Of a stretch of DNA of 64,000 nt, positions 1 to 64,000 are shown one piece after another (within the stretch, counting starts at the first letter, position 1; every line of letters starts with the position of its first letter). The notes beneath the pieces are model-generated. The model ran no database searches. It was not told where the DNA came from and was given only the letters and a program-made list of their open reading frames with translations. The translations under genes and the position numbers were made by a program. Source of the DNA: a virus; IMG/VR virus record IMGVR_UViG_3300010157_000047, positions 26,773 to 90,772 of that record, one strand, 5' to 3'.

Positions 1-194
1 TTGAAGGCTATCCGTCATTTTATGATAGAGAATTAATAGAAACATCAGCTGGAGCAGCAGAAGTTTATTTTCTACCAAGAGATCATGGAAGAGAATATGA
101 AAGATATCCTAGAGTAACAAAAACAAATAATTCCTATGATTGGGTAAATCATATAAAAAGAGTTAGAAATTCAAAATTCCATGAAAATGATTAA
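1..194 (+). CDS. C-terminal fragment of an unrecognised protein (start lies before the window)
   Basis: An open frame enters from the left edge (first full codon at position 3) and ends with TAA at 192-194, giving 63 residues. The visible part is polar and rich in Arg, Tyr and Glu, and no family is recognisable. The next gene begins at 181, inside its last codons, so it is the upstream member of the same operon as the ATP-grasp and amidoligase genes. It may belong to that pathway, but only by position. Confidence 0.6.
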   Translation, partial: EGYPSFYDRELIETSAGAAEVYFLPRDHGREYERYPRVTKTNNSYDWVNHIKRVRNSKFHEND

Positions 195-423
195 ATATAG
201 AATAGATATGTATAGAAAGTTAGCATCTTCACCTATTGAAACACCAGTATTTTTTAGGTCTCAATTTGTTACTATCTCCAAAGATAAAGAATTATCAGAT
301 ATTGTTAGTTTATTGGGCAACTATCAGCCGTCAAGACTGCAAGATGATGAATATGATTATGTATCGTCAGATGGTGCATTATCAATAAAGGAATATAATG
401 AAGATTTAAAAAAATACGTATGA
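181..423 (+). CDS. Small hypothetical protein ahead of the ATP-grasp gene
   Basis: This 80-residue protein has no recognised domain. Its start overlaps the preceding gene by 14 nt, and its stop overlaps the ATP-grasp start by 4 nt (ATGA), so translation is probably coupled. An in-frame ATG at 187 is an alternative start. The composition is charged, with no membrane segment or metal motif. Its place between coupled genes suggests it is real and perhaps an accessory to the amidoligase cassette. Function is unknown. Confidence 0.6.
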   Translation: MKMIKYRIDMYRKLASSPIETPVFFRSQFVTISKDKELSDIVSLLGNYQPSRLQDDEYDYVSSDGALSIKEYNEDLKKYV

Positions 424-1208
424 GTTATCCTGTAAAATTAAGAACTAAAAATCATAGTGCTAATGGATTAAAAAATCTATTAAAAACTATACGTACTACC
501 AAGCCATTTGTTGTAAGGCTTGGTAGTAGAACTCCTATTGAAATCATATTCCCTAAATCACATGCAAAGGCAATAGAAATCAATACTGTTCAATCAATTG
601 AAAATAGTAGGAATAAATTGCTTATGAAAGATTGCTTTAAGGAATTAGAAGTATCACAATCTAATTGGTGGAAAGGACCGCATATTGACATAGAATTTTC
701 AGAACCTAGATTTCCATTATTAGTGAAAAAGATATATGGATTTAAAGGGAAAGGGATGGTAAAGCTGGACAATGAAGAGCAATATCATGAATATGCTAAT
801 TCAACATATATAAATGATTGCTATTTTGAAGAATATAAAAACTTTGGTAAAGAATATAGAATTCATGCAACACAAGATGAAGTATTTTTATCTTGGAGAA
901 AAATGAGGAAACTTGAAGCTGAAGAAAAATGGTTTTTTAATTCTACAAATTGTAATTGGATATCTGAAGATAATGAGCTATTTGAAAAACCTGAAATATG
1001 GGATCTAATGTGCCAACATGCAATTAAGGCAATTAAATCTACTGGATTAAATATTGGTGCAGTAGATGTTAGATGCAAAATGAATCCTAAAAATGAATCG
1101 GACTTTATTGTATGTGAAGTAAATAGTGCACCAGAACTTGGTGAAGTAGGAACAATTAAATATTTTGAAATATTAATTAAAATAATTAAAAATCATGATT
1201 CCAATTAG
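420..1208 (+). CDS. Phage-type ATP-grasp ligase
   Basis: ATP-grasp enzymes activate a carboxylate as an acyl-phosphate and join it to an amine or thiol. Here a Lys/Gly-rich nucleotide-binding stretch (VKKIYGFKGKG, about residues 103-113) is followed by an EEYKNFGKEYR segment near 138-148. A C-terminal magnesium-binding pair follows: GAVDVRC near 218 and VCEVNSAPEL near 235, where D and E.N are the usual metal ligands. The 262-residue length is compact, as in phage members of the family. It sits directly upstream of two glutamine-synthetase-fold amidoligases and a class II glutamine amidotransferase, so a role in making an amide or peptide linkage is likely. The substrate cannot be read from sequence. 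Confidence 0.8.
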   Translation: MSYPVKLRTKNHSANGLKNLLKTIRTTKPFVVRLGSRTPIEIIFPKSHAKAIEINTVQSIENSRNKLLMKDCFKELEVSQSNWWKGPHIDIEFSEPRFPLLVKKIYGFKGKGMVKLDNEEQYHEYANSTYINDCYFEEYKNFGKEYRIHATQDEVFLSWRKMRKLEAEEKWFFNSTNCNWISEDNELFEKPEIWDLMCQHAIKAIKSTGLNIGAVDVRCKMNPKNESDFIVCEVNSAPELGEVGTIKYFEILIKIIKNHDSN

Positions 1209-2367
1209 TTATACATTAAATAAATATTTGAATGAAAATGAAACCATTAAAAATTATTTTAATGTAACTGGATGTACTGAATATCCAGCTAAAGATTTCA
1301 GAGTATTAGAATATGTATCATTTCCCTTTTATATACTTAATAATGAAACATATAAAGAATTAGCAAGAGATGTTAAATTATTACTAGGACATACATATAC
1401 TAAAAAGAAATATATGATTGAATGCTTAAAAATGATTGACAGCATTTTTAAAGACATGAAAGATAAAGATGGCAATCAATTTTTTAGACTATATAAATTC
1501 GAGGATTTAAAAAATAATATAAAAAAAATAACAAAAAATAACTGTAATTTAGTATTAACTGATAATAAAATTAATAGTCAGAATATATTAGGAAGGACAA
1601 TTAATGAAACATCATTTAAGGATAATGATCCAGTTGGAATATTAACAGATTGCTACAATATTAGAAAATATTTTGATTGTAGAATTAAAATTGATAATTC
1701 ACCAGAAAAACCAGGTGATTGCAGAAAAGTTCAATTTGCACATACTGCATTAAGGCTTATATATTGCAATAATTATAATATTATGCTGTATGCATTAACA
1801 TTATATAAAAAATATAAAATTTCAGCTTATTATGCATTATGGTTGGCTTATAATCTTAAATATTCATGTAATTCAGATAATTCTAATTATGGTGATTTAT
1901 TTAAATTTAATGATTCATTTTCAACAGAGAAAATATTTGGAAAAAGATTTGAAGATAAAAAATTAATATATTCCGTACAATCTCATTTTGATTCTGAAAA
2001 ATCTGAATTTTATGAATATACAAAAAATAAATTTAAAAATAAAATATTTGAATCTAATAAATCAATAACTGAATTTATAACTGGACATAATAATTTTTCT
2101 CATGAATTAATTATTAAATCATTATCTAAATTAGATCTTTCAGATAAAATAAAAGATCTATATAATAAAGGCAAAGAATCAATTGAAGATATTGATGAAA
2201 AAGTTAATTTTAAATTTAATGATCAATTATTTAATTCAACAATTGTTAATGTTAAATACAAAGGTATAATCATAAGAGGCGAAAAATTAAATAGAATAAT
2301 TTTTAAAGATGAAAATGAAATAGTGTTATCAGTATTACAAAATAGTAAATTTATACAAATTATTTAA
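1195..2367 (+). CDS. Unknown protein inside the amidoligase cassette
   Basis: This 390-residue protein matches no family I recognise. It overlaps the ATP-grasp gene by 14 nt and ends 1 nt before the COOH-NH2 ligase start, so it is locked into the cassette. It is Lys/Asn/Tyr rich with no clear signal peptide or transmembrane helix. The middle (residues about 155-235) contains several Cys and Tyr, including an acidic CRKVQFAHTALRL segment. The last 50 residues look like a small beta-rich domain. It could be a substrate carrier or a divergent enzyme of the pathway; that is inference from position alone. Confidence 0.6.
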   Translation: MIPISYTLNKYLNENETIKNYFNVTGCTEYPAKDFRVLEYVSFPFYILNNETYKELARDVKLLLGHTYTKKKYMIECLKMIDSIFKDMKDKDGNQFFRLYKFEDLKNNIKKITKNNCNLVLTDNKINSQNILGRTINETSFKDNDPVGILTDCYNIRKYFDCRIKIDNSPEKPGDCRKVQFAHTALRLIYCNNYNIMLYALTLYKKYKISAYYALWLAYNLKYSCNSDNSNYGDLFKFNDSFSTEKIFGKRFEDKKLIYSVQSHFDSEKSEFYEYTKNKFKNKIFESNKSITEFITGHNNFSHELIIKSLSKLDLSDKIKDLYNKGKESIEDIDEKVNFKFNDQLFNSTIVNVKYKGIIIRGEKLNRIIFKDENEIVLSVLQNSKFIQII

Positions 2368-2368
2368 T

Positions 2369-3136
2369 ATGGAATTTTCAATAGGTAGTGACCCAGAAGC
2401 ATTTATTATCAATAATAATAGTGGGCTAGTAGTATCATCTAAAAGATTTACAGATGGTACAAAATCAAAACCAGAAGATTTAGGCAATGGTTATGCATTA
2501 TTAAATGATAATATTTTAATAGAAGGAAATGTTCCTCCTGCTAATAATAAGTATCAATTCTTAGATAATATGGCACATTTATGGAAAACTATGAATCATA
2601 GAGCTAGCGAGAGAAATGCTCATATTCATAATTCTGATTGTGAAGAAATATCTAATGCTTTAATGGAAACAGAAGAAGCAAAAGAATTCGGCTGTTCATC
2701 ATTTAATGATGCATGGAATGATTCATTTGAAATTGATACTCCTCAATTAAATGGCAATAATAGACCAGCTGGATGCCATATTCATATAGGATTAGACAAT
2801 GCCTCAGAAAGCCTTAAAATGGCCATAGTTAGATCATTTGATATGTTTGTAACACTACCAGCATTAGAGATAACTGGTATGAATTACAGAACATCAAATC
2901 TATACGGATTATTAGGTGCTTGCAGGATTAAATCTTATGGTGTTGAATGTAGGTCTTTAGGTGGCACATTTTTTAATCCTCAATATTTTGGATGGATATA
3001 TGACAATGTAAAAATAGCTGTTAATTATGCAGCTGAAAATGAAGAATTACTGTTAAATATGCCAAATATTACATCTTACATTGGAGAAGAAAGAATAAAA
3101 ATTGTAAAGAATTATAAAAAATTATTCATTAATTAA
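2369..3136 (+). CDS. COOH-NH2 ligase, phiEco32 type (glutamine-synthetase fold)
   Basis: The protein begins with GSDPEAF (D8, E10), continues with an IEGNVPPA segment (E52, N54), and has the paired histidines of GCHIHIG (H137, H139). A later R186 / E193 / R195 cluster occurs in the ACRIKSYGVECR segment. These are the metal and ATP-binding positions of the COOH-NH2 ligase family first noted in phage phiEco32, which has a glutamine-synthetase-like fold and is predicted to form amide bonds between carboxyl and amino groups. At 255 residues it is full length. It lies between the unknown 390-residue protein and the class II amidotransferase with 1-9 nt gaps. The target is unknown. Confidence 0.85.
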   Translation: MEFSIGSDPEAFIINNNSGLVVSSKRFTDGTKSKPEDLGNGYALLNDNILIEGNVPPANNKYQFLDNMAHLWKTMNHRASERNAHIHNSDCEEISNALMETEEAKEFGCSSFNDAWNDSFEIDTPQLNGNNRPAGCHIHIGLDNASESLKMAIVRSFDMFVTLPALEITGMNYRTSNLYGLLGACRIKSYGVECRSLGGTFFNPQYFGWIYDNVKIAVNYAAENEELLLNMPNITSYIGEERIKIVKNYKKLFIN

Positions 3137-3145
3137 TAGTTATAT

Positions 3146-5002
3146 ATGTGTGGACTATGGGGCTTTAGCTCTACAAATAAAAAAAACTGGGATCCATTGA
3201 ATCGCTTTAAATTTGAATTATTAGGCATTCAAATGGATTCCAGAGGGGGAGATGGTTGCGGTATAGCATATGATGGATTTGTGTTAAAGTCTGAAGAAAT
3301 AAAAAAGTTTGATGATTTATTCAGAATCAATGATTTGATGCCAATTTCATTGAAATATCCAGCAATAATCGGCCATGATAGAAAAGCTTCAGTAGGTGAA
3401 AAATCATATGAAAATACTCAACCAATATTTTTCACTGAAAAAGGAAATGCCGAGGATGAAATATCATCAATATTAGCACACAATGGAACGCTATATAATC
3501 ATCAAGAATTATATGATAAGCATAAAGCAGAAATACATTATGGATTAGATACATCTAAAATGTCTGATAGTCAAATGCTTGCACTATTAATTGAAAAAGT
3601 TGGTTGGTCAATACTTAATGAATATATTGGTACAGCTGCAATATTATATATGAATGCCAATGAAAATGGTGTAATATATGCTTATCATGGTAAGTCTCCC
3701 ACAAGAAAAGATTTTGCAGAGACAGAAGAAAGACCTTTATATTATTGCATAGATCAAGATAATATATGGTTTTGCAGTACTAAAACAGCATTAAGAGTAA
3801 TTGTTAAAGATGAGAAATTAATAGAGGAATTACCATTTAATAAAGTATTTAAAATTATTGGCAATTCTATGACTGAAGTTTTTGATGTCAATAGAAGTAA
3901 TTCATTTCAAATTGAAACTATTGTTAAAGAATATCCTAAATCATTTCCAACAAGAAGTGAATATTCTATTCCAGGATATAAATATGGATATAATTATGGA
4001 TACAATTATGGATATGGATATGATGATGATATATATGATGAAACATTATCTACTAGAAATAAATCAAATAACAATACAAATCAATTAAAATTAGCATATA
4101 ATACAGTTGAAACTCCATTATTTAATGATGTTAAACCAACTTATTATCCAGTAAATACTTGTTATTGGGATAGGGGATTATATTATAGTGATGCAAAATT
4201 GCTGCATGGAATGGTGGCAATGAATAAATCTGGCGTAATTCAACATAATAAAGATAGAATAAAAAGTGAAAATTATTGTTTTTATTTCTGGAATGGAAAT
4301 TTAATAAATAAAAGAACTGATTTTATTAAAGCAACATATTATTATGAAGACTATGTAAATACTATTTCACCAAAGCAAATGTTGATTGATATCTCACAAT
4401 ATTTTGCATTTCCATATAAAATACCGTCAGAAATTGGTGGAGACGATAATATATTGTATGAAGGAGGATCTAAAGTAACAAATTCTAAATTTAATGGGCA
4501 TATTCATCCATTATTTACCACTAAAAAGTTAACATTTAGAGATGGAACATTAATAGATTTATTACTTAATAATTCATATGAAAAATTAAATAATGTTATT
4601 AATTTATCTGATACATGGCCAGAAGAATTTATTGAATGGGAAAAATCGCATTTAATTGAAATGAAAGATATTCAAAATGAAATGATTAAATCCAGTAAGA
4701 TAAATAAAGAAAGCTATGAATGTCCAGAATGCATGGGTAATGGAGGCGGAATAGAAGATGTATGCGAAATGTGTAATGGAGACGGAATAGTTGCTAATGA
4801 TATTATTATTGATGCTATGAAATATATTGTAGGAATGCAAGATGATGTAACAATACTTGCGGAAAGTGCAAAAATTGCAATTGCAATAAATAACATAGCA
4901 GATATGGGAATATCTATCCTGGAAGAGCCTAATGCGTCCGTATTAGGAAGTGAAATGTTATCTAAATTATATACAATTAAAGAATGTTTAGCAAATGATT
5001 GA
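3146..5002 (+). CDS. Class II glutamine amidotransferase with DnaJ-like zinc module
   Basis: The mature N-terminus would be Cys2, the Ntn-hydrolase nucleophile that releases ammonia from glutamine. The other family motifs follow in order: SRGGDGCG (32-39), GHDRKASVG (76-84, R79 binding the glutamine carboxylate), LAHNGTLYNH (110-119, oxyanion Asn113-Gly114) and a SDSQM segment near 156. At 618 residues it is longer than the roughly 200-residue domain. The extension has a Tyr-Gly low-complexity tract (about 272-294) and, near residues 526-549, two CxxCxGxG units like those of the DnaJ zinc centre. It probably supplies ammonia to, or acts with, the adjoining amidoligases. It overlaps the next gene by 8 nt. 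Confidence 0.85.
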   Translation: MCGLWGFSSTNKKNWDPLNRFKFELLGIQMDSRGGDGCGIAYDGFVLKSEEIKKFDDLFRINDLMPISLKYPAIIGHDRKASVGEKSYENTQPIFFTEKGNAEDEISSILAHNGTLYNHQELYDKHKAEIHYGLDTSKMSDSQMLALLIEKVGWSILNEYIGTAAILYMNANENGVIYAYHGKSPTRKDFAETEERPLYYCIDQDNIWFCSTKTALRVIVKDEKLIEELPFNKVFKIIGNSMTEVFDVNRSNSFQIETIVKEYPKSFPTRSEYSIPGYKYGYNYGYNYGYGYDDDIYDETLSTRNKSNNNTNQLKLAYNTVETPLFNDVKPTYYPVNTCYWDRGLYYSDAKLLHGMVAMNKSGVIQHNKDRIKSENYCFYFWNGNLINKRTDFIKATYYYEDYVNTISPKQMLIDISQYFAFPYKIPSEIGGDDNILYEGGSKVTNSKFNGHIHPLFTTKKLTFRDGTLIDLLLNNSYEKLNNVINLSDTWPEEFIEWEKSHLIEMKDIQNEMIKSSKINKESYECPECMGNGGGIEDVCEMCNGDGIVANDIIIDAMKYIVGMQDDVTILAESAKIAIAINNIADMGISILEEPNASVLGSEMLSKLYTIKECLAND

Positions 5003-6560
5003 TTCAACAATAACAACATATGATGGTCATGAAGAGCATAAAGATCATTGTGTATTTATAAGAGGTAAATATTACCATAAAGAAAGGGATTGCACTTATT
5101 ATGAAGGAACATATTATTCGCCATTTAGTAGATATTTAGTATTAGATAATGAAACAAATAAAAAAGTTCATTCATTAAATGCTAAATTAAATTTTGGTGT
5201 AATAAATTATATAAATGGCAAATATATACTTGGATATTATTCTAAGAATATAATAAAGAATTGCAATTTATATCTTCCTACAAAAATAAATACTGAAGAA
5301 TTTAATAATATTATTTCAGAAATATCTTCCAGTAATCAAAATAGCATAGTAAGTGATAATATTCATCAGAATATTTTTATTGACATAATGGGTAATTCAT
5401 TTGTTACAACTACAAGTACTGATGATATTATAGAATATATTAATTGTGAAAGATTGGTAAAATGTATGGACATTAATAAATTCATCAATAATGAAACTAT
5501 CTTATCAATGAATTGCGATTCCTTATGCAATATTAATGATATAAAATCTTACAATAAATTTTACATTGATTTTAATAAAATATCTGCCATTACTCCATAT
5601 GATTTTAATTTATCATATAATTCAGAAACTATGATGCAGACATTTCAATCATCATTTGAAAATAATAAATTCAATATGAGTGAAAATTCTAAATCATTAA
5701 GTAAATATATTAAAGATTTTACATTTGGTGTTGAATATGAAACTTGGGATGGTAGAATTCCAACATATCTATGTGCAACTAATGGACTCATACCTGTCAG
5801 AGATGGTAGTTTACGTCATGATGGAATATGTGGATTTGAATATGCATCAGTAATAATGAATGGTTTAACTGGGTTAAACGCTATAAAATCTCAATGTGAA
5901 GCATTAAATAAATATACAATATTCAATGAAAAATGCTCAATGCATATACATGTTGGCAATATAGAACGAACAAAAGATAATTTAATAAAATTATACCAAG
6001 CATTTTACAGTATTCAAGATTCAATATATTCAATGTTTCCATCTTGTTTAAAACATACTAGTGAATATAAGCTTAAAGATTATTGTTCTCCTCTTCCATT
6101 AATGCCAGATGATGAAAATGCAATTGTAAAATGGCTTAGCGATGAAACAGAGTTATTTAAGCATTTTGGAAGAAATCATCCAAGAGATATAAATTCTCAA
6201 TCCAAATGGCATATTAATTCAAGATATTCAATATGTAATTTAAACAATTTCTATTATACTGATAGGGGTACTGTTGAGCTTAGAATATCAACCCCTACGT
6301 TTAATCATAATAAAGTTGTTGCATTATTATTATTGGTATGTTTAATAGTAGATGAAGCTATAAATAATAAATTTTACAGTACTGTTGAAGAATTAATAAA
6401 TGCTACTATGGATGGTAATGAAAAAGATTGGATGATAAATTACATTAAGTTTAGGCAAGATAATCTTTCATTATTTAAAAAAGATGAAAATGGAAATGTT
6501 AAATATTTTGAAACAATGAAAAATGATAATGAAACAGGAAACGACGGAGACATTGCTTAA
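4995..6560 (+). CDS. Putative amidoligase (Amidoligase_2 family, glutamine-synthetase fold)
   Basis: The C-terminal 280 residues carry the amidoligase signatures: FGVEYE (244-249, metal-binding Glu247 and Glu249), a DGSLRHDG segment near 275, CSMHIHVG (314-321, His317 and His319) and RGTVELR (424-430, Glu428 and Arg430). The N-terminal 230 residues are not recognised but contain scattered Cys/His (HKDHC near 17-21, CTYYEGTYY near 34) that could be a worn zinc ribbon. This is the second glutamine-synthetase-fold ligase in the cassette. It overlaps the amidotransferase by 8 nt and the next gene by 38 nt. ATP-dependent amide or isopeptide formation is expected; the substrate is unknown. Confidence 0.8.
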   Translation: MIDSTITTYDGHEEHKDHCVFIRGKYYHKERDCTYYEGTYYSPFSRYLVLDNETNKKVHSLNAKLNFGVINYINGKYILGYYSKNIIKNCNLYLPTKINTEEFNNIISEISSSNQNSIVSDNIHQNIFIDIMGNSFVTTTSTDDIIEYINCERLVKCMDINKFINNETILSMNCDSLCNINDIKSYNKFYIDFNKISAITPYDFNLSYNSETMMQTFQSSFENNKFNMSENSKSLSKYIKDFTFGVEYETWDGRIPTYLCATNGLIPVRDGSLRHDGICGFEYASVIMNGLTGLNAIKSQCEALNKYTIFNEKCSMHIHVGNIERTKDNLIKLYQAFYSIQDSIYSMFPSCLKHTSEYKLKDYCSPLPLMPDDENAIVKWLSDETELFKHFGRNHPRDINSQSKWHINSRYSICNLNNFYYTDRGTVELRISTPTFNHNKVVALLLLVCLIVDEAINNKFYSTVEELINATMDGNEKDWMINYIKFRQDNLSLFKKDENGNVKYFETMKNDNETGNDGDIA

Positions 6561-7257
6561 AAAGCTATATATAAGTCAGGATTTAATAATGGATTTGACA
6601 TCATTTGGTTATCAGGGACATTTAATATCAGATTTCTATTTAGAAGAAGATGTTAGAATAGCCATTTCCGCATTAAATACAATTCATATGCATGAGGAAA
6701 TGTATCCTTCATTACCATTTTTGCCATTTTCATTTTGCGATATAAATGATGTAAAATGTGTTATTATTGGTGGAATGCCCAATATGTCTAATATTGAAAA
6801 ATGGACTGGGAGTGCATATTCTTATGATATTAAGAATCATAAAACTCTGTTTCATAATAAAGTAATAAAAGATCTTAATAAAGGAATTCCATATTTTAAG
6901 GATGTAGAATCAGATAATTATAGATTGCAAGATTCTGGCATTCTTATGCTTCATGAAACAATGTCTGTTAGCAGAAATAATTTTATGTCATGTGCTACAT
7001 TTTGGACGCCAATTATTTTTAGATTATTAAATTATATATCTATTAATGATGCAAGCGTTCCAATTGTATTTACAACAAAATCTGCTAAAGAAACATACAG
7101 ACTTGCTGTATTACTTTCTGAAAATGTATTTTCATTAAATTTAAAAGATGCAGATAGCATATCTGAAAATCCATTTATATTTAACGCAATACAGGTTGCA
7201 ATAAATAATAAACGAGGTAAAGATAAAGTTGATTTATTAAAATTAATAAGTATATGA
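6523..7257 (+). CDS. Uracil-DNA-glycosylase-like protein lacking catalytic residues
   Basis: The layout follows family 1 uracil-DNA glycosylase. DVKCVIIGGMP (76-86) aligns with the DVKVVILGQDP strand-loop, LQDSGILMLHETMSVSR (about 140-156) with the QGVLLLNTVLTVR segment, and VPIVFTTKSAKE with the later FLLWG strand. The water-activating Asp of GQDPYH is Met85, the following Tyr-His is Asn87-Met88, and no HPSPLS loop is visible. It therefore probably binds DNA or a partner rather than excising uracil. Length (244) fits the family. The start overlaps the amidoligase by 38 nt; Met3 at 6529 is equally possible. The assignment rests on pattern comparison only. Confidence 0.55.
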   Translation: MIMKQETTETLLKKLYISQDLIMDLTSFGYQGHLISDFYLEEDVRIAISALNTIHMHEEMYPSLPFLPFSFCDINDVKCVIIGGMPNMSNIEKWTGSAYSYDIKNHKTLFHNKVIKDLNKGIPYFKDVESDNYRLQDSGILMLHETMSVSRNNFMSCATFWTPIIFRLLNYISINDASVPIVFTTKSAKETYRLAVLLSENVFSLNLKDADSISENPFIFNAIQVAINNKRGKDKVDLLKLISI

Positions 7258-8303
7258 TTATAAATAAACAATATTTAGAAGGATTACAATCATTTAAGAC
7301 TGAGGGGGAGTATAGAGATTCCCCCTCTCTTAATTATTCAACATTAAAAAGAATACCAGAAGGGCCACAATGCTTAGTTGAAGAAAAAATAGAACATGCC
7401 AGAGATGCTTTTGCTGTTGGAAATTATGTAGATAGATGGTTTACAGATAATAATTCAATAAATGACATATATGAGCTTGAAAAACCTAAAATTGAGCTCA
7501 ATGCATCATTAAATGTATTGTATTCATTTTTCATTGAATCTGGTGAAATCATTGATGTGCCATCATTAGATACTTGTGTTGAAGTTGCAAGACAATTAAA
7601 ATTATGGGATTCTATTAAAGATGATGAAAAGATTAAAACTAGAATAACGGATGAATTTTTTAATAAGATTAATCAATACAATGAAAAATCTAATAAAATT
7701 CAATTAACTGAAGATCAATATGCACAAGCACAATCATCTATTCAAAATATTGAGAAAAATGAAGATGCTTTAAAATTAATATCTGAGAAAGAAGATCAAT
7801 TTATAATTCCACAATTTAAATGGGAATTTGAAATGATTGTTCCAAGTGGTAGAATACATAAATTTAGGGTTATGTATGATTTATTATGCTTTGATATTAA
7901 GAATGGAACAATATCTGCAATTGATATTAAAACTGGAGCTAAAGAGTCTCATAAATTTGGGGAACAATTTTTAGAATACAGGTATGACATACAAGGCATA
8001 TTGTATTATTTTGGATTATTAGCTCTTAGGAAGCAACATTTCCCAAATTGGGATAACATCAAGCCTTCTGCATTTAAGTTCCTTTATTCGCCTAAAAAAA
8101 GCAATAGATCTCCAATTATAGTATCATTAACAGATACATTTATTAAAATGTATGGAGATTTATTAAATTGTGGAAATAAAAAGCAAGATGGATTTTTCAA
8201 AATACTAGATGATGCAGATTGGTACATTGAAAATTGTATATTTGATAAGCATAGAATTATTGCAGAATCAAAAGAATCTATAGAAATTGATAAATTAATT
8301 TAA
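7254..8303 (+). CDS. PD-(D/E)XK exonuclease (RecB/Cas4-like)
   Basis: The nuclease core is visible as MYDLLCFD followed by AIDIKTG (Asp224 and Lys226), then a YDIQGILYYFGLLAL helix with the Q-x-x-x-Y arrangement of RecB/Cas4-type nucleases. An N-terminal Ser-rich SPSLNYSTLKRI segment resembles the start of phage RecE/Cas4-like exonucleases. The protein has 349 residues, a normal size. It starts with a 4-nt ATGA overlap and lies among replication-related genes. A role in recombination, end processing or host DNA breakdown is expected; these cannot be told apart from sequence. Confidence 0.7.
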   Translation: MIINKQYLEGLQSFKTEGEYRDSPSLNYSTLKRIPEGPQCLVEEKIEHARDAFAVGNYVDRWFTDNNSINDIYELEKPKIELNASLNVLYSFFIESGEIIDVPSLDTCVEVARQLKLWDSIKDDEKIKTRITDEFFNKINQYNEKSNKIQLTEDQYAQAQSSIQNIEKNEDALKLISEKEDQFIIPQFKWEFEMIVPSGRIHKFRVMYDLLCFDIKNGTISAIDIKTGAKESHKFGEQFLEYRYDIQGILYYFGLLALRKQHFPNWDNIKPSAFKFLYSPKKSNRSPIIVSLTDTFIKMYGDLLNCGNKKQDGFFKILDDADWYIENCIFDKHRIIAESKESIEIDKLI

Positions 8304-8304
8304 C

Positions 8305-9075
8305 ATGAATGTAGATTCAATTATAGAACTTTATCCGCATATTGAAAAATTAATAGGTGGAAGATATCCATTTGCACTAGGAGGATATCCAGCATTAGTT
8401 AAACAAGGAATATTAAAAGAATCTAGAGAGACAAAAGATGTAGATTTATGCGTATTTACAAATAGAGACTATCAAAGTGGAGGAGCAATAAGCTATTTTA
8501 ATCATAACTTACATATCAACTTGGAAAATTGGAATAATTATTTTAAAAAAACATTAGAAGATAATGTAAATTATGAAATACAAATTGAAGACAATAGTTT
8601 TTCATTAAATTCAGAAAAATCAGTTAAAGATCAAAAAGATAAATTATTATTATTATTAGGAATAGATAAAATGGCAACTATATCATTAATTAGAAACGTT
8701 AATAGCCTGAAAAATAAGATAGTATATAATGCATCTGAAATGACTAGTAAATATTTATTGAAAACTGCAATATTTTTTAATAAATTTTCTGAAATAAATG
8801 ACATTAATAAAATACAGTTTGATTTATTTTTCCTTAATTTTACAAAAATTAATAATTCAACAGTTATAATTGACGGAATAAGATATGTAGATTATTATGT
8901 TATATTAAAAGCTAAGTATGAATATTGTTTAAATAAATTAACTAATGATAAATCATTTGAAAAACATATAAATGATTTAAATGAATCTTTTAATATTGTT
9001 CATATTGATGGAGTTAATTTTCCTAAAAACGTAGATTTTTTAATTAAAAAGAGAGAAAATGAGAAAAATAAATGA
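8305..9075 (+). CDS. Minimal nucleotidyltransferase (AbiEii/MNT-like)
   Basis: Residues 24-51 read LGGYPALVKQGIL..RETKDVDLCVF. This is the Gly-Gly helix start and the paired aspartates (Asp45, Asp47) of the pol-beta nucleotidyltransferase fold as seen in AbiEii and MNT proteins. The rest is helical and Lys/Asn rich without further motifs; total length is 256. AbiEii-type enzymes transfer nucleotides to protein or RNA partners, often in toxin-antitoxin systems, but no cognate antitoxin is evident next to it. It lies 1 nt after the nuclease gene and overlaps the next small gene by 17 nt. In a phage it may be an anti-host or tRNA-modifying enzyme; this is inference. Confidence 0.6.
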   Translation: MNVDSIIELYPHIEKLIGGRYPFALGGYPALVKQGILKESRETKDVDLCVFTNRDYQSGGAISYFNHNLHINLENWNNYFKKTLEDNVNYEIQIEDNSFSLNSEKSVKDQKDKLLLLLGIDKMATISLIRNVNSLKNKIVYNASEMTSKYLLKTAIFFNKFSEINDINKIQFDLFFLNFTKINNSTVIIDGIRYVDYYVILKAKYEYCLNKLTNDKSFEKHINDLNESFNIVHIDGVNFPKNVDFLIKKRENEKNK

Positions 9076-9256
9076 GGAAATATTAATGAAACATTATAAA
9101 TGTTCATGGAGAAGTGAATTATATCAAGCAATTGCATTAAATCCTAATGTAGATCTTATATTGGACGCAATGGAAGAGGCTGGAAGAGAGGCAGTTGTAA
9201 GTTATTCAGATTATAAAACAGAAAATTCAACTAAAAATTATATTCATGAAAAATAA
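9059..9256 (+). CDS. Small hypothetical protein
   Basis: This is a 65-residue acidic protein, or 56 residues if translation begins at the in-frame ATG at 9086. It overlaps both neighbours (17 nt and 11 nt) in the same direction, which supports its being translated. There is no membrane helix, Cys cluster or recognised fold; the central part (DLILDAMEEAGREAV) looks helical. Function is unknown. Confidence 0.5.
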   Translation: MRKINEEILMKHYKCSWRSELYQAIALNPNVDLILDAMEEAGREAVVSYSDYKTENSTKNYIHEK

Positions 9257-9701
9257 ATCATTATCTTATATATTACCGCTAATTAAAGGATGGTCTGCGA
9301 AAGCAGATTGTCCTATTAATTGCTATTCAAACACAATAGTCCCAAATTCACTAACAGTTTCATACTATAAAAATTCAGAATATCATGAAGAAGGAATAAT
9401 AATAAGTGAAAATGATGAAATTATAAATATATCATATTTTATAATGGATGAATTTATACATGATTATAGAATTATATTAAAAGGTAATTATAGTAGAATT
9501 AGCGAAGAATGCAAACAGCTTATACTTGGAAGAACTCCCTCTATAACTGAATTTAGCAAAATAGAATCAGTATTTTATAAAACTAAAGGAAGAAAAAAGT
9601 ATTTAGAAAATAAATTAGGAATATTAAATATTGATGAATATACTAATGAATATGAAAGTAAATTTAATGAAAGTGAAATATTTAATTTAGAAGAAGCATG
9701 A
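9246..9701 (+). CDS. Hypothetical protein
   Basis: A 151-residue protein with no recognised family. The N-terminal half is rich in Ile, Ser and Tyr and probably beta-structured; the C-terminal half is charged and helical. It overlaps the preceding gene by 11 nt and the following diphosphohydrolase-like gene by 4 nt (ATGA), so it belongs to the same operon. Nothing more can be supported. Confidence 0.5.
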   Translation: MKNKSLSYILPLIKGWSAKADCPINCYSNTIVPNSLTVSYYKNSEYHEEGIIISENDEIINISYFIMDEFIHDYRIILKGNYSRISEECKQLILGRTPSITEFSKIESVFYKTKGRKKYLENKLGILNIDEYTNEYESKFNESEIFNLEEA

Positions 9702-9991
9702 TAGATAAAGCATTAAGATATAATAATGGAAAATTAGATTGGACATTATTAGACTTTAAATCTCTTGAGCCATTAGTAAAAGTTATGACTTACGGAGAAA
9801 AAAAGTATAATAGATTTAATTGGCAGAAACCATGTGATGATCCACGTCAGCATTTACAATCAGCAATGAGACATTTAGTAGCATTAATTAATAGCGAGGA
9901 ATTTGATGATGAATCTACAGAACGTCATACAGGCCATGTAATGGCAAATATGATGATGTATAACTTTCATACAAGGCATATAAATGAATGA
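9698..9991 (+). CDS. dATP/dGTP diphosphohydrolase-like protein (DUF5664/MazG-like fold)
   Basis: The 97 residues match a small all-helical phage family annotated as the dATP/dGTP diphosphohydrolase N-terminal domain. RYNNGKLDW opens it, YGEKKYNRFNW (32-42) gives the acidic-Lys-Lys-Tyr motif, SAMRHL (55-60) the Arg-His pair, and DDESTERHTGHVMAN (70-84) the metal-binding Asp/His set. Such enzymes hydrolyse dNTPs to dNMP and pyrophosphate and adjust nucleotide pools during phage replication. In some phages they are linked to base-modified genomes. No purZ-like gene lies in this window, so no modified base can be inferred. Confidence 0.7.
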   Translation: MIDKALRYNNGKLDWTLLDFKSLEPLVKVMTYGEKKYNRFNWQKPCDDPRQHLQSAMRHLVALINSEEFDDESTERHTGHVMANMMMYNFHTRHINE

Positions 9992-10121
9992 CACAAAAGG
10001 TGCTATATGCGCAGCTTGCGGTACATGGCATTATCATATAATATGTCCTAAATGTGGATCAGTAGTTTCAATTAAAAAAGTTAATTATGAAAGCGAGAGA
10101 AGATGCAGAAAATCTAATTGA
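9984..10121 (+). CDS. Tiny zinc-ribbon protein (45 residues)
   Basis: A short open frame starts at ATG 9984, inside the end of the diphosphohydrolase gene, and stops with TGA at 10119-10121. It encodes ICAACGTWHYHIICPKCGS, two CxxC pairs 8 residues apart, which is a compact zinc ribbon, followed by a basic tail. It fills an otherwise empty gap and overlaps genes on both sides, which supports it. Such ribbons usually bind nucleic acid or a protein partner; the role here is unknown. Confidence 0.6.
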   Translation: MNDTKGAICAACGTWHYHIICPKCGSVVSIKKVNYESERRCRKSN

Positions 10122-10305
10122 TCAATTTTTAAGACAAATAATGTATTTACATGGAGAATGGGAATCACAAGTAAATGCTGCAATAGAATGTGCAATAATA
10201 TGTGCAGAAAGTTCATTAAAAGCAAGCATGATGTCATCAGCATTAATTAAGATGCATTGGAAATTAATTATAATTGAATTAAATAATATTAAAAATGACA
10301 GATAG
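10087..10305 (+). CDS. Small helical hypothetical protein
   Basis: A 72-residue protein, almost certainly all-helical, with a Cys/Ala/Ile-rich middle (AAIECAIICAESS). It overlaps the zinc-ribbon gene by 35 nt and the next gene by 11 nt. There is no recognised family, signal or metal site. Position suggests membership of the replication/accessory operon. Confidence 0.5.
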   Translation: MKAREDAENLIDQFLRQIMYLHGEWESQVNAAIECAIICAESSLKASMMSSALIKMHWKLIIIELNNIKNDR

Positions 10306-10519
10306 AATTATTATAAGACAATTAATAAGAGAATTTATAGCAAAATATTGCATTAAAATAGAACTTAATGATTCAAAAGAATATATTGATAATATATTAA
10401 AAAATCATGAAATAATTGAATACAATGAAATAAAATATTATATACCAAATCATAATTTTTTATTTACAGTAGATGATGATATATTGGGTAGAATGTTGTT
10501 TGCAACGTATAAAGTTTAA
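10295..10519 (+). CDS. Small hypothetical protein
   Basis: A 74-residue Ile/Asn/Lys-rich protein with no recognised domain. It overlaps the previous gene by 11 nt, and the next gene starts 4 nt after its stop. Alternating hydrophobic residues in the second half suggest a small alpha/beta fold, but no function can be proposed. Confidence 0.5.
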   Translation: MTDRIIIRQLIREFIAKYCIKIELNDSKEYIDNILKNHEIIEYNEIKYYIPNHNFLFTVDDDILGRMLFATYKV

Positions 10520-10523
10520 TATT

Positions 10524-10772
10524 ATGACACCGAAAGAAAAACTGAAAGCATTGCGTATATACGCTGTTATAAGCCGTTTTTTATTTCCATATCAAACGTG
10601 GATTAAAATGAGAGAAGAATCCAAAGATAAATACAATGAAAAATTATGCTACTGTGGACATACGTATAAATGTACTTGTGGTAATCCAGATAAGAAATGT
10701 TTTAATGAAAGTGTAAAGCGTGGTAGCATAATTTTGTGGGATGAAAATAATGGTTGGAATATTGGCTTATAA
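10524..10772 (+). CDS. Small Cys-rich, likely zinc-binding protein
   Basis: The ATG at 10524 is preferred because it follows the previous stop by 4 nt; a longer frame from 10473 would overlap that gene by 47 nt and open with an unlikely sequence. The resulting 82-residue protein is basic and aromatic at the N-terminus (RIYAVISRFLFPYQTWIK) and then has CYCGHTYKCTCG followed by a further Cys about 8 residues later. Those residues could form a zinc site. No family is recognised. Confidence 0.5.
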   Translation: MTPKEKLKALRIYAVISRFLFPYQTWIKMREESKDKYNEKLCYCGHTYKCTCGNPDKKCFNESVKRGSIILWDENNGWNIGL

Positions 10773-10809
10773 CTTACTTATAGGCGCAACAAACATATAA
10801 CAAAGGATT

Positions 10810-10814
10810 GGAGG
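10810..10814 (+). promoter_or_regulatory. Clear Shine-Dalgarno sequence
   Basis: GGAGG lies 7 nt before the ATG at 10822. Most genes in the window show no such site, as is usual in Bacteroidota, so it marks this exported-protein gene as independently initiated. The 49-nt gap upstream holds no convincing promoter. Confidence 0.5.
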
Positions 10815-10821
10815 AAATGAA

Positions 10822-11142
10822 ATGAAAAAGCTATTGTTACTATTTTTATTATTACCAATTTTTGTAAAGTCACAAGACAGATATTTTGCAAAAGATAAGG
10901 CATTGCATGTAATATGTTCTACTAGTATTGCAGTTGGATCTACAAAAATTGCGTATAAGTTAAATCTAAAGAATCCTGAATTAATAGGATGTGGATTTGC
11001 GCTATCAATTGGAATAGCAAAAGAATTTCTATATGATAAATCAGCAAGTCCTAAAGATCTACTAGCAGATGGTGTTGGAATAGTAGCTGGATATTATTTA
11101 AACAAATTAATTCATAAAAAATCAAATGCCAGACATAAGTAA
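10822..11142 (+). CDS. Exported small protein, YfiM/DUF2279-like
   Basis: The first 18 residues form a signal peptide (MKKLLLLFLLLPIFVKSQ) with a Bacteroidota-style SQ cleavage region. The mature part has DKALHVICSTSIAVGS, a GIAKEFLYD segment and SPKDLLADGVGIVAGYYL. This order (DK..H, KE.YD, KDL..D..G...G) is typical of the YfiM/DUF2279 family of periplasmic or membrane-associated proteins of unknown function. Two weak hydrophobic helices are present. It could act at the cell envelope during infection, for example in superinfection exclusion or lysis; that is inference. Confidence 0.6.
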   Translation: MKKLLLLFLLLPIFVKSQDRYFAKDKALHVICSTSIAVGSTKIAYKLNLKNPELIGCGFALSIGIAKEFLYDKSASPKDLLADGVGIVAGYYLNKLIHKKSNARHK

Positions 11143-11296
11143 ATGCGAAGGAACAGATTGCCCTTTAAAGGAATCGTGTTACCGATATACAGCTATAGAT
11201 AGTGAATATCTACAGTCATATTTCATGAAAGCTCCTTATAATAAGGAAGAAGATAAATGTGATTACTATTGGAATAATAGTAAATATAAAGATTAA
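11126..11296 (+). CDS. 56-residue Cys-rich protein
   Basis: The frame runs from ATG 11126, overlapping the exported protein by 17 nt, to TAA at 11294-11296. Its N-terminus has three spaced cysteines in the pattern SKCEGTDCPLKESCYRY, and a fourth Cys lies at residue 45. This arrangement resembles a small metal-binding protein often seen in phage genomes. The following gene begins on the very next base. Function is unknown. Confidence 0.6.
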   Translation: MPDISKCEGTDCPLKESCYRYTAIDSEYLQSYFMKAPYNKEEDKCDYYWNNSKYKD

Positions 11297-11464
11297 ATGT
11301 CAAAAAAATACGTAAAGGTTCTAGAAAAGAAAAAATTAGGCAGAAAAAAATATCCATATGAAGAGGAAAAAGTACCTTTAACAATATACGTTAGACGTAA
11401 TAAAATTGAGGAACTTGGTGGTAGAGATAAAATTAGAAGAATGCTTAACGATATTATAACATAA
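11297..11464 (+). CDS. 55-residue basic protein, possibly ribbon-helix-helix
   Basis: It starts immediately after the previous stop and ends with TAA at 11462-11464, 3 nt before the next ATG. The N-terminal 20 residues are strongly basic. VPLTIYVRRNKIEELGG then suggests a beta strand followed by helices, like small RHH DNA-binding proteins, although the length and motif are minimal. A DNA-binding regulator is a reasonable guess only. Confidence 0.5.
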   Translation: MSKKYVKVLEKKKLGRKKYPYEEEKVPLTIYVRRNKIEELGGRDKIRRMLNDIIT

Positions 11465-11467
11465 AAA

Positions 11468-11674
11468 ATGAATAGATATATAACTTGCATAATTAAAAAT
11501 GAATCAAAGCAAACAAAGATATATGAAAGTGAATCATATAAAGATTTGTTAAAGTTAATAAAAAGTGATAATATTGGGGATTATAAACTGAAATATGCAC
11601 GAAAAATGAATCTAGATGGAAATCATCATTTTGGTATTAATATTTCAGCAAAAGCATATCAAAATCTTCTATAA
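11468..11674 (+). CDS. Small hypothetical protein
   Basis: A 68-residue basic protein with no recognised motif. It begins 3 nt after the previous gene and ends with a TAATG overlap with the following nuclease gene, indicating coupled translation. It may be a partner of that nuclease, but only by position. Confidence 0.5.
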   Translation: MNRYITCIIKNESKQTKIYESESYKDLLKLIKSDNIGDYKLKYARKMNLDGNHHFGINISAKAYQNLL

Positions 11675-12129
11675 TGAATAAAAAAGTCAGAAATACTAAA
11701 TCTTGGAATTATGATGGAGTAAAATTTCAATCAGGACTAGAGTTGTTCTGTTATAAGGAATTACAAAATAATAAAATTCCATTTATTTATCAACCAGAAA
11801 AACAAGTACTTCTTAAATCATTCAAAATTAATTTCAAATGCTATGAAAGTGTGGGTAAAATATATCGTGATGAAAATAAGAAAATTACTAATTCAACTAA
11901 GCGATTTGATGTGGTTGATTCAATAAGGGAGATAGCATATACTCCTGACTTTATATGTCCTAATAATACGTGGGTAATTGAAACTAAGGGGTTCGCAAAT
12001 GATGCGTTCCCCTTACGTTGGAAAATGTTCAAGAAGAAATTAGTAGAAATGAATTTTACTGGATTACTATTGAAGCCAGAAAATCAAAAAGAAATATCAC
12101 AATGTATAGAAATAATTAAAAATCAATGA
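11674..12129 (+). CDS. PD-(D/E)XK endonuclease, DUF1064 / Holliday-junction-resolvase-like
   Basis: Key positions are visible in order: an early Glu in SGLELFCYKEL (residues about 20-30), then AYTPDFICP (Asp near 92) and WVIETKGF (Glu near 103, Lys near 105), giving the E...PD...ExK core. This order and the 151-residue length fit phage DUF1064-type nucleases, related to T7 endonuclease I-like resolvases. Expected roles are resolution of branched replication intermediates or debranching before packaging. It is coupled to genes on both sides by overlaps of 1 and 4 nt. Confidence 0.65.
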   Translation: MNKKVRNTKSWNYDGVKFQSGLELFCYKELQNNKIPFIYQPEKQVLLKSFKINFKCYESVGKIYRDENKKITNSTKRFDVVDSIREIAYTPDFICPNNTWVIETKGFANDAFPLRWKMFKKKLVEMNFTGLLLKPENQKEISQCIEIIKNQ

Positions 12130-12902
12130 ATAATGAAATAATTAAAATATTTTATAATAGAGCTAAATTAATACAAAATTTAGATAAAATAGTTCTTAGC
12201 AGCAAAAAGAATAATCAAAATGATGGTCAACTTAGTTTATTTCAAGAAACAAATGTTAATGTTGAAATATCCCTAGATGAGCCTGAAGATTTCAATGCAC
12301 TTAAAATGGCTGATGCTGAAAGAAATGTATTAGGTTTTGATATGTTATATTCTAGATTTGATGAATATTTCTCAATAAAATGTAAATATGCAAATGGAAA
12401 TATGGCATTATTATTAGATGATGAAATGGATCATAATATTACATTGTTAGCAGAAATAAAGCTAATAGAATATAAAACAAGTCAATATGGCAATAAATAT
12501 GCTAAATTAGTATTTTCCGATAATACTGGAGAAGATAAATTATATTTATTTGGTAAGTTATATGAGAAAATGATTGCTAAATGTTTTTTAGATAAAATAT
12601 ATTTATTAACATTAAAAAAGTCTGAAAAAGATTCTAGTAAAATGGATATAGTTAATTTTATGCTAGCAAATGATATTGATGATGCATGCATATCATCCAA
12701 AAACTTATATGTAACTACGACATCAAATCACCTCCCACAATTAAGGATGTATTTAAAATGCTTTATGATGGGAGATGATCAAGATGTAAATATTAAATTA
12801 ACAGATTTAAATATTACAATGCCATCAGTATGTAAATGTTCTGTTAATAATGAGAATTTATTAGAAATGAGTAAAAATGGATTTGAAATACAATTAAGAT
12901 AA
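12126..12902 (+). CDS. Stand-alone DnaE (DNA polymerase III alpha) C-terminal/OB module
   Basis: After a GQLSLFQE segment (about residues 35-42), the sequence ADAERNVLGFDMLYSRFDEY aligns with the conserved E-R-x-x-LG-F region just before the OB domain of DnaE. ITLLAEIKLIEYKTSQYG..KYAKLVFSDNTGE..LYLFGKLYEK then follows the OB-fold pattern that binds single-stranded DNA. No polymerase palm, PHP or finger domain is present in its 258 residues. It may work with a polymerase encoded elsewhere, or be a recruited ssDNA-binding module. The neighbouring DnaA-like gene supports a replication role. Confidence 0.6.
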   Translation: MNNEIIKIFYNRAKLIQNLDKIVLSSKKNNQNDGQLSLFQETNVNVEISLDEPEDFNALKMADAERNVLGFDMLYSRFDEYFSIKCKYANGNMALLLDDEMDHNITLLAEIKLIEYKTSQYGNKYAKLVFSDNTGEDKLYLFGKLYEKMIAKCFLDKIYLLTLKKSEKDSSKMDIVNFMLANDIDDACISSKNLYVTTTSNHLPQLRMYLKCFMMGDDQDVNIKLTDLNITMPSVCKCSVNNENLLEMSKNGFEIQLR

Positions 12903-12907
12903 TAAAA

Positions 12908-13339
12908 ATGTATAATATAGAAATAATTAAAAAAGCAGGTGAAATGAGTTCTTTTAGTAATTCAGACATTAAATATTTAATATCAATGCTAGATGGGGCA
13001 AAGCAAATACTGTATCCAGAAGGACTAGAAGAAGATGAATCATTTGAAGTAGCTAAATACAAGCCAAATTCTTTATTAGATTTTTTCGAAGAATTTTGTG
13101 AGGAAGTTAAAATTGAACCATACAGAATGAAATCGTTAGTTAGGAATAGAATATTAACTGATCATAGATGCGTATTTGTTGCATTAGCAACTAAATTATT
13201 TAAAAATTCAACTCAAAATGATATAGCTAATTTAATATCAAGAGATAGGAGTATGATTCCAGCTTATATGAAAGAGGTTAAATCATGTCATGAAAAGCGA
13301 CAATTATATAAAAAAATAAAAAGATCAATGAATTTATAA
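12908..13339 (+). CDS. DnaA domain-IV-like DNA-binding protein
   Basis: Residues about 75-125 (VRNRILTDHRCVFVALATKLFKNSTQNDIANLISRDRSMI) resemble the DnaA C-terminal helix-turn-helix: R-x-I, a helix, then IG..F.GRDH-like wording rendered as IANLISRDRSM. There is no AAA+ ATPase domain; total length is 143. It could bind a phage origin or repeats and recruit replication proteins, or be a regulator. It begins 5 nt after the DnaE-like module, so the two are co-expressed. Confidence 0.6.
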   Translation: MYNIEIIKKAGEMSSFSNSDIKYLISMLDGAKQILYPEGLEEDESFEVAKYKPNSLLDFFEEFCEEVKIEPYRMKSLVRNRILTDHRCVFVALATKLFKNSTQNDIANLISRDRSMIPAYMKEVKSCHEKRQLYKKIKRSMNL

Positions 13340-13349
13340 TCATAATAAC

Positions 13350-13718
13350 ATGAAAAATTTAACAAGTATTTTACTGGCCGCATTGATTATGTTAAGTTGT
13401 ACTGATTCAATGCAATATATATTAAAGTCAGATACAACAACAAAAATTCTTTTTGTAGGATCAAAATCAGTAGCTTTAAAAGGTACAATGTCTGGCAAGA
13501 TTAGCTGTGTAAGAGGATTTTTAATATCAAGATACAACATTCCAACATTTAGAGATAAAGAAATTCAAATAGAATGGTGTAATGATGGAATTGATGACTT
13601 TTCTAAACTTATAAATCTTGAACATGGAATAACTTATTTTGCAGTTTCATTTTGTTACTACCCAAGACATGCTGATGATGTTTCATATGGAAATGCAGTA
13701 TATTTTAAAACTAAATAA
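13350..13718 (+). CDS. Small lipoprotein with fibronectin-III-like tail
   Basis: The signal peptide ends in LIMLSC, a lipobox placing the lipidated Cys at residue 17. The C-terminal half has EHGITYFAVSFCYYP..DDVSYGNAVYFKTK, close to the last strands of the FN3-like domains common in Bacteroidota surface proteins. The protein (122 residues) would sit on the inner or outer membrane of the host. Envelope alteration or superinfection exclusion is possible, but no function can be assigned. Confidence 0.6.
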   Translation: MKNLTSILLAALIMLSCTDSMQYILKSDTTTKILFVGSKSVALKGTMSGKISCVRGFLISRYNIPTFRDKEIQIEWCNDGIDDFSKLINLEHGITYFAVSFCYYPRHADDVSYGNAVYFKTK

Positions 13719-13721
13719 ATT

Positions 13722-13940
13722 ATGGCACAAATATCAATAGTAAGAAAAGCTTTAAAGGAAGAATGTGGTACATATTTAAGTAGAAATGACCTATATCGGG
13801 CATTATGCGATTATAATACTAATAAATTAAATATAGGACTAACATTAGGTAAATTAAATCAATTATTAATAGATAAAAAAGATGAAATGTGTAAATTTTC
13901 AGATTTTATAATTGATGAATTTGAGCCTATATACAAATAG
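13722..13940 (+). CDS. Small hypothetical protein, last gene of the + operon
   Basis: This 72-residue, probably helical protein has no recognised family. It starts 3 nt after the lipoprotein stop and is followed directly by the convergent terminator hairpin. Residues KFSDFIIDEFEP near the end are acidic. Function is unknown. Confidence 0.5.
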   Translation: MAQISIVRKALKEECGTYLSRNDLYRALCDYNTNKLNIGLTLGKLNQLLIDKKDEMCKFSDFIIDEFEPIYK

Positions 13941-13965
13941 AAAAGGGGGGCTCAACCCCCCCCTA
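13941..13965. terminator. Strong convergent (bidirectional) terminator
   Basis: A run of six G (13945-13950), the loop CTCAA and a run of C form a very stable hairpin. Read on the minus strand it ends in a U4 tract; on the plus strand the following bases are T-rich. It lies between the two converging operons. Confidence 0.8.
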
Positions 13966-13967
13966 AT

Positions 13968-16900
13968 TTATTGTTTATTTTGAATTACTCCAGCTGCTCT
14001 ATCTTCTATTTTATATAAAACATTTATTATTGGTAATGTTCTAGCAAATTTCTTTTTAACAGATTCATCATCATAATATGAATTTCCCTCAAGATGTTTT
14101 ATAAATCCTTCTCCAAATTTTTCATAATCCACCATGATTCCAAGTGCAGGAATTAAGTTATCAGTAGTAGTCTTAAATGACATTGGATTCATATAAAATG
14201 TTATATCTTGAATTATTTTATTTGATGTATTAAGCATCATATATTTCCATTTTTTAGATTCTTTATCATCATCATCCATTGATGCAGATATCAACAAATA
14301 TGCACTCATTAACAATAGCAATGTTTTAAATTCATACAGTTGCTTTCTGACATTAGCCATAAATAATTTCTTATCCTTACCTAGTAATTTAATGCCATCA
14401 AATGAAGATTCTCCTTGGAATAATAATAATTTTAAAAATACTTTAGATAATTGAGTTGTGCCAGATATAAATCCTTCTTTATTTACAAAATTATATAATG
14501 TTCTGTAGGTACCTTCAAAATCACGTTCTAGTACCCCTAATTCACTTCTAGGCGCAAATCTGGCATACACACCATCTGCAAGCCAAGATAGCCTATATTG
14601 AGACACTAGTCTACCTAATGCATATCTTTTGATTGCAGGAGAAGTTTCTTTTGACATATTACCATAAAGTAATTGACTTACAAATTTGGATTTACTAATA
14701 AATGTAGACATTTTTCTATTGCCAACTAATGATTCTGGCCTAGCACCCCAATCTTCATCAACGCCAAATTCTTTTTCATTCCAGCTTCCATCTGCATTAA
14801 ATGCCTCAATAAGACTTCTTTCCCTTCCGGTTAAATCTTCAACTTTTTGATTATGCATCATTGCATCTAAAACTCCAAGACGAAGTATGTAATCACCTTC
14901 ACTAAGCCATCCCATAGGAGATAGTGCACTAACATTGAATCCAGCATTATTTGAATCACCACCATAGTGTTCTGGCAATAACCCATATCTCATGCCCAAG
15001 TTATATAATTTATTATTAGATCTCCCAGATGAGTTTACAGTGTTTTTAAGAGACTTTGTAGCATGCATTATACCATTGATAGCTTCATTAGGAGTAAACT
15101 CAGTTCTACCAGCTGCATGAGACATAATTTGAACTATTCCTGAACCAATATTAGCTACTGCTGGAAATGGATTATATGCAAATACCTTATATGCACCAAA
15201 TGTAATTAATCCATCAACGATCTTAGAGCCTACAACATTTTTACCTAAATTATCTAAAAATTTATTATAAATGCTTGACTTATAATTAAAATCTTCTTTT
15301 GTTATATCACCATTATCATGAGAAAATTCCATGTCATCTAAAATTTTTACCATATTTTTATAGGCAGTTTTTTCAGATTCTACTGTAACTAATGATGGAT
15401 ACTCTTTGACTATTTTAATAACAGCAGCTTCTTGTCCAAACTTAGAAACTAAATCATTAAATTTCTTAATAATAACAATAGCTTTAGCTGGATCAGCAAC
15501 AGATATCATTTTTTTAGTTGGATCAAATACTTTCTTTCCAGATACAGCTTCTTTCTCACTACTTTTATTGTATAAAACATTATTTAATACATGATCTATT
15601 AATTTTTTTAAATTAGTAAGATCATTTTTATTTTTAACATTTTTATTTGATGCCGCAACGTCTATCGTTCCATCAGCCCTAAGAACATTTTCGTGCATAT
15701 TCTCAACCATATTCTTTATAAGCAATGTATAATCTTCTATGGCAGATAGATGTTTGTGTGCAATAGCCATTTTTGAAAATTCAATTAAACTTTCTTCAAG
15801 ATTATCACTTTTGTAATCTGCACTTATATCTTTTAAATATCTTACTGGAATAATGTTTCTAGGATTGCCATTTTCATCAAGATATTGCAATTGCATTCCA
15901 TTGCCAGATGTTATTGATTCAATAAGAGTTTCAGACATAGAAGATGGAATACCTTTCATTCCATTTTTAAGCATACTGGCCATCATTCCTTTTTTAATAT
16001 TAGGAATAAATGTTCCATCTATTTTAGTAGATGCATATCCTGGCAAATAAGCTAAATGCTTTGCAAAAATATCAGCATATTTATTATAAAATCCAAGCAT
16101 AGTTGGATTTGATTTTACATTTAGATCAAATCTATTGTCATAATTTCCAAGACTATTATTATTTTCATCTACTCTCAATGGAACTTCTGTAATATATTTT
16201 GATATAGTATTAAATGTTCTTAAATCATCAAGACTATCTCCATTATTATAAACATAATTATGATATTCTATTGGAGATGTGTTTTTAAGATTTTCATCAA
16301 TAAATACAATGGATTCTTCAGCATCCTTACCATTGGCAACATTTTCTTTTTCTTCATCTATTAAATTATTATGAAGATCTTTCCAGTTATTATACTTTTC
16401 AACTGCTTCTTCGATTAATAAATCAGAATAATTTTCATCATCAGTAATTTCAACTAATCTTGCCTTAACTTTTTTCTTTCCAGCCTCAGTAAGACAGTCT
16501 TCTGGATTAATAGTATAAACATTATTCTTTATTGCAGAAGATTTTTTCTTAATTTCTTTTAATAGTAAAACATCAGTATTTTCAGCTTTACTGTATTTGA
16601 TTTTATTTATTTTTTCTTCAAATTCTTGATCAAGCTTTTCTTTAAAATTATAATATGTCTTACTATATCTAGCAAGCATATTACCATCCCATTTGCCATC
16701 ATCATCGATTGATAATAGATCTTTAAAACTTAATCCATTATCTTTTAAATCTTTAAATAGCTGCCTAATTTCATTTGCTGTTCCAAAAAACTCATTAGTA
16801 GATCTTTGACTAGCAGAACTTAAAAATTTATGCAATAAATTAACTACTGGTTTCCCTGTATAATGACCAAGTCCTCCAAGAGTCTTTCCTCCATATGATG

Positions 16901-18101
16901 AAATATCTGATTCATTTGATAAATTTCTATCTGGAATTATTAAATCGTATAAATCTTTACCTATATTTTTTATAAAAGATGGAATTACTTTTCTATGAAG
17001 ATAATCAAAAGAGGTATTATAAGATTTTCCCTGAATAGCTAATATACCATCCAAAGTCTTTTTATCAAGTGTCATTTTTTTCTCAAAGAAATTTCCTAAA
17101 TTTTGCCACATAGAAATAGCACTACTAGCAGCTAATAATTCTTCAGCTCTAGGATTTTTAGAATAAATTATTGAATTTATCCAAGATGCACTTTTATCAT
17201 ATAGCTCAGATAAATTTTTTATTGTTTTATTTTTAAATAAATTATATAATTGAGATCTTAATTCATGTAAATTTTTTTCATGATTATCAAGTTTTTTACT
17301 TAATTCAGCTATTCTATCTATTCCTTCTTGGCTTTTTCCAATAGATTTCATCTCATTGTTAACATCAGAAATTCTATTTTCCAATTTGCTAATTAATGAT
17401 TTTAAATCATCAGATCTTGATTTTATTTTTTCAGCAATGGTTCCAATAGCACTTCTTAAATTTACGTTAATCGGAGAGTCTGTAAAAAATGCATAATCAT
17501 CATCAAATATATTATCACCATATGCATCTCTTAAGTCAAATCCATCATCAAATATATGATCTGAAATGTAATCTAAAGGATCTTCAAATTCTAAATTTAA
17601 ATCATCTTCATATATAGGCTCTTCGTTTAATGTACTTTCATTATATACTTCTTCATTTAAATCAGAATATTCGCTAGAAGGATCATAATCATCTATATCA
17701 TTAGATTCATTTTCAACCCCCATATCAGGATCCTCAATAATTTCCTCATCTTCAGGCTTCACATTACCTTCTGAATATTTATAGCTTTGATTTATAAATT
17801 TTTCACCAAAATTAATATTGAAATTTAATAGCATAAGATTACTACTATTATTCAATATCATTTTTTCATTTGCAACATCATTCCCTAATTTATAATAATG
17901 ATTTTCACCATTGCTTAAATTATAATCATCTAGCTCCCTGATTAATTGCAATGCAGTATCTTTATTTATGCTAGCTGAAATATCAAATTTCTTAATAATA
18001 GGAGATATTATATTTAAGTATTTTTTAATACCTTCTTCTCCATTATCAGTAATAAGCTTTTTTAGCGTAGAATCTTGAATATTATTTATTTCGCATGCCA
18101 T
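13968..18101 (-). CDS. Giant virion cargo protein (1377 residues), partner of the virion RNA polymerase
   Basis: This is the last gene of the late operon, starting 2 nt after the RNA polymerase gene. Its features are a very acidic stretch (about residues 115-200), a Lys/Glu/Leu-rich coiled coil (about 210-290), a long middle without recognised motifs, and a C-terminal hydrophobic helix (LLLLMSAYLLISAS) followed by MDDDDKESKKWKY. Proteins of this size and place in crAss-like phages are packaged in the capsid or tail and ejected with DNA. No catalytic motif was found, so a structural or RNA-polymerase-accessory role is inferred from position. Confidence 0.7.
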   Translation of the reverse strand: MACEINNIQDSTLKKLITDNGEEGIKKYLNIISPIIKKFDISASINKDTALQLIRELDDYNLSNGENHYYKLGNDVANEKMILNNSSNLMLLNFNINFGEKFINQSYKYSEGNVKPEDEEIIEDPDMGVENESNDIDDYDPSSEYSDLNEEVYNESTLNEEPIYEDDLNLEFEDPLDYISDHIFDDGFDLRDAYGDNIFDDDYAFFTDSPINVNLRSAIGTIAEKIKSRSDDLKSLISKLENRISDVNNEMKSIGKSQEGIDRIAELSKKLDNHEKNLHELRSQLYNLFKNKTIKNLSELYDKSASWINSIIYSKNPRAEELLAASSAISMWQNLGNFFEKKMTLDKKTLDGILAIQGKSYNTSFDYLHRKVIPSFIKNIGKDLYDLIIPDRNLSNESDISSYGGKTLGGLGHYTGKPVVNLLHKFLSSASQRSTNEFFGTANEIRQLFKDLKDNGLSFKDLLSIDDDGKWDGNMLARYSKTYYNFKEKLDQEFEEKINKIKYSKAENTDVLLLKEIKKKSSAIKNNVYTINPEDCLTEAGKKKVKARLVEITDDENYSDLLIEEAVEKYNNWKDLHNNLIDEEKENVANGKDAEESIVFIDENLKNTSPIEYHNYVYNNGDSLDDLRTFNTISKYITEVPLRVDENNNSLGNYDNRFDLNVKSNPTMLGFYNKYADIFAKHLAYLPGYASTKIDGTFIPNIKKGMMASMLKNGMKGIPSSMSETLIESITSGNGMQLQYLDENGNPRNIIPVRYLKDISADYKSDNLEESLIEFSKMAIAHKHLSAIEDYTLLIKNMVENMHENVLRADGTIDVAASNKNVKNKNDLTNLKKLIDHVLNNVLYNKSSEKEAVSGKKVFDPTKKMISVADPAKAIVIIKKFNDLVSKFGQEAAVIKIVKEYPSLVTVESEKTAYKNMVKILDDMEFSHDNGDITKEDFNYKSSIYNKFLDNLGKNVVGSKIVDGLITFGAYKVFAYNPFPAVANIGSGIVQIMSHAAGRTEFTPNEAINGIMHATKSLKNTVNSSGRSNNKLYNLGMRYGLLPEHYGGDSNNAGFNVSALSPMGWLSEGDYILRLGVLDAMMHNQKVEDLTGRERSLIEAFNADGSWNEKEFGVDEDWGARPESLVGNRKMSTFISKSKFVSQLLYGNMSKETSPAIKRYALGRLVSQYRLSWLADGVYARFAPRSELGVLERDFEGTYRTLYNFVNKEGFISGTTQLSKVFLKLLLFQGESSFDGIKLLGKDKKLFMANVRKQLYEFKTLLLLMSAYLLISASMDDDDKESKKWKYMMLNTSNKIIQDITFYMNPMSFKTTTDNLIPALGIMVDYEKFGEGFIKHLEGNSYYDDESVKKKFARTLPIINVLYKIEDRAAGVIQNKQ

Positions 18102-18103
18102 AA

Positions 18104-21100
18104 TTAACTACATTTGGTTTTAAATATATTATGATTTAATGCATATCTAAAGGATTCTCTTTCTATCTGACTTGCTTTGCCCAAGAAATCTCTTACGGTT
18201 CCAGATAATCCCTGACTATTATTTTCTTCTATTGATTGATATTTTGATGAAATATCTTTTTTTATTATATCTTTCTTTTTAGAATCTCTAGTATCCATTA
18301 ATTCACTAGTAAGTAACATATTTTGAAGCATTGCAGCCTCTAAGATACTTTTTGAATTAACACTATCTCCATTAAAAAATTTAACTATCGAATCAAAAAA
18401 TGATGAAAATTTAGAAAATAATGTTTCTAATAAAGATTTATTTTTTTTAACTTTTAATTCTTTATATGTTTCATCTTTAAGATATACATTATTCATTAAT
18501 TCTTGAATATGCTGTCTTGATGATAGTTCAGATATAAATTCTTCAGGACTAATAAACATATATAATGATCTTTTAAGTTCGGCTTTAGCGTCTTCATCAG
18601 AACCATATAAATCCGCAGCTATCTCAGATATGGAATTAGTTGATTTTCCACTTTTCAATTTATATTTTATCTTACCTTTTTTTACAAAAGTACCATAAAT
18701 TAATTGATTACCTTCATATTCAAGAATTGATCCATTAACAGGATTTACAATTGGCAATTCAGAAACAGCATCTGTTGCATCTGAAAATATCTTATCTACA
18801 CTATTAGCTATTTCGGCAAATTGCTTATCACCACTTTTCCCTAAATTATAAGATTCAACCATTATAGCATGATGAATTTCATGCAATAAAGTTTCTTTAG
18901 CAAAATCAATAGACCCTGTCTGATCCGTCATTTTACTAAGCATTTTAGTATAAATTATTATTTGCTTTTTACCCTTAGTTATATTAAATTCTGCTATATC
19001 TCCAGATTCTTTAATTTCATCGCTATGAATCACATTAATATCACCTATTTTATCTGATAATTTATCAATAATGGCAGACATCCAATCTGAATATGTAGTG
19101 CCAATTTGCCTTATAATTGGCACTAAAGAACGGATATTAGATTGTTCTGAAAGCATCTTTAAAAAGAATGTTTTTGCTATTGTAAAATCTTCAGAAAAAG
19201 AATCTATATCAGTTGTTCCACCAATATAATATTCTTTTGATATGTTGTCAGATACATAATCTGAAAAAAATGAATTATCAAATAATTTTCCAGATTGCTT
19301 TAATTTATTTTCTGCCATTATCTTAGCAGAACCCCTGAGTATTGAATGATCAGATTTTGTATAATATGCAACATATGATCCACCATCTTTTGCATATCCA
19401 CTATACACATAAATATTATTATGTTTTGATTTCTCTGAACTTTTAATAAAAAGAGGTATGTTTGCTAATGAAAATTTAGGACCAACAGATACAATATATT
19501 TACCAATTTTATCATTAAAATTAGATGGCATTGATTTAAATTTCACATCTTGATTTGATACAAAGGAATTTATTTCATGTTGATATTGGGGATTATTTCG
19601 ATAAAATAAATTAATAAATTCATTTACTGATGCATCTGAATTATTTTCATTTACTTTTTTAGCTAATTTATTGTAAAATTCAATATCATTTAATATATCA
19701 GTAGGTATTATTTTTATAAAACCAGATCTTGTCTTATTGCCATTAGTTAATAATTCATAAAATATAATACCTTGTGCAATTTTTCTAATTTTTTCATCTT
19801 GACTCTTAGCCATATCATAAAATCCATCAATTGCAGCTTCCATATCTGCATTATTTATCATGTCTGCATTAAATGATATATGAGTATTAGATTTATTTAT
19901 TGATATAGATCTAATAAATTTATTATTTTTATATTTATTATTTTTTTGCAATAATCGAACATCTCTAGCTAAATATTTACCAAGCTGATTTATATTTGCC
20001 TTAACACCATATTCCTCTGTTACTACTTTTGTGAATATATAAGTTTTATATCCATCTATTGCAGATGATACAAAATTTGAATAATCATTTGAATTCATTT
20101 TATTGTATGCAGACAATTTACTTATAATTGATTTTATTGCAGGATCATCATATCCCATTACGCTATCAATTTCATTAACAACGCCTTTTGCTGTTGCTAA
20201 ATTATTTCCAGTAGTATTTAATCTTCCATTTAATGTTTGAGTATATTTTTGACTATTCGCTAATCCTAAATTGTTATTTCCATGATTTATAGATTCCAAT
20301 AATTTAGAATTTGCAATAGAAGATGTTTTAAATTCCCTGTCAAATGAAGTATTATTATTAAGTGCAAATATTTTTTTTGACATTTTCGATAATGGCATAA
20401 ATATATTATCAATTATATCAATTTGCTTTGTCAAATATTCTAATTTCTCATCATATAATGCATCTACGTTTCCAAGTAATTTTTGTCCTAAATTATATAT
20501 TTCAAATAATTCAGATTCATCATAATTTAATGATTTCATCTTATCAGAAATACTTTGCGCATCAGAAAGTTTTACCCCCAATTTATCAGCAAGTTTCTGT
20601 TTTGCACGTAATACTGATTGACCTATTTCTATATTTTTAATTTCACTAATTATTCCTTTAGAATTTGATTCTATTTTAGAAGACATTTTAACTATCTCCT
20701 GATTAAGGATAGCTGGAACATATTCTAATGATAATGAATTATTTTGATCATCAGATAATATCATTAATGTTGCAGCAATATTGAATGTTAAATCATTTAG
20801 TCCATTAGGAATTAAGTTTCCATTTTTTGCATTATCAATTGATTCAGATAATAATATTACAATATTACGCAAAGAAGTTCTTTCTTCATCGCCTATTGTT
20901 GATGTTGAATATGGATTAATTAAATGCAATTCTAAACCATTTGATCCTCCTGGAGCCCTTAGTTTTTTAATTGATTTTTTAGGGTCAAATTTTATATCTT
21001 TTCTATCTGCAAGAATAACTGATGACATTAATTTTGCATAAATATCTATTCCGCTATTTGCAGATTGCTGAAGTCTGTACTCTTCATTTTGTCGTGCTAT

Positions 21101-24100
21101 AGAGTACCAAGGAGACTTTGGATTTATTGAGAAATACTTATTACCAGTATTCTTTAAATCAGGTGCATCTAGAGCTTCTAATGCACTTTGAGCAACTTCT
21201 GGATGGCTAAGTACTGATTCAAAAATTTGAATATAATCATTTTGCAATGCTTTTTCAACTACTGTATTAAAATCTGGTTTATTTTCATCTTCAAAATTAT
21301 CATTAATGAAAGAATTTACATTATCATTATTTATAATAATATCACCATCTTCAGTGTATGAGATAAGATTTGATGGAGTACCTACCAATCTATTATCTTT
21401 TGTAAGAAATGAATTTCTCCAATACTGATACAATTTATCAATATCAAAGTCGGCACCTGTTTGAGTTACAATTTCTTGAGGAACAAAACATACAGTGCCC
21501 ATTAATTTAGGGGAAAATCCAACTATTTGAAATAGCACCTGAGATTGATGAAGCTGATTTGGAAGCCTCATACCAATTATTTTAAGTAATTCTGGATCTA
21601 TTTTATTAACATCCTCAATGCTAAGTTTTCCACCCATTGATACAAAATCAAAAGGTACAATTATTTCAGCTGTTGCAGTTGTGACTAATTCTCCATTTTC
21701 CATTGTTTTAACAGTTGTATATCCAAGAGGTTTGCTAGCATCCCTTCCATTTAACCATACAACGTCATTTCCTGCCTTTGAAGACATAACCTTAACTTTG
21801 CCTCCACCAACCAATGAAAATTGAGGATTTGCCCTTCCAGGACGATCTAATTTAATTGCATCTCCATTAGCTGAAAATAAAAATTGTTCAATCAACTTTC
21901 TTCCATGTGACCATAGGAGAGGCAATCCACTTTTATTTACAGATACTAACGAATGGGCCTCATTATTAGATACACCAGAATCAGCCTTGATTGACCTATC
22001 TACAATGCTATCAATATCATATTTTCCATCAATTTTAAGTCTAGCATCAATATTAGCTTTAGCCCTTTTAGATAATTCAATATTTATGGCATGCTTTATA
22101 TTGTCAAGATTTTCTCCGCTTATTGCATTGGATCCATTGAAATCTTTAAAATTAAAAACCTTATCATATAAGCCTCCAAGTATTGATTTATCAGCTTGCA
22201 CTACATTGGTAATATATTCATCTCCAAAGTGAGTTGGAGTTTCTTGTTGATAACCAAAGCTTGACCACGGCAATTCTTCTGAGCTTTGAGATATTTTTTC
22301 ATATATAGATTGAACAGTTGATCCAGTGACAAAATTAGATTGTTTACCATATATTTTAGCAGGAGTTTGTAATCCCTGCTTAACTGCTGATGCGTGAACT
22401 ATTCTACTAATATGAATGTCTTTAGATGGATCTTCATTGTAGCCTACTTCCATTGCAGCACGAAGATTATCTAAGTCTTCATTTATTGATTTTGTAAATT
22501 GAGCTAATAATGGAATTTCAGCTGATTTTATAAATACTTTGCTAACAACAGACTCTGCACCTATAGATTTAACTAAATGTGCAACTTGTCTAGGCTTCCC
22601 TGCTCCAATAAATAATTTACCAATATATTTGTCTGCAACTGTTCCATCTGCTTGATATTGTCTTCTCATTAAAATAAAATCTTTTTCATTAATCCTTCCA
22701 GATCTAAATAAAGATTCTAATTTATTGTAAAATGAAACATATTCCATTCCATCAGTTCCTTTTCCAGTATATTGTTTTATTTGTTTTTGGAATTTTTCTG
22801 GCAATGAAGACAAATATTTTTCACCATCAGTCAACGCATCTTCAATAAATGAAACTTTATAATTTTGCTTTCCAGTAATTACTAATCCATTTTTTAATTT
22901 TATTTCATATGTAGAAACAACATCTGTTGCAGGAGATATATCAGCAGATAATCGTTTTTGATATTCATTCATAAACGAATCTATTGCCAAATTAATAGAT
23001 AGCCCATTAACATCAGCTACATTCATTTCTTTCAAAACTTTTTTGACAGCTGATACTTTGCTCTCAAGAGACTGCTGTGATGTTGCAGGATCAGATGAGG
23101 CTATAATCCCCATATTACCCATAACAGAAAAAGTATTCATATTAGATTCAATAGACAATACAGATAAAACTCTTAGCATTTCATCATTAAAAGCGGTATT
23201 GCCAGATAATGTTTTTAATGCCATAGATATTTTTCTAGACTGCTTTGTATTTGCTCCTGAATTTTCCAATAGCTGCAATGTACGAAATGGATTAAGTAGC
23301 TTTATATCATTTTCAGGAATATTTAATATTTTAGATAAATACGAATAATCTTCATCCGAAATTAATTCTGATTTTTTAACTAATTGATTTGCTGCTTCTC
23401 CTGATGCATCATCTAATTGAGACTCATCTATTTGAGATTCATCAAATTCAATTTCATCTTCATTTACAGTAGCATTTGTTTTAGATTTTTTTGTTATGAA
23501 AGGAGCATATCCTTTAGAGACTCCCCATTTATAATTTATTAAATTAGTAAACATTTTTCCTTTTCCTGCAACAACTAATCCATTTGCCTTCCAAGAAGAA
23601 ATATCTGTGCTTATTGATTCTATAAAATTTTTATATAATGCTTCTTTAAATAAAATTTCATTTGTTGAATTAGATAAATCTAATTTCTTAAGACCTTTTT
23701 CACTTATTGTTCCATCTGCATTTCTATCTATCAATGAATTTAAAGATGCCATTGAATAAAAAAACTGAGAATTATAAATATAATTTTTACCAAATATTCT
23801 TTCTAACTCTTTTGCTTTATTTTTATATGTTGTAGTGTTAGAATTATCTTTATTTGTTACAGCAAAAATCATTCTGTCAATTTCTGCAGCAATAACACTC
23901 ATTGAATCATGCATTAAATCACTTTGCATAATCCTAGCTTTAGCTCTAGGTGATATTATTAAATTACCATTATCATACGATATAAAATCTGTAAGTGCAA
24001 TTTTATTTCTTTCAGCTTCTATTGTATATGTGACTTCAAATTCTTTTCTTGGAACTTTAAATGATGGAGATTTTTTCTTGTCAGATTTAGTAGTATCTAA

Positions 24101-26104
24101 TATTCTAGTATATTTTTCTCCACCAGACTGAAATGCCTGCAATGCGCTAAATGTCAAATCAACTTCATTTAAATCATTTCTAGTTTTTCCATTATTAGAT
24201 CCAAAAGATTTTAATCCGTAATTTTCTTCATATGAAAATATTCTATTAAAATTTTCACTTCCAAATCCATCTTTACCAAACATTGACAATTTACGCAATC
24301 CTATTGAATTTGCTATAGAATTTCTAAAGGATTCATTATTTAATAATTTTTTAAATAAATTATCATTAGGAGTTGGTTGATTATAATTATAGCGCATTCC
24401 ATTAGATCCACTAGTTTTTACGCCAGCAAATGAATTTGAAAAATATCTATTGCTATTTTTACCTTCAATGCCAGATAAAAATCTAAATGAAGTTTGATTT
24501 AAATCATCAATAAATTTATCAACAACAGATTCTGCAGATAAATTTTCTATTGATGATTTATTAAATTCAGACATTATTGTTGCTATAGATCCAAATACAC
24601 CACTTTTTGTATGTGCCTTGTCGAATGACCTAGCTGATAAATTATATCCATTTTTAGTACTATATAGTTCTTTATCTCCATCCTTAAGCGCATTAAATGT
24701 ATCATTAGAAATTTCCACTCCAAGTTGATTCATCATTGTTTTTGCTAAAGATTCAATATTTGAATATTTATCATCTTTAGATTTCTTGAGACTTACATCT
24801 TTTGCATTATCAATAAATTCATTTCCTAAATCATTTATATATGAAATAATTCTATCTGGATTTTCATCTAATCTAGAGGAAATTATATCTAAAGAATTAG
24901 TTATATCTGAATTCCATATTCTAGCTACTACTTTGCCTACATTTCCACTGTTAGCATCTCCAACATTTGTTTTTGATGCATCTAATTCATTAAATGATAT
25001 TTGTACAAAATTATTTCTAATTTTATTTAATGATACTTCAAATTGAATTTTTCGTTGAACACTACTATTATCCATTATATTATATACTTGATCAAATAAA
25101 TTGTCTGCTGGATGTCGCTTAGATTCATTTAATATCAATTGCTTCATACCATCAAATGTATTATCAGTACCCGAAGTAAGTGTCATTAAAACCTGCTTAT
25201 ATACATATGATTGGTCTAATAATTGAGATACGCCAAGATTATTTTTACCATAATCCAATAATCCCATAAACATAGCCTTTATGCTTGTAGCTGAGAAATC
25301 TTTAGGATCTTTACCCAAAGAATCATCTGCATCAAATGTTCTTTCAGTTATATCATTTTTTTCAGTCTCCTCTAGATTTAAATTTTCTAAGTCTGCATTT
25401 TCTGAATTTAAATCAATATTAGGGGATGATCTTAATTTCTTTTTATTTTTAGATCTAATACGTATTCCATTCAATTCCAATGAATTAACTGCTTCTTTTT
25501 GCAAAGATTGCCATGCCATAGGATCTAATATTCTATCATAAGATCTAATTGCAGAATCATATCTATCAATCAATCTGGAATCATCTTCTGTTTTATTTTT
25601 TTTATTAGATAAGGATAATTTTCTTTGAAGTATGGTTTCTTTTAATGCACTAATATTTTCTTTTGCTTTATTAAAAATTTCTAGTAAATTAGGAGATCTA
25701 TTTTCTATAAAAGCAGCAGTAACTCCAACCAATATGCTATCTACACCAGCACGTTTTTCTGTTAAATTAAGAGTTTCTCCATTAGAGGTTTTAATTCGTG
25801 ATGAAAAATCTTTTTTGGGTCTATTGTTGGATTGATCTGGGCTATATTTATAAGATAAATCTTCTTGATTCTTCATGTTATTATATGCGGAATCAAGATC
25901 TTCCTCAGATAATGATTTGAGTATAAGCTTTTTAATGTTTTCATTTAACTTTTCAAAATCGCTTATAAATGGTAATCCATTATTAGAAACATTGCCATTA
26001 GTTTTATTCCATATATAATATGCTAAATTAATATCTCCTAATCTATTATGAAGATTTAGAAATGATTCATGATTAACATTGGGACATATTATTTTCTTTG
26101 CCAT
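18104..26104 (-). CDS. Giant virion RNA polymerase with a C-terminal zincin domain
   Basis: Residues 1552-1556 read DFDID within QTGADFDIDKLY, the double-psi beta-barrel catalytic loop whose aspartates hold magnesium in crAss-like virion RNA polymerases, such as that of phage phi14:2. The preceding segment (GMRLPNQLHQSQVL..GFSPKLMG, about 1510-1535) also fits that family. Near the C-terminus LLHEIHHA (His2408, Glu2409, His2412) and PEEFISEL (2520-2527) give a metallopeptidase signature of the gluzincin kind. At 2666 residues it is longer than the roughly 2200-residue phi14:2 enzyme. It is expected to be packaged, ejected into the cell and to transcribe early genes. The peptidase may act in virion maturation or on host proteins; that is inference. 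Confidence 0.88.
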   Translation of the reverse strand: MAKKIICPNVNHESFLNLHNRLGDINLAYYIWNKTNGNVSNNGLPFISDFEKLNENIKKLILKSLSEEDLDSAYNNMKNQEDLSYKYSPDQSNNRPKKDFSSRIKTSNGETLNLTEKRAGVDSILVGVTAAFIENRSPNLLEIFNKAKENISALKETILQRKLSLSNKKNKTEDDSRLIDRYDSAIRSYDRILDPMAWQSLQKEAVNSLELNGIRIRSKNKKKLRSSPNIDLNSENADLENLNLEETEKNDITERTFDADDSLGKDPKDFSATSIKAMFMGLLDYGKNNLGVSQLLDQSYVYKQVLMTLTSGTDNTFDGMKQLILNESKRHPADNLFDQVYNIMDNSSVQRKIQFEVSLNKIRNNFVQISFNELDASKTNVGDANSGNVGKVVARIWNSDITNSLDIISSRLDENPDRIISYINDLGNEFIDNAKDVSLKKSKDDKYSNIESLAKTMMNQLGVEISNDTFNALKDGDKELYSTKNGYNLSARSFDKAHTKSGVFGSIATIMSEFNKSSIENLSAESVVDKFIDDLNQTSFRFLSGIEGKNSNRYFSNSFAGVKTSGSNGMRYNYNQPTPNDNLFKKLLNNESFRNSIANSIGLRKLSMFGKDGFGSENFNRIFSYEENYGLKSFGSNNGKTRNDLNEVDLTFSALQAFQSGGEKYTRILDTTKSDKKKSPSFKVPRKEFEVTYTIEAERNKIALTDFISYDNGNLIISPRAKARIMQSDLMHDSMSVIAAEIDRMIFAVTNKDNSNTTTYKNKAKELERIFGKNYIYNSQFFYSMASLNSLIDRNADGTISEKGLKKLDLSNSTNEILFKEALYKNFIESISTDISSWKANGLVVAGKGKMFTNLINYKWGVSKGYAPFITKKSKTNATVNEDEIEFDESQIDESQLDDASGEAANQLVKKSELISDEDYSYLSKILNIPENDIKLLNPFRTLQLLENSGANTKQSRKISMALKTLSGNTAFNDEMLRVLSVLSIESNMNTFSVMGNMGIIASSDPATSQQSLESKVSAVKKVLKEMNVADVNGLSINLAIDSFMNEYQKRLSADISPATDVVSTYEIKLKNGLVITGKQNYKVSFIEDALTDGEKYLSSLPEKFQKQIKQYTGKGTDGMEYVSFYNKLESLFRSGRINEKDFILMRRQYQADGTVADKYIGKLFIGAGKPRQVAHLVKSIGAESVVSKVFIKSAEIPLLAQFTKSINEDLDNLRAAMEVGYNEDPSKDIHISRIVHASAVKQGLQTPAKIYGKQSNFVTGSTVQSIYEKISQSSEELPWSSFGYQQETPTHFGDEYITNVVQADKSILGGLYDKVFNFKDFNGSNAISGENLDNIKHAINIELSKRAKANIDARLKIDGKYDIDSIVDRSIKADSGVSNNEAHSLVSVNKSGLPLLWSHGRKLIEQFLFSANGDAIKLDRPGRANPQFSLVGGGKVKVMSSKAGNDVVWLNGRDASKPLGYTTVKTMENGELVTTATAEIIVPFDFVSMGGKLSIEDVNKIDPELLKIIGMRLPNQLHQSQVLFQIVGFSPKLMGTVCFVPQEIVTQTGADFDIDKLYQYWRNSFLTKDNRLVGTPSNLISYTEDGDIIINNDNVNSFINDNFEDENKPDFNTVVEKALQNDYIQIFESVLSHPEVAQSALEALDAPDLKNTGNKYFSINPKSPWYSIARQNEEYRLQQSANSGIDIYAKLMSSVILADRKDIKFDPKKSIKKLRAPGGSNGLELHLINPYSTSTIGDEERTSLRNIVILLSESIDNAKNGNLIPNGLNDLTFNIAATLMILSDDQNNSLSLEYVPAILNQEIVKMSSKIESNSKGIISEIKNIEIGQSVLRAKQKLADKLGVKLSDAQSISDKMKSLNYDESELFEIYNLGQKLLGNVDALYDEKLEYLTKQIDIIDNIFMPLSKMSKKIFALNNNTSFDREFKTSSIANSKLLESINHGNNNLGLANSQKYTQTLNGRLNTTGNNLATAKGVVNEIDSVMGYDDPAIKSIISKLSAYNKMNSNDYSNFVSSAIDGYKTYIFTKVVTEEYGVKANINQLGKYLARDVRLLQKNNKYKNNKFIRSISINKSNTHISFNADMINNADMEAAIDGFYDMAKSQDEKIRKIAQGIIFYELLTNGNKTRSGFIKIIPTDILNDIEFYNKLAKKVNENNSDASVNEFINLFYRNNPQYQHEINSFVSNQDVKFKSMPSNFNDKIGKYIVSVGPKFSLANIPLFIKSSEKSKHNNIYVYSGYAKDGGSYVAYYTKSDHSILRGSAKIMAENKLKQSGKLFDNSFFSDYVSDNISKEYYIGGTTDIDSFSEDFTIAKTFFLKMLSEQSNIRSLVPIIRQIGTTYSDWMSAIIDKLSDKIGDINVIHSDEIKESGDIAEFNITKGKKQIIIYTKMLSKMTDQTGSIDFAKETLLHEIHHAIMVESYNLGKSGDKQFAEIANSVDKIFSDATDAVSELPIVNPVNGSILEYEGNQLIYGTFVKKGKIKYKLKSGKSTNSISEIAADLYGSDEDAKAELKRSLYMFISPEEFISELSSRQHIQELMNNVYLKDETYKELKVKKNKSLLETLFSKFSSFFDSIVKFFNGDSVNSKSILEAAMLQNMLLTSELMDTRDSKKKDIIKKDISSKYQSIEENNSQGLSGTVRDFLGKASQIERESFRYALNHNIFKTKCS

Positions 26105-26110
26105 ATTATA

Positions 26111-29100
26111 TTATTTAATACAATTTAATAAATTATCTTCACCTTCACTCTGTTCAGTACTATCTATATTATCATCAATACTTATTGATTTTGAAAATCC
26201 ATAATCAGTAACAGATGATTTAACATTATCTGAAAATAAATCATTATCTGCATCTTCAGTATAACTAGAGTCAGATGATGTGTTAATGCTTCCTGCAAGA
26301 AAATCGGGTATTTGCATAATAATGTTGTCTTCATCGATAATAGTAGGAGCCTGAGTTTCCCCAGGCTCACTAGCTTTTAGCACTTGCCTTTTTTCTTTGT
26401 TGGCATTGCTGGTTGGAACGGTTTTTTTGTTACTTGCTTTTTCATTGCTTTTTGATTTTAATCGTGAAACACTAGAACCTGTTGTTAAGATTATATTAGA
26501 CGTATGTATGGCTCTTTCTAAACTTGAAGTTATTATTAATGGAGTAGCGCCTATTTGCTTGCCAAGATCGGCAGCCTGAGATTCACCAAGTTTTGTTAAT
26601 TTAGTATCATCTGATCTAAAATTATTCTTTTTATTATCTTCTGTTTCTCCATGCCTTGCAATATTTAAAATACCATTATCACTATTTATTTTAAATGATG
26701 CACCAGTATTGCTATCTAATTTTATATATTCTTTTCTAAAATTTTCATCAAATTTAGATGGTCTACCCATTGAATCCCATAGCCTAATAAGTCCAAATGC
26801 AGTATTATGAGTTACAATAGTAGAATTATTAGGAGCAGATTTAATTGCTTTAATTAATGATGATTTAACTCTATGTGCAAATGTATTAAATGATTCACCT
26901 CCATGTATTGCATCATTAGGATGATTAAGAATCATGTCGTTAACTTCATCAATTATATCTTGATTTTGATCAGTACCTACTAAATCTCCTAAATCAAATG
27001 TTTTAAGATTATCATCAGGAGTAATATTATTTGATATTGGAGAAATAGTTTCTTTAGATCCAATTTGATCATCAACACTAAACTCTAATACTGGTTGTAA
27101 AAAATATACATTTTTCTCAGATTCACCTGATCCAATTTTTCCAGCAGCTTTAAAATTAATTGATCTACTTTTCATATAAAAATCACTAATAGATTTTGCT
27201 AATTCAGAATGACTTAAATCGTCATTTATAATTACTACGCTATTAGGTACGCTTTTATGATAATCATTCTTGAGATGCTCACGACTAAAATTGCTTTTCA
27301 TTCCAGCAAAATCTGATACTAATAAATTTGCTAGCTCAGTGCTAATTTTTTCATTTTCATTTATAATTTTACGCTTACCATTACTCGACCATGTTAAATA
27401 AAACTTACCATTATTTTTTGTTGAATACCCTAAATTAGCCTGAGCCAATTTATGATCACTGATCCAAACAAATTGAGATAAATACTCTCTAAGACCAGCT
27501 CGTCGTATCCTTCTCATGCCATCATCGGTAGATTCATTCATTGGAGCATTTTTTCTATCATGCCATCTGGCACCAAGATCATATAATATATCTTTAGTAT
27601 TCTGAGATTGAAATAATGATATTGCATTTAATATTGAAGATGCATTTTGTACTCCAACACCATTATCAATAGCCACCTCTGGAGATAATAATCCATTTGC
27701 AGTTGGAACCATAACAACTGGAACACCATTTTCTAATTCAGTTCTAATAGAATCAGGTACTTGATTTCCATCTATACCAACTGCTTCTCCTCCTTCAATA
27801 GTTGCCCATAATCTGCTTGGATCTCCAGTGTATTTAGCTACATCTAATGCTAAATCAGGAGCATTATCCATAATCATTCCAGCAGTTTCAGTTGCCATGA
27901 CTGTACCAGCTCCTACAGCAGTTATTTTAGATTGTATATTAAATGTTTTATTTCCTTTATTGAATTGCTTTTTAAATTCTTCCCTTAATTGCTTTATCTC
28001 TTCAACTTTAGCTCTAATAGTTTTTTCGTCTTCAACTTCTGCTATATGGGTTCTAGATCCAGAATCATCCTTTTCATTAAGCCACATATGCTCTGGAAGA
28101 TATCCAATTAAATCTTTTTTGCCATTAGATAATATATATATAGCAATTGGCATTTCAAATTTATTTGCATCACCATATTGCTTATTGTCCTTAGCGGCTT
28201 CTTCTGCAGATATAGTTTTTGTTTTCATTGTTCCATCTGCATTCATAATTGGTCTACCGCTGCTATTTCTTGCTATCGATGGAATTGGACCATCGGCAAT
28301 CTCCATAACTATATCTGCATGTTCAGTAAATTCTATATCTGAATTTTTTAGAAACTGATTATTAACGCCTTCTGGCTTGTTTTTCATTACCCATAAATCA
28401 CCAACCTTAACAAATGAATATTTCAATGCAAGGTAATTAACGGCAATAGCATTTATTCTTTTTTTACCAGATGACAGCGTTTTATCTTGAATATCTTTTT
28501 TTATAATAGTGGCTTTAGATCTTCTATCATTAAGATTAGATCTAGCATTTGATTTTTCCTCAACTGAATTAGATATAACTTCTTGGGCTTTTTCAGATGC
28601 AGTATATACGCCACGTTTTCTATATTCAGATTCAATATCTACATTTTCGCCATTATCAATTCTATCTAATACATCTTGAACCGTATTAATGTCTACTTTA
28701 AAATTGCCAATAGTTAGAGTTACGGGACTCTTAGCATCAGCAAATTTATTATCTATATTAGATAACTTTCCAGTTCCAAAATCTTTTTCTGAAGATAAAC
28801 CTTCTCTATAGGATTCTATTGAATTATTTAATCTAACTGCTCTTTGCGATATATCAAATAAAGCATCATCATCTGAAGTAGCTTTCTTAATATAATTTAA
28901 ATTTAATTTACTTCCAGTAGGATTAGGCTCTAATGAAAAATATCTATCATCAGATTTCTTAGCTCCTTCTTCTTTGAATAAATGGATAGATGGATTTTCA
29001 TAGTCAAAATTATCCCCAGTAATATCTTTAAATGATTTATCAGATATTTGAGTTTGAGATCTTCCTCTCTCAACTATATTGCCATCTTCATCTTCAGTTT

Positions 29101-31201
29101 TAATGCCAGACAATCCAAATATATCATGAATAGATTGATTATTTGTACCTTTAATTAATGGTATAATTGGTTTATCTAATGATGGTATTTCTTTAGTGAT
29201 AATATTATTAATTATTTTTTTATCGCTAAATGGCGTCTCATCAATAACAATAGGCTCAGTTTCCGTAGATACAGTATCTGATAAATCTGATATTTTCTTT
29301 TCGTCTATATCAGATTTAATTTCTTCTGCCTTAGCTTTTCTAGCCTCTTTAAATTTATTTTGAGTTTCATCAGATGTAGCTTGTTTATATTGATCATTGA
29401 TTGCTTCTAGAATAACATTAGCACTTGCTTTTTGTTCCTCTAAATTTTTTGTCATCTTTGTAATATTTTCCTCATTTACAGTGCCATCTGGATTTGTATT
29501 TTGAGGAAGATTTCTTATGTCTGCAATTTTTGCATCAATATCATTTATATTATTTCTTACTGCCTCCATCCCAACTATTGATGATAATATCTCTTTAGCA
29601 TTTTCTTTACCAGCAATTCCAGAATTATTTGCTAATTTAGATATAGATTCTAATGCATCAATAGCAGATTTTGCTCTTTGTTTTTCTGCATCAGATTTAT
29701 TTTTATCATCCAAAATATTTTTTAATATATCTATTTTAGCATTTGTAGATGACATATTGATAGGACCATTTTCTTCGGAGTTAACTGCATCATGAGCAAT
29801 AGATGAAGCTGCAAATTCATTAGCAAATCCATCTGGATCTTGATCTATATCAGTATTTGGATCTTCTATATAATTATTTACATCTTTAATATGTTGATAT
29901 GATGAATCAAATTTATCTATAACAGATTTCTTGCCATTAAGACCAGCTGCATCTTTTAGATCCTTAATAGCACTTTTAATTTTTGTAGTTACAGGTTCTA
30001 CTTGTGGAACTACACCATGAGTGACAATAGTGCTTCCTGCGCCACCCAATCCACCAAGCATCATTGATTCAAGACCCTGAGTTTCACCAAGTCTGCCAAT
30101 AGATCTAGTTAGATCATATTTATATTTATCTTCTTGTTCGCCTTTTAATGCAGCTTCTGTTTGTGCTATATAATTTATACCTTCTTCTAGTGCTTCTTGT
30201 CCAGTCTCTGCTAATATTGTTTTACCAAATCCACCAAATGCTTTTTCAATTGCACCTCTAGCACCAGTAAATAATCCAGCAGAAGATATATTTGAGAAAA
30301 AATTTAATCTATTAATATTCAAACTTACATCAACAGCATCAGAAGCTTTTTGCTTTGCTTCAGAATCTGAGTATCCTTGATCTAATTTCATTTTATATAC
30401 CTGATCATATGATGAAATACCTTCCATTATATTTTCAGATTGATTCATTGCAGCTGCATTTATTAATGTTGGTGCAGCATATAGTTTTTTAGATACATAA
30501 TTTTCAATAAATGCAGGAGCATCTTTTTCAGCTAATTCACCTGTATTAATTAATTTTAATGCTTTAGCTTTAGCAGATCCTTCAAGAGCTGCAATTCCAG
30601 CCTCACCAGCAATAGCTTTAGCAGCACCCGATAGTAATCCACCAGTTACCCATCCAGATAGCGCAAATGCGCCTACTGAGTTGGCTAATTGAGATATATT
30701 ATCCCATACATATCCAGAGTCTCCAAAATCAAATGATTTTCCTGCATTCTTATGATATATAGGCAATGCATTATTTATAGAATTCATTAATGAATTAGTT
30801 GTTTTTTCAATTGGATTTCCAAATTCATTATCAACATTGTAATAATCTTCAAGATCAACTGATGATGCTAAATTACCGACAGCACCAAGAACCGCATTAG
30901 GTAAAAATCTTAAAGCAGTATTTAATGCTTGCTCTCCACCAGATTGACCTTGAGCCCTAATTTGATTAATATTCGCATCAGGGCTAAGCAATGCTGGAGA
31001 AGGTATATAATTAGTATATTTACCAATATAATCTACTCCAGTATTATTAGAGTATTTTATTGGAGACGATAGAGCCGGTGCCGAAAATTGTTCATCCTGT
31101 TTAAATACTGGATTGCCAGATGCATCAGTTTCCGTTAATGATTTATTCTCTAATTGAGCTGCTCTATTTTGCTCATATAATTTAGATATTGAATCTGGCA
31201 T
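26111..31201 (-). CDS. Giant virion cargo protein with a circularly permuted histidine-phosphatase domain
   Basis: This 1696-residue protein has an Ala/Gly-rich, mildly hydrophobic N-terminal third (about 80-270), which could interact with membranes, and a charged helical middle. Near the C-terminus the halves of a phosphoglycerate-mutase-like domain occur in swapped order. DLGDLVG and HGGESFNTFAHR come first, then IVTHNTAFGLIRL (His1465), then NIARHGETED (Arg1516, His1517) and LTKLGESQAADLG..ITSSLERAIHTS. In normal members the RHG half comes first. All the main catalytic positions appear kept. It lies between the 551-residue protein and the RNA polymerase, as crAss-like cargo proteins do. 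Confidence 0.7.
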   Translation of the reverse strand: MPDSISKLYEQNRAAQLENKSLTETDASGNPVFKQDEQFSAPALSSPIKYSNNTGVDYIGKYTNYIPSPALLSPDANINQIRAQGQSGGEQALNTALRFLPNAVLGAVGNLASSVDLEDYYNVDNEFGNPIEKTTNSLMNSINNALPIYHKNAGKSFDFGDSGYVWDNISQLANSVGAFALSGWVTGGLLSGAAKAIAGEAGIAALEGSAKAKALKLINTGELAEKDAPAFIENYVSKKLYAAPTLINAAAMNQSENIMEGISSYDQVYKMKLDQGYSDSEAKQKASDAVDVSLNINRLNFFSNISSAGLFTGARGAIEKAFGGFGKTILAETGQEALEEGINYIAQTEAALKGEQEDKYKYDLTRSIGRLGETQGLESMMLGGLGGAGSTIVTHGVVPQVEPVTTKIKSAIKDLKDAAGLNGKKSVIDKFDSSYQHIKDVNNYIEDPNTDIDQDPDGFANEFAASSIAHDAVNSEENGPINMSSTNAKIDILKNILDDKNKSDAEKQRAKSAIDALESISKLANNSGIAGKENAKEILSSIVGMEAVRNNINDIDAKIADIRNLPQNTNPDGTVNEENITKMTKNLEEQKASANVILEAINDQYKQATSDETQNKFKEARKAKAEEIKSDIDEKKISDLSDTVSTETEPIVIDETPFSDKKIINNIITKEIPSLDKPIIPLIKGTNNQSIHDIFGLSGIKTEDEDGNIVERGRSQTQISDKSFKDITGDNFDYENPSIHLFKEEGAKKSDDRYFSLEPNPTGSKLNLNYIKKATSDDDALFDISQRAVRLNNSIESYREGLSSEKDFGTGKLSNIDNKFADAKSPVTLTIGNFKVDINTVQDVLDRIDNGENVDIESEYRKRGVYTASEKAQEVISNSVEEKSNARSNLNDRRSKATIIKKDIQDKTLSSGKKRINAIAVNYLALKYSFVKVGDLWVMKNKPEGVNNQFLKNSDIEFTEHADIVMEIADGPIPSIARNSSGRPIMNADGTMKTKTISAEEAAKDNKQYGDANKFEMPIAIYILSNGKKDLIGYLPEHMWLNEKDDSGSRTHIAEVEDEKTIRAKVEEIKQLREEFKKQFNKGNKTFNIQSKITAVGAGTVMATETAGMIMDNAPDLALDVAKYTGDPSRLWATIEGGEAVGIDGNQVPDSIRTELENGVPVVMVPTANGLLSPEVAIDNGVGVQNASSILNAISLFQSQNTKDILYDLGARWHDRKNAPMNESTDDGMRRIRRAGLREYLSQFVWISDHKLAQANLGYSTKNNGKFYLTWSSNGKRKIINENEKISTELANLLVSDFAGMKSNFSREHLKNDYHKSVPNSVVIINDDLSHSELAKSISDFYMKSRSINFKAAGKIGSGESEKNVYFLQPVLEFSVDDQIGSKETISPISNNITPDDNLKTFDLGDLVGTDQNQDIIDEVNDMILNHPNDAIHGGESFNTFAHRVKSSLIKAIKSAPNNSTIVTHNTAFGLIRLWDSMGRPSKFDENFRKEYIKLDSNTGASFKINSDNGILNIARHGETEDNKKNNFRSDDTKLTKLGESQAADLGKQIGATPLIITSSLERAIHTSNIILTTGSSVSRLKSKSNEKASNKKTVPTSNANKEKRQVLKASEPGETQAPTIIDEDNIIMQIPDFLAGSINTSSDSSYTEDADNDLFSDNVKSSVTDYGFSKSISIDDNIDSTEQSEGEDNLLNCIK

Positions 31202-32856
31202 TATTTATTACGTTTTGATTTATAGTAATTACTCAATAAATATTCAATATTGCTTATTGCTTGCTTATCATTTTCCGAAGAACCCTCGTGATTATATAAA
31301 ACTTTCATGGAATTAATAGATGCCTCAAGCAATCTATCTGTTGGTAATACATTTATATCTTTAGTAACTTTACCTTTTCCTCCGCTATCCAATGTTACTC
31401 TAAGAGTCATAATTGGTTTACCAGTTCCATCAACTTGTCTAATTTTACTAGATGGATCATAGGCAGACATTCCTTGTGCTGCAATGCCAACAACCTTTAC
31501 ATCATCAACAGATGATTCTTGTTTTTGAATTTTAGTTAAAATATCTTTACTATTATCATCATAAGCATTGGCAACTAGCTCTCCGTTTCGTACGGCATTT
31601 TCAGCCAAATTATGTGTTGAATTATGAGCTCTCCAATAAACATCCTTAGCATTTGATTCTCCAAGTTTCCCTATTTCATCGTCATCAAAACTAATTCTTT
31701 GAAGAGTATTAAAGAAAGGATTTTCTTTTATCATTTCTTTAAGTTGTGCTTGCTTATTATATAATCCTTCTGGATCATTTACAACTGATGAATGGATCAT
31801 GCCAGATGCTGCTGACCCAGATGATGCTGCTTGATTTTGAATTTCCTCTGGAGTATATGGCCTAGATAATGTCTTTAATTTCTCTTGCATTTTTGTGTAA
31901 TCATACTTGCCGTCTGTTAATTGCATAGTTGCTTTATTAAGCTCATTAAGCATTCCTGGATGCTTTGATGCTAAATCTAGCATATCATCACTAGGTACAA
32001 TTCCCAGTGGAACATCTTCCATCTTTAAAAAATTACCAGTTAATTTATTGCTTTCAGGTTTATTTTTATCTTTAATATATCCAGGAGGAAGATTATGTAA
32101 TTGAGTTCCCCCTACAACAGATGTCATTATACCACTCCTAATTGCATTTGCAACATCAGGATTAGATGGGTCAGTCCCAGCTGCAGATGCTGCTAATTGA
32201 GTTTGTGAATCAACCCAGCTTTTAAATTTTGGATCAGATTGATATGATGCCATTGCTTCATCTGCATTCTTAAAGCCTTTGGTAACTTCTAGCATATCAT
32301 ACTCATTAGGCTCTGCTTTTGTATTTCCAGTGGCCCATTCACTTCCAATCTTTGCGCCATGAGCAATTAATCTATCTCTATCTACAGATTGATGTGGTTC
32401 AAATGCTTTAGATTTGCTCCACTCATCATATCCAATATCTAATGGATTTCTACCAATAACAATTTTACTTGGATCTGATTTATCTTTTAAATATTGTTGA
32501 TACATCTGCTGTCTCTGTACTGCAAAATTTTCTTGAGGCTTAACTTCTTGCATAAAAATCTTTCTAAGATTTCTAGCTTTATCAATTGCTTGAGGAGTAG
32601 CACCTTCTTTTGCAATAGAGTTTAATGTTTGTTGATATTGATCATTAAACTTATCAGTAGTTGCACCCTTATCGCCAAGCATTGCTTTTAACGTAGAATT
32701 AGACTCATTCATGGCATCTAACTGCCCAGTAAGCTCTTGCTCCCTCTGATGCATTATCTGTGGAGCATAAGCCATTTCCTGCATACTCATTGGAGAGTAT
32801 GTTGCTAATGGCATTGGTGCTTCTTGTTGTCCGTTCCAATATCTATTTTGATCCAT
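31201..32856 (-). CDS. Virion cargo protein (551 residues)
   Basis: The N-terminus is Gln/Met-rich (MQEMAYAPQIMHQREQEL) and predicted helical; the rest is polar with no transmembrane helix or catalytic motif that I recognise. It overlaps the next cargo gene by 1 nt. It is the first gene after a promoter candidate at 32873-32904, so the cargo genes downstream may form their own transcription unit. By place it is one of the internal proteins ejected with the genome. Function is inferred only. Confidence 0.6.
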   Translation of the reverse strand: MDQNRYWNGQQEAPMPLATYSPMSMQEMAYAPQIMHQREQELTGQLDAMNESNSTLKAMLGDKGATTDKFNDQYQQTLNSIAKEGATPQAIDKARNLRKIFMQEVKPQENFAVQRQQMYQQYLKDKSDPSKIVIGRNPLDIGYDEWSKSKAFEPHQSVDRDRLIAHGAKIGSEWATGNTKAEPNEYDMLEVTKGFKNADEAMASYQSDPKFKSWVDSQTQLAASAAGTDPSNPDVANAIRSGIMTSVVGGTQLHNLPPGYIKDKNKPESNKLTGNFLKMEDVPLGIVPSDDMLDLASKHPGMLNELNKATMQLTDGKYDYTKMQEKLKTLSRPYTPEEIQNQAASSGSAASGMIHSSVVNDPEGLYNKQAQLKEMIKENPFFNTLQRISFDDDEIGKLGESNAKDVYWRAHNSTHNLAENAVRNGELVANAYDDNSKDILTKIQKQESSVDDVKVVGIAAQGMSAYDPSSKIRQVDGTGKPIMTLRVTLDSGGKGKVTKDINVLPTDRLLEASINSMKVLYNHEGSSENDKQAISNIEYLLSNYYKSKRNK

Positions 32857-32872
32857 GTTGTTTATTTTTCAC

Positions 32873-32904
32873 AAAAGTAACTATGATTTATTTAATAATC
32901 AATA
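32873..32904 (-). promoter_or_regulatory. Bacteroidota-type promoter for the cargo/RNA polymerase genes
   Basis: On the minus strand, ATTG is followed 20 nt later by TACTTTTG, matching the TTTG / TAnnTTTG pattern of the Bacteroidota primary sigma factor. It lies in the 59-nt gap just upstream of the 551-residue protein gene. Confidence 0.5.
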
Positions 32905-32915
32905 TATTAATGTAA

Positions 32916-35900
32916 TTATGCTTTATTATATTTATTTTTAGTGAATAGTCTGGCTAGAATTGATTTGGTATTTTTAGAATCTACCTCAGATTTACGAGCT
33001 GGACTATCGGTATGCATAATTTTTCTACCTTGAGAATCATATCCATATATATTTTCTAGAGTTTTACGTTGTATATTTTCTTTTCCAATTTCACCCAACC
33101 CTGTTGCAGAAGCAGCTAATCCAGACCTCATGTAACGATCTCTATCGGCACGTTGTTTTTCATTGTATTGCTGTGCTGCCATTGCTGCATCAATTCCCTT
33201 GCCTTTTTGTTCAGCATTAAATCTTTGCGCCTGATTAGCTTGCTCTACATTATATTTAGCGGCATCTGATTTAAGCATTGCATTTTTGCCATATATATCA
33301 CTAAGACCCTCAGATGCAGCTCTTCCACTAACCAATGATGCTCCAGTAAGACCTGATCTAGCTGCTGCTCCAGAACCTCCAGACATGCCGCTAAGTGCAT
33401 TGACCGCAGTTCCATATTGACTACCTAATTGCTCTCTTATTGGGGCTGTAGACAATTGTTGTGCAGCAAGAACTGATGGACTTATTGTTGGATAATTAAC
33501 ATTAGTATTCATTGGAATGCCTCGCCTAGCTGTTAATCCCAATAATGCATTGGTTGTAATTGGCATTTTTCTAAGTCTTTCATCTTGCTTGTTAGATGCA
33601 GCAATAGCAGCTAAATTTGCTGAAGAAAGATTTTCTTTAGAAGTATCTGCAGCAGTGCTTTCTGATGGTCGCGATGCATATCTATTCTTCTCAATATTAA
33701 ATCTATTAATATCAGATTGATATGCTAGATTATTTGGGCTGAGTTCTGCAGTTGATTTTATAGGTAAATTATTAGTATCATATTTTTCAGATGCCATATT
33801 TACTAATTTAGGATTAGAGATTAAATTAGATTGCTGATCTGCAATTGAATTTACATTAGATTTTTGTATATTGGATTTTTTACCATTCATTCTATCAAGA
33901 ACACTAGCTGCATATTCATTAATACTAGGCTCATCCCCCTTGCCTTGCTTTCTATTTAATGCTTCATCATTATACATATTAAATCCTTCTCCAGCATACC
34001 AAGCTTTAGCAGCATTTTCAGGACCATATTTATCGTAATATTGTTTTAATTTATATCTAGCAACTTTTTCTTGATTATCTGGTGTCATAGATGAGCCTTT
34101 AGGAAGACCTGCTTCGCTTGACCATTGATCCCAATTATTAGGCATTATTTGATATTTACCAGCAGCACCAGTTCTTTTATTGGTTTCATTATAATCTCCT
34201 CCAGATTCTTGTCCACCCATTGCAGAAACAAATGAGTTAAATTCATCTGGGCTATTGTTGGCATTAGATGAAGACATTCTGGAGCTGTAATCATTAATTC
34301 CTAGATTTGCTGAAGATACTTGTGGTAAAGAAGAAAAGTCAACATTTGATGCAGATTGATTTGTATATTTTTTGTCAGAATTTTTTAATCTTGATCCAGC
34401 TATACCAGCACCCAATAGTCCAGCACCAAGTAGTCCAGCACTAATCTTATCAGATCGCGTCAACTTATCTGGGTTAATAATAGGTTTAGGAGCTGATTCA
34501 ACACTAGCTGCATCAGCAATAGCCGTGTCCGCAGTTCCCATAGAAGTTGCATCTGGGGCTACAGAAGATGCGGTAGTTTCTGGTTGTAATAATGCCCTAT
34601 TTTTAGCAATTCGTTTTTCAGCGGCAAGATAAGATCTGCTTTTAGCAACATCTTCAGCAGCCATTGGAATGCCAGCTGCACGTTCGGCAGCAACATCAAT
34701 AGGAGATTTAACTGAACTTAATTTATCTAATAAAGTATTATATTTTGTAGCAAATGTAGCTGCCTTATTTGCAGCAATTACACTTGGGTTAGGCGCAATT
34801 TTAGGAGCAACATATTTAAGTCTTTCAGCATTACTCCATATGCCAGGAAGAAATGATTTTTCAGCATTTATACCAGGGAGCATTGCAGCCATAGCAGATC
34901 CTTCATTATCTGCAGTATTGCCAGTTACATAATCATATGCACTGCCAATCATTGGTGTAATCATTTTTGCTGCGCCCCATGGACTAGCTGAGGTAGAGCC
35001 AATTGGAGTACTTAGTACTGACTTTACAGTTGGATATGCATTCCCAAATCTATCAAGTAATTCAGAGCTACTAGGAAGAATTGCCCTGGTATTGATAACA
35101 CTTGGATCTTCAAGAGGCTTATCTCCACCAACATCGTACATTTTCCCACCATTAGCATATCCATTATTTAAATATGGATTACTATTTATTTGTTGCTTTT
35201 GTGGAAAATATTCAACTCGACCTTGATTGTATAATGTATTAGGAACCAATAATCCACCTACTGCATATTGATTTGTCTGACCATCAGGCTGATCAAATTC
35301 AATATCACCACCAAGATCATGTTTCCATTTAGCAGCATTACGTGCAAAGTTAGCCATCTGCCTAACATGTGGATCTGGGCTATGTAATGCTTCTGCAGTA
35401 GTTTTTCCAGTTCTTTCCTTATACGCTGTAAATTTACCACGATTTTCAGGTTTAATATGAATGCTGCCACCTGAACCATAATGAACATTTGAGTCTAGCT
35501 GCATGGTAGGAACACTACCGCCTAATGCATATCTATTATCAGGACCCACTTGTAATCCATCAATAGAACCACCAGTCATATATTGATTGTTGGGTGCTAC
35601 ATATCTAGCATTAATGGTACCGCCTAAATCATGATTATTAATATGATTAGATCTAGCAGAATCGATATAGCTTAATGAATCATACATTGTCTGTGGATAG
35701 TTAGCATCAATTCTGCCTCCCATTTCCATTCTACGAATTGTTTCCAATTGCTGATTGGAAACATTAGTAGGATGAACTAATCCGCCAATAGCTTTATACT
35801 CTTTTGCTTCATCGGATAAATCATTATCTATCAATCCCTTATAATATGATCCATTTGAATTAGGATGATCTTCCTTATAATCCTTAATATGATCAACAGC

Positions 35901-36263
35901 AATTGACTTAGCCAATTTAGTTTGACTAGGGAGTCTACCATTTTTATCCATATAATCTCTTATAAAGTCTAATGTAGGAGCATGTTCTTTCTCTACCTTA
36001 ATACCATTTTTTAATTCACGATTCATAGTGATTTGACCACCATTGGACATTTGGCTTTGATCAGATGGCATACCCTGACGAGCAGTTCCATTATTCATGC
36101 CTTGCATGTTTAATTGTGGAGCATTTTGCGGCTCTGGATTTTGACGTTGCTCATGTTCAAATTGCTCTCTACGGAGTGCATCAAGTTCTGCAATGGCAGC
36201 TTTTTTATTATTACCATGCTTAGCAACAATTGCCTTAGCTCTTTGTGCGAAATTAGTATTCAT
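32916..36263 (-). CDS. Virion lytic transglycosylase with Gly-Gly motif repeats
   Basis: The SLT/lysozyme-like domain is at about residues 678-790. MGGQESGGD holds the catalytic Glu686, followed by GAAGKYQIMP, KAWYAGEG and NEYAASVL, all standard for transglycosylases that cut peptidoglycan. The N-terminal 390 residues contain eleven short units of the form x-x-GG-x-(I/V/L/M), for example YMTGGSI, YALGGSV and YAVGGLL. They also contain an ARNAAKWKH motif frequent in phage structural proteins. The middle is Ala-rich. At 1115 residues it is probably an ejected cargo protein that opens the cell wall. It lies 2 nt downstream of another transglycosylase-like protein. Confidence 0.75.
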   Translation of the reverse strand: MNTNFAQRAKAIVAKHGNNKKAAIAELDALRREQFEHEQRQNPEPQNAPQLNMQGMNNGTARQGMPSDQSQMSNGGQITMNRELKNGIKVEKEHAPTLDFIRDYMDKNGRLPSQTKLAKSIAVDHIKDYKEDHPNSNGSYYKGLIDNDLSDEAKEYKAIGGLVHPTNVSNQQLETIRRMEMGGRIDANYPQTMYDSLSYIDSARSNHINNHDLGGTINARYVAPNNQYMTGGSIDGLQVGPDNRYALGGSVPTMQLDSNVHYGSGGSIHIKPENRGKFTAYKERTGKTTAEALHSPDPHVRQMANFARNAAKWKHDLGGDIEFDQPDGQTNQYAVGGLLVPNTLYNQGRVEYFPQKQQINSNPYLNNGYANGGKMYDVGGDKPLEDPSVINTRAILPSSSELLDRFGNAYPTVKSVLSTPIGSTSASPWGAAKMITPMIGSAYDYVTGNTADNEGSAMAAMLPGINAEKSFLPGIWSNAERLKYVAPKIAPNPSVIAANKAATFATKYNTLLDKLSSVKSPIDVAAERAAGIPMAAEDVAKSRSYLAAEKRIAKNRALLQPETTASSVAPDATSMGTADTAIADAASVESAPKPIINPDKLTRSDKISAGLLGAGLLGAGIAGSRLKNSDKKYTNQSASNVDFSSLPQVSSANLGINDYSSRMSSSNANNSPDEFNSFVSAMGGQESGGDYNETNKRTGAAGKYQIMPNNWDQWSSEAGLPKGSSMTPDNQEKVARYKLKQYYDKYGPENAAKAWYAGEGFNMYNDEALNRKQGKGDEPSINEYAASVLDRMNGKKSNIQKSNVNSIADQQSNLISNPKLVNMASEKYDTNNLPIKSTAELSPNNLAYQSDINRFNIEKNRYASRPSESTAADTSKENLSSANLAAIAASNKQDERLRKMPITTNALLGLTARRGIPMNTNVNYPTISPSVLAAQQLSTAPIREQLGSQYGTAVNALSGMSGGSGAAARSGLTGASLVSGRAASEGLSDIYGKNAMLKSDAAKYNVEQANQAQRFNAEQKGKGIDAAMAAQQYNEKQRADRDRYMRSGLAASATGLGEIGKENIQRKTLENIYGYDSQGRKIMHTDSPARKSEVDSKNTKSILARLFTKNKYNKA

Positions 36264-36265
36264 AA

Positions 36266-38173
36266 TTAAATATCTTTAAATATATAACCGCCATATTCAA
36301 ACTTACTTTTTGCTTTTGCAGTAGAAGATAATTGACTATTGCCATCTGCAAACTTCTTCATTTCTATTGCATCATCATTAGCCGATTTAAGGCGTTGTAA
36401 CGATACTTTTTGCGTGTACCTAGTAATAGGATCATTAGGCCTTTCATCTGCTAATTTAGATACTTTCTTGCTTATTTCTGAAAATGTTTTTCCAGCATAT
36501 CCATCACCTAAATTATAATCTTTAGCATTGTCTAATTTCAATCTATCAGAAAATATATAGTTGTTATATTTTGTTTCACCTTGCTCTACATAATCATTAG
36601 GACCTTGATTAATTCCACCATTAGGATTTTCCTCATGGCTGCCACCAGTATTAAAACTAGTCAATGGGGTATTTGCTTGAGCATAAGATCCACCTCCAGA
36701 ATGATTTCCAATAGGACCACCATATGCTGCACTATATATACCACCTTGATCTGGATTAGCAGTTTTGTTACCATAAATTTGCCTTCCTGCTACCATATCT
36801 TGCATTTGCTTTTCTTTTTTATCTTTTTCAGCATTAAGATATGCTAATCCGCCACCAACAACAGCACCAACTCCCATGCCTATTGGCCCTAATGCAGCAC
36901 CAGCTGCAGCACCTTCAACAGCACCTTTAGCAGCTGACATACCTGGACTATTAGGCTTGTCAGTAAGATTTAATGCAGCAGTTACAAAGGGAGCAGCTGT
37001 AGTTGCAATATTACCAGCACTAGCTCCTGCAGGATTAACAGCTTTAGTCGCATCAGAAGTAATAGGCATTTGCTTAGATTGAATAACATTACCAGATGCC
37101 ATATTTGTTAATGATGCAGGGTTAGCTCCTCTGCCAGTTGCAAGATTCATAGTCTGATCTGAATATTGTGTAGGCTGAACAGAGACATGTTGATTGGGAA
37201 CCATTGGCAATCCAGATGGATTAAACTGCTGAATTGGATCTCCAAGTGCATGCATTGTTGGCAATTCATTAGGATCTATAACTGGAGCATTAGTACCCTG
37301 GATTTCACTCCTATTATTTTTCATGAAATCCATCATAGCACCACCAGTAAAATACATTTTACCACCATGCCAATAAATATCCTTAATATTTTTATCTTGT
37401 TTCATTTTATTTAATGAATTAATTTCCCCACCATCTGCATGTTTCAATTTATTTAGCTTAATAAGAAGAGGATTCTTCTTTAAGGCATTTTGAAAGTCAT
37501 TCTCAAATGCTGGATTATTGTGCAATATTATATCATTTGCATATTGCTTTGTAAGTGGCGGCAATTCCTTTACCCATTTTTTAGCATCATATATATTAAC
37601 TCCCTTAGCTTTTTGTTTATTAAGGTAATTTAGAGTATTTCCACGGCCCATATGCCATATAACTTCTTTCAATGCGTTTAATGATTCATTACTATGTGGC
37701 TTACCTTTAACAAATGATGCATTTTCAACATCTTTGTCATGCCATCTATAAACTTTTAATGACTGATCAATATCATCTACACTTTCATATGGAGTTTTAT
37801 CTCCAGTAGCTTTTTGATAGTCACCGTATAGCCCTGCCCTAATCTGCAATGGCCCACGCGCATTTGCGGATGATATTATTGGATTACTGGCATTTTTAAA
37901 ATTTACATTTCCAGATGATTCTCTAAATGCTTTATGAGCAACTCTTTGACCAAATAAATTATCTGGGTCTAAGGTCTCATCTAATTGACTATAATCTTCA
38001 GATGGATCAATGGATCCACCTTCATCTAATCGTCCGCCATACGCCTTTAAATTAGACATAGCACCAAAGAATTTCCTTTGCTTATCAGTCAATGGATGTC
38101 CATGAACTTTTTTGTCATGAAGAATCTTTTTTGCTTTAGGTGCAGATATTGTAGGTAGATTAGCGTTGCGCAT
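36266..38173 (-). CDS. Virion protein with a second lysozyme/transglycosylase-like domain
   Basis: Residues about 75-125 carry AFRESSGNV (Glu85 as candidate catalytic acid) followed by ANARGPLQI and YQKATG, the order seen in SLT-type domains. Ten Gly-Gly motifs are scattered along the 635 residues (AYGGRL, HADGGEI, YFTGGAM, FEYGGYI and others). A C-terminal PNGGINQGPNDYVEQGETKY segment of a kind common in phage structural proteins is followed by YIFSDRL. A glycine/alanine-rich stretch (about 410-450) is probably membrane-active. It overlaps the muzzle gene by 14 nt. It is likely a cargo or tail-internal protein acting on peptidoglycan. Confidence 0.65.
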   Translation of the reverse strand: MRNANLPTISAPKAKKILHDKKVHGHPLTDKQRKFFGAMSNLKAYGGRLDEGGSIDPSEDYSQLDETLDPDNLFGQRVAHKAFRESSGNVNFKNASNPIISSANARGPLQIRAGLYGDYQKATGDKTPYESVDDIDQSLKVYRWHDKDVENASFVKGKPHSNESLNALKEVIWHMGRGNTLNYLNKQKAKGVNIYDAKKWVKELPPLTKQYANDIILHNNPAFENDFQNALKKNPLLIKLNKLKHADGGEINSLNKMKQDKNIKDIYWHGGKMYFTGGAMMDFMKNNRSEIQGTNAPVIDPNELPTMHALGDPIQQFNPSGLPMVPNQHVSVQPTQYSDQTMNLATGRGANPASLTNMASGNVIQSKQMPITSDATKAVNPAGASAGNIATTAAPFVTAALNLTDKPNSPGMSAAKGAVEGAAAGAALGPIGMGVGAVVGGGLAYLNAEKDKKEKQMQDMVAGRQIYGNKTANPDQGGIYSAAYGGPIGNHSGGGSYAQANTPLTSFNTGGSHEENPNGGINQGPNDYVEQGETKYNNYIFSDRLKLDNAKDYNLGDGYAGKTFSEISKKVSKLADERPNDPITRYTQKVSLQRLKSANDDAIEMKKFADGNSQLSSTAKAKSKFEYGGYIFKDI

Positions 38174-41100
38174 TATACATCAAAATTAAATCATTTAAAA
38201 GTATTGTCTTATCTGAATCATCTGGTAAATATGTAAGTTTTACAAATAAATAATGACCCCTCATTCTATCAAAATTATTAGACTCAGCTCTTGGAACATA
38301 TATTCTAGACATTCTAAATCTTCTTTTTATTGCAGATATAGTGCTTATAGCTGTAGACCTTTGATAATCACTCCAAGATTCAAATCCAGTAATATTATCT
38401 TCATATGGATATTTAATGGATGGATCAGTAGTATTAACTATATCATGAGTCCATTCTATTGAGTTAAATATATTATCATTTTCAGCACCTTCTGGATTCA
38501 TACATATAGTAAGTTCTAATGGATATTGAACACCATAGAAATTACATGATTTATTACCAATAAAATGAGTCCATACTTTATTCTTATTAGAATCTGATGC
38601 GCCAATAGAATGTAATTTTGAATCTATTGTAAATACAAATTCTGCTGGCATATCTAATATTGCAGTAAACCGTTTAATGCCCTCATCATAAACTAATGTT
38701 TCTATAATATCAGGATCCGAAATATTAGCTTTTTGCTTACGTATAGTAATGTAGACATCATCAGTGATAGGATTAAATCCTAATACATAAGATGGTTTAA
38801 CAGACATATTAGTATCATAGCCTTTTATGTACTGAGACATTCCAAGTGTATCACTCATGCCTGAAACGGTAATTCCTTCTATAATATTTATTGTTCTACG
38901 AATCCTATCTCCATAATATGTAGCAGAAGAAGTGGAAACAATACCATTAAAATCATCACATCCAGAGTTGGTGTTTATATATTGATATGTACTTAATACT
39001 TGCCCCAGCCCAAGTTCTATTGCAACTGCATCAGAACCAGATACTTGAACACGTGGTAGCACACTAACAGCAGCTACTCCATCTCTTTGGAATACATATA
39101 GATTATCATTAAACTTAATCATTCTATTTATTCTGCCATATTCACCTTCAAGATATATCTCTTCATTGACCAATATATCTGTCCATGAATCAATAATTTC
39201 ACCAGCAATCTTAGGCTTAGTAGCCATTATTCTATTTGAAAATTTAGTATTTCTAACAAATAAAAATGGATCTGGTATTGAATATAATACATTAGATTCC
39301 TGAGAATAAACTGAATTATATTTATGAAACTGATCATTGGTTGGAAGAAACTGAGCTGTCCATCCACCATAGGAACTATCGCTTCTTTGGCGAAGATTAA
39401 TTGTAGTCTCTACTGGTATTTTAACAATCTCAGACATTTGCAGCCGATCATACGCTAATGAAGCTCCATCAATTCTTGCTATTCTTGCAAAAAGAAAATT
39501 ACCAACAAATACATCACCGCTATTAATTATATTATATGTTTTAGGTGATGATCCAGAAATTTTCTGATAAACACCAACAGCCATATATTTATTCACAGAT
39601 CTATCTTCATAATATTTGCCACCATATTGATTTTCAATATCTGCAACAATCTCCCCAAGTAATACATGATCATCTGGATTGATAGATTTTGACGAACTTG
39701 CAAATGCATAATTTACAATTGTTTCATATGGCTGATTGAATGAAGCTCCAATATTAGCTGTAAAAGTTATATTCTTAGCCGCAATAGCATCTACTCCATA
39801 AATAGGTATATCCCACTCATTATCAGGATGAGTTGTACCACGAGTAAATGATTTGGATCCATCAGCTATTACATTCTGAAGAGAATTTGTGTATTTAAAT
39901 TCAGGCAATTCATTATAAGTATTAACGCTTGAATCAAAATTAGTTAATTCTGGAATGCCATTTATACTATAATCATTGGCAGTATAATCATCTCCTTTTG
40001 TTGATAAAAATGTATTAGGAACATAGGATCTATAATATTGAATAAATTGCTCAGTTATTAATCCAGGTTCAGTAGGATATGGCCTGTTAGGACCAATGTA
40101 TCCATTATAATGAATAAAATTAGCTTTTTCATCATGCACATCATTGGCATAACCATTTCCCCATTTGCTAACATCAAATAAATTTGTTTTTAAAAGATCT
40201 TTGCGATCCCTAAGAACAGTGCTAGTATCTGCATATATCATTTTACCATGAGAAGATCTTACATCTTGACGCAAAGTCATTGCCGTCCTAAGCTTCATAT
40301 TAGAAGATAAGTTAGGAGTTCCAAAAATAGTTTCTGGAGAAAATAATTGCATCAATCTAGTATCTTGATATGATATGTGTAACCATGAAGTAGCTACTGG
40401 ATCATTATTTCTATCTCTATATATCTCAGTAAATGGACAGGGATCCCTTCCAATATTACGGTCATAATATGGTAATCCTTGACTTGGATTTGTTGGGCTA
40501 ATACATTTGTTATTCTGTAATTTATATATTTTAACATTATTTTTAGTAGCTGTTGGAGTATAATGTAATGCACTACTATCAAATGCCGTATATGGAATAT
40601 CAACTTGATCAGTCATATGACGAATCCAAGGAGATGTTATTTTTGTATTTATGTCGCTATATAGATTACCAGCAGTTTGATTAGAATCTGTTTTAGCATC
40701 CTGACCAGTAAGCTGGAATATCATTGGGGTAATTATTCCTTGTGCAACAATAGTCTTATCTGCTTCTTGCCTCTGAACGCGTAAGAATTTATAACCAACA
40801 ATTCCTTGTGCTGCTAGCCTAGATATTCCTGCAGCATTTATTGTAAATTCAATAGTTACTCTAGTATCATTCATTGTCCCATAATAACCTGGAGGAACTT
40901 TGACGTCCGCTATCCAATGAGGAGTTGACTTTCTAGATTGATTATCATAAAATTCTATGGCCCATCGATAGACTTCTCCAACTTTCATGTATCTAGATTC
41001 AATTGGATCATAGTTAGCGGCTGAAATAGATGATAAATTAGTTTGTTTTATTTTATAAGACACATGCCTTCCATCTCCACCAAATTTATCTGAAAATACA

Positions 41101-42437
41101 CTGAGATAATATTGAGGATGAAATAAAAATATGTTTTTATCTTGAACACAATCATGTTTTTCTGGAACCATATCTCCACTAGGCATATTATATTCGCCTT
41201 CAGAATTAAGACCTGATTCTATATTAAATTTATCCCATATAGCAACATATCCACTAACATTTGAAGAATATGCTCTGCTATCAAAATAATTAGAATCATT
41301 AACTTCTAATTGAACTTGATTTGTAAAATCCCAGTTTAAGTCAAATATATCTTCTACAATATTTGCTAATAATAATCTATTTTTCTTGGCAATAATGCAG
41401 CGTGGTATAATCTCAGTGCCACCTAGAAAAATTAATGATTCTATTGATATATTATATTTTACTCTACCATCATCGGTAATTGTTAATATTCCATTTCCTG
41501 GAGATGCATATTCACCAATCACGGATACAATAGGAGTAGTATCTAAATCATTGTATTTAATAGAATAGATCCTAATGTAATCATAGCCAGTATCGATAGC
41601 CTCTATTTTAATAATGTTAGTTTGACCAACAACCTCATTGACATCTCCACCATTTAAATACTTTCCAATGTATATCAATTCTGATGCAGGAGAAATCTTA
41701 GTTTGACCACCATTAACATTAAATAAATTATATGCATATTGTATTGCACCAGAAGTATGCTCCCCACCAGATACTATCTCAGACACATATGGTTGAGACA
41801 TTGTATATTGAGGAACCATATATAAAACTTTCCTGGGCTTAGATAAATCATGAATAGATGCTATATTGACGGAAAATATTTGATGTTTTCCATCAGCAAT
41901 ATACATTTTAATAACACTTTCATTTTCAATATTTACAACAATATCAAAGTTTTTCTCAGCAAGATTATTCCATCCTAAATTGTTAATGTATAATAATTCT
42001 GTACCACCAACTTCTGAATGTTTCCATATACAATCTACACTTTGAGGTGTAGTAGTTAAAAAATATGCATATGGACCATCAGATACAGCAGTAAGTATTG
42101 ACATTGGCTGACTGGAAGATACAGTGAAATCGGCTATATCTGGACTATTAACGCCAGCAAAAGTTTTTAAATATAGTGATCCACTAATTTTATATTGAAC
42201 AGATAAGCTACCAGAAGATACATGGACTTGCTCTATTGATGTAAATTCAAATGATAATTCATTTCCAGATTGACATCTAACAATGCCATTACTTGGTATA
42301 TTTAAATGATCTCCATCAGAATATGATGATGTTATTCTTCCATTACGCAATATAACATATTGATCTTTCCCCCTTTTAGCAGGAGGCATATCAACATTCA
42401 TTCCACCTAAATATGTATATTGATCTTTTTTTATCAT
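38160..42437 (-). CDS. Muzzle/tail-hub protein (crAss-like)
   Basis: This 1425-residue protein begins YTYLGGMNVDMPP, typical of the large beta-rich tail-end protein that closes the short tail in crAss-like phages, called the muzzle in the phicrAss001 structure. It is rich in Thr, Ser, Asn and Tyr, with almost no long helices. It directly follows the connector protein genes and precedes the cargo genes, the same order as in other crAss-like genomes. It overlaps genes on both sides by 1 and 14 nt. The assignment rests on size, composition and order rather than on a catalytic motif. Confidence 0.7.
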   Translation of the reverse strand: MIKKDQYTYLGGMNVDMPPAKRGKDQYVILRNGRITSSYSDGDHLNIPSNGIVRCQSGNELSFEFTSIEQVHVSSGSLSVQYKISGSLYLKTFAGVNSPDIADFTVSSSQPMSILTAVSDGPYAYFLTTTPQSVDCIWKHSEVGGTELLYINNLGWNNLAEKNFDIVVNIENESVIKMYIADGKHQIFSVNIASIHDLSKPRKVLYMVPQYTMSQPYVSEIVSGGEHTSGAIQYAYNLFNVNGGQTKISPASELIYIGKYLNGGDVNEVVGQTNIIKIEAIDTGYDYIRIYSIKYNDLDTTPIVSVIGEYASPGNGILTITDDGRVKYNISIESLIFLGGTEIIPRCIIAKKNRLLLANIVEDIFDLNWDFTNQVQLEVNDSNYFDSRAYSSNVSGYVAIWDKFNIESGLNSEGEYNMPSGDMVPEKHDCVQDKNIFLFHPQYYLSVFSDKFGGDGRHVSYKIKQTNLSSISAANYDPIESRYMKVGEVYRWAIEFYDNQSRKSTPHWIADVKVPPGYYGTMNDTRVTIEFTINAAGISRLAAQGIVGYKFLRVQRQEADKTIVAQGIITPMIFQLTGQDAKTDSNQTAGNLYSDINTKITSPWIRHMTDQVDIPYTAFDSSALHYTPTATKNNVKIYKLQNNKCISPTNPSQGLPYYDRNIGRDPCPFTEIYRDRNNDPVATSWLHISYQDTRLMQLFSPETIFGTPNLSSNMKLRTAMTLRQDVRSSHGKMIYADTSTVLRDRKDLLKTNLFDVSKWGNGYANDVHDEKANFIHYNGYIGPNRPYPTEPGLITEQFIQYYRSYVPNTFLSTKGDDYTANDYSINGIPELTNFDSSVNTYNELPEFKYTNSLQNVIADGSKSFTRGTTHPDNEWDIPIYGVDAIAAKNITFTANIGASFNQPYETIVNYAFASSSKSINPDDHVLLGEIVADIENQYGGKYYEDRSVNKYMAVGVYQKISGSSPKTYNIINSGDVFVGNFLFARIARIDGASLAYDRLQMSEIVKIPVETTINLRQRSDSSYGGWTAQFLPTNDQFHKYNSVYSQESNVLYSIPDPFLFVRNTKFSNRIMATKPKIAGEIIDSWTDILVNEEIYLEGEYGRINRMIKFNDNLYVFQRDGVAAVSVLPRVQVSGSDAVAIELGLGQVLSTYQYINTNSGCDDFNGIVSTSSATYYGDRIRRTINIIEGITVSGMSDTLGMSQYIKGYDTNMSVKPSYVLGFNPITDDVYITIRKQKANISDPDIIETLVYDEGIKRFTAILDMPAEFVFTIDSKLHSIGASDSNKNKVWTHFIGNKSCNFYGVQYPLELTICMNPEGAENDNIFNSIEWTHDIVNTTDPSIKYPYEDNITGFESWSDYQRSTAISTISAIKRRFRMSRIYVPRAESNNFDRMRGHYLFVKLTYLPDDSDKTILLNDLILMYNAQR

Positions 42438-43273
42438 TATTGTTTTTTAATTTTCTCAGGATATGCCATATCTCTATAGAATGTTCCGTGAGGTCTATCA
42501 TTAAGAACTAATTTGTTCATAGTGTTACTCAATGCTTCTCTACCATCTAATGAAAGCAATGCTGCATGTGATTGAGACTGACCAATATACCAGCAATATT
42601 CTTTTTCAGCTCTTTCATATGCACGAATAGTATCTTTTCCAAGATCTGATAAAATACCAAAATATTGTGATTTAATATAATTTTCAATTGCTTTTTCTAC
42701 AGTAGGATCATTAGGTATCATAGGAACACCTTCTTCATCTACCATTATGCCATCATATGATATATCAATTGTTCCAACTGGAAAAGATGCATAAATATAA
42801 TTACCATTAAACTTATATGAATTTACTGGAGATATACCTTCAACATTTGATTTATTGTAAAATTCATGAAATGGATCTGTAGCCTCATACATAGGTTGAT
42901 ATTGCTCGCCTATAGTCTGTGGATTATCAATTATATTGATGCTTGGATAAGCCCATACTCCATCTTCTGGATAACTATTTATTGTATTGGGATCTGCTGG
43001 TAAAAATGTCCACGTTGGAAATGATTTATCAGAATCCCATCCTCTAACTACACGCCTTGCTTGCTGCATATAAACCATATCTTCTGGTTTGGTGCATCTA
43101 TAATCTTCTATGCCAAGTCTCATTATTTTACGCTGCATAAATGTAGCAGATCCAATCAATCGAATAACATCGACTGACCATACAATAGCAGATTCATATG
43201 GAAGATCTGTGCATAATGGATGACGCATCACCCTATCAATAACAGACTTTAAAGAAATATAACCTGAGTACAT
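42437..43273 (-). CDS. Tail ring/connector protein
   Basis: This 278-residue protein is encoded between the 176-residue protein and the muzzle gene, with 1-nt spacing or overlap. The N-terminal 100 residues are mixed helical (SLKSVIDRVMRHPLC, AIVWSVDVIRLIG), and the middle is Pro/Tyr-rich beta. In crAss-like phages a protein of this size and place is one of the stacked ring proteins linking portal and muzzle. No enzymatic motif is seen. Confidence 0.6.
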   Translation of the reverse strand: MYSGYISLKSVIDRVMRHPLCTDLPYESAIVWSVDVIRLIGSATFMQRKIMRLGIEDYRCTKPEDMVYMQQARRVVRGWDSDKSFPTWTFLPADPNTINSYPEDGVWAYPSINIIDNPQTIGEQYQPMYEATDPFHEFYNKSNVEGISPVNSYKFNGNYIYASFPVGTIDISYDGIMVDEEGVPMIPNDPTVEKAIENYIKSQYFGILSDLGKDTIRAYERAEKEYCWYIGQSQSHAALLSLDGREALSNTMNKLVLNDRPHGTFYRDMAYPEKIKKQ

Positions 43274-43274
43274 A

Positions 43275-43805
43275 CTATTTTGTTTTTGTTTCTAGTGAAT
43301 CAAATTCACCAATTGTTATTTGATTTGATATATTCCTTTTAATTGCTCTATTTATTTGAGCAGTATAAAATAATCTGTTACGGAATAAGCATCCTCTTTT
43401 ACGATATATTATTGTAAATATATATCCAGAGCTATGTTGATTTGTGTGATATACAAATTGTATTTTTTTAAGTTCTGGATAATCAAGCCACAATGATTTT
43501 GTTGCACTCCAATCTATTGGTCTTTTAATATATGGGTCACCATTTTCATCATATTTTAATGTTGGCTTATATTTTCTAGTTATTATCCTTCCAAGATTAT
43601 GTGGCAATTTAAAATCATATTTTTCATCTGCCATTGCATTAGCAATACCAATAAGAATATCATCTATTAAGCTATTGTAATTTTTATATTCCAAATCATG
43701 CTTAGTATCTTTATAAGTATTATGATAATTCTTATAATAATCCCTTATACCATAATCACTTATTACCTTGTGCGTTCTGATCAATCCTTTCCTCTGTCGC
43801 ATCAT
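43275..43805 (-). CDS. Structural/connector protein, basic
   Basis: This is a 176-residue, strongly basic and Tyr-rich protein. Its start lies 50 nt inside the preceding gene, and the next Met is at residue 58, so the long overlap is probably genuine. It ends 1 nt before the ring protein gene. Conserved position in the connector block suggests a virion or tail-assembly role; no domain is recognised. Confidence 0.55.
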   Translation of the reverse strand: MMRQRKGLIRTHKVISDYGIRDYYKNYHNTYKDTKHDLEYKNYNSLIDDILIGIANAMADEKYDFKLPHNLGRIITRKYKPTLKYDENGDPYIKRPIDWSATKSLWLDYPELKKIQFVYHTNQHSSGYIFTIIYRKRGCLFRNRLFYTAQINRAIKRNISNQITIGEFDSLETKTK

Positions 43806-44421
43806 TTAATGTATCTTTATTTATACCTAATATACCAGAAATTTTAGGATCAATAATTTTTCTAATATCCATTAAATCACTTTCAGCTAATGGATATTTA
43901 GCATCCCAGAAATCAAGTGTTGGATTAGATATTGCATAAACAGCTTCAGGGTCTTCAAATAAAGCCCTTACAACAACTTTATTAATTAATTTATACATAT
44001 TGTTGTTACTATTAAATATAATAGTTCCATTCTCATCTAAGGCGCAAAATATTTGATCTGATGTATATGGATTACGTCCAACAAATGGTAATCTTTCTAA
44101 TGACACTACATTTAAAGGAATGTCAAGACTTGTATCAGCAACATCTTTACCAACTATTTTTAATGGAGCATGAGGATTACCAGTAGTTTTAATGACAGAT
44201 GGAATAGGTGATACTGATTTAGCATTAACACCAATATCAACAGTAAGACTTTGATATGCTACAGATGGAACAATATTTCTAGGATCTGAATGTCTTTGTT
44301 GTAATATTGTAGCCCTTGCATTTTTAATTAAATATGCAAGAAAATCATTTGTGATGGAACTATCATCAGACATAATCCTAAATGACTCACGAATATCGTA
44401 TATTATTTCCCTTAATTTCAT
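43756..44421 (-). CDS. Ring/connector protein, first gene after the internal terminator
   Basis: The 221-residue protein starts MKLREIIYDIRESFRIMSDDSSITNDF, with an N-terminal helix and DDS segment common in phage head-tail connector proteins. It is the first gene of the connector-muzzle unit, preceded by a promoter candidate (44438-44464) and a terminator serving the gene before. The tail is polar. A ring protein role is inferred from order and size. Confidence 0.6.
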   Translation of the reverse strand: MKLREIIYDIRESFRIMSDDSSITNDFLAYLIKNARATILQQRHSDPRNIVPSVAYQSLTVDIGVNAKSVSPIPSVIKTTGNPHAPLKIVGKDVADTSLDIPLNVVSLERLPFVGRNPYTSDQIFCALDENGTIIFNSNNNMYKLINKVVVRALFEDPEAVYAISNPTLDFWDAKYPLAESDLMDIRKIIDPKISGILGINKDTLNDATEERIDQNAQGNK

Positions 44422-44437
44422 TACTTTAAAATTTCCA

Positions 44438-44464
44438 CAAATATAATGATTATTTTAAAACAAA
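44438..44464 (-). promoter_or_regulatory. Promoter candidate for the connector-muzzle unit
   Basis: TATATTTG (minus strand, 44445-44438) fits the Bacteroidota -7 element TAnnTTTG. A TTTG lies 15 nt upstream, which is shorter than usual and overlaps the terminator U tract. Confidence 0.35.
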
Positions 44465-44488
44465 AAGGGGCACCAAAATGGCACCCCT
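44462..44488 (-). terminator. Intrinsic terminator after the 332-residue structural gene
   Basis: On the minus strand AGGGGUGCC pairs with GGUGCCCCU (9 bp with two G-U pairs) around an AUUUU loop and runs into U5. It lies 25 nt after the stop of the 332-residue protein gene. Confidence 0.75.
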
Positions 44489-44512
44489 CTTATAGCTAAA
44501 TTAAACAGTAGA

Positions 44513-45511
44513 TTACTGTGCAGATGGATGATATGTTCCAAGAGCAGTTGTCCAAGTGATTTGCTGACCATCAGTAGCGGCAGTTGTAAGATCAATAACC
44601 TGACGAACAGTGGCTAAGGTCGCATCAAATGCTGCAACATTGGCAGCAGGAACAGCTACGGTCAAATGACGAGGAGATTTTTGAACATCATGACTAACGC
44701 CATTCGTGTCATAGTGAAAATCAAATTCGTACAATGTATAAACAGTAGCAGAATTAATGTCAGACTGCAAAGCAAAATCAAATGGATATGCAAGTCCACG
44801 TAAAGAATCACCAAATGCACCACGAGTTTGGAACTCAAGGTCTTGTAAATAAGTGATAGAGCAAGGATTAACAACCCCAGGAGTAGTAGCTACAGTAAGT
44901 GAGCCAATAGCAGCAGTAGTAGGACTAACCTGAGTTGCTTTGATAGCATAATCAAGTGGGCGACCATCTTTTTTACCAGTAACAAATGGTAATGCAGTAG
45001 ATTGAAATGTTACAGCAGCTCCAGATGAAGTACATGTAAAATAAGATTGTCCCATACGAGTCTGAGCTGCATTGTAAGATGCAGCAAGACCAGTTGCAAT
45101 GGTGGTAGTGGTGTCACCAGTAACAGCTGTATAATAAGCATTAAGAAGAATAGTATCGTCCATAGACAATGCACCATCATTCCATACTTTAATTGCAACC
45201 TCATAAAGATCGCCAACAGTAGCAGTTGTAACAGTTACCAAAGTGCTAGCTAATACAGGAGATACGGGAACTTGCTTTTTAAAATAAGTAATAGCATCTG
45301 GATTGATCACATCTGATTTGCGAATACGACCATCTAAGTGTTTTACATAAATAGCAAACTTCTCCTTACCTGTAGGAGTAGCTCCATATTGATTAAATAA
45401 TTTACCTTCACCAGCGGCAGCAGATGTTGCAAAAGCTGCAGCAGTAGTCTGACTAGTAAGGCCATTAAGGACGATGAGGTCCCGTTGATTTTTAATTGTA
45501 AAAAGTGCCAT
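44513..45511 (-). CDS. Abundant virion structural protein (332 residues)
   Basis: The protein is rich in Ala, Thr, Val and Ser with few charges, a composition typical of a highly expressed beta-sandwich virion protein. The N-terminus is MALFTIKNQRDLIVLNGL. It is followed by its own strong terminator, and codons in this gene are less AT-biased than in its neighbours, both signs of high expression. In crAss-like phages a protein at this place is part of the virion. A tail tube, ring or decoration role cannot be told apart from sequence. Confidence 0.6.
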   Translation of the reverse strand: MALFTIKNQRDLIVLNGLTSQTTAAAFATSAAAGEGKLFNQYGATPTGKEKFAIYVKHLDGRIRKSDVINPDAITYFKKQVPVSPVLASTLVTVTTATVGDLYEVAIKVWNDGALSMDDTILLNAYYTAVTGDTTTTIATGLAASYNAAQTRMGQSYFTCTSSGAAVTFQSTALPFVTGKKDGRPLDYAIKATQVSPTTAAIGSLTVATTPGVVNPCSITYLQDLEFQTRGAFGDSLRGLAYPFDFALQSDINSATVYTLYEFDFHYDTNGVSHDVQKSPRHLTVAVPAANVAAFDATLATVRQVIDLTTAATDGQQITWTTALGTYHPSAQ

Positions 45512-45554
45512 AATAAATAGTTTTTATTTTTAGTATTATTATTTATAAATTTAT

Positions 45555-46286
45555 TTAACTATTTGTAGATAGATTTGATGCAGCTACCTTTAAATTTGGA
45601 TCGTCTCCTTTTGCCATATAACCAATAGTTATTGCTCTATCAAGAATTTTTTCATGAAGAATGCCAAGTGGAGCTTCTAAATTTATATTAGTATTTGTAG
45701 ATAATCCATTAATAGTAGCATCAAGTAAGCTATCTGTAACTATAAATGCTGGAACCTCAGAAATGTATTTTAAATAATACTCTGGATTAGTAGCAGCAGA
45801 TATAGATGTAATAACCTCAATATATTTAGTAATAACATTACTAACGGATTCAGATATTACAACAGACCATGCATAACCTCTAGCAGAAGCCCTAAATGGA
45901 TTATCAAATGAATAGTAAGCCTCGTCATCTTGAAGCGGTTTAATTCTATTTAATATAGCACCAGTAGAATTCCTGAGAGATTCTGCAACAACATATAAAA
46001 CATCATTAGGAAGCTGATAAACAATACTATCATTTCTAAGCTTAAGTCCATTATCTAATGTTACCTGTGTTGATATTTGCGTGGACCTAGTAAGTTGAGC
46101 TAGTTGTTTTTTTATCTTTTCATTCCTATCAAAAGATGGAAGCATTTCTTTAACTATCTCATTAGCAGCCTTAGTCAGCAATAAAGACTTTTCATATTCA
46201 TCAAAGAATAATAATGTCTCTAATTTTGATTCAGCATGCCTATTTGAATAGACATCAAATGCATTAGATAGTTCTTTATATGTCAT
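45555..46286 (-). CDS. Ring protein, paralogue of the preceding gene
   Basis: The N-terminus MTYKELSNAFDVYSNRH, EYEKSLLLTKAANEIVK matches the neighbouring 258-residue protein in the same register, so the two arose by duplication. The remainder is mixed alpha/beta, with a conserved LHEKILDRAI segment near the C-terminus that also occurs as LHEEILGRAI in the paralogue. Length is 243. In crAss-like phages such pairs form stacked dodecameric rings below the portal. It overlaps the upstream gene by 1 nt. Confidence 0.7.
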   Translation of the reverse strand: MTYKELSNAFDVYSNRHAESKLETLLFFDEYEKSLLLTKAANEIVKEMLPSFDRNEKIKKQLAQLTRSTQISTQVTLDNGLKLRNDSIVYQLPNDVLYVVAESLRNSTGAILNRIKPLQDDEAYYSFDNPFRASARGYAWSVVISESVSNVITKYIEVITSISAATNPEYYLKYISEVPAFIVTDSLLDATINGLSTNTNINLEAPLGILHEKILDRAITIGYMAKGDDPNLKVAASNLSTNS

Positions 46287-47062
46287 TATTCATTACGTTT
46301 ATTAACTTCAATTTGAGATGTAAGATCTCCAATATAATCTGCTTTACATAATTCAATTGCACGACCTAGAATTTCCTCATGAAGCTCTGGAGATAGTACG
46401 CATTGAGTTGTTGAGGAGACACCATTAATAGTTAATCCACCATTAAGATCTTCAAGAACAATTGGAGTAGGTCTTTTTAAATATCTTACATAATAAACAT
46501 ATCCAATTTCATCATCAAAATTACTCTTAACAATTAATTCAACATTTATTGCAGTAGAATTACCCAATTCAATATCGCCACTTCTAATGAATCTCCATGT
46601 CTGACGAATTGGAGGATCTTTATATGCTTTACCAAGAATTGTCTGATATTGTTTATACTCAATAGGGACAACAGTTGTATCATATGCATATACTCCAGGA
46701 GAAGTAGCATTAAATGAAAATCTTTCATTAAGAATCATCATTACATCATCAACAATTTTCAGTTGTAATGCTTTAATTCCAAATGATTGAGTCATCACTG
46801 CACCATCTCCAGGGATTGCGTTTAATCCAGTACCAATAGCTTTTACTTCAATTATATTAGAAAAATCTACATCTCTTTTAGGAGACATACCAAATCCTTC
46901 TTGGTACTTATTACCTTTAGGATTAAAATAATTCTTGACAATTTCTAGTTGAGCTTGAGTTAAATATAATGATTTCTCATATTCTGTAACTCCATGCGCA
47001 AGATTGCTATCTAAATTATTAAACCTAACATCAAATTGTCTTGAAAATTCAGCTGTAGTCAT
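46286..47062 (-). CDS. Ring protein (paralogue pair, first copy)
   Basis: This 258-residue protein begins MTTAEFSRQFDVRFNNL and has EYEKSLYLTQAQLEIVK, the same pattern as the 243-residue protein after it. The C-terminal LSPELHEEILGRAIELC is also shared. It is joined to both neighbours by 1-nt overlaps. A connector role between portal and tail is expected from crAss-like gene order. Confidence 0.7.
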   Translation of the reverse strand: MTTAEFSRQFDVRFNNLDSNLAHGVTEYEKSLYLTQAQLEIVKNYFNPKGNKYQEGFGMSPKRDVDFSNIIEVKAIGTGLNAIPGDGAVMTQSFGIKALQLKIVDDVMMILNERFSFNATSPGVYAYDTTVVPIEYKQYQTILGKAYKDPPIRQTWRFIRSGDIELGNSTAINVELIVKSNFDDEIGYVYYVRYLKRPTPIVLEDLNGGLTINGVSSTTQCVLSPELHEEILGRAIELCKADYIGDLTSQIEVNKRNE

Positions 47063-47937
47063 TATTCGGTTACTTTAATTCTATTTTCAATTTTAAGCCT
47101 AATTGGCTGATTAACCGGAGCATCTAAGAAATTTGCTGCAGCACCCATAGTGGCATCACCCTGTTCTGACAATGGCTTACCTTCAGCAGTAAAATATTGA
47201 CTATCTACAAATCTAATTGCTCCACATTGAACTCCTTTGCCAATAAGCATTTTAGTTCTGAGTTGTTTATCATTTAAAACAAGAAGTAATTCTTTTGTAT
47301 TACCTTCTATAATATCACCAATCCAACCTTGAATTGTAGCAAGTTTGGTAGTTTTAGATACAGCAGAGCCTCTTACGGCTTTACATATGTATTCAAGAAC
47401 TTCTCTATCATCTTCATATTTACCATACAATTTATATGCTTCTTGTTTTCCAGTAAGTTTACGATGCATTTCCTGCTCGCGCTCACCATCTTTAACAGCA
47501 TAAAACATGTAAGATACTTTATGATTTACTTCATCAAATGATGGTGCAATTATATTATCATTAGCTAGAACAACTTTTGCTTTAATAAAATCTTCAGGAG
47601 ATGCCATATCAAAAAAGTTTTCACCTTTTTCTAATTTAACTTTAACTCCCTCCCAATAATTATTATCTTTTTTATATACGCTTAATCCATCTTTACCTAA
47701 ACCCATATATTCTTCTAAAAATGCTTTTTCATCATTAGATAGAACATTTTTATAATCACCATTTCTTAATAGTGGTGGTGAAAATACCCTAACAGCTCCC
47801 TCCATCATTCCTCCATATAAAATATGTTTTGGATTGGTTACAAATCCTCTGGGACGTGGATGAAATTTAATTATTAATGTTTTATTTTCCAAGCAACTTG
47901 GTATAACTGTACTCCCTTGATCTTCATTCTTTGCCAT
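47062..47937 (-). CDS. Head-associated structural protein downstream of the capsid gene
   Basis: This 291-residue protein lies just after the capsid gene and its terminator. It has a KTLIIKFHPRPRGFV segment at the start and a helical, charged middle. In crAss-like genomes the gene in this place encodes a conserved head-associated protein, possibly the auxiliary capsid protein. No promoter was found between it and the terminator, so it is probably expressed by read-through at a lower level than the capsid protein. Confidence 0.6.
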   Translation of the reverse strand: MAKNEDQGSTVIPSCLENKTLIIKFHPRPRGFVTNPKHILYGGMMEGAVRVFSPPLLRNGDYKNVLSNDEKAFLEEYMGLGKDGLSVYKKDNNYWEGVKVKLEKGENFFDMASPEDFIKAKVVLANDNIIAPSFDEVNHKVSYMFYAVKDGEREQEMHRKLTGKQEAYKLYGKYEDDREVLEYICKAVRGSAVSKTTKLATIQGWIGDIIEGNTKELLLVLNDKQLRTKMLIGKGVQCGAIRFVDSQYFTAEGKPLSEQGDATMGAAANFLDAPVNQPIRLKIENRIKVTE

Positions 47938-47952
47938 ATGAATTTTTTTAAA

Positions 47953-47989
47953 GTAAAAATATGGGGAGCCAAGCGAAACTCAGCTCCCC
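47953..47989 (-). terminator. Terminator/attenuator after the major capsid gene
   Basis: On the minus strand GGGGAGCUGAG pairs with CUUGGCUCCCC (11 bp, two G-U pairs) around UUUCG, followed by an AU-rich tail with U5. It lies 8 nt after the capsid stop. Confidence 0.8.
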
Positions 47990-47996
47990 AATTTGA

Positions 47997-49511
47997 TTAT
48001 GCTAACTCAACTGGAATTAGACTAGCCGTACGTGACGGATCTAATACCAATGCACCTAAAGTACACTGTTTGTGGATGACTGCCTTGTCTTCATCAAAAG
48101 ACATATTGTCATTATTAATTGCTCCAGTAAATGGATTCCTGAATCCCCATTGGTATCCACGAATTTCTTCTTGACCTTTAATTTTTGCAATCTGAATGTT
48201 AGGCTCTTCCATACTACCAATATAGAGAATATCATAACGATAAGACTCTGCAGGCATGATAACTGAACCACGGAAATCAGAAGCATAAATTTTATTACGT
48301 ACTGGATCATCATAGAAAGGATCAACCTCAACAGATACTATTACACCGTTAGGAGCACGCCATTCAACAAACTGGAATCCAGCCGCAAGTGCGTTATCAT
48401 GTAGAGGAGATTTAACACTAGATAATGATTGTCCATTTGTAAAACGAGATCCAGTGGTTACATTGCCTAACCATCCAGTTGCAATGTCAGTAATTGCTTT
48501 GTGGAATTGAGCAGCTCCGCCTTCACCTGTTCTGAGAACAAATCTACGTTCTCCCATGCCAAGCTTAGAGTGAGATAAACTATATAGCATATCTTCAATA
48601 AGTTTGATCGAGAATTTTCCGTAGAACTGAGTATTTGAAACTTCCATTTGCTCACGAATACCAGAACCCATTTTAATCACATTACCTGATTTACCAATGT
48701 TATGGTACTCACCAGCTTGATCACGGTTAGTACGTGAATAAATAATAGCATGATTTTTCTCTTCAGAAAATTCTTCTTCTAGCTTGAAGTCTACGTAATG
48801 CATCCAACCATTCATGATTGATTTGTTACCAGCTTTATCAACAACTGGAATACCCATTTGGATTTTCATGTCATCAATGTTACCAGGCACTTCATGTTTA
48901 ATACGGATAGTGGTCCACTCATTACGCATAGAAGTAGGAGAGGTGAAATGAATATCACCAACTTGGCGAGACATTTTTTCTTCTACTGGAGAGAAATCTT
49001 TACTGAAACGCTTTCCAGCAATAAGTTCAGAACCAGGCATACCACCAGGAACATAACCTAAAAGCTCAACAGTGTAAACAGTGTATTGACCCTCAATTCT
49101 ACCATCTCCAATAACGCGCAATGGATACAATTCATTCTTTTCTCCAACGATTTGATTGCCATCAGCAAACCAATCTTCTTCAAACAATACTTCAAAACGA
49201 TTACCAGCTGCACCAATACCAGTATCACCTACTAATACAGTGCTACCATTAATACGTGCGCTTGCAAGCTTGATGTTCCTACGAGAAGAACCGATTAGTT
49301 GCCAAACAAATTCATCCGAAGTGTCGAAGAATTTTGTTGGAAATTGCGAGAGATAATTCTCCAACGACTTACCACGATTATAGGCCAATAGCTGAATCAT
49401 ATTTCTAGCTGCTGCTTGTGGTTGCCCACGGAAGATGGCCCTAACATGGTTTTTGTCGGTAAGTCCCTGCCACGCTTTGGGGGCAGTCATTTGAAATTTA
49501 CCTAAACTCAT
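47997..49511 (-). CDS. Major capsid protein (crAss-like, HK97 fold)
   Basis: The 504 residues match the length and N-terminal style (MSLGKFQMTAPKAWQGLTDKN) of crAss-like major capsid proteins. Other familiar stretches include RNMIQLLAYNRGKSLENYL, EDWFADGNQIVGEKNELYP and a C-terminal PSRTASLIP. It follows a scaffold-like gene and is itself followed by a strong terminator, as expected for the most abundant virion protein. Less AT-biased codon choice also suggests high expression. The HK97 fold is known for the family, not visible directly. Confidence 0.85.
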   Translation of the reverse strand: MSLGKFQMTAPKAWQGLTDKNHVRAIFRGQPQAAARNMIQLLAYNRGKSLENYLSQFPTKFFDTSDEFVWQLIGSSRRNIKLASARINGSTVLVGDTGIGAAGNRFEVLFEEDWFADGNQIVGEKNELYPLRVIGDGRIEGQYTVYTVELLGYVPGGMPGSELIAGKRFSKDFSPVEEKMSRQVGDIHFTSPTSMRNEWTTIRIKHEVPGNIDDMKIQMGIPVVDKAGNKSIMNGWMHYVDFKLEEEFSEEKNHAIIYSRTNRDQAGEYHNIGKSGNVIKMGSGIREQMEVSNTQFYGKFSIKLIEDMLYSLSHSKLGMGERRFVLRTGEGGAAQFHKAITDIATGWLGNVTTGSRFTNGQSLSSVKSPLHDNALAAGFQFVEWRAPNGVIVSVEVDPFYDDPVRNKIYASDFRGSVIMPAESYRYDILYIGSMEEPNIQIAKIKGQEEIRGYQWGFRNPFTGAINNDNMSFDEDKAVIHKQCTLGALVLDPSRTASLIPVELA

Positions 49512-49546
49512 AGTTAATTAATTAAAATTTAAAAAAAAAATAGTTA

Positions 49547-50641
49547 CTAAGCCTCCTCATCAAATCTATAATCGCGGAGTCCATAAACTGCGTCATCGTC
49601 ATGCATGGGATTGGAGACATTACCCAGCTTGTCAAAATTCGTCGAATTAAGTACAGATTCTAATTGTTGCGTAGCCTTTGATGTAGCTTTTGTTGTTACA
49701 AATGAATCAAACTTTTTAAATCCATCTGTAATTGTAAATAGCCATGCCATCTTGTGCTGAAAATCAATAGGATTTTCTACTTGATATTTTGTTATTGCAT
49801 TAACCAATGTTCCGTCTTCCAACTTAGCTACTGGTTTTACGATAGAATCATACATTTTATCTTTTAACTGTTTAGAGATAGCAAATGTATCACCTAGCTT
49901 ATCTGTTTCGTAAAAAGATTTCTTTAATGACTCTTCGTATGTTTTTTGTTCATTAATTCGATCAGAAGCTAATTGCTTTTGATAATCAAGTTCTCTTTGA
50001 TTATTTTGCAATATAGCCTGCCTAATATCATCCCTTGCTGATTTAGCCTCAGATACATCTTCTGCTAGATCTATATGCATTTGGGCTAATTTAGCAGCTT
50101 TTGCTTCTGGAACACCCTTTGATACATATCCATTAATAATAATATTCTTTCTAAGATCTTCATCCGACTCTATTGCTTCATCAGTAATAGAGTTAATGTC
50201 AAATTCATTTTGTTTAGCTTCAATAAACTTTTCAGCTGGAATGCCTTGACTCAATGCATTAAGATATTCTTTTTGCAAATTGCTGAGTTCATTAACATTA
50301 CTAATATCAAATCCTAATGCATCAGAAAGCGTTTTTTTATTTGCATCTCTAATTTGATCTCCAAGTTTGTCAAAACTATCTATTTCATCATAGTTAAGGC
50401 TAGGAAGGAATCCTTCTTCTCCGAGAGCTTTAGCTAAGGAAGAGTACAGATTCGGCAAAGATTCGTCTCCACTCTCAGTGGATTCCTCCCCTATCGCCCC
50501 TTCTTCGCTAGCTACTTTCTCCGAGCCTTTGCCCTCGCCAGCATTATCTTTATCCACATTGTCCTGTGGTTCAGTGTCTTCTAGATCTACCAATGCCAAA
50601 TCGTCATCGAATAAATCAAAACTTAAATCATTTAAATCCAT
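49547..50641 (-). CDS. Scaffold-like protein
   Basis: This 364-residue protein precedes the capsid gene. The first 70 residues are extremely acidic and Ser/Gly-rich, and the middle (about 190-250) is Lys/Glu/Gln-rich coiled coil. The C-terminus is mixed and ends DYRFDEEA. Acidic, helical proteins placed just before the capsid gene are usually scaffolds that guide head assembly and are then removed. Function is inferred from position and composition. Confidence 0.6.
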   Translation of the reverse strand: MDLNDLSFDLFDDDLALVDLEDTEPQDNVDKDNAGEGKGSEKVASEEGAIGEESTESGDESLPNLYSSLAKALGEEGFLPSLNYDEIDSFDKLGDQIRDANKKTLSDALGFDISNVNELSNLQKEYLNALSQGIPAEKFIEAKQNEFDINSITDEAIESDEDLRKNIIINGYVSKGVPEAKAAKLAQMHIDLAEDVSEAKSARDDIRQAILQNNQRELDYQKQLASDRINEQKTYEESLKKSFYETDKLGDTFAISKQLKDKMYDSIVKPVAKLEDGTLVNAITKYQVENPIDFQHKMAWLFTITDGFKKFDSFVTTKATSKATQQLESVLNSTNFDKLGNVSNPMHDDDAVYGLRDYRFDEEA

Positions 50642-50663
50642 TGCCGAATCATTTAAATTAATA

Positions 50664-50671
50664 CAAAATTA
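50664..50671 (-). promoter_or_regulatory. Weak -7 promoter element upstream of the scaffold gene
   Basis: TAATTTTG fits TAnnTTTG and lies 22 nt before the ATG, but no TTG is found at the expected distance upstream. The 90-nt gap holds no other signal. Confidence 0.25.
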
Positions 50672-50731
50672 ATAAGTTGCTTAATATATTGTATATGCTT
50701 TACTGTATGTAGTGGCGTTTATAGCTAAATG

Positions 50732-51307
50732 TTATTTTGATATAAATTTAGATATAATGCTAACAGGACTAAAGCTGCTCAATTTTAAGACAACAATAAT
50801 TAACAATAATATAATCTCTGCTATTAAAATCCAAAATGCATATTTATATACTATTGGTATATATTTATCTTTTACAATTATTGTAGATTGAGAAGATTTA
50901 TTTACCAGTGCATTTTTTAATAAAATAGAATCTTGCACAGATTTAATTATACTATCTTTGTTTACATATCCAGTAGTAACTAATTTGGAATTATGTATAA
51001 ATGATGATACAGTAATTATTCCTTTTTTAGAAACAACTAAATTCATTTGAGCTCCAAGAGAATTTACTGTAACAGAATTATTTATTATTGCAGTATCTTT
51101 TGGTAAAGCAATACCAATATCTTTTGTTACATATATTGTAGTATCCCTGTATTTTATTTCAGTATTAGTAGCAGTAACACATATCTTAGAGAATGCTTCA
51201 CAATTACGCTGTATTCTAGACACTGTGAGACATGATTGCATGCTAAATAATATGATAGCATAGAACATGAAATATAATGCCTTAAATCGCTTAATTTTAC
51301 AATTCAT
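50732..51307 (-). CDS. Probable u-spanin (lipoprotein with C-terminal membrane anchor)
   Basis: A hydrophobic signal ends in FSMQSC, giving a likely lipidated Cys26. A long beta/coil periplasmic part follows, and a C-terminal helix FWILIAEIILLLIIVVLKL (about 158-176) would sit in the inner membrane. This arrangement, outer-membrane lipid at one end and inner-membrane helix at the other, is that of unimolecular spanins, which fuse the two membranes in the last step of lysis. At 191 residues the length is plausible for crossing the periplasm. The lipobox is not ideal. A neighbouring membrane-anchored coiled-coil gene fits a lysis cassette. Confidence 0.6.
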   Translation of the reverse strand: MNCKIKRFKALYFMFYAIILFSMQSCLTVSRIQRNCEAFSKICVTATNTEIKYRDTTIYVTKDIGIALPKDTAIINNSVTVNSLGAQMNLVVSKKGIITVSSFIHNSKLVTTGYVNKDSIIKSVQDSILLKNALVNKSSQSTIIVKDKYIPIVYKYAFWILIAEIILLLIIVVLKLSSFSPVSIISKFISK

Positions 51308-51317
51308 AATATATGTA

Positions 51318-51677
51318 TTATTTGTTATTTTTCAATATTAATAAATCTAATTTATGCTCAATTCTTTTTGTAGCATCAATAACTAAGTTTACTTCAGATC
51401 TATCTGCCTTATTAAATTCAACTCTTTTGATATAATCCATCGCAATATCAATTCTTTCTTTATGGTTTTCATTATAATTATCCATAAATTCATTAACATC
51501 TGATCTTATACGTCCAGATTCTTCAAGCATCTCTCGCCTATGTTCTTCCTGATTAAATTTCATAGCTTTTAATTTTTCTTCCATTACAGATTGAGTAACT
51601 TTTATGGCTATGACGGTTGAAGCTGCACCAGCAACTATTAATGCAGATAGTTCCTGCACAAATTGAGAGTAATCCAT
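51318..51677 (-). CDS. Membrane-anchored coiled-coil protein, possible holin
   Basis: One transmembrane helix lies near the N-terminus (FVQELSALIVAGAASTVIAI, residues about 6-25), followed by about 85 residues of charged heptad-like helix (EEKLKAMKFNQEEHRREMLEE and onward). The next gene, 10 nt away, is the u-spanin candidate, so a lysis role such as holin is reasonable. A structural role cannot be excluded. Length is 119 residues. Confidence 0.5.
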   Translation of the reverse strand: MDYSQFVQELSALIVAGAASTVIAIKVTQSVMEEKLKAMKFNQEEHRREMLEESGRIRSDVNEFMDNYNENHKERIDIAMDYIKRVEFNKADRSEVNLVIDATKRIEHKLDLLILKNNK

Positions 51678-51720
51678 TAGTATAATATTTATTAATATTG
51701 TTTACTTTAATTATTAGAAA

Positions 51721-52122
51721 TTATTTTTCTCCAAGTATGAGAGATATAATGCTAGAGCTGTCATAGCCAAGTTCAACTTGCATTAATGACTCAATAGAAA
51801 TATTAGGCTTATAAAACTCAACATCTCCTGGCTCAGATAAAAATTTGTTAATTTCATCATTATAGGTTTTTGTCAATTCTTCTTTTGTTAATTTTTCATC
51901 ATCAGTAAGATCTTCGCCTTTTTCATTTAACTCTTTAAGATCTTCAGGCATAAATTCACGAATTTCTTTTCTAAATGCCTCACATAACTCAGAAACTTTT
52001 TGAAGATTTCTAGATACAATAACATTTAAAGCTAAGCTTTTAACTTTAGATTCCACAAGTTCATTAACTGCAGTACGCAATCCATTCTCGATAACAAAGC
52101 ATTCACCATTAGTAATTTTCAT
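51721..52122 (-). CDS. DUF1617-like phage protein
   Basis: The protein opens MKITNGECFVIENGL and continues with a helical, acidic body including DDEKLTKEELTKTYNDEINKF. This matches the style of the small DUF1617 family found in many phages; function is unknown. It is the first gene after the best promoter candidate of the late block (52151-52181). Length is 133 residues. Confidence 0.5.
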   Translation of the reverse strand: MKITNGECFVIENGLRTAVNELVESKVKSLALNVIVSRNLQKVSELCEAFRKEIREFMPEDLKELNEKGEDLTDDEKLTKEELTKTYNDEINKFLSEPGDVEFYKPNISIESLMQVELGYDSSSIISLILGEK

Positions 52123-52150
52123 ATATATTATTTTAAAGTTAATAATTGTG

Positions 52151-52181
52151 CAAATTTATTATTTTTATTTTAATTATCAAT
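52151..52181 (-). promoter_or_regulatory. Bacteroidota-type promoter for the lysis/head genes
   Basis: On the minus strand ATTG is followed 19 nt later by TAAATTTG, a full match to TTG-N19-TAnnTTTG. It lies in the 94-nt gap between the fibre gene end and the DUF1617-like gene, which otherwise holds only AT-rich sequence. Confidence 0.6.
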
Positions 52182-52216
52182 TATTATAATAAGAAGTATA
52201 TTATTGAATTACATAA

Positions 52217-55200
52217 TTACCATAATGTCAATGCTGCTCTTTGCCAAGATGTTGACCCAACGCATAAATATACATATCCATTAGCCCATCGAATTTCACC
52301 TATTGTTCCAGCCATAGTTGATGATGTTGGTGCTGTGTTTAAAGCTGTTAAGCTATATTGTGCAGCAGTGAGCAATCCAGTTGAAGATAAAGTCATTCTA
52401 TCAGTGATTGTTCCTGATGACATCGGAGACCATACAAAATTTGAATTTTCAAATAGATATGTAGCATTTGTCCATCGGTTGGAAAATGATCCAGATGGCC
52501 TAATAACTCCATTAATTCCTAATTGAAAATCTATTGAAGTACCAAATCCGGCAATACCATTATTACTATTTGGGCTACTACCAAGTAGCAAAGATGGTAA
52601 AACTATATTGTTAGTTGAACCATAGTTTGCAAAAAATGACCCCCCATATGTTGAATTTGATTCTCCATATATCCCAATGCTTAATGCTGAAAATCCCCAA
52701 ACACCATACCCATTTGCAGTACTATTTCTCGATTCACCATATACGCCTGGTCCACGATACCAACCTTGCCCAATTACTCCAGCAGAATAAGTTCCAGATC
52801 CAACACCCAATACGCCAGCTATTTGCTGTCCTGGAATGGGAAGACCTGTTTTAGAAGTTATGCCATAAACGCCACTAGATCCTTCAGAACTTGCGTATAT
52901 TCCAGGTGAAGAATTAGAAGTTCCTGTTGCTATTGATTTAAATCCATCTATTGTAGCATTTGAGGTAAAAGTAAGAGAGAATGAATTAAGATCAATAATT
53001 GTATTGGCCAATAAAGTGCCACCCAATTTAAACGTAGTACTCGAAAGAGATAATCCATTATTTGCAGAATAAGATGTTCCACTAGTAGCTGCTGCTTCTA
53101 TAATATTACCAGAACTATCTACTGCTAAATATTTTGCAACTGTGCCAACAAATGTCCCAATACCATATTTGTTAAACTGCATCTGCCCATTTCCATAAGA
53201 AGTTAAATTAGCTGCAGTTACAGCATTATTAATCCCATATAAAATAAATTTAGACGTTCTTGTAGCATTTGCAGAAGTAGTCCAAACTGATTCAAGAATA
53301 TTAGATTGAGAAAGAGAGGTAGAAGTTTGATTAGTAAATATTATTTGGCCCCCAATTCCATCTCCAACAGCACCAGATGTTTGCCTTACAACGTCTATTA
53401 TAGGGAGAGGAGTGTTACCTACAGAATTAACAATAGATAATTGAGCAGATATTGATGAAGTAGATGTTGCTCGAATTGCATAGTTGCTACTACTAATAAA
53501 TACCCCACCAACTCCGCTTGAAGATGTCCCGTAAATACCCGTTAAACTAGTGGAGCTTCCCCAGACGCCTGTTCCTGAAGCAGATATTCCTTCAATTGCA
53601 ACTCCTCCTCCAGAAGACGCTGTAGATATCAATGGCGCTGTTGTTCCAGTAATATTAAGAGTGTATGAAGTTGCAGCAATAGTAGTACTATTTAACAATG
53701 TACCGCCTAAAGAAACTATTGCTCCAGTAAGAGTGAGTCCATTATTAAATGTATAAGATCCCCCACTTGTTGGTATTGGCGCTTCAATTATATATCCAGA
53801 ACTGTCTACCGAAAGATATTTCGTTATAGTTCCTGAACTAAATGAACCTGAACCATATTGATTAAATTGCATTCTTCCTGTTCCATATGCTACAAAGTTG
53901 GGAGCTGATATAGCTAATGACGTTCCAATAATTGAAAATTTAGATGTCCTTAAAGCGGATGCAGCAGTAGTCCATACAGACTCTAATATTGTAGATAAGG
54001 AATTTGCGCCAGCATCTGTTTCTAAATAATATGCTATTTGAGAGCCAATTCCATCTGCCCCATTACCAGAATCAACACTTCTAGATATTTTAAGTATTGG
54101 ATATGAAGTATTAGTGCTAGTGCTAGAAGATGTAAAATCTGCTACTATATTACCAAGTGTTGTAGATGCAATCAGTGCAGTATTACTAGTACTGCTAAAT
54201 ATGCCACCATAAGAATTTGATGAGGACCCAAGTACTCCATTACCACTAGTGGATAAGCCATATATTCCATTTCCAGATGTTGATATTCCCTGGACACCAA
54301 TACCTAATCCACTACCAGTAACACCAATTCCACCAGCTGCAGATGCCGTAGATGTAAATGGAGACATAGTTCCAGTAATACCCAAAATATATGAGGTTGC
54401 AGCTATTGTCGTATTTGCCAATAATGAACCACCTAATTGGAAATTATTACTAGTTAATGTAATTCCATTATTAGATGTATAAGAAGATGCTGCTGCGGAA
54501 AGAGTTCCTGCTGACAATGTAAGACCAGAGCCAATAATTAATGTTCCCCATGAAGAAGATCCACTATAATATGCTATCTGAGCACCACCCGTTGGCCACG
54601 TCATAGATCCACCACTAGATATTGTTGTCCATGTTAATGCACCAGTTGGACCTCCACTTGTCAATACTTGACCAGCAAGTCCAACATTATATGGATTACC
54701 TAATCTGATTTGACTTGTTGCACTTGTTATAGCCAGGAAGCTAGTAGCATATAAATAATTTCCACTTACTGCACCACTAAGACTAAGAGTTCCATTTATT
54801 GGATTATATACATAATTAGGCGAAGAAGTATATACTGTACTCAAAGAAGATCCAACAGATCCAGCAGATGTTGAAAACAATGGATAATAATTAACATTAG
54901 AGCCTACATCATTAAGTAGTGATATGGATGCATCTGATTCTATCACATTTCCAGTTGAAGTAACAGCTAAGTATTTTGCCTTTACCCCAGTATAAATATT
55001 AGTGCCATAATTATTTAAAATTAATTGTCCTGATCCATTTAATGTTAATATATTTCTTAATCCCCAGGTAGATGTAGATGGCAATACTCCATATCCTGAA
55101 AATATTAAATTAGAAATTCTAGATGCAGATAAAACAGTTGTTAATGTAGAAGATATATAATTAGATGGAGTAGCAGAACCGGATGAATCCTGAATGCTAA

Positions 55201-58200
55201 ATCGTATTGAATTTCCTATTCCAGAAGCTACAGAATCAGAAGTATATCTTTTAATTTCTAATGTATCTAGTATAGTATTTGAAATAGCAGAAGAAGTATA
55301 AATAACTCCACCAATACCACCCAATGTATTATATCCAATAATGCCAGAACCCGTTGCTGATGAAGAATAAAAGCTTCCACCTGCTCCAGTACCAGTAGAT
55401 GCAGAAGACCCTCCTATAACCCCTAATCCAGTAACAGTTGAATTAATGCTTATTAAAGATGCATATGTTGAAGATCCAGTAATGGTTAATCCAAAAGTTG
55501 ATGTATTTATTGTTGTATCTGCAAGTAAGGTTCCACCAAGCTTAATATTTGAAGAAGTATTTGCAGTTAATCCATTGTCAGCAGTTATCAGAGAAGAAAG
55601 TATTCCAGATCCATCAATAGATAGACCTAATCCAATTTTAATTCCACCCAATATTGATGATGATGCTATAGGCAATGTATATGTGTACGATGAAGTTGGT
55701 ATATTTAATACTCCACTTACAACTGTAGCACCACCTGATCCAGTTGTTGTAAGAGATGTAATATATGGCATTACCCAACTTAAATTCCCTGCAGTAGCAC
55801 CAGCGGTTAAAACTTTACCTAAATTAATTGTGCTTGTAGCAGGGACATGCAATGTACCATCTATAGATTGATGAGAATATATATTAGTTAAATTATCATA
55901 AAGTATAGGCGCAATAGCAGATATTGCAGGACTCCATTCCCAAGCAATTGCCCCTGCATTAACTCTTAAGGATTGAAGAGCATGTGCGGAAGGAGCGAAA
56001 GATGTTCCCCATGCAGAACCTGTTGAAACAGGGATTCCAACTGATGGAAATACGGTAGATGCAGATAATACTCCAGATCCATCAATAGATAAATTTGCTC
56101 CAACCTTTATTCCACCTAATATTGTAGAAGATGCAATTGGTAATAAATATGTATTATTTGGTATATTTAATACACCTGAAGCAACCGTAGCAGCTCCTGT
56201 TCCAGTAGTAGTTAATGAACCAATAAATGGTGCTATCCAACTAAATGAACCTGCTGTAGATCCTGCAGTTAAAACATTTCCCAAATTAGTTGTTGAAGTT
56301 GCAGTAACATGAAGTGTGCCATCTATTGCTTGATGAGATATTACTCCTGTTGCGCTATTATAAAAGATAGGTGCTGTTGCAGAAAGATCTGTAAGCAATG
56401 CTCCTGTTGGTGGCAATGCAAATTCAAATCCTGTTCCTGCAGAATTTGCACGAATATATTTTAATGCATTAGATGTAGGAGACAGTGAAGAATCCCAAAT
56501 AGTTCCAGTTGAAACAGGAATACCAAATGCTGGATATACCATGCCACCAGAAGTTGCAGATAGTACTCCAGTCGTACTGTTTATAATTAATCCTGAGCCA
56601 ACTTTTATTCCACCAAGAATAGACGCTGTTGCTATTGGAAGAGAATATGTTGAGCCATTATCTAGCTGTAGCCTAACACCGCTACTATTAGTCCAATATA
56701 TATGTGTTCCATCTGGTTCTATAGCGCCACTCTCAGTAGCTGAAAGAAGTGATCCGGGATTAATTTTAAATGAAGATGTGCCAACTGCAGTTCCTCCTGA
56801 TGGAAGATGTAATCTGGAAGTAGGTGTAACTATTGAAACACCTACTTTGCCTAAAGATTGACCTACTATTGATGGATTACCTGTATTCGTAGAATATGAT
56901 CCAGTGCCAAATAAAACTCCACCTAAATTAATTGCATTTGCAGTTGCATTTGGAAGAGATATATTAGTTCCAATAATAATATTATTTGATCCAATATTAT
57001 TGCTAGTAAATAATCTACCAGCTTGATATCCTATGAGATTTGAATAGGACGCGTTGGATGCTTGATAGCCAGATGCAAATCCTAAAAAATTTGAATAGGA
57101 TGCATTTGACGCAGAGTATCCAGATGCAAATCCAATCATATTTGAATAAGATGCATTAGTAGCATTTTGACCAGAACTTGATCCCATGAATACTGAATAG
57201 CTGGAATTAGTTGCATTTACTCCTGAGACAGCTCCAATAAATATGGATTGAGTAGCATTTGTTGCATTGCTTCCGGAACTAGATCCTAAAAAAATTGAAA
57301 AATGACTATTATATGAATTTAACCCAGCATTTTGACCTAAAAATATTGCTTGTCCTGATAATGATCCAACACCAGCCAATAATGGACTCCATGTAGAAAA
57401 TAAACTAGTTCCATTTTCTAAACTTATTGGACCTGTAGCGTAAGTATCTACTTCATCAGTTGCAAATTGATTCCTTGTCCACCGTATAGATTTAGTCTCA
57501 GCAAAATCAACTAAATTTTTTGTATTAATATGATAATTAAATACTGAATTATCAATATTATTATCGTAAGAACATCTTGCCCCAGAAGATAATGATGACC
57601 AATTTTCAACATCTTCTACAATTGGTATGTCTGATCCATCACGATATTTTGTTTCAAGAAGATTTTCAGTCATCCACCATTTACCAGAGGTGTAAATTAT
57701 TTTATACCATCTCCCATCATTACCAAAATAAACTCCGGTATTATTACCATAATCAATATTTGGAGAATCTACTATAAGTCTAATAGGAATTCCAATTACA
57801 GTATATCCATATTCTGCTGTTATTGATGAAGAATTATTTGAAATAATATAAAATGAACTAGAATCGCTAGGTTTAAAATAAAATCTTTCTTTTTGAAACA
57901 TAAATAATCCATCATAAAATCTGTATCCAGATGGAAGTATATTTAATCCAATTGAATTTGTTGCCCCAGAATTTGGACTTTCCCAATGAGTAATACCAGT
58001 CTCTTTAAATATGCCTCCAGCAACAGTCCATCCACCATTTGCAATTATTAAACTTTCCCATTCTAAATAAGTAGGAACGTGTGCATTGACTGCAGATATA
58101 TTAGTAAATGCATATGAATTATATAAATATCCATATTGAACTTTATCCCACAATTTCCAATATTTATATGTATTTCTCCATAATATATCCAAATCAATAG

Positions 58201-58570
58201 CTCTTGCATTTTGCTCTCCATATTTATCTAAATTTCTATAGTCAGATGGAGCAAGAAATGGTGAGTCACCATCTGCTACAGATTGAAATACTGTGCCCTC
58301 TCTTCCAACTCTAGGGCCAAAGCCATATTCAAAATCATCATTAACAGTTACCGTATATCCATCAAATAAATTTCCATCAACTAAAGTTATTGTATATCTA
58401 TTGCCAAGAGTATCTTCTATATAATATCCAGGAAGTATTCCACTCATTGAACCTGGTTGATTTATATTTAATGGAGTAACAACAACAGAATAAGTAGATG
58501 ATGTAAGTTGAACTACATCATCAATCATTGTTTGCCAGCAGACCTTACTTATATATTGTTTTGCCGTCAT
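52217..58570 (-). CDS. Giant modular tail fibre (2117 residues)
   Basis: Residues about 150-355 form a FISUMP-type domain (HVPTYLEWESL, KETGITHWESPNSGATN, then WWMTENLLETKYRDGSDIP and GARCSYDNN) in the permuted order often seen in phage fibres. Next are 17-residue Gly/Asn/Ser repeats of the FLGxxSGxNATNA kind, then repeats of the SILGGIKVGxGL type. About four copies of a 200-residue module follow, each beginning NNGL...LGG.LL and ending near KYLAVDSSGN. The C-terminus ends in YLCVGSTSWQRAAL. The low-charge Ser/Thr/Gly composition indicates a trimeric beta-structured fibre for host binding. It overlaps the previous fibre gene by 1 nt. Confidence 0.8.
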   Translation of the reverse strand: MTAKQYISKVCWQTMIDDVVQLTSSTYSVVVTPLNINQPGSMSGILPGYYIEDTLGNRYTITLVDGNLFDGYTVTVNDDFEYGFGPRVGREGTVFQSVADGDSPFLAPSDYRNLDKYGEQNARAIDLDILWRNTYKYWKLWDKVQYGYLYNSYAFTNISAVNAHVPTYLEWESLIIANGGWTVAGGIFKETGITHWESPNSGATNSIGLNILPSGYRFYDGLFMFQKERFYFKPSDSSSFYIISNNSSSITAEYGYTVIGIPIRLIVDSPNIDYGNNTGVYFGNDGRWYKIIYTSGKWWMTENLLETKYRDGSDIPIVEDVENWSSLSSGARCSYDNNIDNSVFNYHINTKNLVDFAETKSIRWTRNQFATDEVDTYATGPISLENGTSLFSTWSPLLAGVGSLSGQAIFLGQNAGLNSYNSHFSIFLGSSSGSNATNATQSIFIGAVSGVNATNSSYSVFMGSSSGQNATNASYSNMIGFASGYSASNASYSNFLGFASGYQASNASYSNLIGYQAGRLFTSNNIGSNNIIIGTNISLPNATANAINLGGVLFGTGSYSTNTGNPSIVGQSLGKVGVSIVTPTSRLHLPSGGTAVGTSSFKINPGSLLSATESGAIEPDGTHIYWTNSSGVRLQLDNGSTYSLPIATASILGGIKVGSGLIINSTTGVLSATSGGMVYPAFGIPVSTGTIWDSSLSPTSNALKYIRANSAGTGFEFALPPTGALLTDLSATAPIFYNSATGVISHQAIDGTLHVTATSTTNLGNVLTAGSTAGSFSWIAPFIGSLTTTGTGAATVASGVLNIPNNTYLLPIASSTILGGIKVGANLSIDGSGVLSASTVFPSVGIPVSTGSAWGTSFAPSAHALQSLRVNAGAIAWEWSPAISAIAPILYDNLTNIYSHQSIDGTLHVPATSTINLGKVLTAGATAGNLSWVMPYITSLTTTGSGGATVVSGVLNIPTSSYTYTLPIASSSILGGIKIGLGLSIDGSGILSSLITADNGLTANTSSNIKLGGTLLADTTINTSTFGLTITGSSTYASLISINSTVTGLGVIGGSSASTGTGAGGSFYSSSATGSGIIGYNTLGGIGGVIYTSSAISNTILDTLEIKRYTSDSVASGIGNSIRFSIQDSSGSATPSNYISSTLTTVLSASRISNLIFSGYGVLPSTSTWGLRNILTLNGSGQLILNNYGTNIYTGVKAKYLAVTSTGNVIESDASISLLNDVGSNVNYYPLFSTSAGSVGSSLSTVYTSSPNYVYNPINGTLSLSGAVSGNYLYATSFLAITSATSQIRLGNPYNVGLAGQVLTSGGPTGALTWTTISSGGSMTWPTGGAQIAYYSGSSSWGTLIIGSGLTLSAGTLSAAASSYTSNNGITLTSNNFQLGGSLLANTTIAATSYILGITGTMSPFTSTASAAGGIGVTGSGLGIGVQGISTSGNGIYGLSTSGNGVLGSSSNSYGGIFSSTSNTALIASTTLGNIVADFTSSSTSTNTSYPILKISRSVDSGNGADGIGSQIAYYLETDAGANSLSTILESVWTTAASALRTSKFSIIGTSLAISAPNFVAYGTGRMQFNQYGSGSFSSGTITKYLSVDSSGYIIEAPIPTSGGSYTFNNGLTLTGAIVSLGGTLLNSTTIAATSYTLNITGTTAPLISTASSGGGVAIEGISASGTGVWGSSTSLTGIYGTSSSGVGGVFISSSNYAIRATSTSSISAQLSIVNSVGNTPLPIIDVVRQTSGAVGDGIGGQIIFTNQTSTSLSQSNILESVWTTSANATRTSKFILYGINNAVTAANLTSYGNGQMQFNKYGIGTFVGTVAKYLAVDSSGNIIEAAATSGTSYSANNGLSLSSTTFKLGGTLLANTIIDLNSFSLTFTSNATIDGFKSIATGTSNSSPGIYASSEGSSGVYGITSKTGLPIPGQQIAGVLGVGSGTYSAGVIGQGWYRGPGVYGESRNSTANGYGVWGFSALSIGIYGESNSTYGGSFFANYGSTNNIVLPSLLLGSSPNSNNGIAGFGTSIDFQLGINGVIRPSGSFSNRWTNATYLFENSNFVWSPMSSGTITDRMTLSSTGLLTAAQYSLTALNTAPTSSTMAGTIGEIRWANGYVYLCVGSTSWQRAALTLW
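52290..54490 (-). repeat. Three tandem copies (B-D) of a roughly 700-bp fibre module
   Basis: Copies starting near 54480, 53755 and 53070 each encode NNGLxLxxxxxxLGGxLLxxTxI near the start; the first two end in GRMQF-NQYG / GQMQF-NKYG and KYLxVDSSGxIIEA. A more divergent copy A starts near 55590. The last copy continues into a unique C-terminal tip. Confidence 0.7.
55650..56660 (-). repeat. Tandem 150-160 residue repeats in the giant fibre
   Basis: LPIATASILGGIKVG, LPIASSTILGGIKVG and LPIASSSILGGIKIG recur near 56640, 56140 and 55680. Between them the sequence FG-IPVSTGxxW...IDGTLHVxATST..NLG is shared, showing internal duplication. Confidence 0.7.
57010..57350 (-). repeat. 51-bp repeats encoding 17-residue units
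   Basis: Successive units such as FLGSSSGSNATNATQSI, FMGSSSGQNATNASYSN and FLGFASGYQASNASYSN run without gaps, ending at LIGYQAG. The pattern resembles trimeric beta-roll head repeats (YadA/Hep_Hag-like). Confidence 0.75.
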
Positions 58571-60891
58571 TAATTAAATATTAAATGAATAACTATTGGT
58601 AAATTTATTGTTGCTAAATTTTTAATTAATAAATTATTTGTATTTGCAGCAATTAATCCAGAATATGCTTCATTAAACCAGAGCATTGTTTCTTCTGATC
58701 CATTAACAGAATATATTTTTACATCAATTATTCTTTTATTTAAATTATGCAATATAGATAAATCATTTGGATTTGCGCCAGATGACAATGTCCACCCATA
58801 AGGATAATCAGTAATAACAGTTGCACCGCTTATCCTACCAGCAACAGTTGAATTTGCAGGTAAAGTTATTATAGCGCAATATGGAACATTATCAGTAAAT
58901 ATAGCGCCAGTCAAATGAAGATCACCATGAGATGTAAGCCACATTGTTTTGGTTAATATACCATTTTTAAGTAGCCACCATTCTTTAGAATTATTTTCTA
59001 CTGATGTTGTAACATCGGTATAGGTCACTAACTCTCTGTGCATTACCAATGAAGCGCCTGACCCTCTATTGCTAGATCCATTCCAATCTATTGATGTTGC
59101 ATAATTTATTGCAACGGATGTAGTATTCAGAGAGTCTGTATCTAATGTTAAACAATTCCTAGTACCAGTATTGGTAATATCCAATGAAATGAATGATGCT
59201 GGAATATATGGTGATTTTGCTAATAATGCTATTCCAGTAAGAGAATCTACTTGAGAATATATGCCATTATATAATGAATTATAAGAATATATTGAATAAT
59301 CATCTACTGATGAATTTGATATTTGCCCAAGCGAAGATATTGTCGCAGTAGATTCTCTTACTATATTTCCAGTAACATCATTGAATACTGGAATTGTATT
59401 TAATGAAGAAGATTCTATAGCATTAATAAATGATCCAGCCCCTAGTGGTTCAACATAACCAAGATCTGCAAGTGTCAATGTACGTGTAGTCGCTGAAGTA
59501 ACATGGCCCAACTCATTAACATATAATGATCCAAGAACTAATGCACCAGTTAATAATGGAGATATAATAGACTGAGTTGGATGAATATAAGTATTAGCTG
59601 GCAAATCCATGTAAGTAATATTATTACTTCCATCAAGCTTAAGCCATTTGTCTGCAATTCCTTTTGATAAATTAATATTTGTAAATGCAATATTTAATAA
59701 TTGATTGTTATCATCAATTATTAATTTTTCACCATTATGATTATTTTGATAGTCACCAATTAATATTCTAGATACTACTGATCCAGTAAATGAAGTTATA
59801 ATTAAATCTCCTGATTCTGTTAATATTGCAGATTCAGTTGAAGTGTCTGAATCAAATAAGAATATGCCATAGTTTGAATAATTAGCAGAAAATGAATTAC
59901 CATTTAAATAAGCATTAAAATTAATGGCAAATAAGTTTCCATCAAGAGTTAATGAATTATTTACATATCCTGGATAATTATATTGATTTAAATAAAAATA
60001 TGCATAGCCTGGATCTGCGCCATAACGATCAAGATATGGGATATATTTAGAGTTATCCCAATGTAATATATTGTCTAATGGATCTGTAAGAATTGTAGAT
60101 AATACTCCAGTAATATTATCTATTAATAATCCTGAACCAACTTTAATTCCACCCAATAAAAATGAACTAGCAATCTGTAAATTATAATTTAAAATTCCAG
60201 ATACCATTGATAATGTAGTGCCAACTTTAATTCCTCCAAGTACGACAGATGTAGCACTAGGTAAGATATATGGATTAGCACTTAATATTCCAGATGTAAT
60301 AGTTAATCCAGTGCCTACTTTTATTGCACCAAGAACAGATGAAGATGCAGTTGGAAGCAAATAATCTAATACACCAGATGTAATAGATAATGTATTTCCT
60401 ATTTTTACACCTCCCAATATTAAAGATGTGGCAGTAGGAAGATTTAATGATAATAAACCAGATGAAATATTTAATCCAGATCCTATCTGAACAATACCCA
60501 TTTGAGATGTTGTCGCAATAAGTGGAGAATAATCAAGTGATATTAAACCATTTACATCAACATTTAATCCATTTCCTACTATTACACCTCCAATTGTAGA
60601 TGTAGTAGCAATAGGCATTATAAGTGATAATATTTCAGAAGTCCATAAATTATCAATACCTTTTGTAAATACAGATCCAATAGGAGCAGATCCCAATAAA
60701 TCATTTACATCAAGCAAATCAGCAAGATTTGTATTTGATATATATGTATTAAAAGATTCTTCTAAAGCAGTATTATTAGATATGTATGAATTAAACATAT
60801 TTATTATTTGCTCCATCGTTACTGCCGATAGATTATATGCCCCTAATCCTTCAGTTGCATCTTTTTGACAAATGGATTGTGATCCAGCCAT
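58570..60891 (-). CDS. Tail fibre protein with IKVG-type repeats (773 residues)
   Basis: A helical N-terminal 75 residues, probably the attachment part, precedes at least five units of the form (L/I)PxA(T/S)S..LGGIKVG..L.I.SGVL (about residues 90-280). A beta-rich body and a C-terminal ending follow. The repeats are the same kind as in the 2117-residue fibre downstream, so the two share ancestry and could recombine. There is no peptidase or chaperone domain at the end. It is probably a trimeric fibre or adaptor carrying the larger fibre. Confidence 0.75.
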   Translation of the reverse strand: MAGSQSICQKDATEGLGAYNLSAVTMEQIINMFNSYISNNTALEESFNTYISNTNLADLLDVNDLLGSAPIGSVFTKGIDNLWTSEILSLIMPIATTSTIGGVIVGNGLNVDVNGLISLDYSPLIATTSQMGIVQIGSGLNISSGLLSLNLPTATSLILGGVKIGNTLSITSGVLDYLLPTASSSVLGAIKVGTGLTITSGILSANPYILPSATSVVLGGIKVGTTLSMVSGILNYNLQIASSFLLGGIKVGSGLLIDNITGVLSTILTDPLDNILHWDNSKYIPYLDRYGADPGYAYFYLNQYNYPGYVNNSLTLDGNLFAINFNAYLNGNSFSANYSNYGIFLFDSDTSTESAILTESGDLIITSFTGSVVSRILIGDYQNNHNGEKLIIDDNNQLLNIAFTNINLSKGIADKWLKLDGSNNITYMDLPANTYIHPTQSIISPLLTGALVLGSLYVNELGHVTSATTRTLTLADLGYVEPLGAGSFINAIESSSLNTIPVFNDVTGNIVRESTATISSLGQISNSSVDDYSIYSYNSLYNGIYSQVDSLTGIALLAKSPYIPASFISLDITNTGTRNCLTLDTDSLNTTSVAINYATSIDWNGSSNRGSGASLVMHRELVTYTDVTTSVENNSKEWWLLKNGILTKTMWLTSHGDLHLTGAIFTDNVPYCAIITLPANSTVAGRISGATVITDYPYGWTLSSGANPNDLSILHNLNKRIIDVKIYSVNGSEETMLWFNEAYSGLIAANTNNLLIKNLATINLPIVIHLIFN
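60080..60640 (-). repeat. Repeat array in the 773-residue fibre
   Basis: Units of about 28-31 codons each contain LGGVKIGNTLSITSG or a variant (ASSSVLGAIKVGTGLTITSG, ATSVVLGGIKVGTTLSM). They occur in series and match the repeats of the neighbouring fibre. Confidence 0.65.
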
Positions 60892-60946
60892 ATCTTATAA
60901 TATAATTATTTTGTATTTAAAATTATTAAAATATACTAAAGCATAT

Positions 60947-61246
60947 TTATTTTAATTTTCTAGTATATAATTTAAATGCTATAACAATTTTTCTAAAAAA
61001 TTCTGATATTGCATTAGACTTAGATTTTATTTTAACTTTAATTTGTTTTTCTTCTTCAATAAGATCTTTTATCAATTCAACTTTCCATGAAGAAATATTG
61101 GATTCATCTTTTTTAATATTATCAGATATCAATTTAGATTTATCTTCAACCTTCTTAATTGTTTTTTCGGTAAATATTTCTGCATTGATAACAGATTTTT
61201 CAACATTATCAATAATAACTTTTGTTTTGTCTGTAAGTTTGCTCAT
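60947..61246 (-). CDS. Small Lys-rich coiled-coil protein
   Basis: A 99-residue protein dominated by Lys, Glu, Ile and Asn in a long helix, with an aromatic basic end (FFRKIVIAFKLYTRKLK). It lies 6 nt after the true end of the frameshifted endolysin gene and before the fibres. It could regulate lysis or act as a fibre chaperone; no evidence decides this. Confidence 0.5.
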   Translation of the reverse strand: MSKLTDKTKVIIDNVEKSVINAEIFTEKTIKKVEDKSKLISDNIKKDESNISSWKVELIKDLIEEEKQIKVKIKSKSNAISEFFRKIVIAFKLYTRKLK

Positions 61247-61252
61247 AGGATT

Positions 61253-62097
61253 TTATTTTATATAACGTGAAACTGCATAAATTTTATCTTTACTAATCTT
61301 CTTTCTTCCAACTCTATCGCCATTCCTAGATCCATTTCCACTAGTATTACCAGCTTGAATAATCCAATAGCCACTTTTATCATAAGAATAAAAAAATCCT
61401 ACATGACCTACTCTTTTTAAATATGAATAGTATTCTGTAAAAACATCTCCTGGTAAGGGATCAATACTATTTTTTTTTTAAGTTGCCATATAATATCTTT
61501 AGGATTTGCATATGCTGGAGACCATCCGCTATTGGGATTTTTAATGCTAAAAGATTTCATATCATAAGCAACATATGCACCGCACCAACTAGCAGGTGGA
61601 GTTACCCCAACAGACTTTAAAAATACATCCACCTCTGGACCTCTATTAGGATCCGTTTCACGTATGTTTAACTGAGAGTCAAGTAGATTTATTAATTTAC
61701 TGCGAACATTTGGATTTTCGTCTCCTTTGGCGCTATAAACAAGTCCTGCTATTAATGCAAATACAATAAATAATTTAAATGCATAATCAATTTGTTTAGA
61801 CGGATTCAATTGTTCAAATTTATGATAAAATGCATCTGTAAATACATTATATACTTTAGGCAATGTAATTCTAAGCATAAGATGTGTAGACCAAAATATC
61901 ATAGTATAAGTTAATAATCCATATAGTAATGTTTCAAATTGAGATGCAGGATCGAAAAATGCACTACTAGTAAATATTGATTGAAGAATCCTATTAGCCA
62001 ATAAAAACAATATTGCAATTAATGGTATTAATATTAGTTCTTCTTTAAATATTTTATAAAAATTACTATTGAAAATTTTATCTAAAATGTTTTTCAT
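61253..62097 (-). CDS. Membrane-anchored CHAP-type endolysin requiring a -1 frameshift
   Basis: Three hydrophobic helices (about residues 20-41, 57-78, 105-124) precede a CHAP-like amidase/peptidase domain. PNRGPEVDVFLKSVG and ASWCGAYVAY give the catalytic Cys172. In frame 0 the gene stops at 61417 after A10 (minus strand, positions 61479-61470). In the -1 frame the domain continues as DPLPGDVFTEYY, GHVGFFYS (catalytic His, codon 61405-61403) and WIIQAGNTSG, stopping at 61253. So the complete enzyme needs a -1 shift, polymerase slippage, or one more A than the sequence shows. It cuts host peptidoglycan at lysis; the membrane part may act as a built-in anchor or holin. Confidence 0.65.
61470..61479 (-). 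other. A10 slippery tract inside the endolysin gene
   Basis: Ten A on the minus strand follow CAACTT. Reading AAA AAA AAA ATA keeps frame 0 and reaches a stop 13 codons later. Slipping back one base gives AAT AGT ATT GAT and joins the rest of the catalytic domain. Confidence 0.6.
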
Positions 62098-62107
62098 ATA
62101 TGAGTTT

Positions 62108-62515
62108 TTAAGTTAATATTTCATTTGCCCTTCCAGTGTTTAATAATCCAATTGATTCAAGATATTGCAATCCTGATATTGTTAATTGATTCTGCAAATC
62201 TATACTCTCAGATAGTTTAAACTTATCTAACCATATTTCAAGTAGCACAGATGTTTTTGCTTCAGTATATATTCCTACTAATTCAGCATCTGTAAATCGT
62301 GCCAAAAATTCTAACTTAGATAATGGTTGAATAGGATCAATTATTTTAGGTATTTCACAAACAATAAAATCTCCTTCTTCAAAATTACCTCCATTTCCTT
62401 CCCTATAAATAACTTCTTTATATCCATTATCTATTGCAAATTGTGTAGCATCACCTAAAATATTAGATGGTTGAACAAATTCTACTATTGATCCATTAAT
62501 TAATTTTGCTCTCAT
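62108..62515 (-). CDS. Tail-fibre-associated small protein
   Basis: The 135 residues open MRAKLINGSIVEFV and contain the helical block LSKLEFLARFTDAELVGIY, followed by EIWLDKFKL and LLNTGRANEIL. This pattern is widespread beside phage fibre and baseplate genes and is thought to be a fibre assembly helper or small tail protein. It sits between the LamG-like protein and the endolysin, consistent with that. Confidence 0.6.
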   Translation of the reverse strand: MRAKLINGSIVEFVQPSNILGDATQFAIDNGYKEVIYREGNGGNFEEGDFIVCEIPKIIDPIQPLSKLEFLARFTDAELVGIYTEAKTSVLLEIWLDKFKLSESIDLQNQLTISGLQYLESIGLLNTGRANEILT

Positions 62516-62527
62516 AATTTATATTTT

Positions 62528-63280
62528 TTACCAAAGACTATAATCTAATCCACTTCCACTATTATACAGGGTTGTTTTTTCACCAACGGTTAATATTTTA
62601 TTCCATATTGCTAATTGATCAATACTAAACGTATAATAAACAGGTGTTGTTGAAAGACTTGAAACAGCTAAATATGGTACTGCAGATGTAAATACTAAAC
62701 TTGCCGCAGTTCCTGATGGATGCGTTAATGTTACAACAGTATTATTTATTGTAAGTATTGGCTGAGTAGATATACTTGTAGCACAAGTTATACAAATCAA
62801 TGTCCAAGATCCATATGTTGTAAATGCTCCTACAGCACTTTGCCAACTATATCTACTACCTGAACCTGCACCAACTCCATTTGTATAAGTAACAACAACC
62901 GATCCATCTACATTGACAACTATAGAAAATCCTCTATAATTAGTAGATGATGAATTTTGTGTATCATCTAATTGAAATGATTTTGTTAATGGAATATTGA
63001 CCCAAAAGGCAAAACTAAAAGGGAATGTTGTTAATCCCCAATAAGACCCAAAATTAGTATATTGTGTTCCTGTATATGAATAACATCCTGATCCAAATTT
63101 AGGAGAACTTGTACTATAAATAGATGTGGAACTATTTGTTCCATTATATCTACTTAATGAATCAATACAAGTTGTTCCTGATATTTCTTCAAATTCATAT
63201 TCAGAAATTAAATTTACTGGCAATGTAGTTAATGCTGCAGGTTGAACTTGACTAAATAATTTTGTTCCGTAGTATGGCAT
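62528..63280 (-). CDS. LamG/concanavalin-like lectin domain virion protein
   Basis: This 250-residue protein is mainly a single LamG-like fold: an opening EYEFEEISGTTCIDSLSRYNG, a GSGCYSYTG strand, PFSFAFWVNIP, the GSWTLICITCA strand and the closing DQLAIWNKILTVGEKTTLY. The family binds carbohydrates or glycoproteins, so it is probably a receptor-binding or capsid decoration protein. It lies 2 nt after the partial fibre gene. Cysteines in the domain may form disulfides. Confidence 0.75.
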   Translation of the reverse strand: MPYYGTKLFSQVQPAALTTLPVNLISEYEFEEISGTTCIDSLSRYNGTNSSTSIYSTSSPKFGSGCYSYTGTQYTNFGSYWGLTTFPFSFAFWVNIPLTKSFQLDDTQNSSSTNYRGFSIVVNVDGSVVVTYTNGVGAGSGSRYSWQSAVGAFTTYGSWTLICITCATSISTQPILTINNTVVTLTHPSGTAASLVFTSAVPYLAVSSLSTTPVYYTFSIDQLAIWNKILTVGEKTTLYNSGSGLDYSLW

Positions 63281-63282
63281 GA

Positions 63283-64000
63283 TTATACATTTTTAACTGC
63301 TGTTGCCCAAATCTCAAATGTAGATCCAGTAGTATTTACTTGTTCGTAAGATATTGTCCAACTTGAATTTATTACTAATGTAGGTGTAGTACCTCTCCAT
63401 ACTATCCCCGTAGGTTGTGTTATAGTTGGAAGAGTTGCACCAATCTTAAATACATAAATTGATTCATTTACTACTCCTGTAACTGCTGCTGGTAATGCTA
63501 TTGTAAAGACGTTTGCATTAGTAATAGAACCACCATAAGTTTCAGTAGCTGCTTTAAGAGTTAATGTTCCTGTGGTTGGTGTAGTAACTATTTCTGAAGC
63601 GTATGCAGGAGTTCCCCACACTGGAGCAGCACCAACCCCATTTGATCTTAATACACTACCAGCAGCTACTGCTGCTAATCTTGTATAGGCAGTAGTTGAA
63701 GATGCATATAATAAATCTCCGATAGCTTGCGATGCAAAAGTCCAGTTAGACCCATCGTTATAAGAAATTTGTTTCCTTGCTGCGCCTGTTGTTATAGTTG
63801 CGTAATAAGCATCTGTCAAGAACTCTATCGCCCCTGCCTCTGGGGTAGTTAATAATGTACCCGATGTTAACTTAATCGGTGCTGTGGAGGCTGTGGCTGT
63901 TCCTGCCTTGATGTGAAGAACTGCTGTTGGATTGGTTCCTATGCCAATATTATTATTAGATTCGTAAATTTTAATTGCATCAGTCGTAATAACACTATTA
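63283..64000 (-). CDS. Tail fibre protein, C-terminal part (start beyond the right edge)
   Basis: The frame stays open to the window end, so the gene is partial (at least 238 codons). The TTG at 63817-63819 is not the real start. Segments AVLHIKAGTATASTAPIKL, PEAGAIEFLTDAYYATI and ARKQISYNDGS are standard for a widespread type of phage fibre or appendage protein. The C-terminal 100 residues are a small beta domain (LPAAVTGVVNESIYVFKIG). It is co-transcribed with the LamG-like gene that follows. Confidence 0.75.
   Translation of the reverse strand, partial: NSVITTDAIKIYESNNNIGIGTNPTAVLHIKAGTATASTAPIKLTSGTLLTTPEAGAIEFLTDAYYATITTGAARKQISYNDGSNWTFASQAIGDLLYASSTTAYTRLAAVAAGSVLRSNGVGAAPVWGTPAYASEIVTTPTTGTLTLKAATETYGGSITNANVFTIALPAAVTGVVNESIYVFKIGATLPTITQPTGIVWRGTTPTLVINSSWTISYEQVNTTGSTFEIWATAVKNV

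Follow-up and report, generated by a model that had tools for sequence, protein, structure and literature searches.

An apparently split three-helix, CHAP-like endolysin gene at an A10 tract of a crAss-like phage

Within the window analyzed herein, a stretch of 64,000 nucleotides that forms part of a virus record of 90,772 bases, a predicted endolysin gene on the minus strand appears to be broken into two reading frames at a run of ten A (T10 on the plus strand), which raises the question of whether the break is a device of the phage, a lesion, or an artifact of the recorded tract length. Direct reading of the DNA confirmed what a sequence-only reading had described, namely, that the catalytic Cys lies before the run and the catalytic His after it in a different frame, and that the -1 frame proceeds uninterrupted to a stop 6 nt before the next gene. 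The 226-aa ORF holding the Cys (61417–62097) crosses the tract as CTT AAA AAA AAA ATA GTA, with the tract phased AAA AAA AAA A, and reaches its stop at 61417. When the final A of the third AAA is read a second time, the -1 frame gives NSIDPLPGDVFTEYYSYLKRVGHVGFFYSYDKSGYWIIQAGNTSGNGSRNGDRVGRKKISKDKIYAVSRYIK; this frame, which includes the His and a GNTSG motif, is open for 72 codons until its stop at 61253–61255, upstream of the ATG at 61246. The features of this region and of the lysis genes are summarized in Table 1.

Table 1. Positions of the split gene, its neighbors, and the candidate lysis genes in the window
Feature	Position	Strand	Description
3TM-CHAP endolysin, part one	61480..62097	-	206 codons up to the tract; CHAP Cys half (PASWCGAYVAYDM) preceded by three hydrophobic helices
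A10 tract	61470..61479	-	Variable Lys-rich linker separating the halves of the CHAP domain
0-frame tail from the tract start	61417..61479	-	KKKIVLIPYQEMFLQNTIHI; stop at 61417
-1 continuation	61253..61471	-	72 codons plus stop; CHAP His half (VGHVGFF) with the AGNTSGNGSRNGD motif
AT-rich 9-bp inverted repeat	61427..61471	-	AATAGTATT / AATACTATT, directly after the tract
Downstream gene	60947..61246	-	99-aa charged, coiled-coil-like protein; no function assigned
Gene just upstream of 3TM-CHAP	62108..62515	-	Homolog two genes upstream of 3TM-CHAP in L037/L120
Candidate unimolecular spanin	50732..51307	-	Lipobox-like SMQSC and C-terminal hydrophobic helix; by reading, no family match
Candidate holin or releasin-like protein	51318..51677	-	One N-terminal hydrophobic helix and coiled coil; function inferred; adjoins the candidate spanin

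The frame break coincides exactly with the longest in-gene homopolymer of the record. In this AT-rich genome such a run is not unusual, since two A/T runs of at least 10 were observed in the record against approximately three expected under an order-2 Markov model. The other one (49531–49540) is intergenic, just upstream of the start of the major capsid gene (47997–49511, minus strand). Two A9 runs occur inside other genes of the phage, and both are in frame.

When read through, the two halves yield a protein with three membrane helices, assigned on inspection of the sequence and on analogy to a modeled homolog, followed by a CHAP/TIGR02594 peptidase domain, whose Cys motif PASWCGAYV lies in the first half and whose His and AGNTSGNGSRNGD motifs lie in the second. 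A Pfam search with each half singly gave no match, and the joined soluble part matched TIGR02594 of NCBIfam (E = 4e-5; 23.9 bits, below the curated cut-off of 70.55) and Pfam CHAP PF05257 (E = 0.01; 16.7 bits, below the cut-off of 26). In addition, 80% of the joined domain could be aligned with the CHAP protein from Microcystis phage Mae-JY24 (E = 2e-10), and PHROG endolysin family 9589 was matched weakly. Because the profile scores are below the curated cut-offs, the domain is termed CHAP-like here, though all nine full-length homologs described below match both CHAP and TIGR02594 with E of 0.01 or better. In the alignments, Cys172 and His232 of the joined protein were invariant across the family, and their order and spacing were right for CHAP/TIGR02594. 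The protein thus shares with endolysins of this type, such as that of Mae-JY24, the catalytic Cys and His, the EGNT/AGNT-GSR-G motif and the spacing between motifs, but differs from them in the three membrane helices preceding the domain, in its sub-cut-off scores, and in the A10 interruption of the recorded sequence. A structural model of the homolog L116 (pLDDT 73.6) had the CHAP endolysins LysIME-EF1 and LysK as its best PDB matches, which were weak (E = 0.04–0.19). In our reading of the charges, the N-terminus would be located inside and the CHAP domain outside. The predicted endolysin would act as a peptidase that cuts peptidoglycan.

Full-length alignment searches of viral contigs and Bacteroidota genomes provided nine distinct full-length 3TM-CHAP genes (L116, L117 = L123, L118, L119 = L121, L120, L122, L125, L126, and L127, the last from the isolate Carboxylicivirga marina), as well as a further fragment outside the nine (L124), which a contig edge cuts off before the tract site. 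These genes of Bacteroidota phages and prophages (L116, L125, L127, and others) have the same full-length architecture as the joined protein, with 39–53% identity in the first alignment and, to L116, 71–73% in the CHAP domain. All nine are single open frames without a run of seven or more A at the tract position, which in them is a linker variable in length and sequence, whereas the present gene is split by A10. A comparison of the tract among relatives, an approach suggested by the sequence-only reading, thus turned up no counterpart. Likewise, the Cys and His halves were in one frame in all 80 CHAP loci listed, which were returned by an alignment search with the CHAP part (70 judged by pattern and 10 by eye). 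Scans of viral contigs with the first half, with the joined protein, and with the exact tract-flanking DNA allowing a variable A length found nothing, in a collection from which records very close to the window may be missing, and the 3TM-CHAP gene was absent from 15 of 15 records related through the major capsid protein (MCP).

Both halves aligned with the single-frame homologs without a large gap, and no similarity of the 0-frame tail KKKIVLIPYQEMFLQNTIHI to any homolog was found. Identity to L116, the closest homolog, was 55/75 (73%) before the tract and 51/72 (71%) after it, and the 72-aa second half alone matched the closest homolog with 73% over 70 aa (E = 2e-33 in the small homolog set). 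Third positions accounted for 51 of 80 changes relative to L116 before the tract and 47 of 81 after it, and pN/pS was 0.20 before and 0.30 after, both rough values since synonymous sites are saturated and the L116 branch contributed some of the divergence. Nothing in these comparisons suggests a long release of the second half from selection. Its proposed maintenance by selection was thus borne out, with the qualification that this holds until recently.

The sequence-only reading had raised programmed frameshifting that limits active lysin. An evolved frameshift or slippage of this kind would additionally make a catalytically dead membrane form, which may act in timing. Consistent with such a switch, the slippery heptamer A AAA AAA stands in the right 0-frame phase, there is a 9-bp inverted repeat after the tract, the short form would retain all three membrane helices, and the tssM precedent indicates that both forms can be needed (PMC4256274). 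A programmed event is judged mainly by conservation of its slippery site, however, and this is absent here: none of the nine homologs is split or carries the tract, and none of the 80 CHAP loci is split. The stem also adjoins the tract with almost no spacer. Its fold was no better than those of shuffled sequences (z of -0.3 to -0.9, in a test of pseudoknot-free structures), so that the stem-loop was rejected as a frameshift stimulator, and inspection of the 40 nt upstream of the tract showed no Shine–Dalgarno-like element. Given homologs with neither split nor A run at the site, the lack of a significant stimulator, and the variable linker, programmed frameshifting is thus unsupported, and we regard it as very improbable. 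Equally improbable in our estimation is that A10 is real and used, with slippage setting the ratio of the dead three-helix protein to the full CHAP lysin.

Unprogrammed slippage carries more weight. With a real and fixed A10, it could give a minority of full-length lysin, either by RNA polymerase adding an A on some transcripts or by ribosomes slipping -1 on A AAA AAA, which is correctly phased for this shift; the tract would then be a tolerated lesion rather than an evolved switch. The tract is long enough in view of the A11 tract in tssM of Citrobacter rodentium, from which transcriptional slippage yields 20–25% full-length protein (PMC4256274), and of nine A/T, the length at which signs of selection against slippage emerge in many bacteria (PMC1088944). 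As in the C. rodentium tssM1 gene (PMC4256274), poly-A interrupts the gene and leaves the missing C-terminal domain in another frame; there, both slippage and the need for the two forms were demonstrated experimentally, whereas slippage in the present gene is hypothetical and its A10 stands in an otherwise unsplit gene family. The undecayed second half and the lack of a recognized replacement lysin are also in line with unprogrammed slippage. Against it, the two other phage genes with in-frame A9 are places where slippage would be harmful, so that slippage may be weak in the host, and the outcome would vary with the polymerase of the host. Of the slippage claim in the sequence-only reading, the unprogrammed form thus stands as our second-ranked account, albeit an unlikely one, and the programmed form does not.

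The MCP of the phage is 54–59% identical to those of the Crassvirales phages crAss001, cr108_1, and cr111_1, and one protein carries the crAss_CARG1 domain PF25725 (E = 5e-27); by these capsid and cargo proteins, the phage is classified as crAss-like (Crassvirales). An exact 123-bp repeat at the record ends (1–123 and 90650–90772) indicates a circular or circularly permuted genome covered once by the record, and a giant fiber-like gene spans these ends. In three near kin (G001, G002, and G004; MCP 88–90%), a lysin gene is flanked by a gene for a spanin-like lipoprotein on one side and by one for a small protein with a single helix on the other, and the lysin, by family names assigned on reading the sequences, is GH19-like in G001 and GH24-like in G002 and G004. 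Here the spanin and one-helix genes abut (51307/51318), leaving the lysin slot of the near kin empty (window 50732–51677 compared with L022 3386–5576, L020 3820–5541, and L024 5564–7377). Searches of the record with the lysin proteins of the near kin and with the Phage_lysozyme, Amidase_2, and Peptidase_M15_3 models found no such lysin elsewhere; the search with a GH19 model was run without a positive control. With the slot empty and no other found, 3TM-CHAP is left as the sole dedicated lysin recognized, a point that, like the three N-terminal membrane helices, was absent from the sequence-only reading.

A recent null allele with a real A10 would leave lysis to other proteins, such as an SLT domain or the lysin of another phage or prophage. 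There is indeed an SLT transglycosylase domain at approximately residues 678–763 of a 1115-aa structural protein (gene 32916–36263), but it forms part of a large structural-block protein and is not a stand-alone lysin. As the second half is undecayed and all near kin retain a dedicated lysin, we consider loss of the gene highly unlikely.

The product of the gene just upstream of 3TM-CHAP resembles that of L037 1363–1812 (35% over 74 aa, E = 9e-9), on an unrelated phage contig, and the proximity of this homolog to the 3TM-CHAP gene of that contig suggests a shared module. Small proteins with one helix and a coiled coil are encoded beside lysin genes at L036 2295–2567 and L125 2142–2483, as at window 51318–51677, and resemble the releasin of phage Mu in layout. 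Mu gp22 is a SAR, membrane-anchored endolysin working with the releasin gp25 (PMC9239132); the present gene similarly suggests lysin delivery through membrane segments, beside small one-helix membrane proteins, but Mu gp22 has one SAR segment in place of three helices and a CHAP domain.

Taken together, the account that we favor, at somewhat better than even chances, is that of an ordinary single-frame gene whose A10 is either an error of the record (a consensus or assembly homopolymer indel) or a length variant unfixed in the population; the plain single-base error named by the sequence-only reading is thus, jointly with such a variant, the likeliest explanation. The weights given to the four readings are matters of judgement, not computed values. 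In the proposed scheme, the family enzyme would be produced from one reading frame, with its CHAP (NlpC/P60-type) peptidase domain, placed after the three membrane helices, facing the periplasm, where it would cut peptidoglycan. The A tract in the variable Lys-rich linker would be off by one base in the record, giving the apparent split, and the phage itself would make one full-length enzyme. An intact enzyme is to be expected because no other dedicated lysin was recognized in the circular genome. No other frame break was found in the 64.8 kb of the contig for which relatives offered a comparison. In the GeneTack survey, singleton frame-split genes with intact homologs of the fused product were expected to be mostly sequencing errors (PMC3711429), and it is on this view and the unconserved slippery site that we infer an error or unfixed variant as the cause.

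Several observations count against an error of the record. Apart from the tract, the record appears generally accurate; the A9 tracts in two other genes are in frame; and real slippage is known at A10 length. The 123-bp end repeat also hints, in our inference, at short-read assembly, which seldom leaves homopolymer indels in the consensus. An apparent second frame break at L026 5445–6250 was rejected as evidence of a contig error, as the same -1 overlap is present in G001 and G004. At this early gene (contig 19445–20250, outside the window) and at L128 8399–9496 and L131 11482–12519, an open -1 frame overlaps the 3'-end, and in the three crAss-like phages it ends in a C-terminal EDFELESR (EDFEMEGR in G004), with the 0 frame there unconserved; it may represent a small overlapping gene or a case of recoding. 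The sole frame-split match of a contig-wide scan (window 43128–43365) is an ORF that runs counter to the annotated gene order, on the other strand, and was judged to be a shadow ORF.

Three-helix CHAP lysins form a family that crAss-like phages share with other phages or prophages of Bacteroidota, and the exchange of the lysin slot among close crAss-like relatives (GH19, GH24, or empty) points to lysin swapping. If A10 were used, the lysis timing of a crAss-like phage would depend on a homopolymer, and slippage, if real, would be, to our knowledge, an unusual way of limiting an endolysin. As a caution, one homopolymer base can make the only recognizable lysin of a crAss-like phage seem split or missing in automatic annotation.
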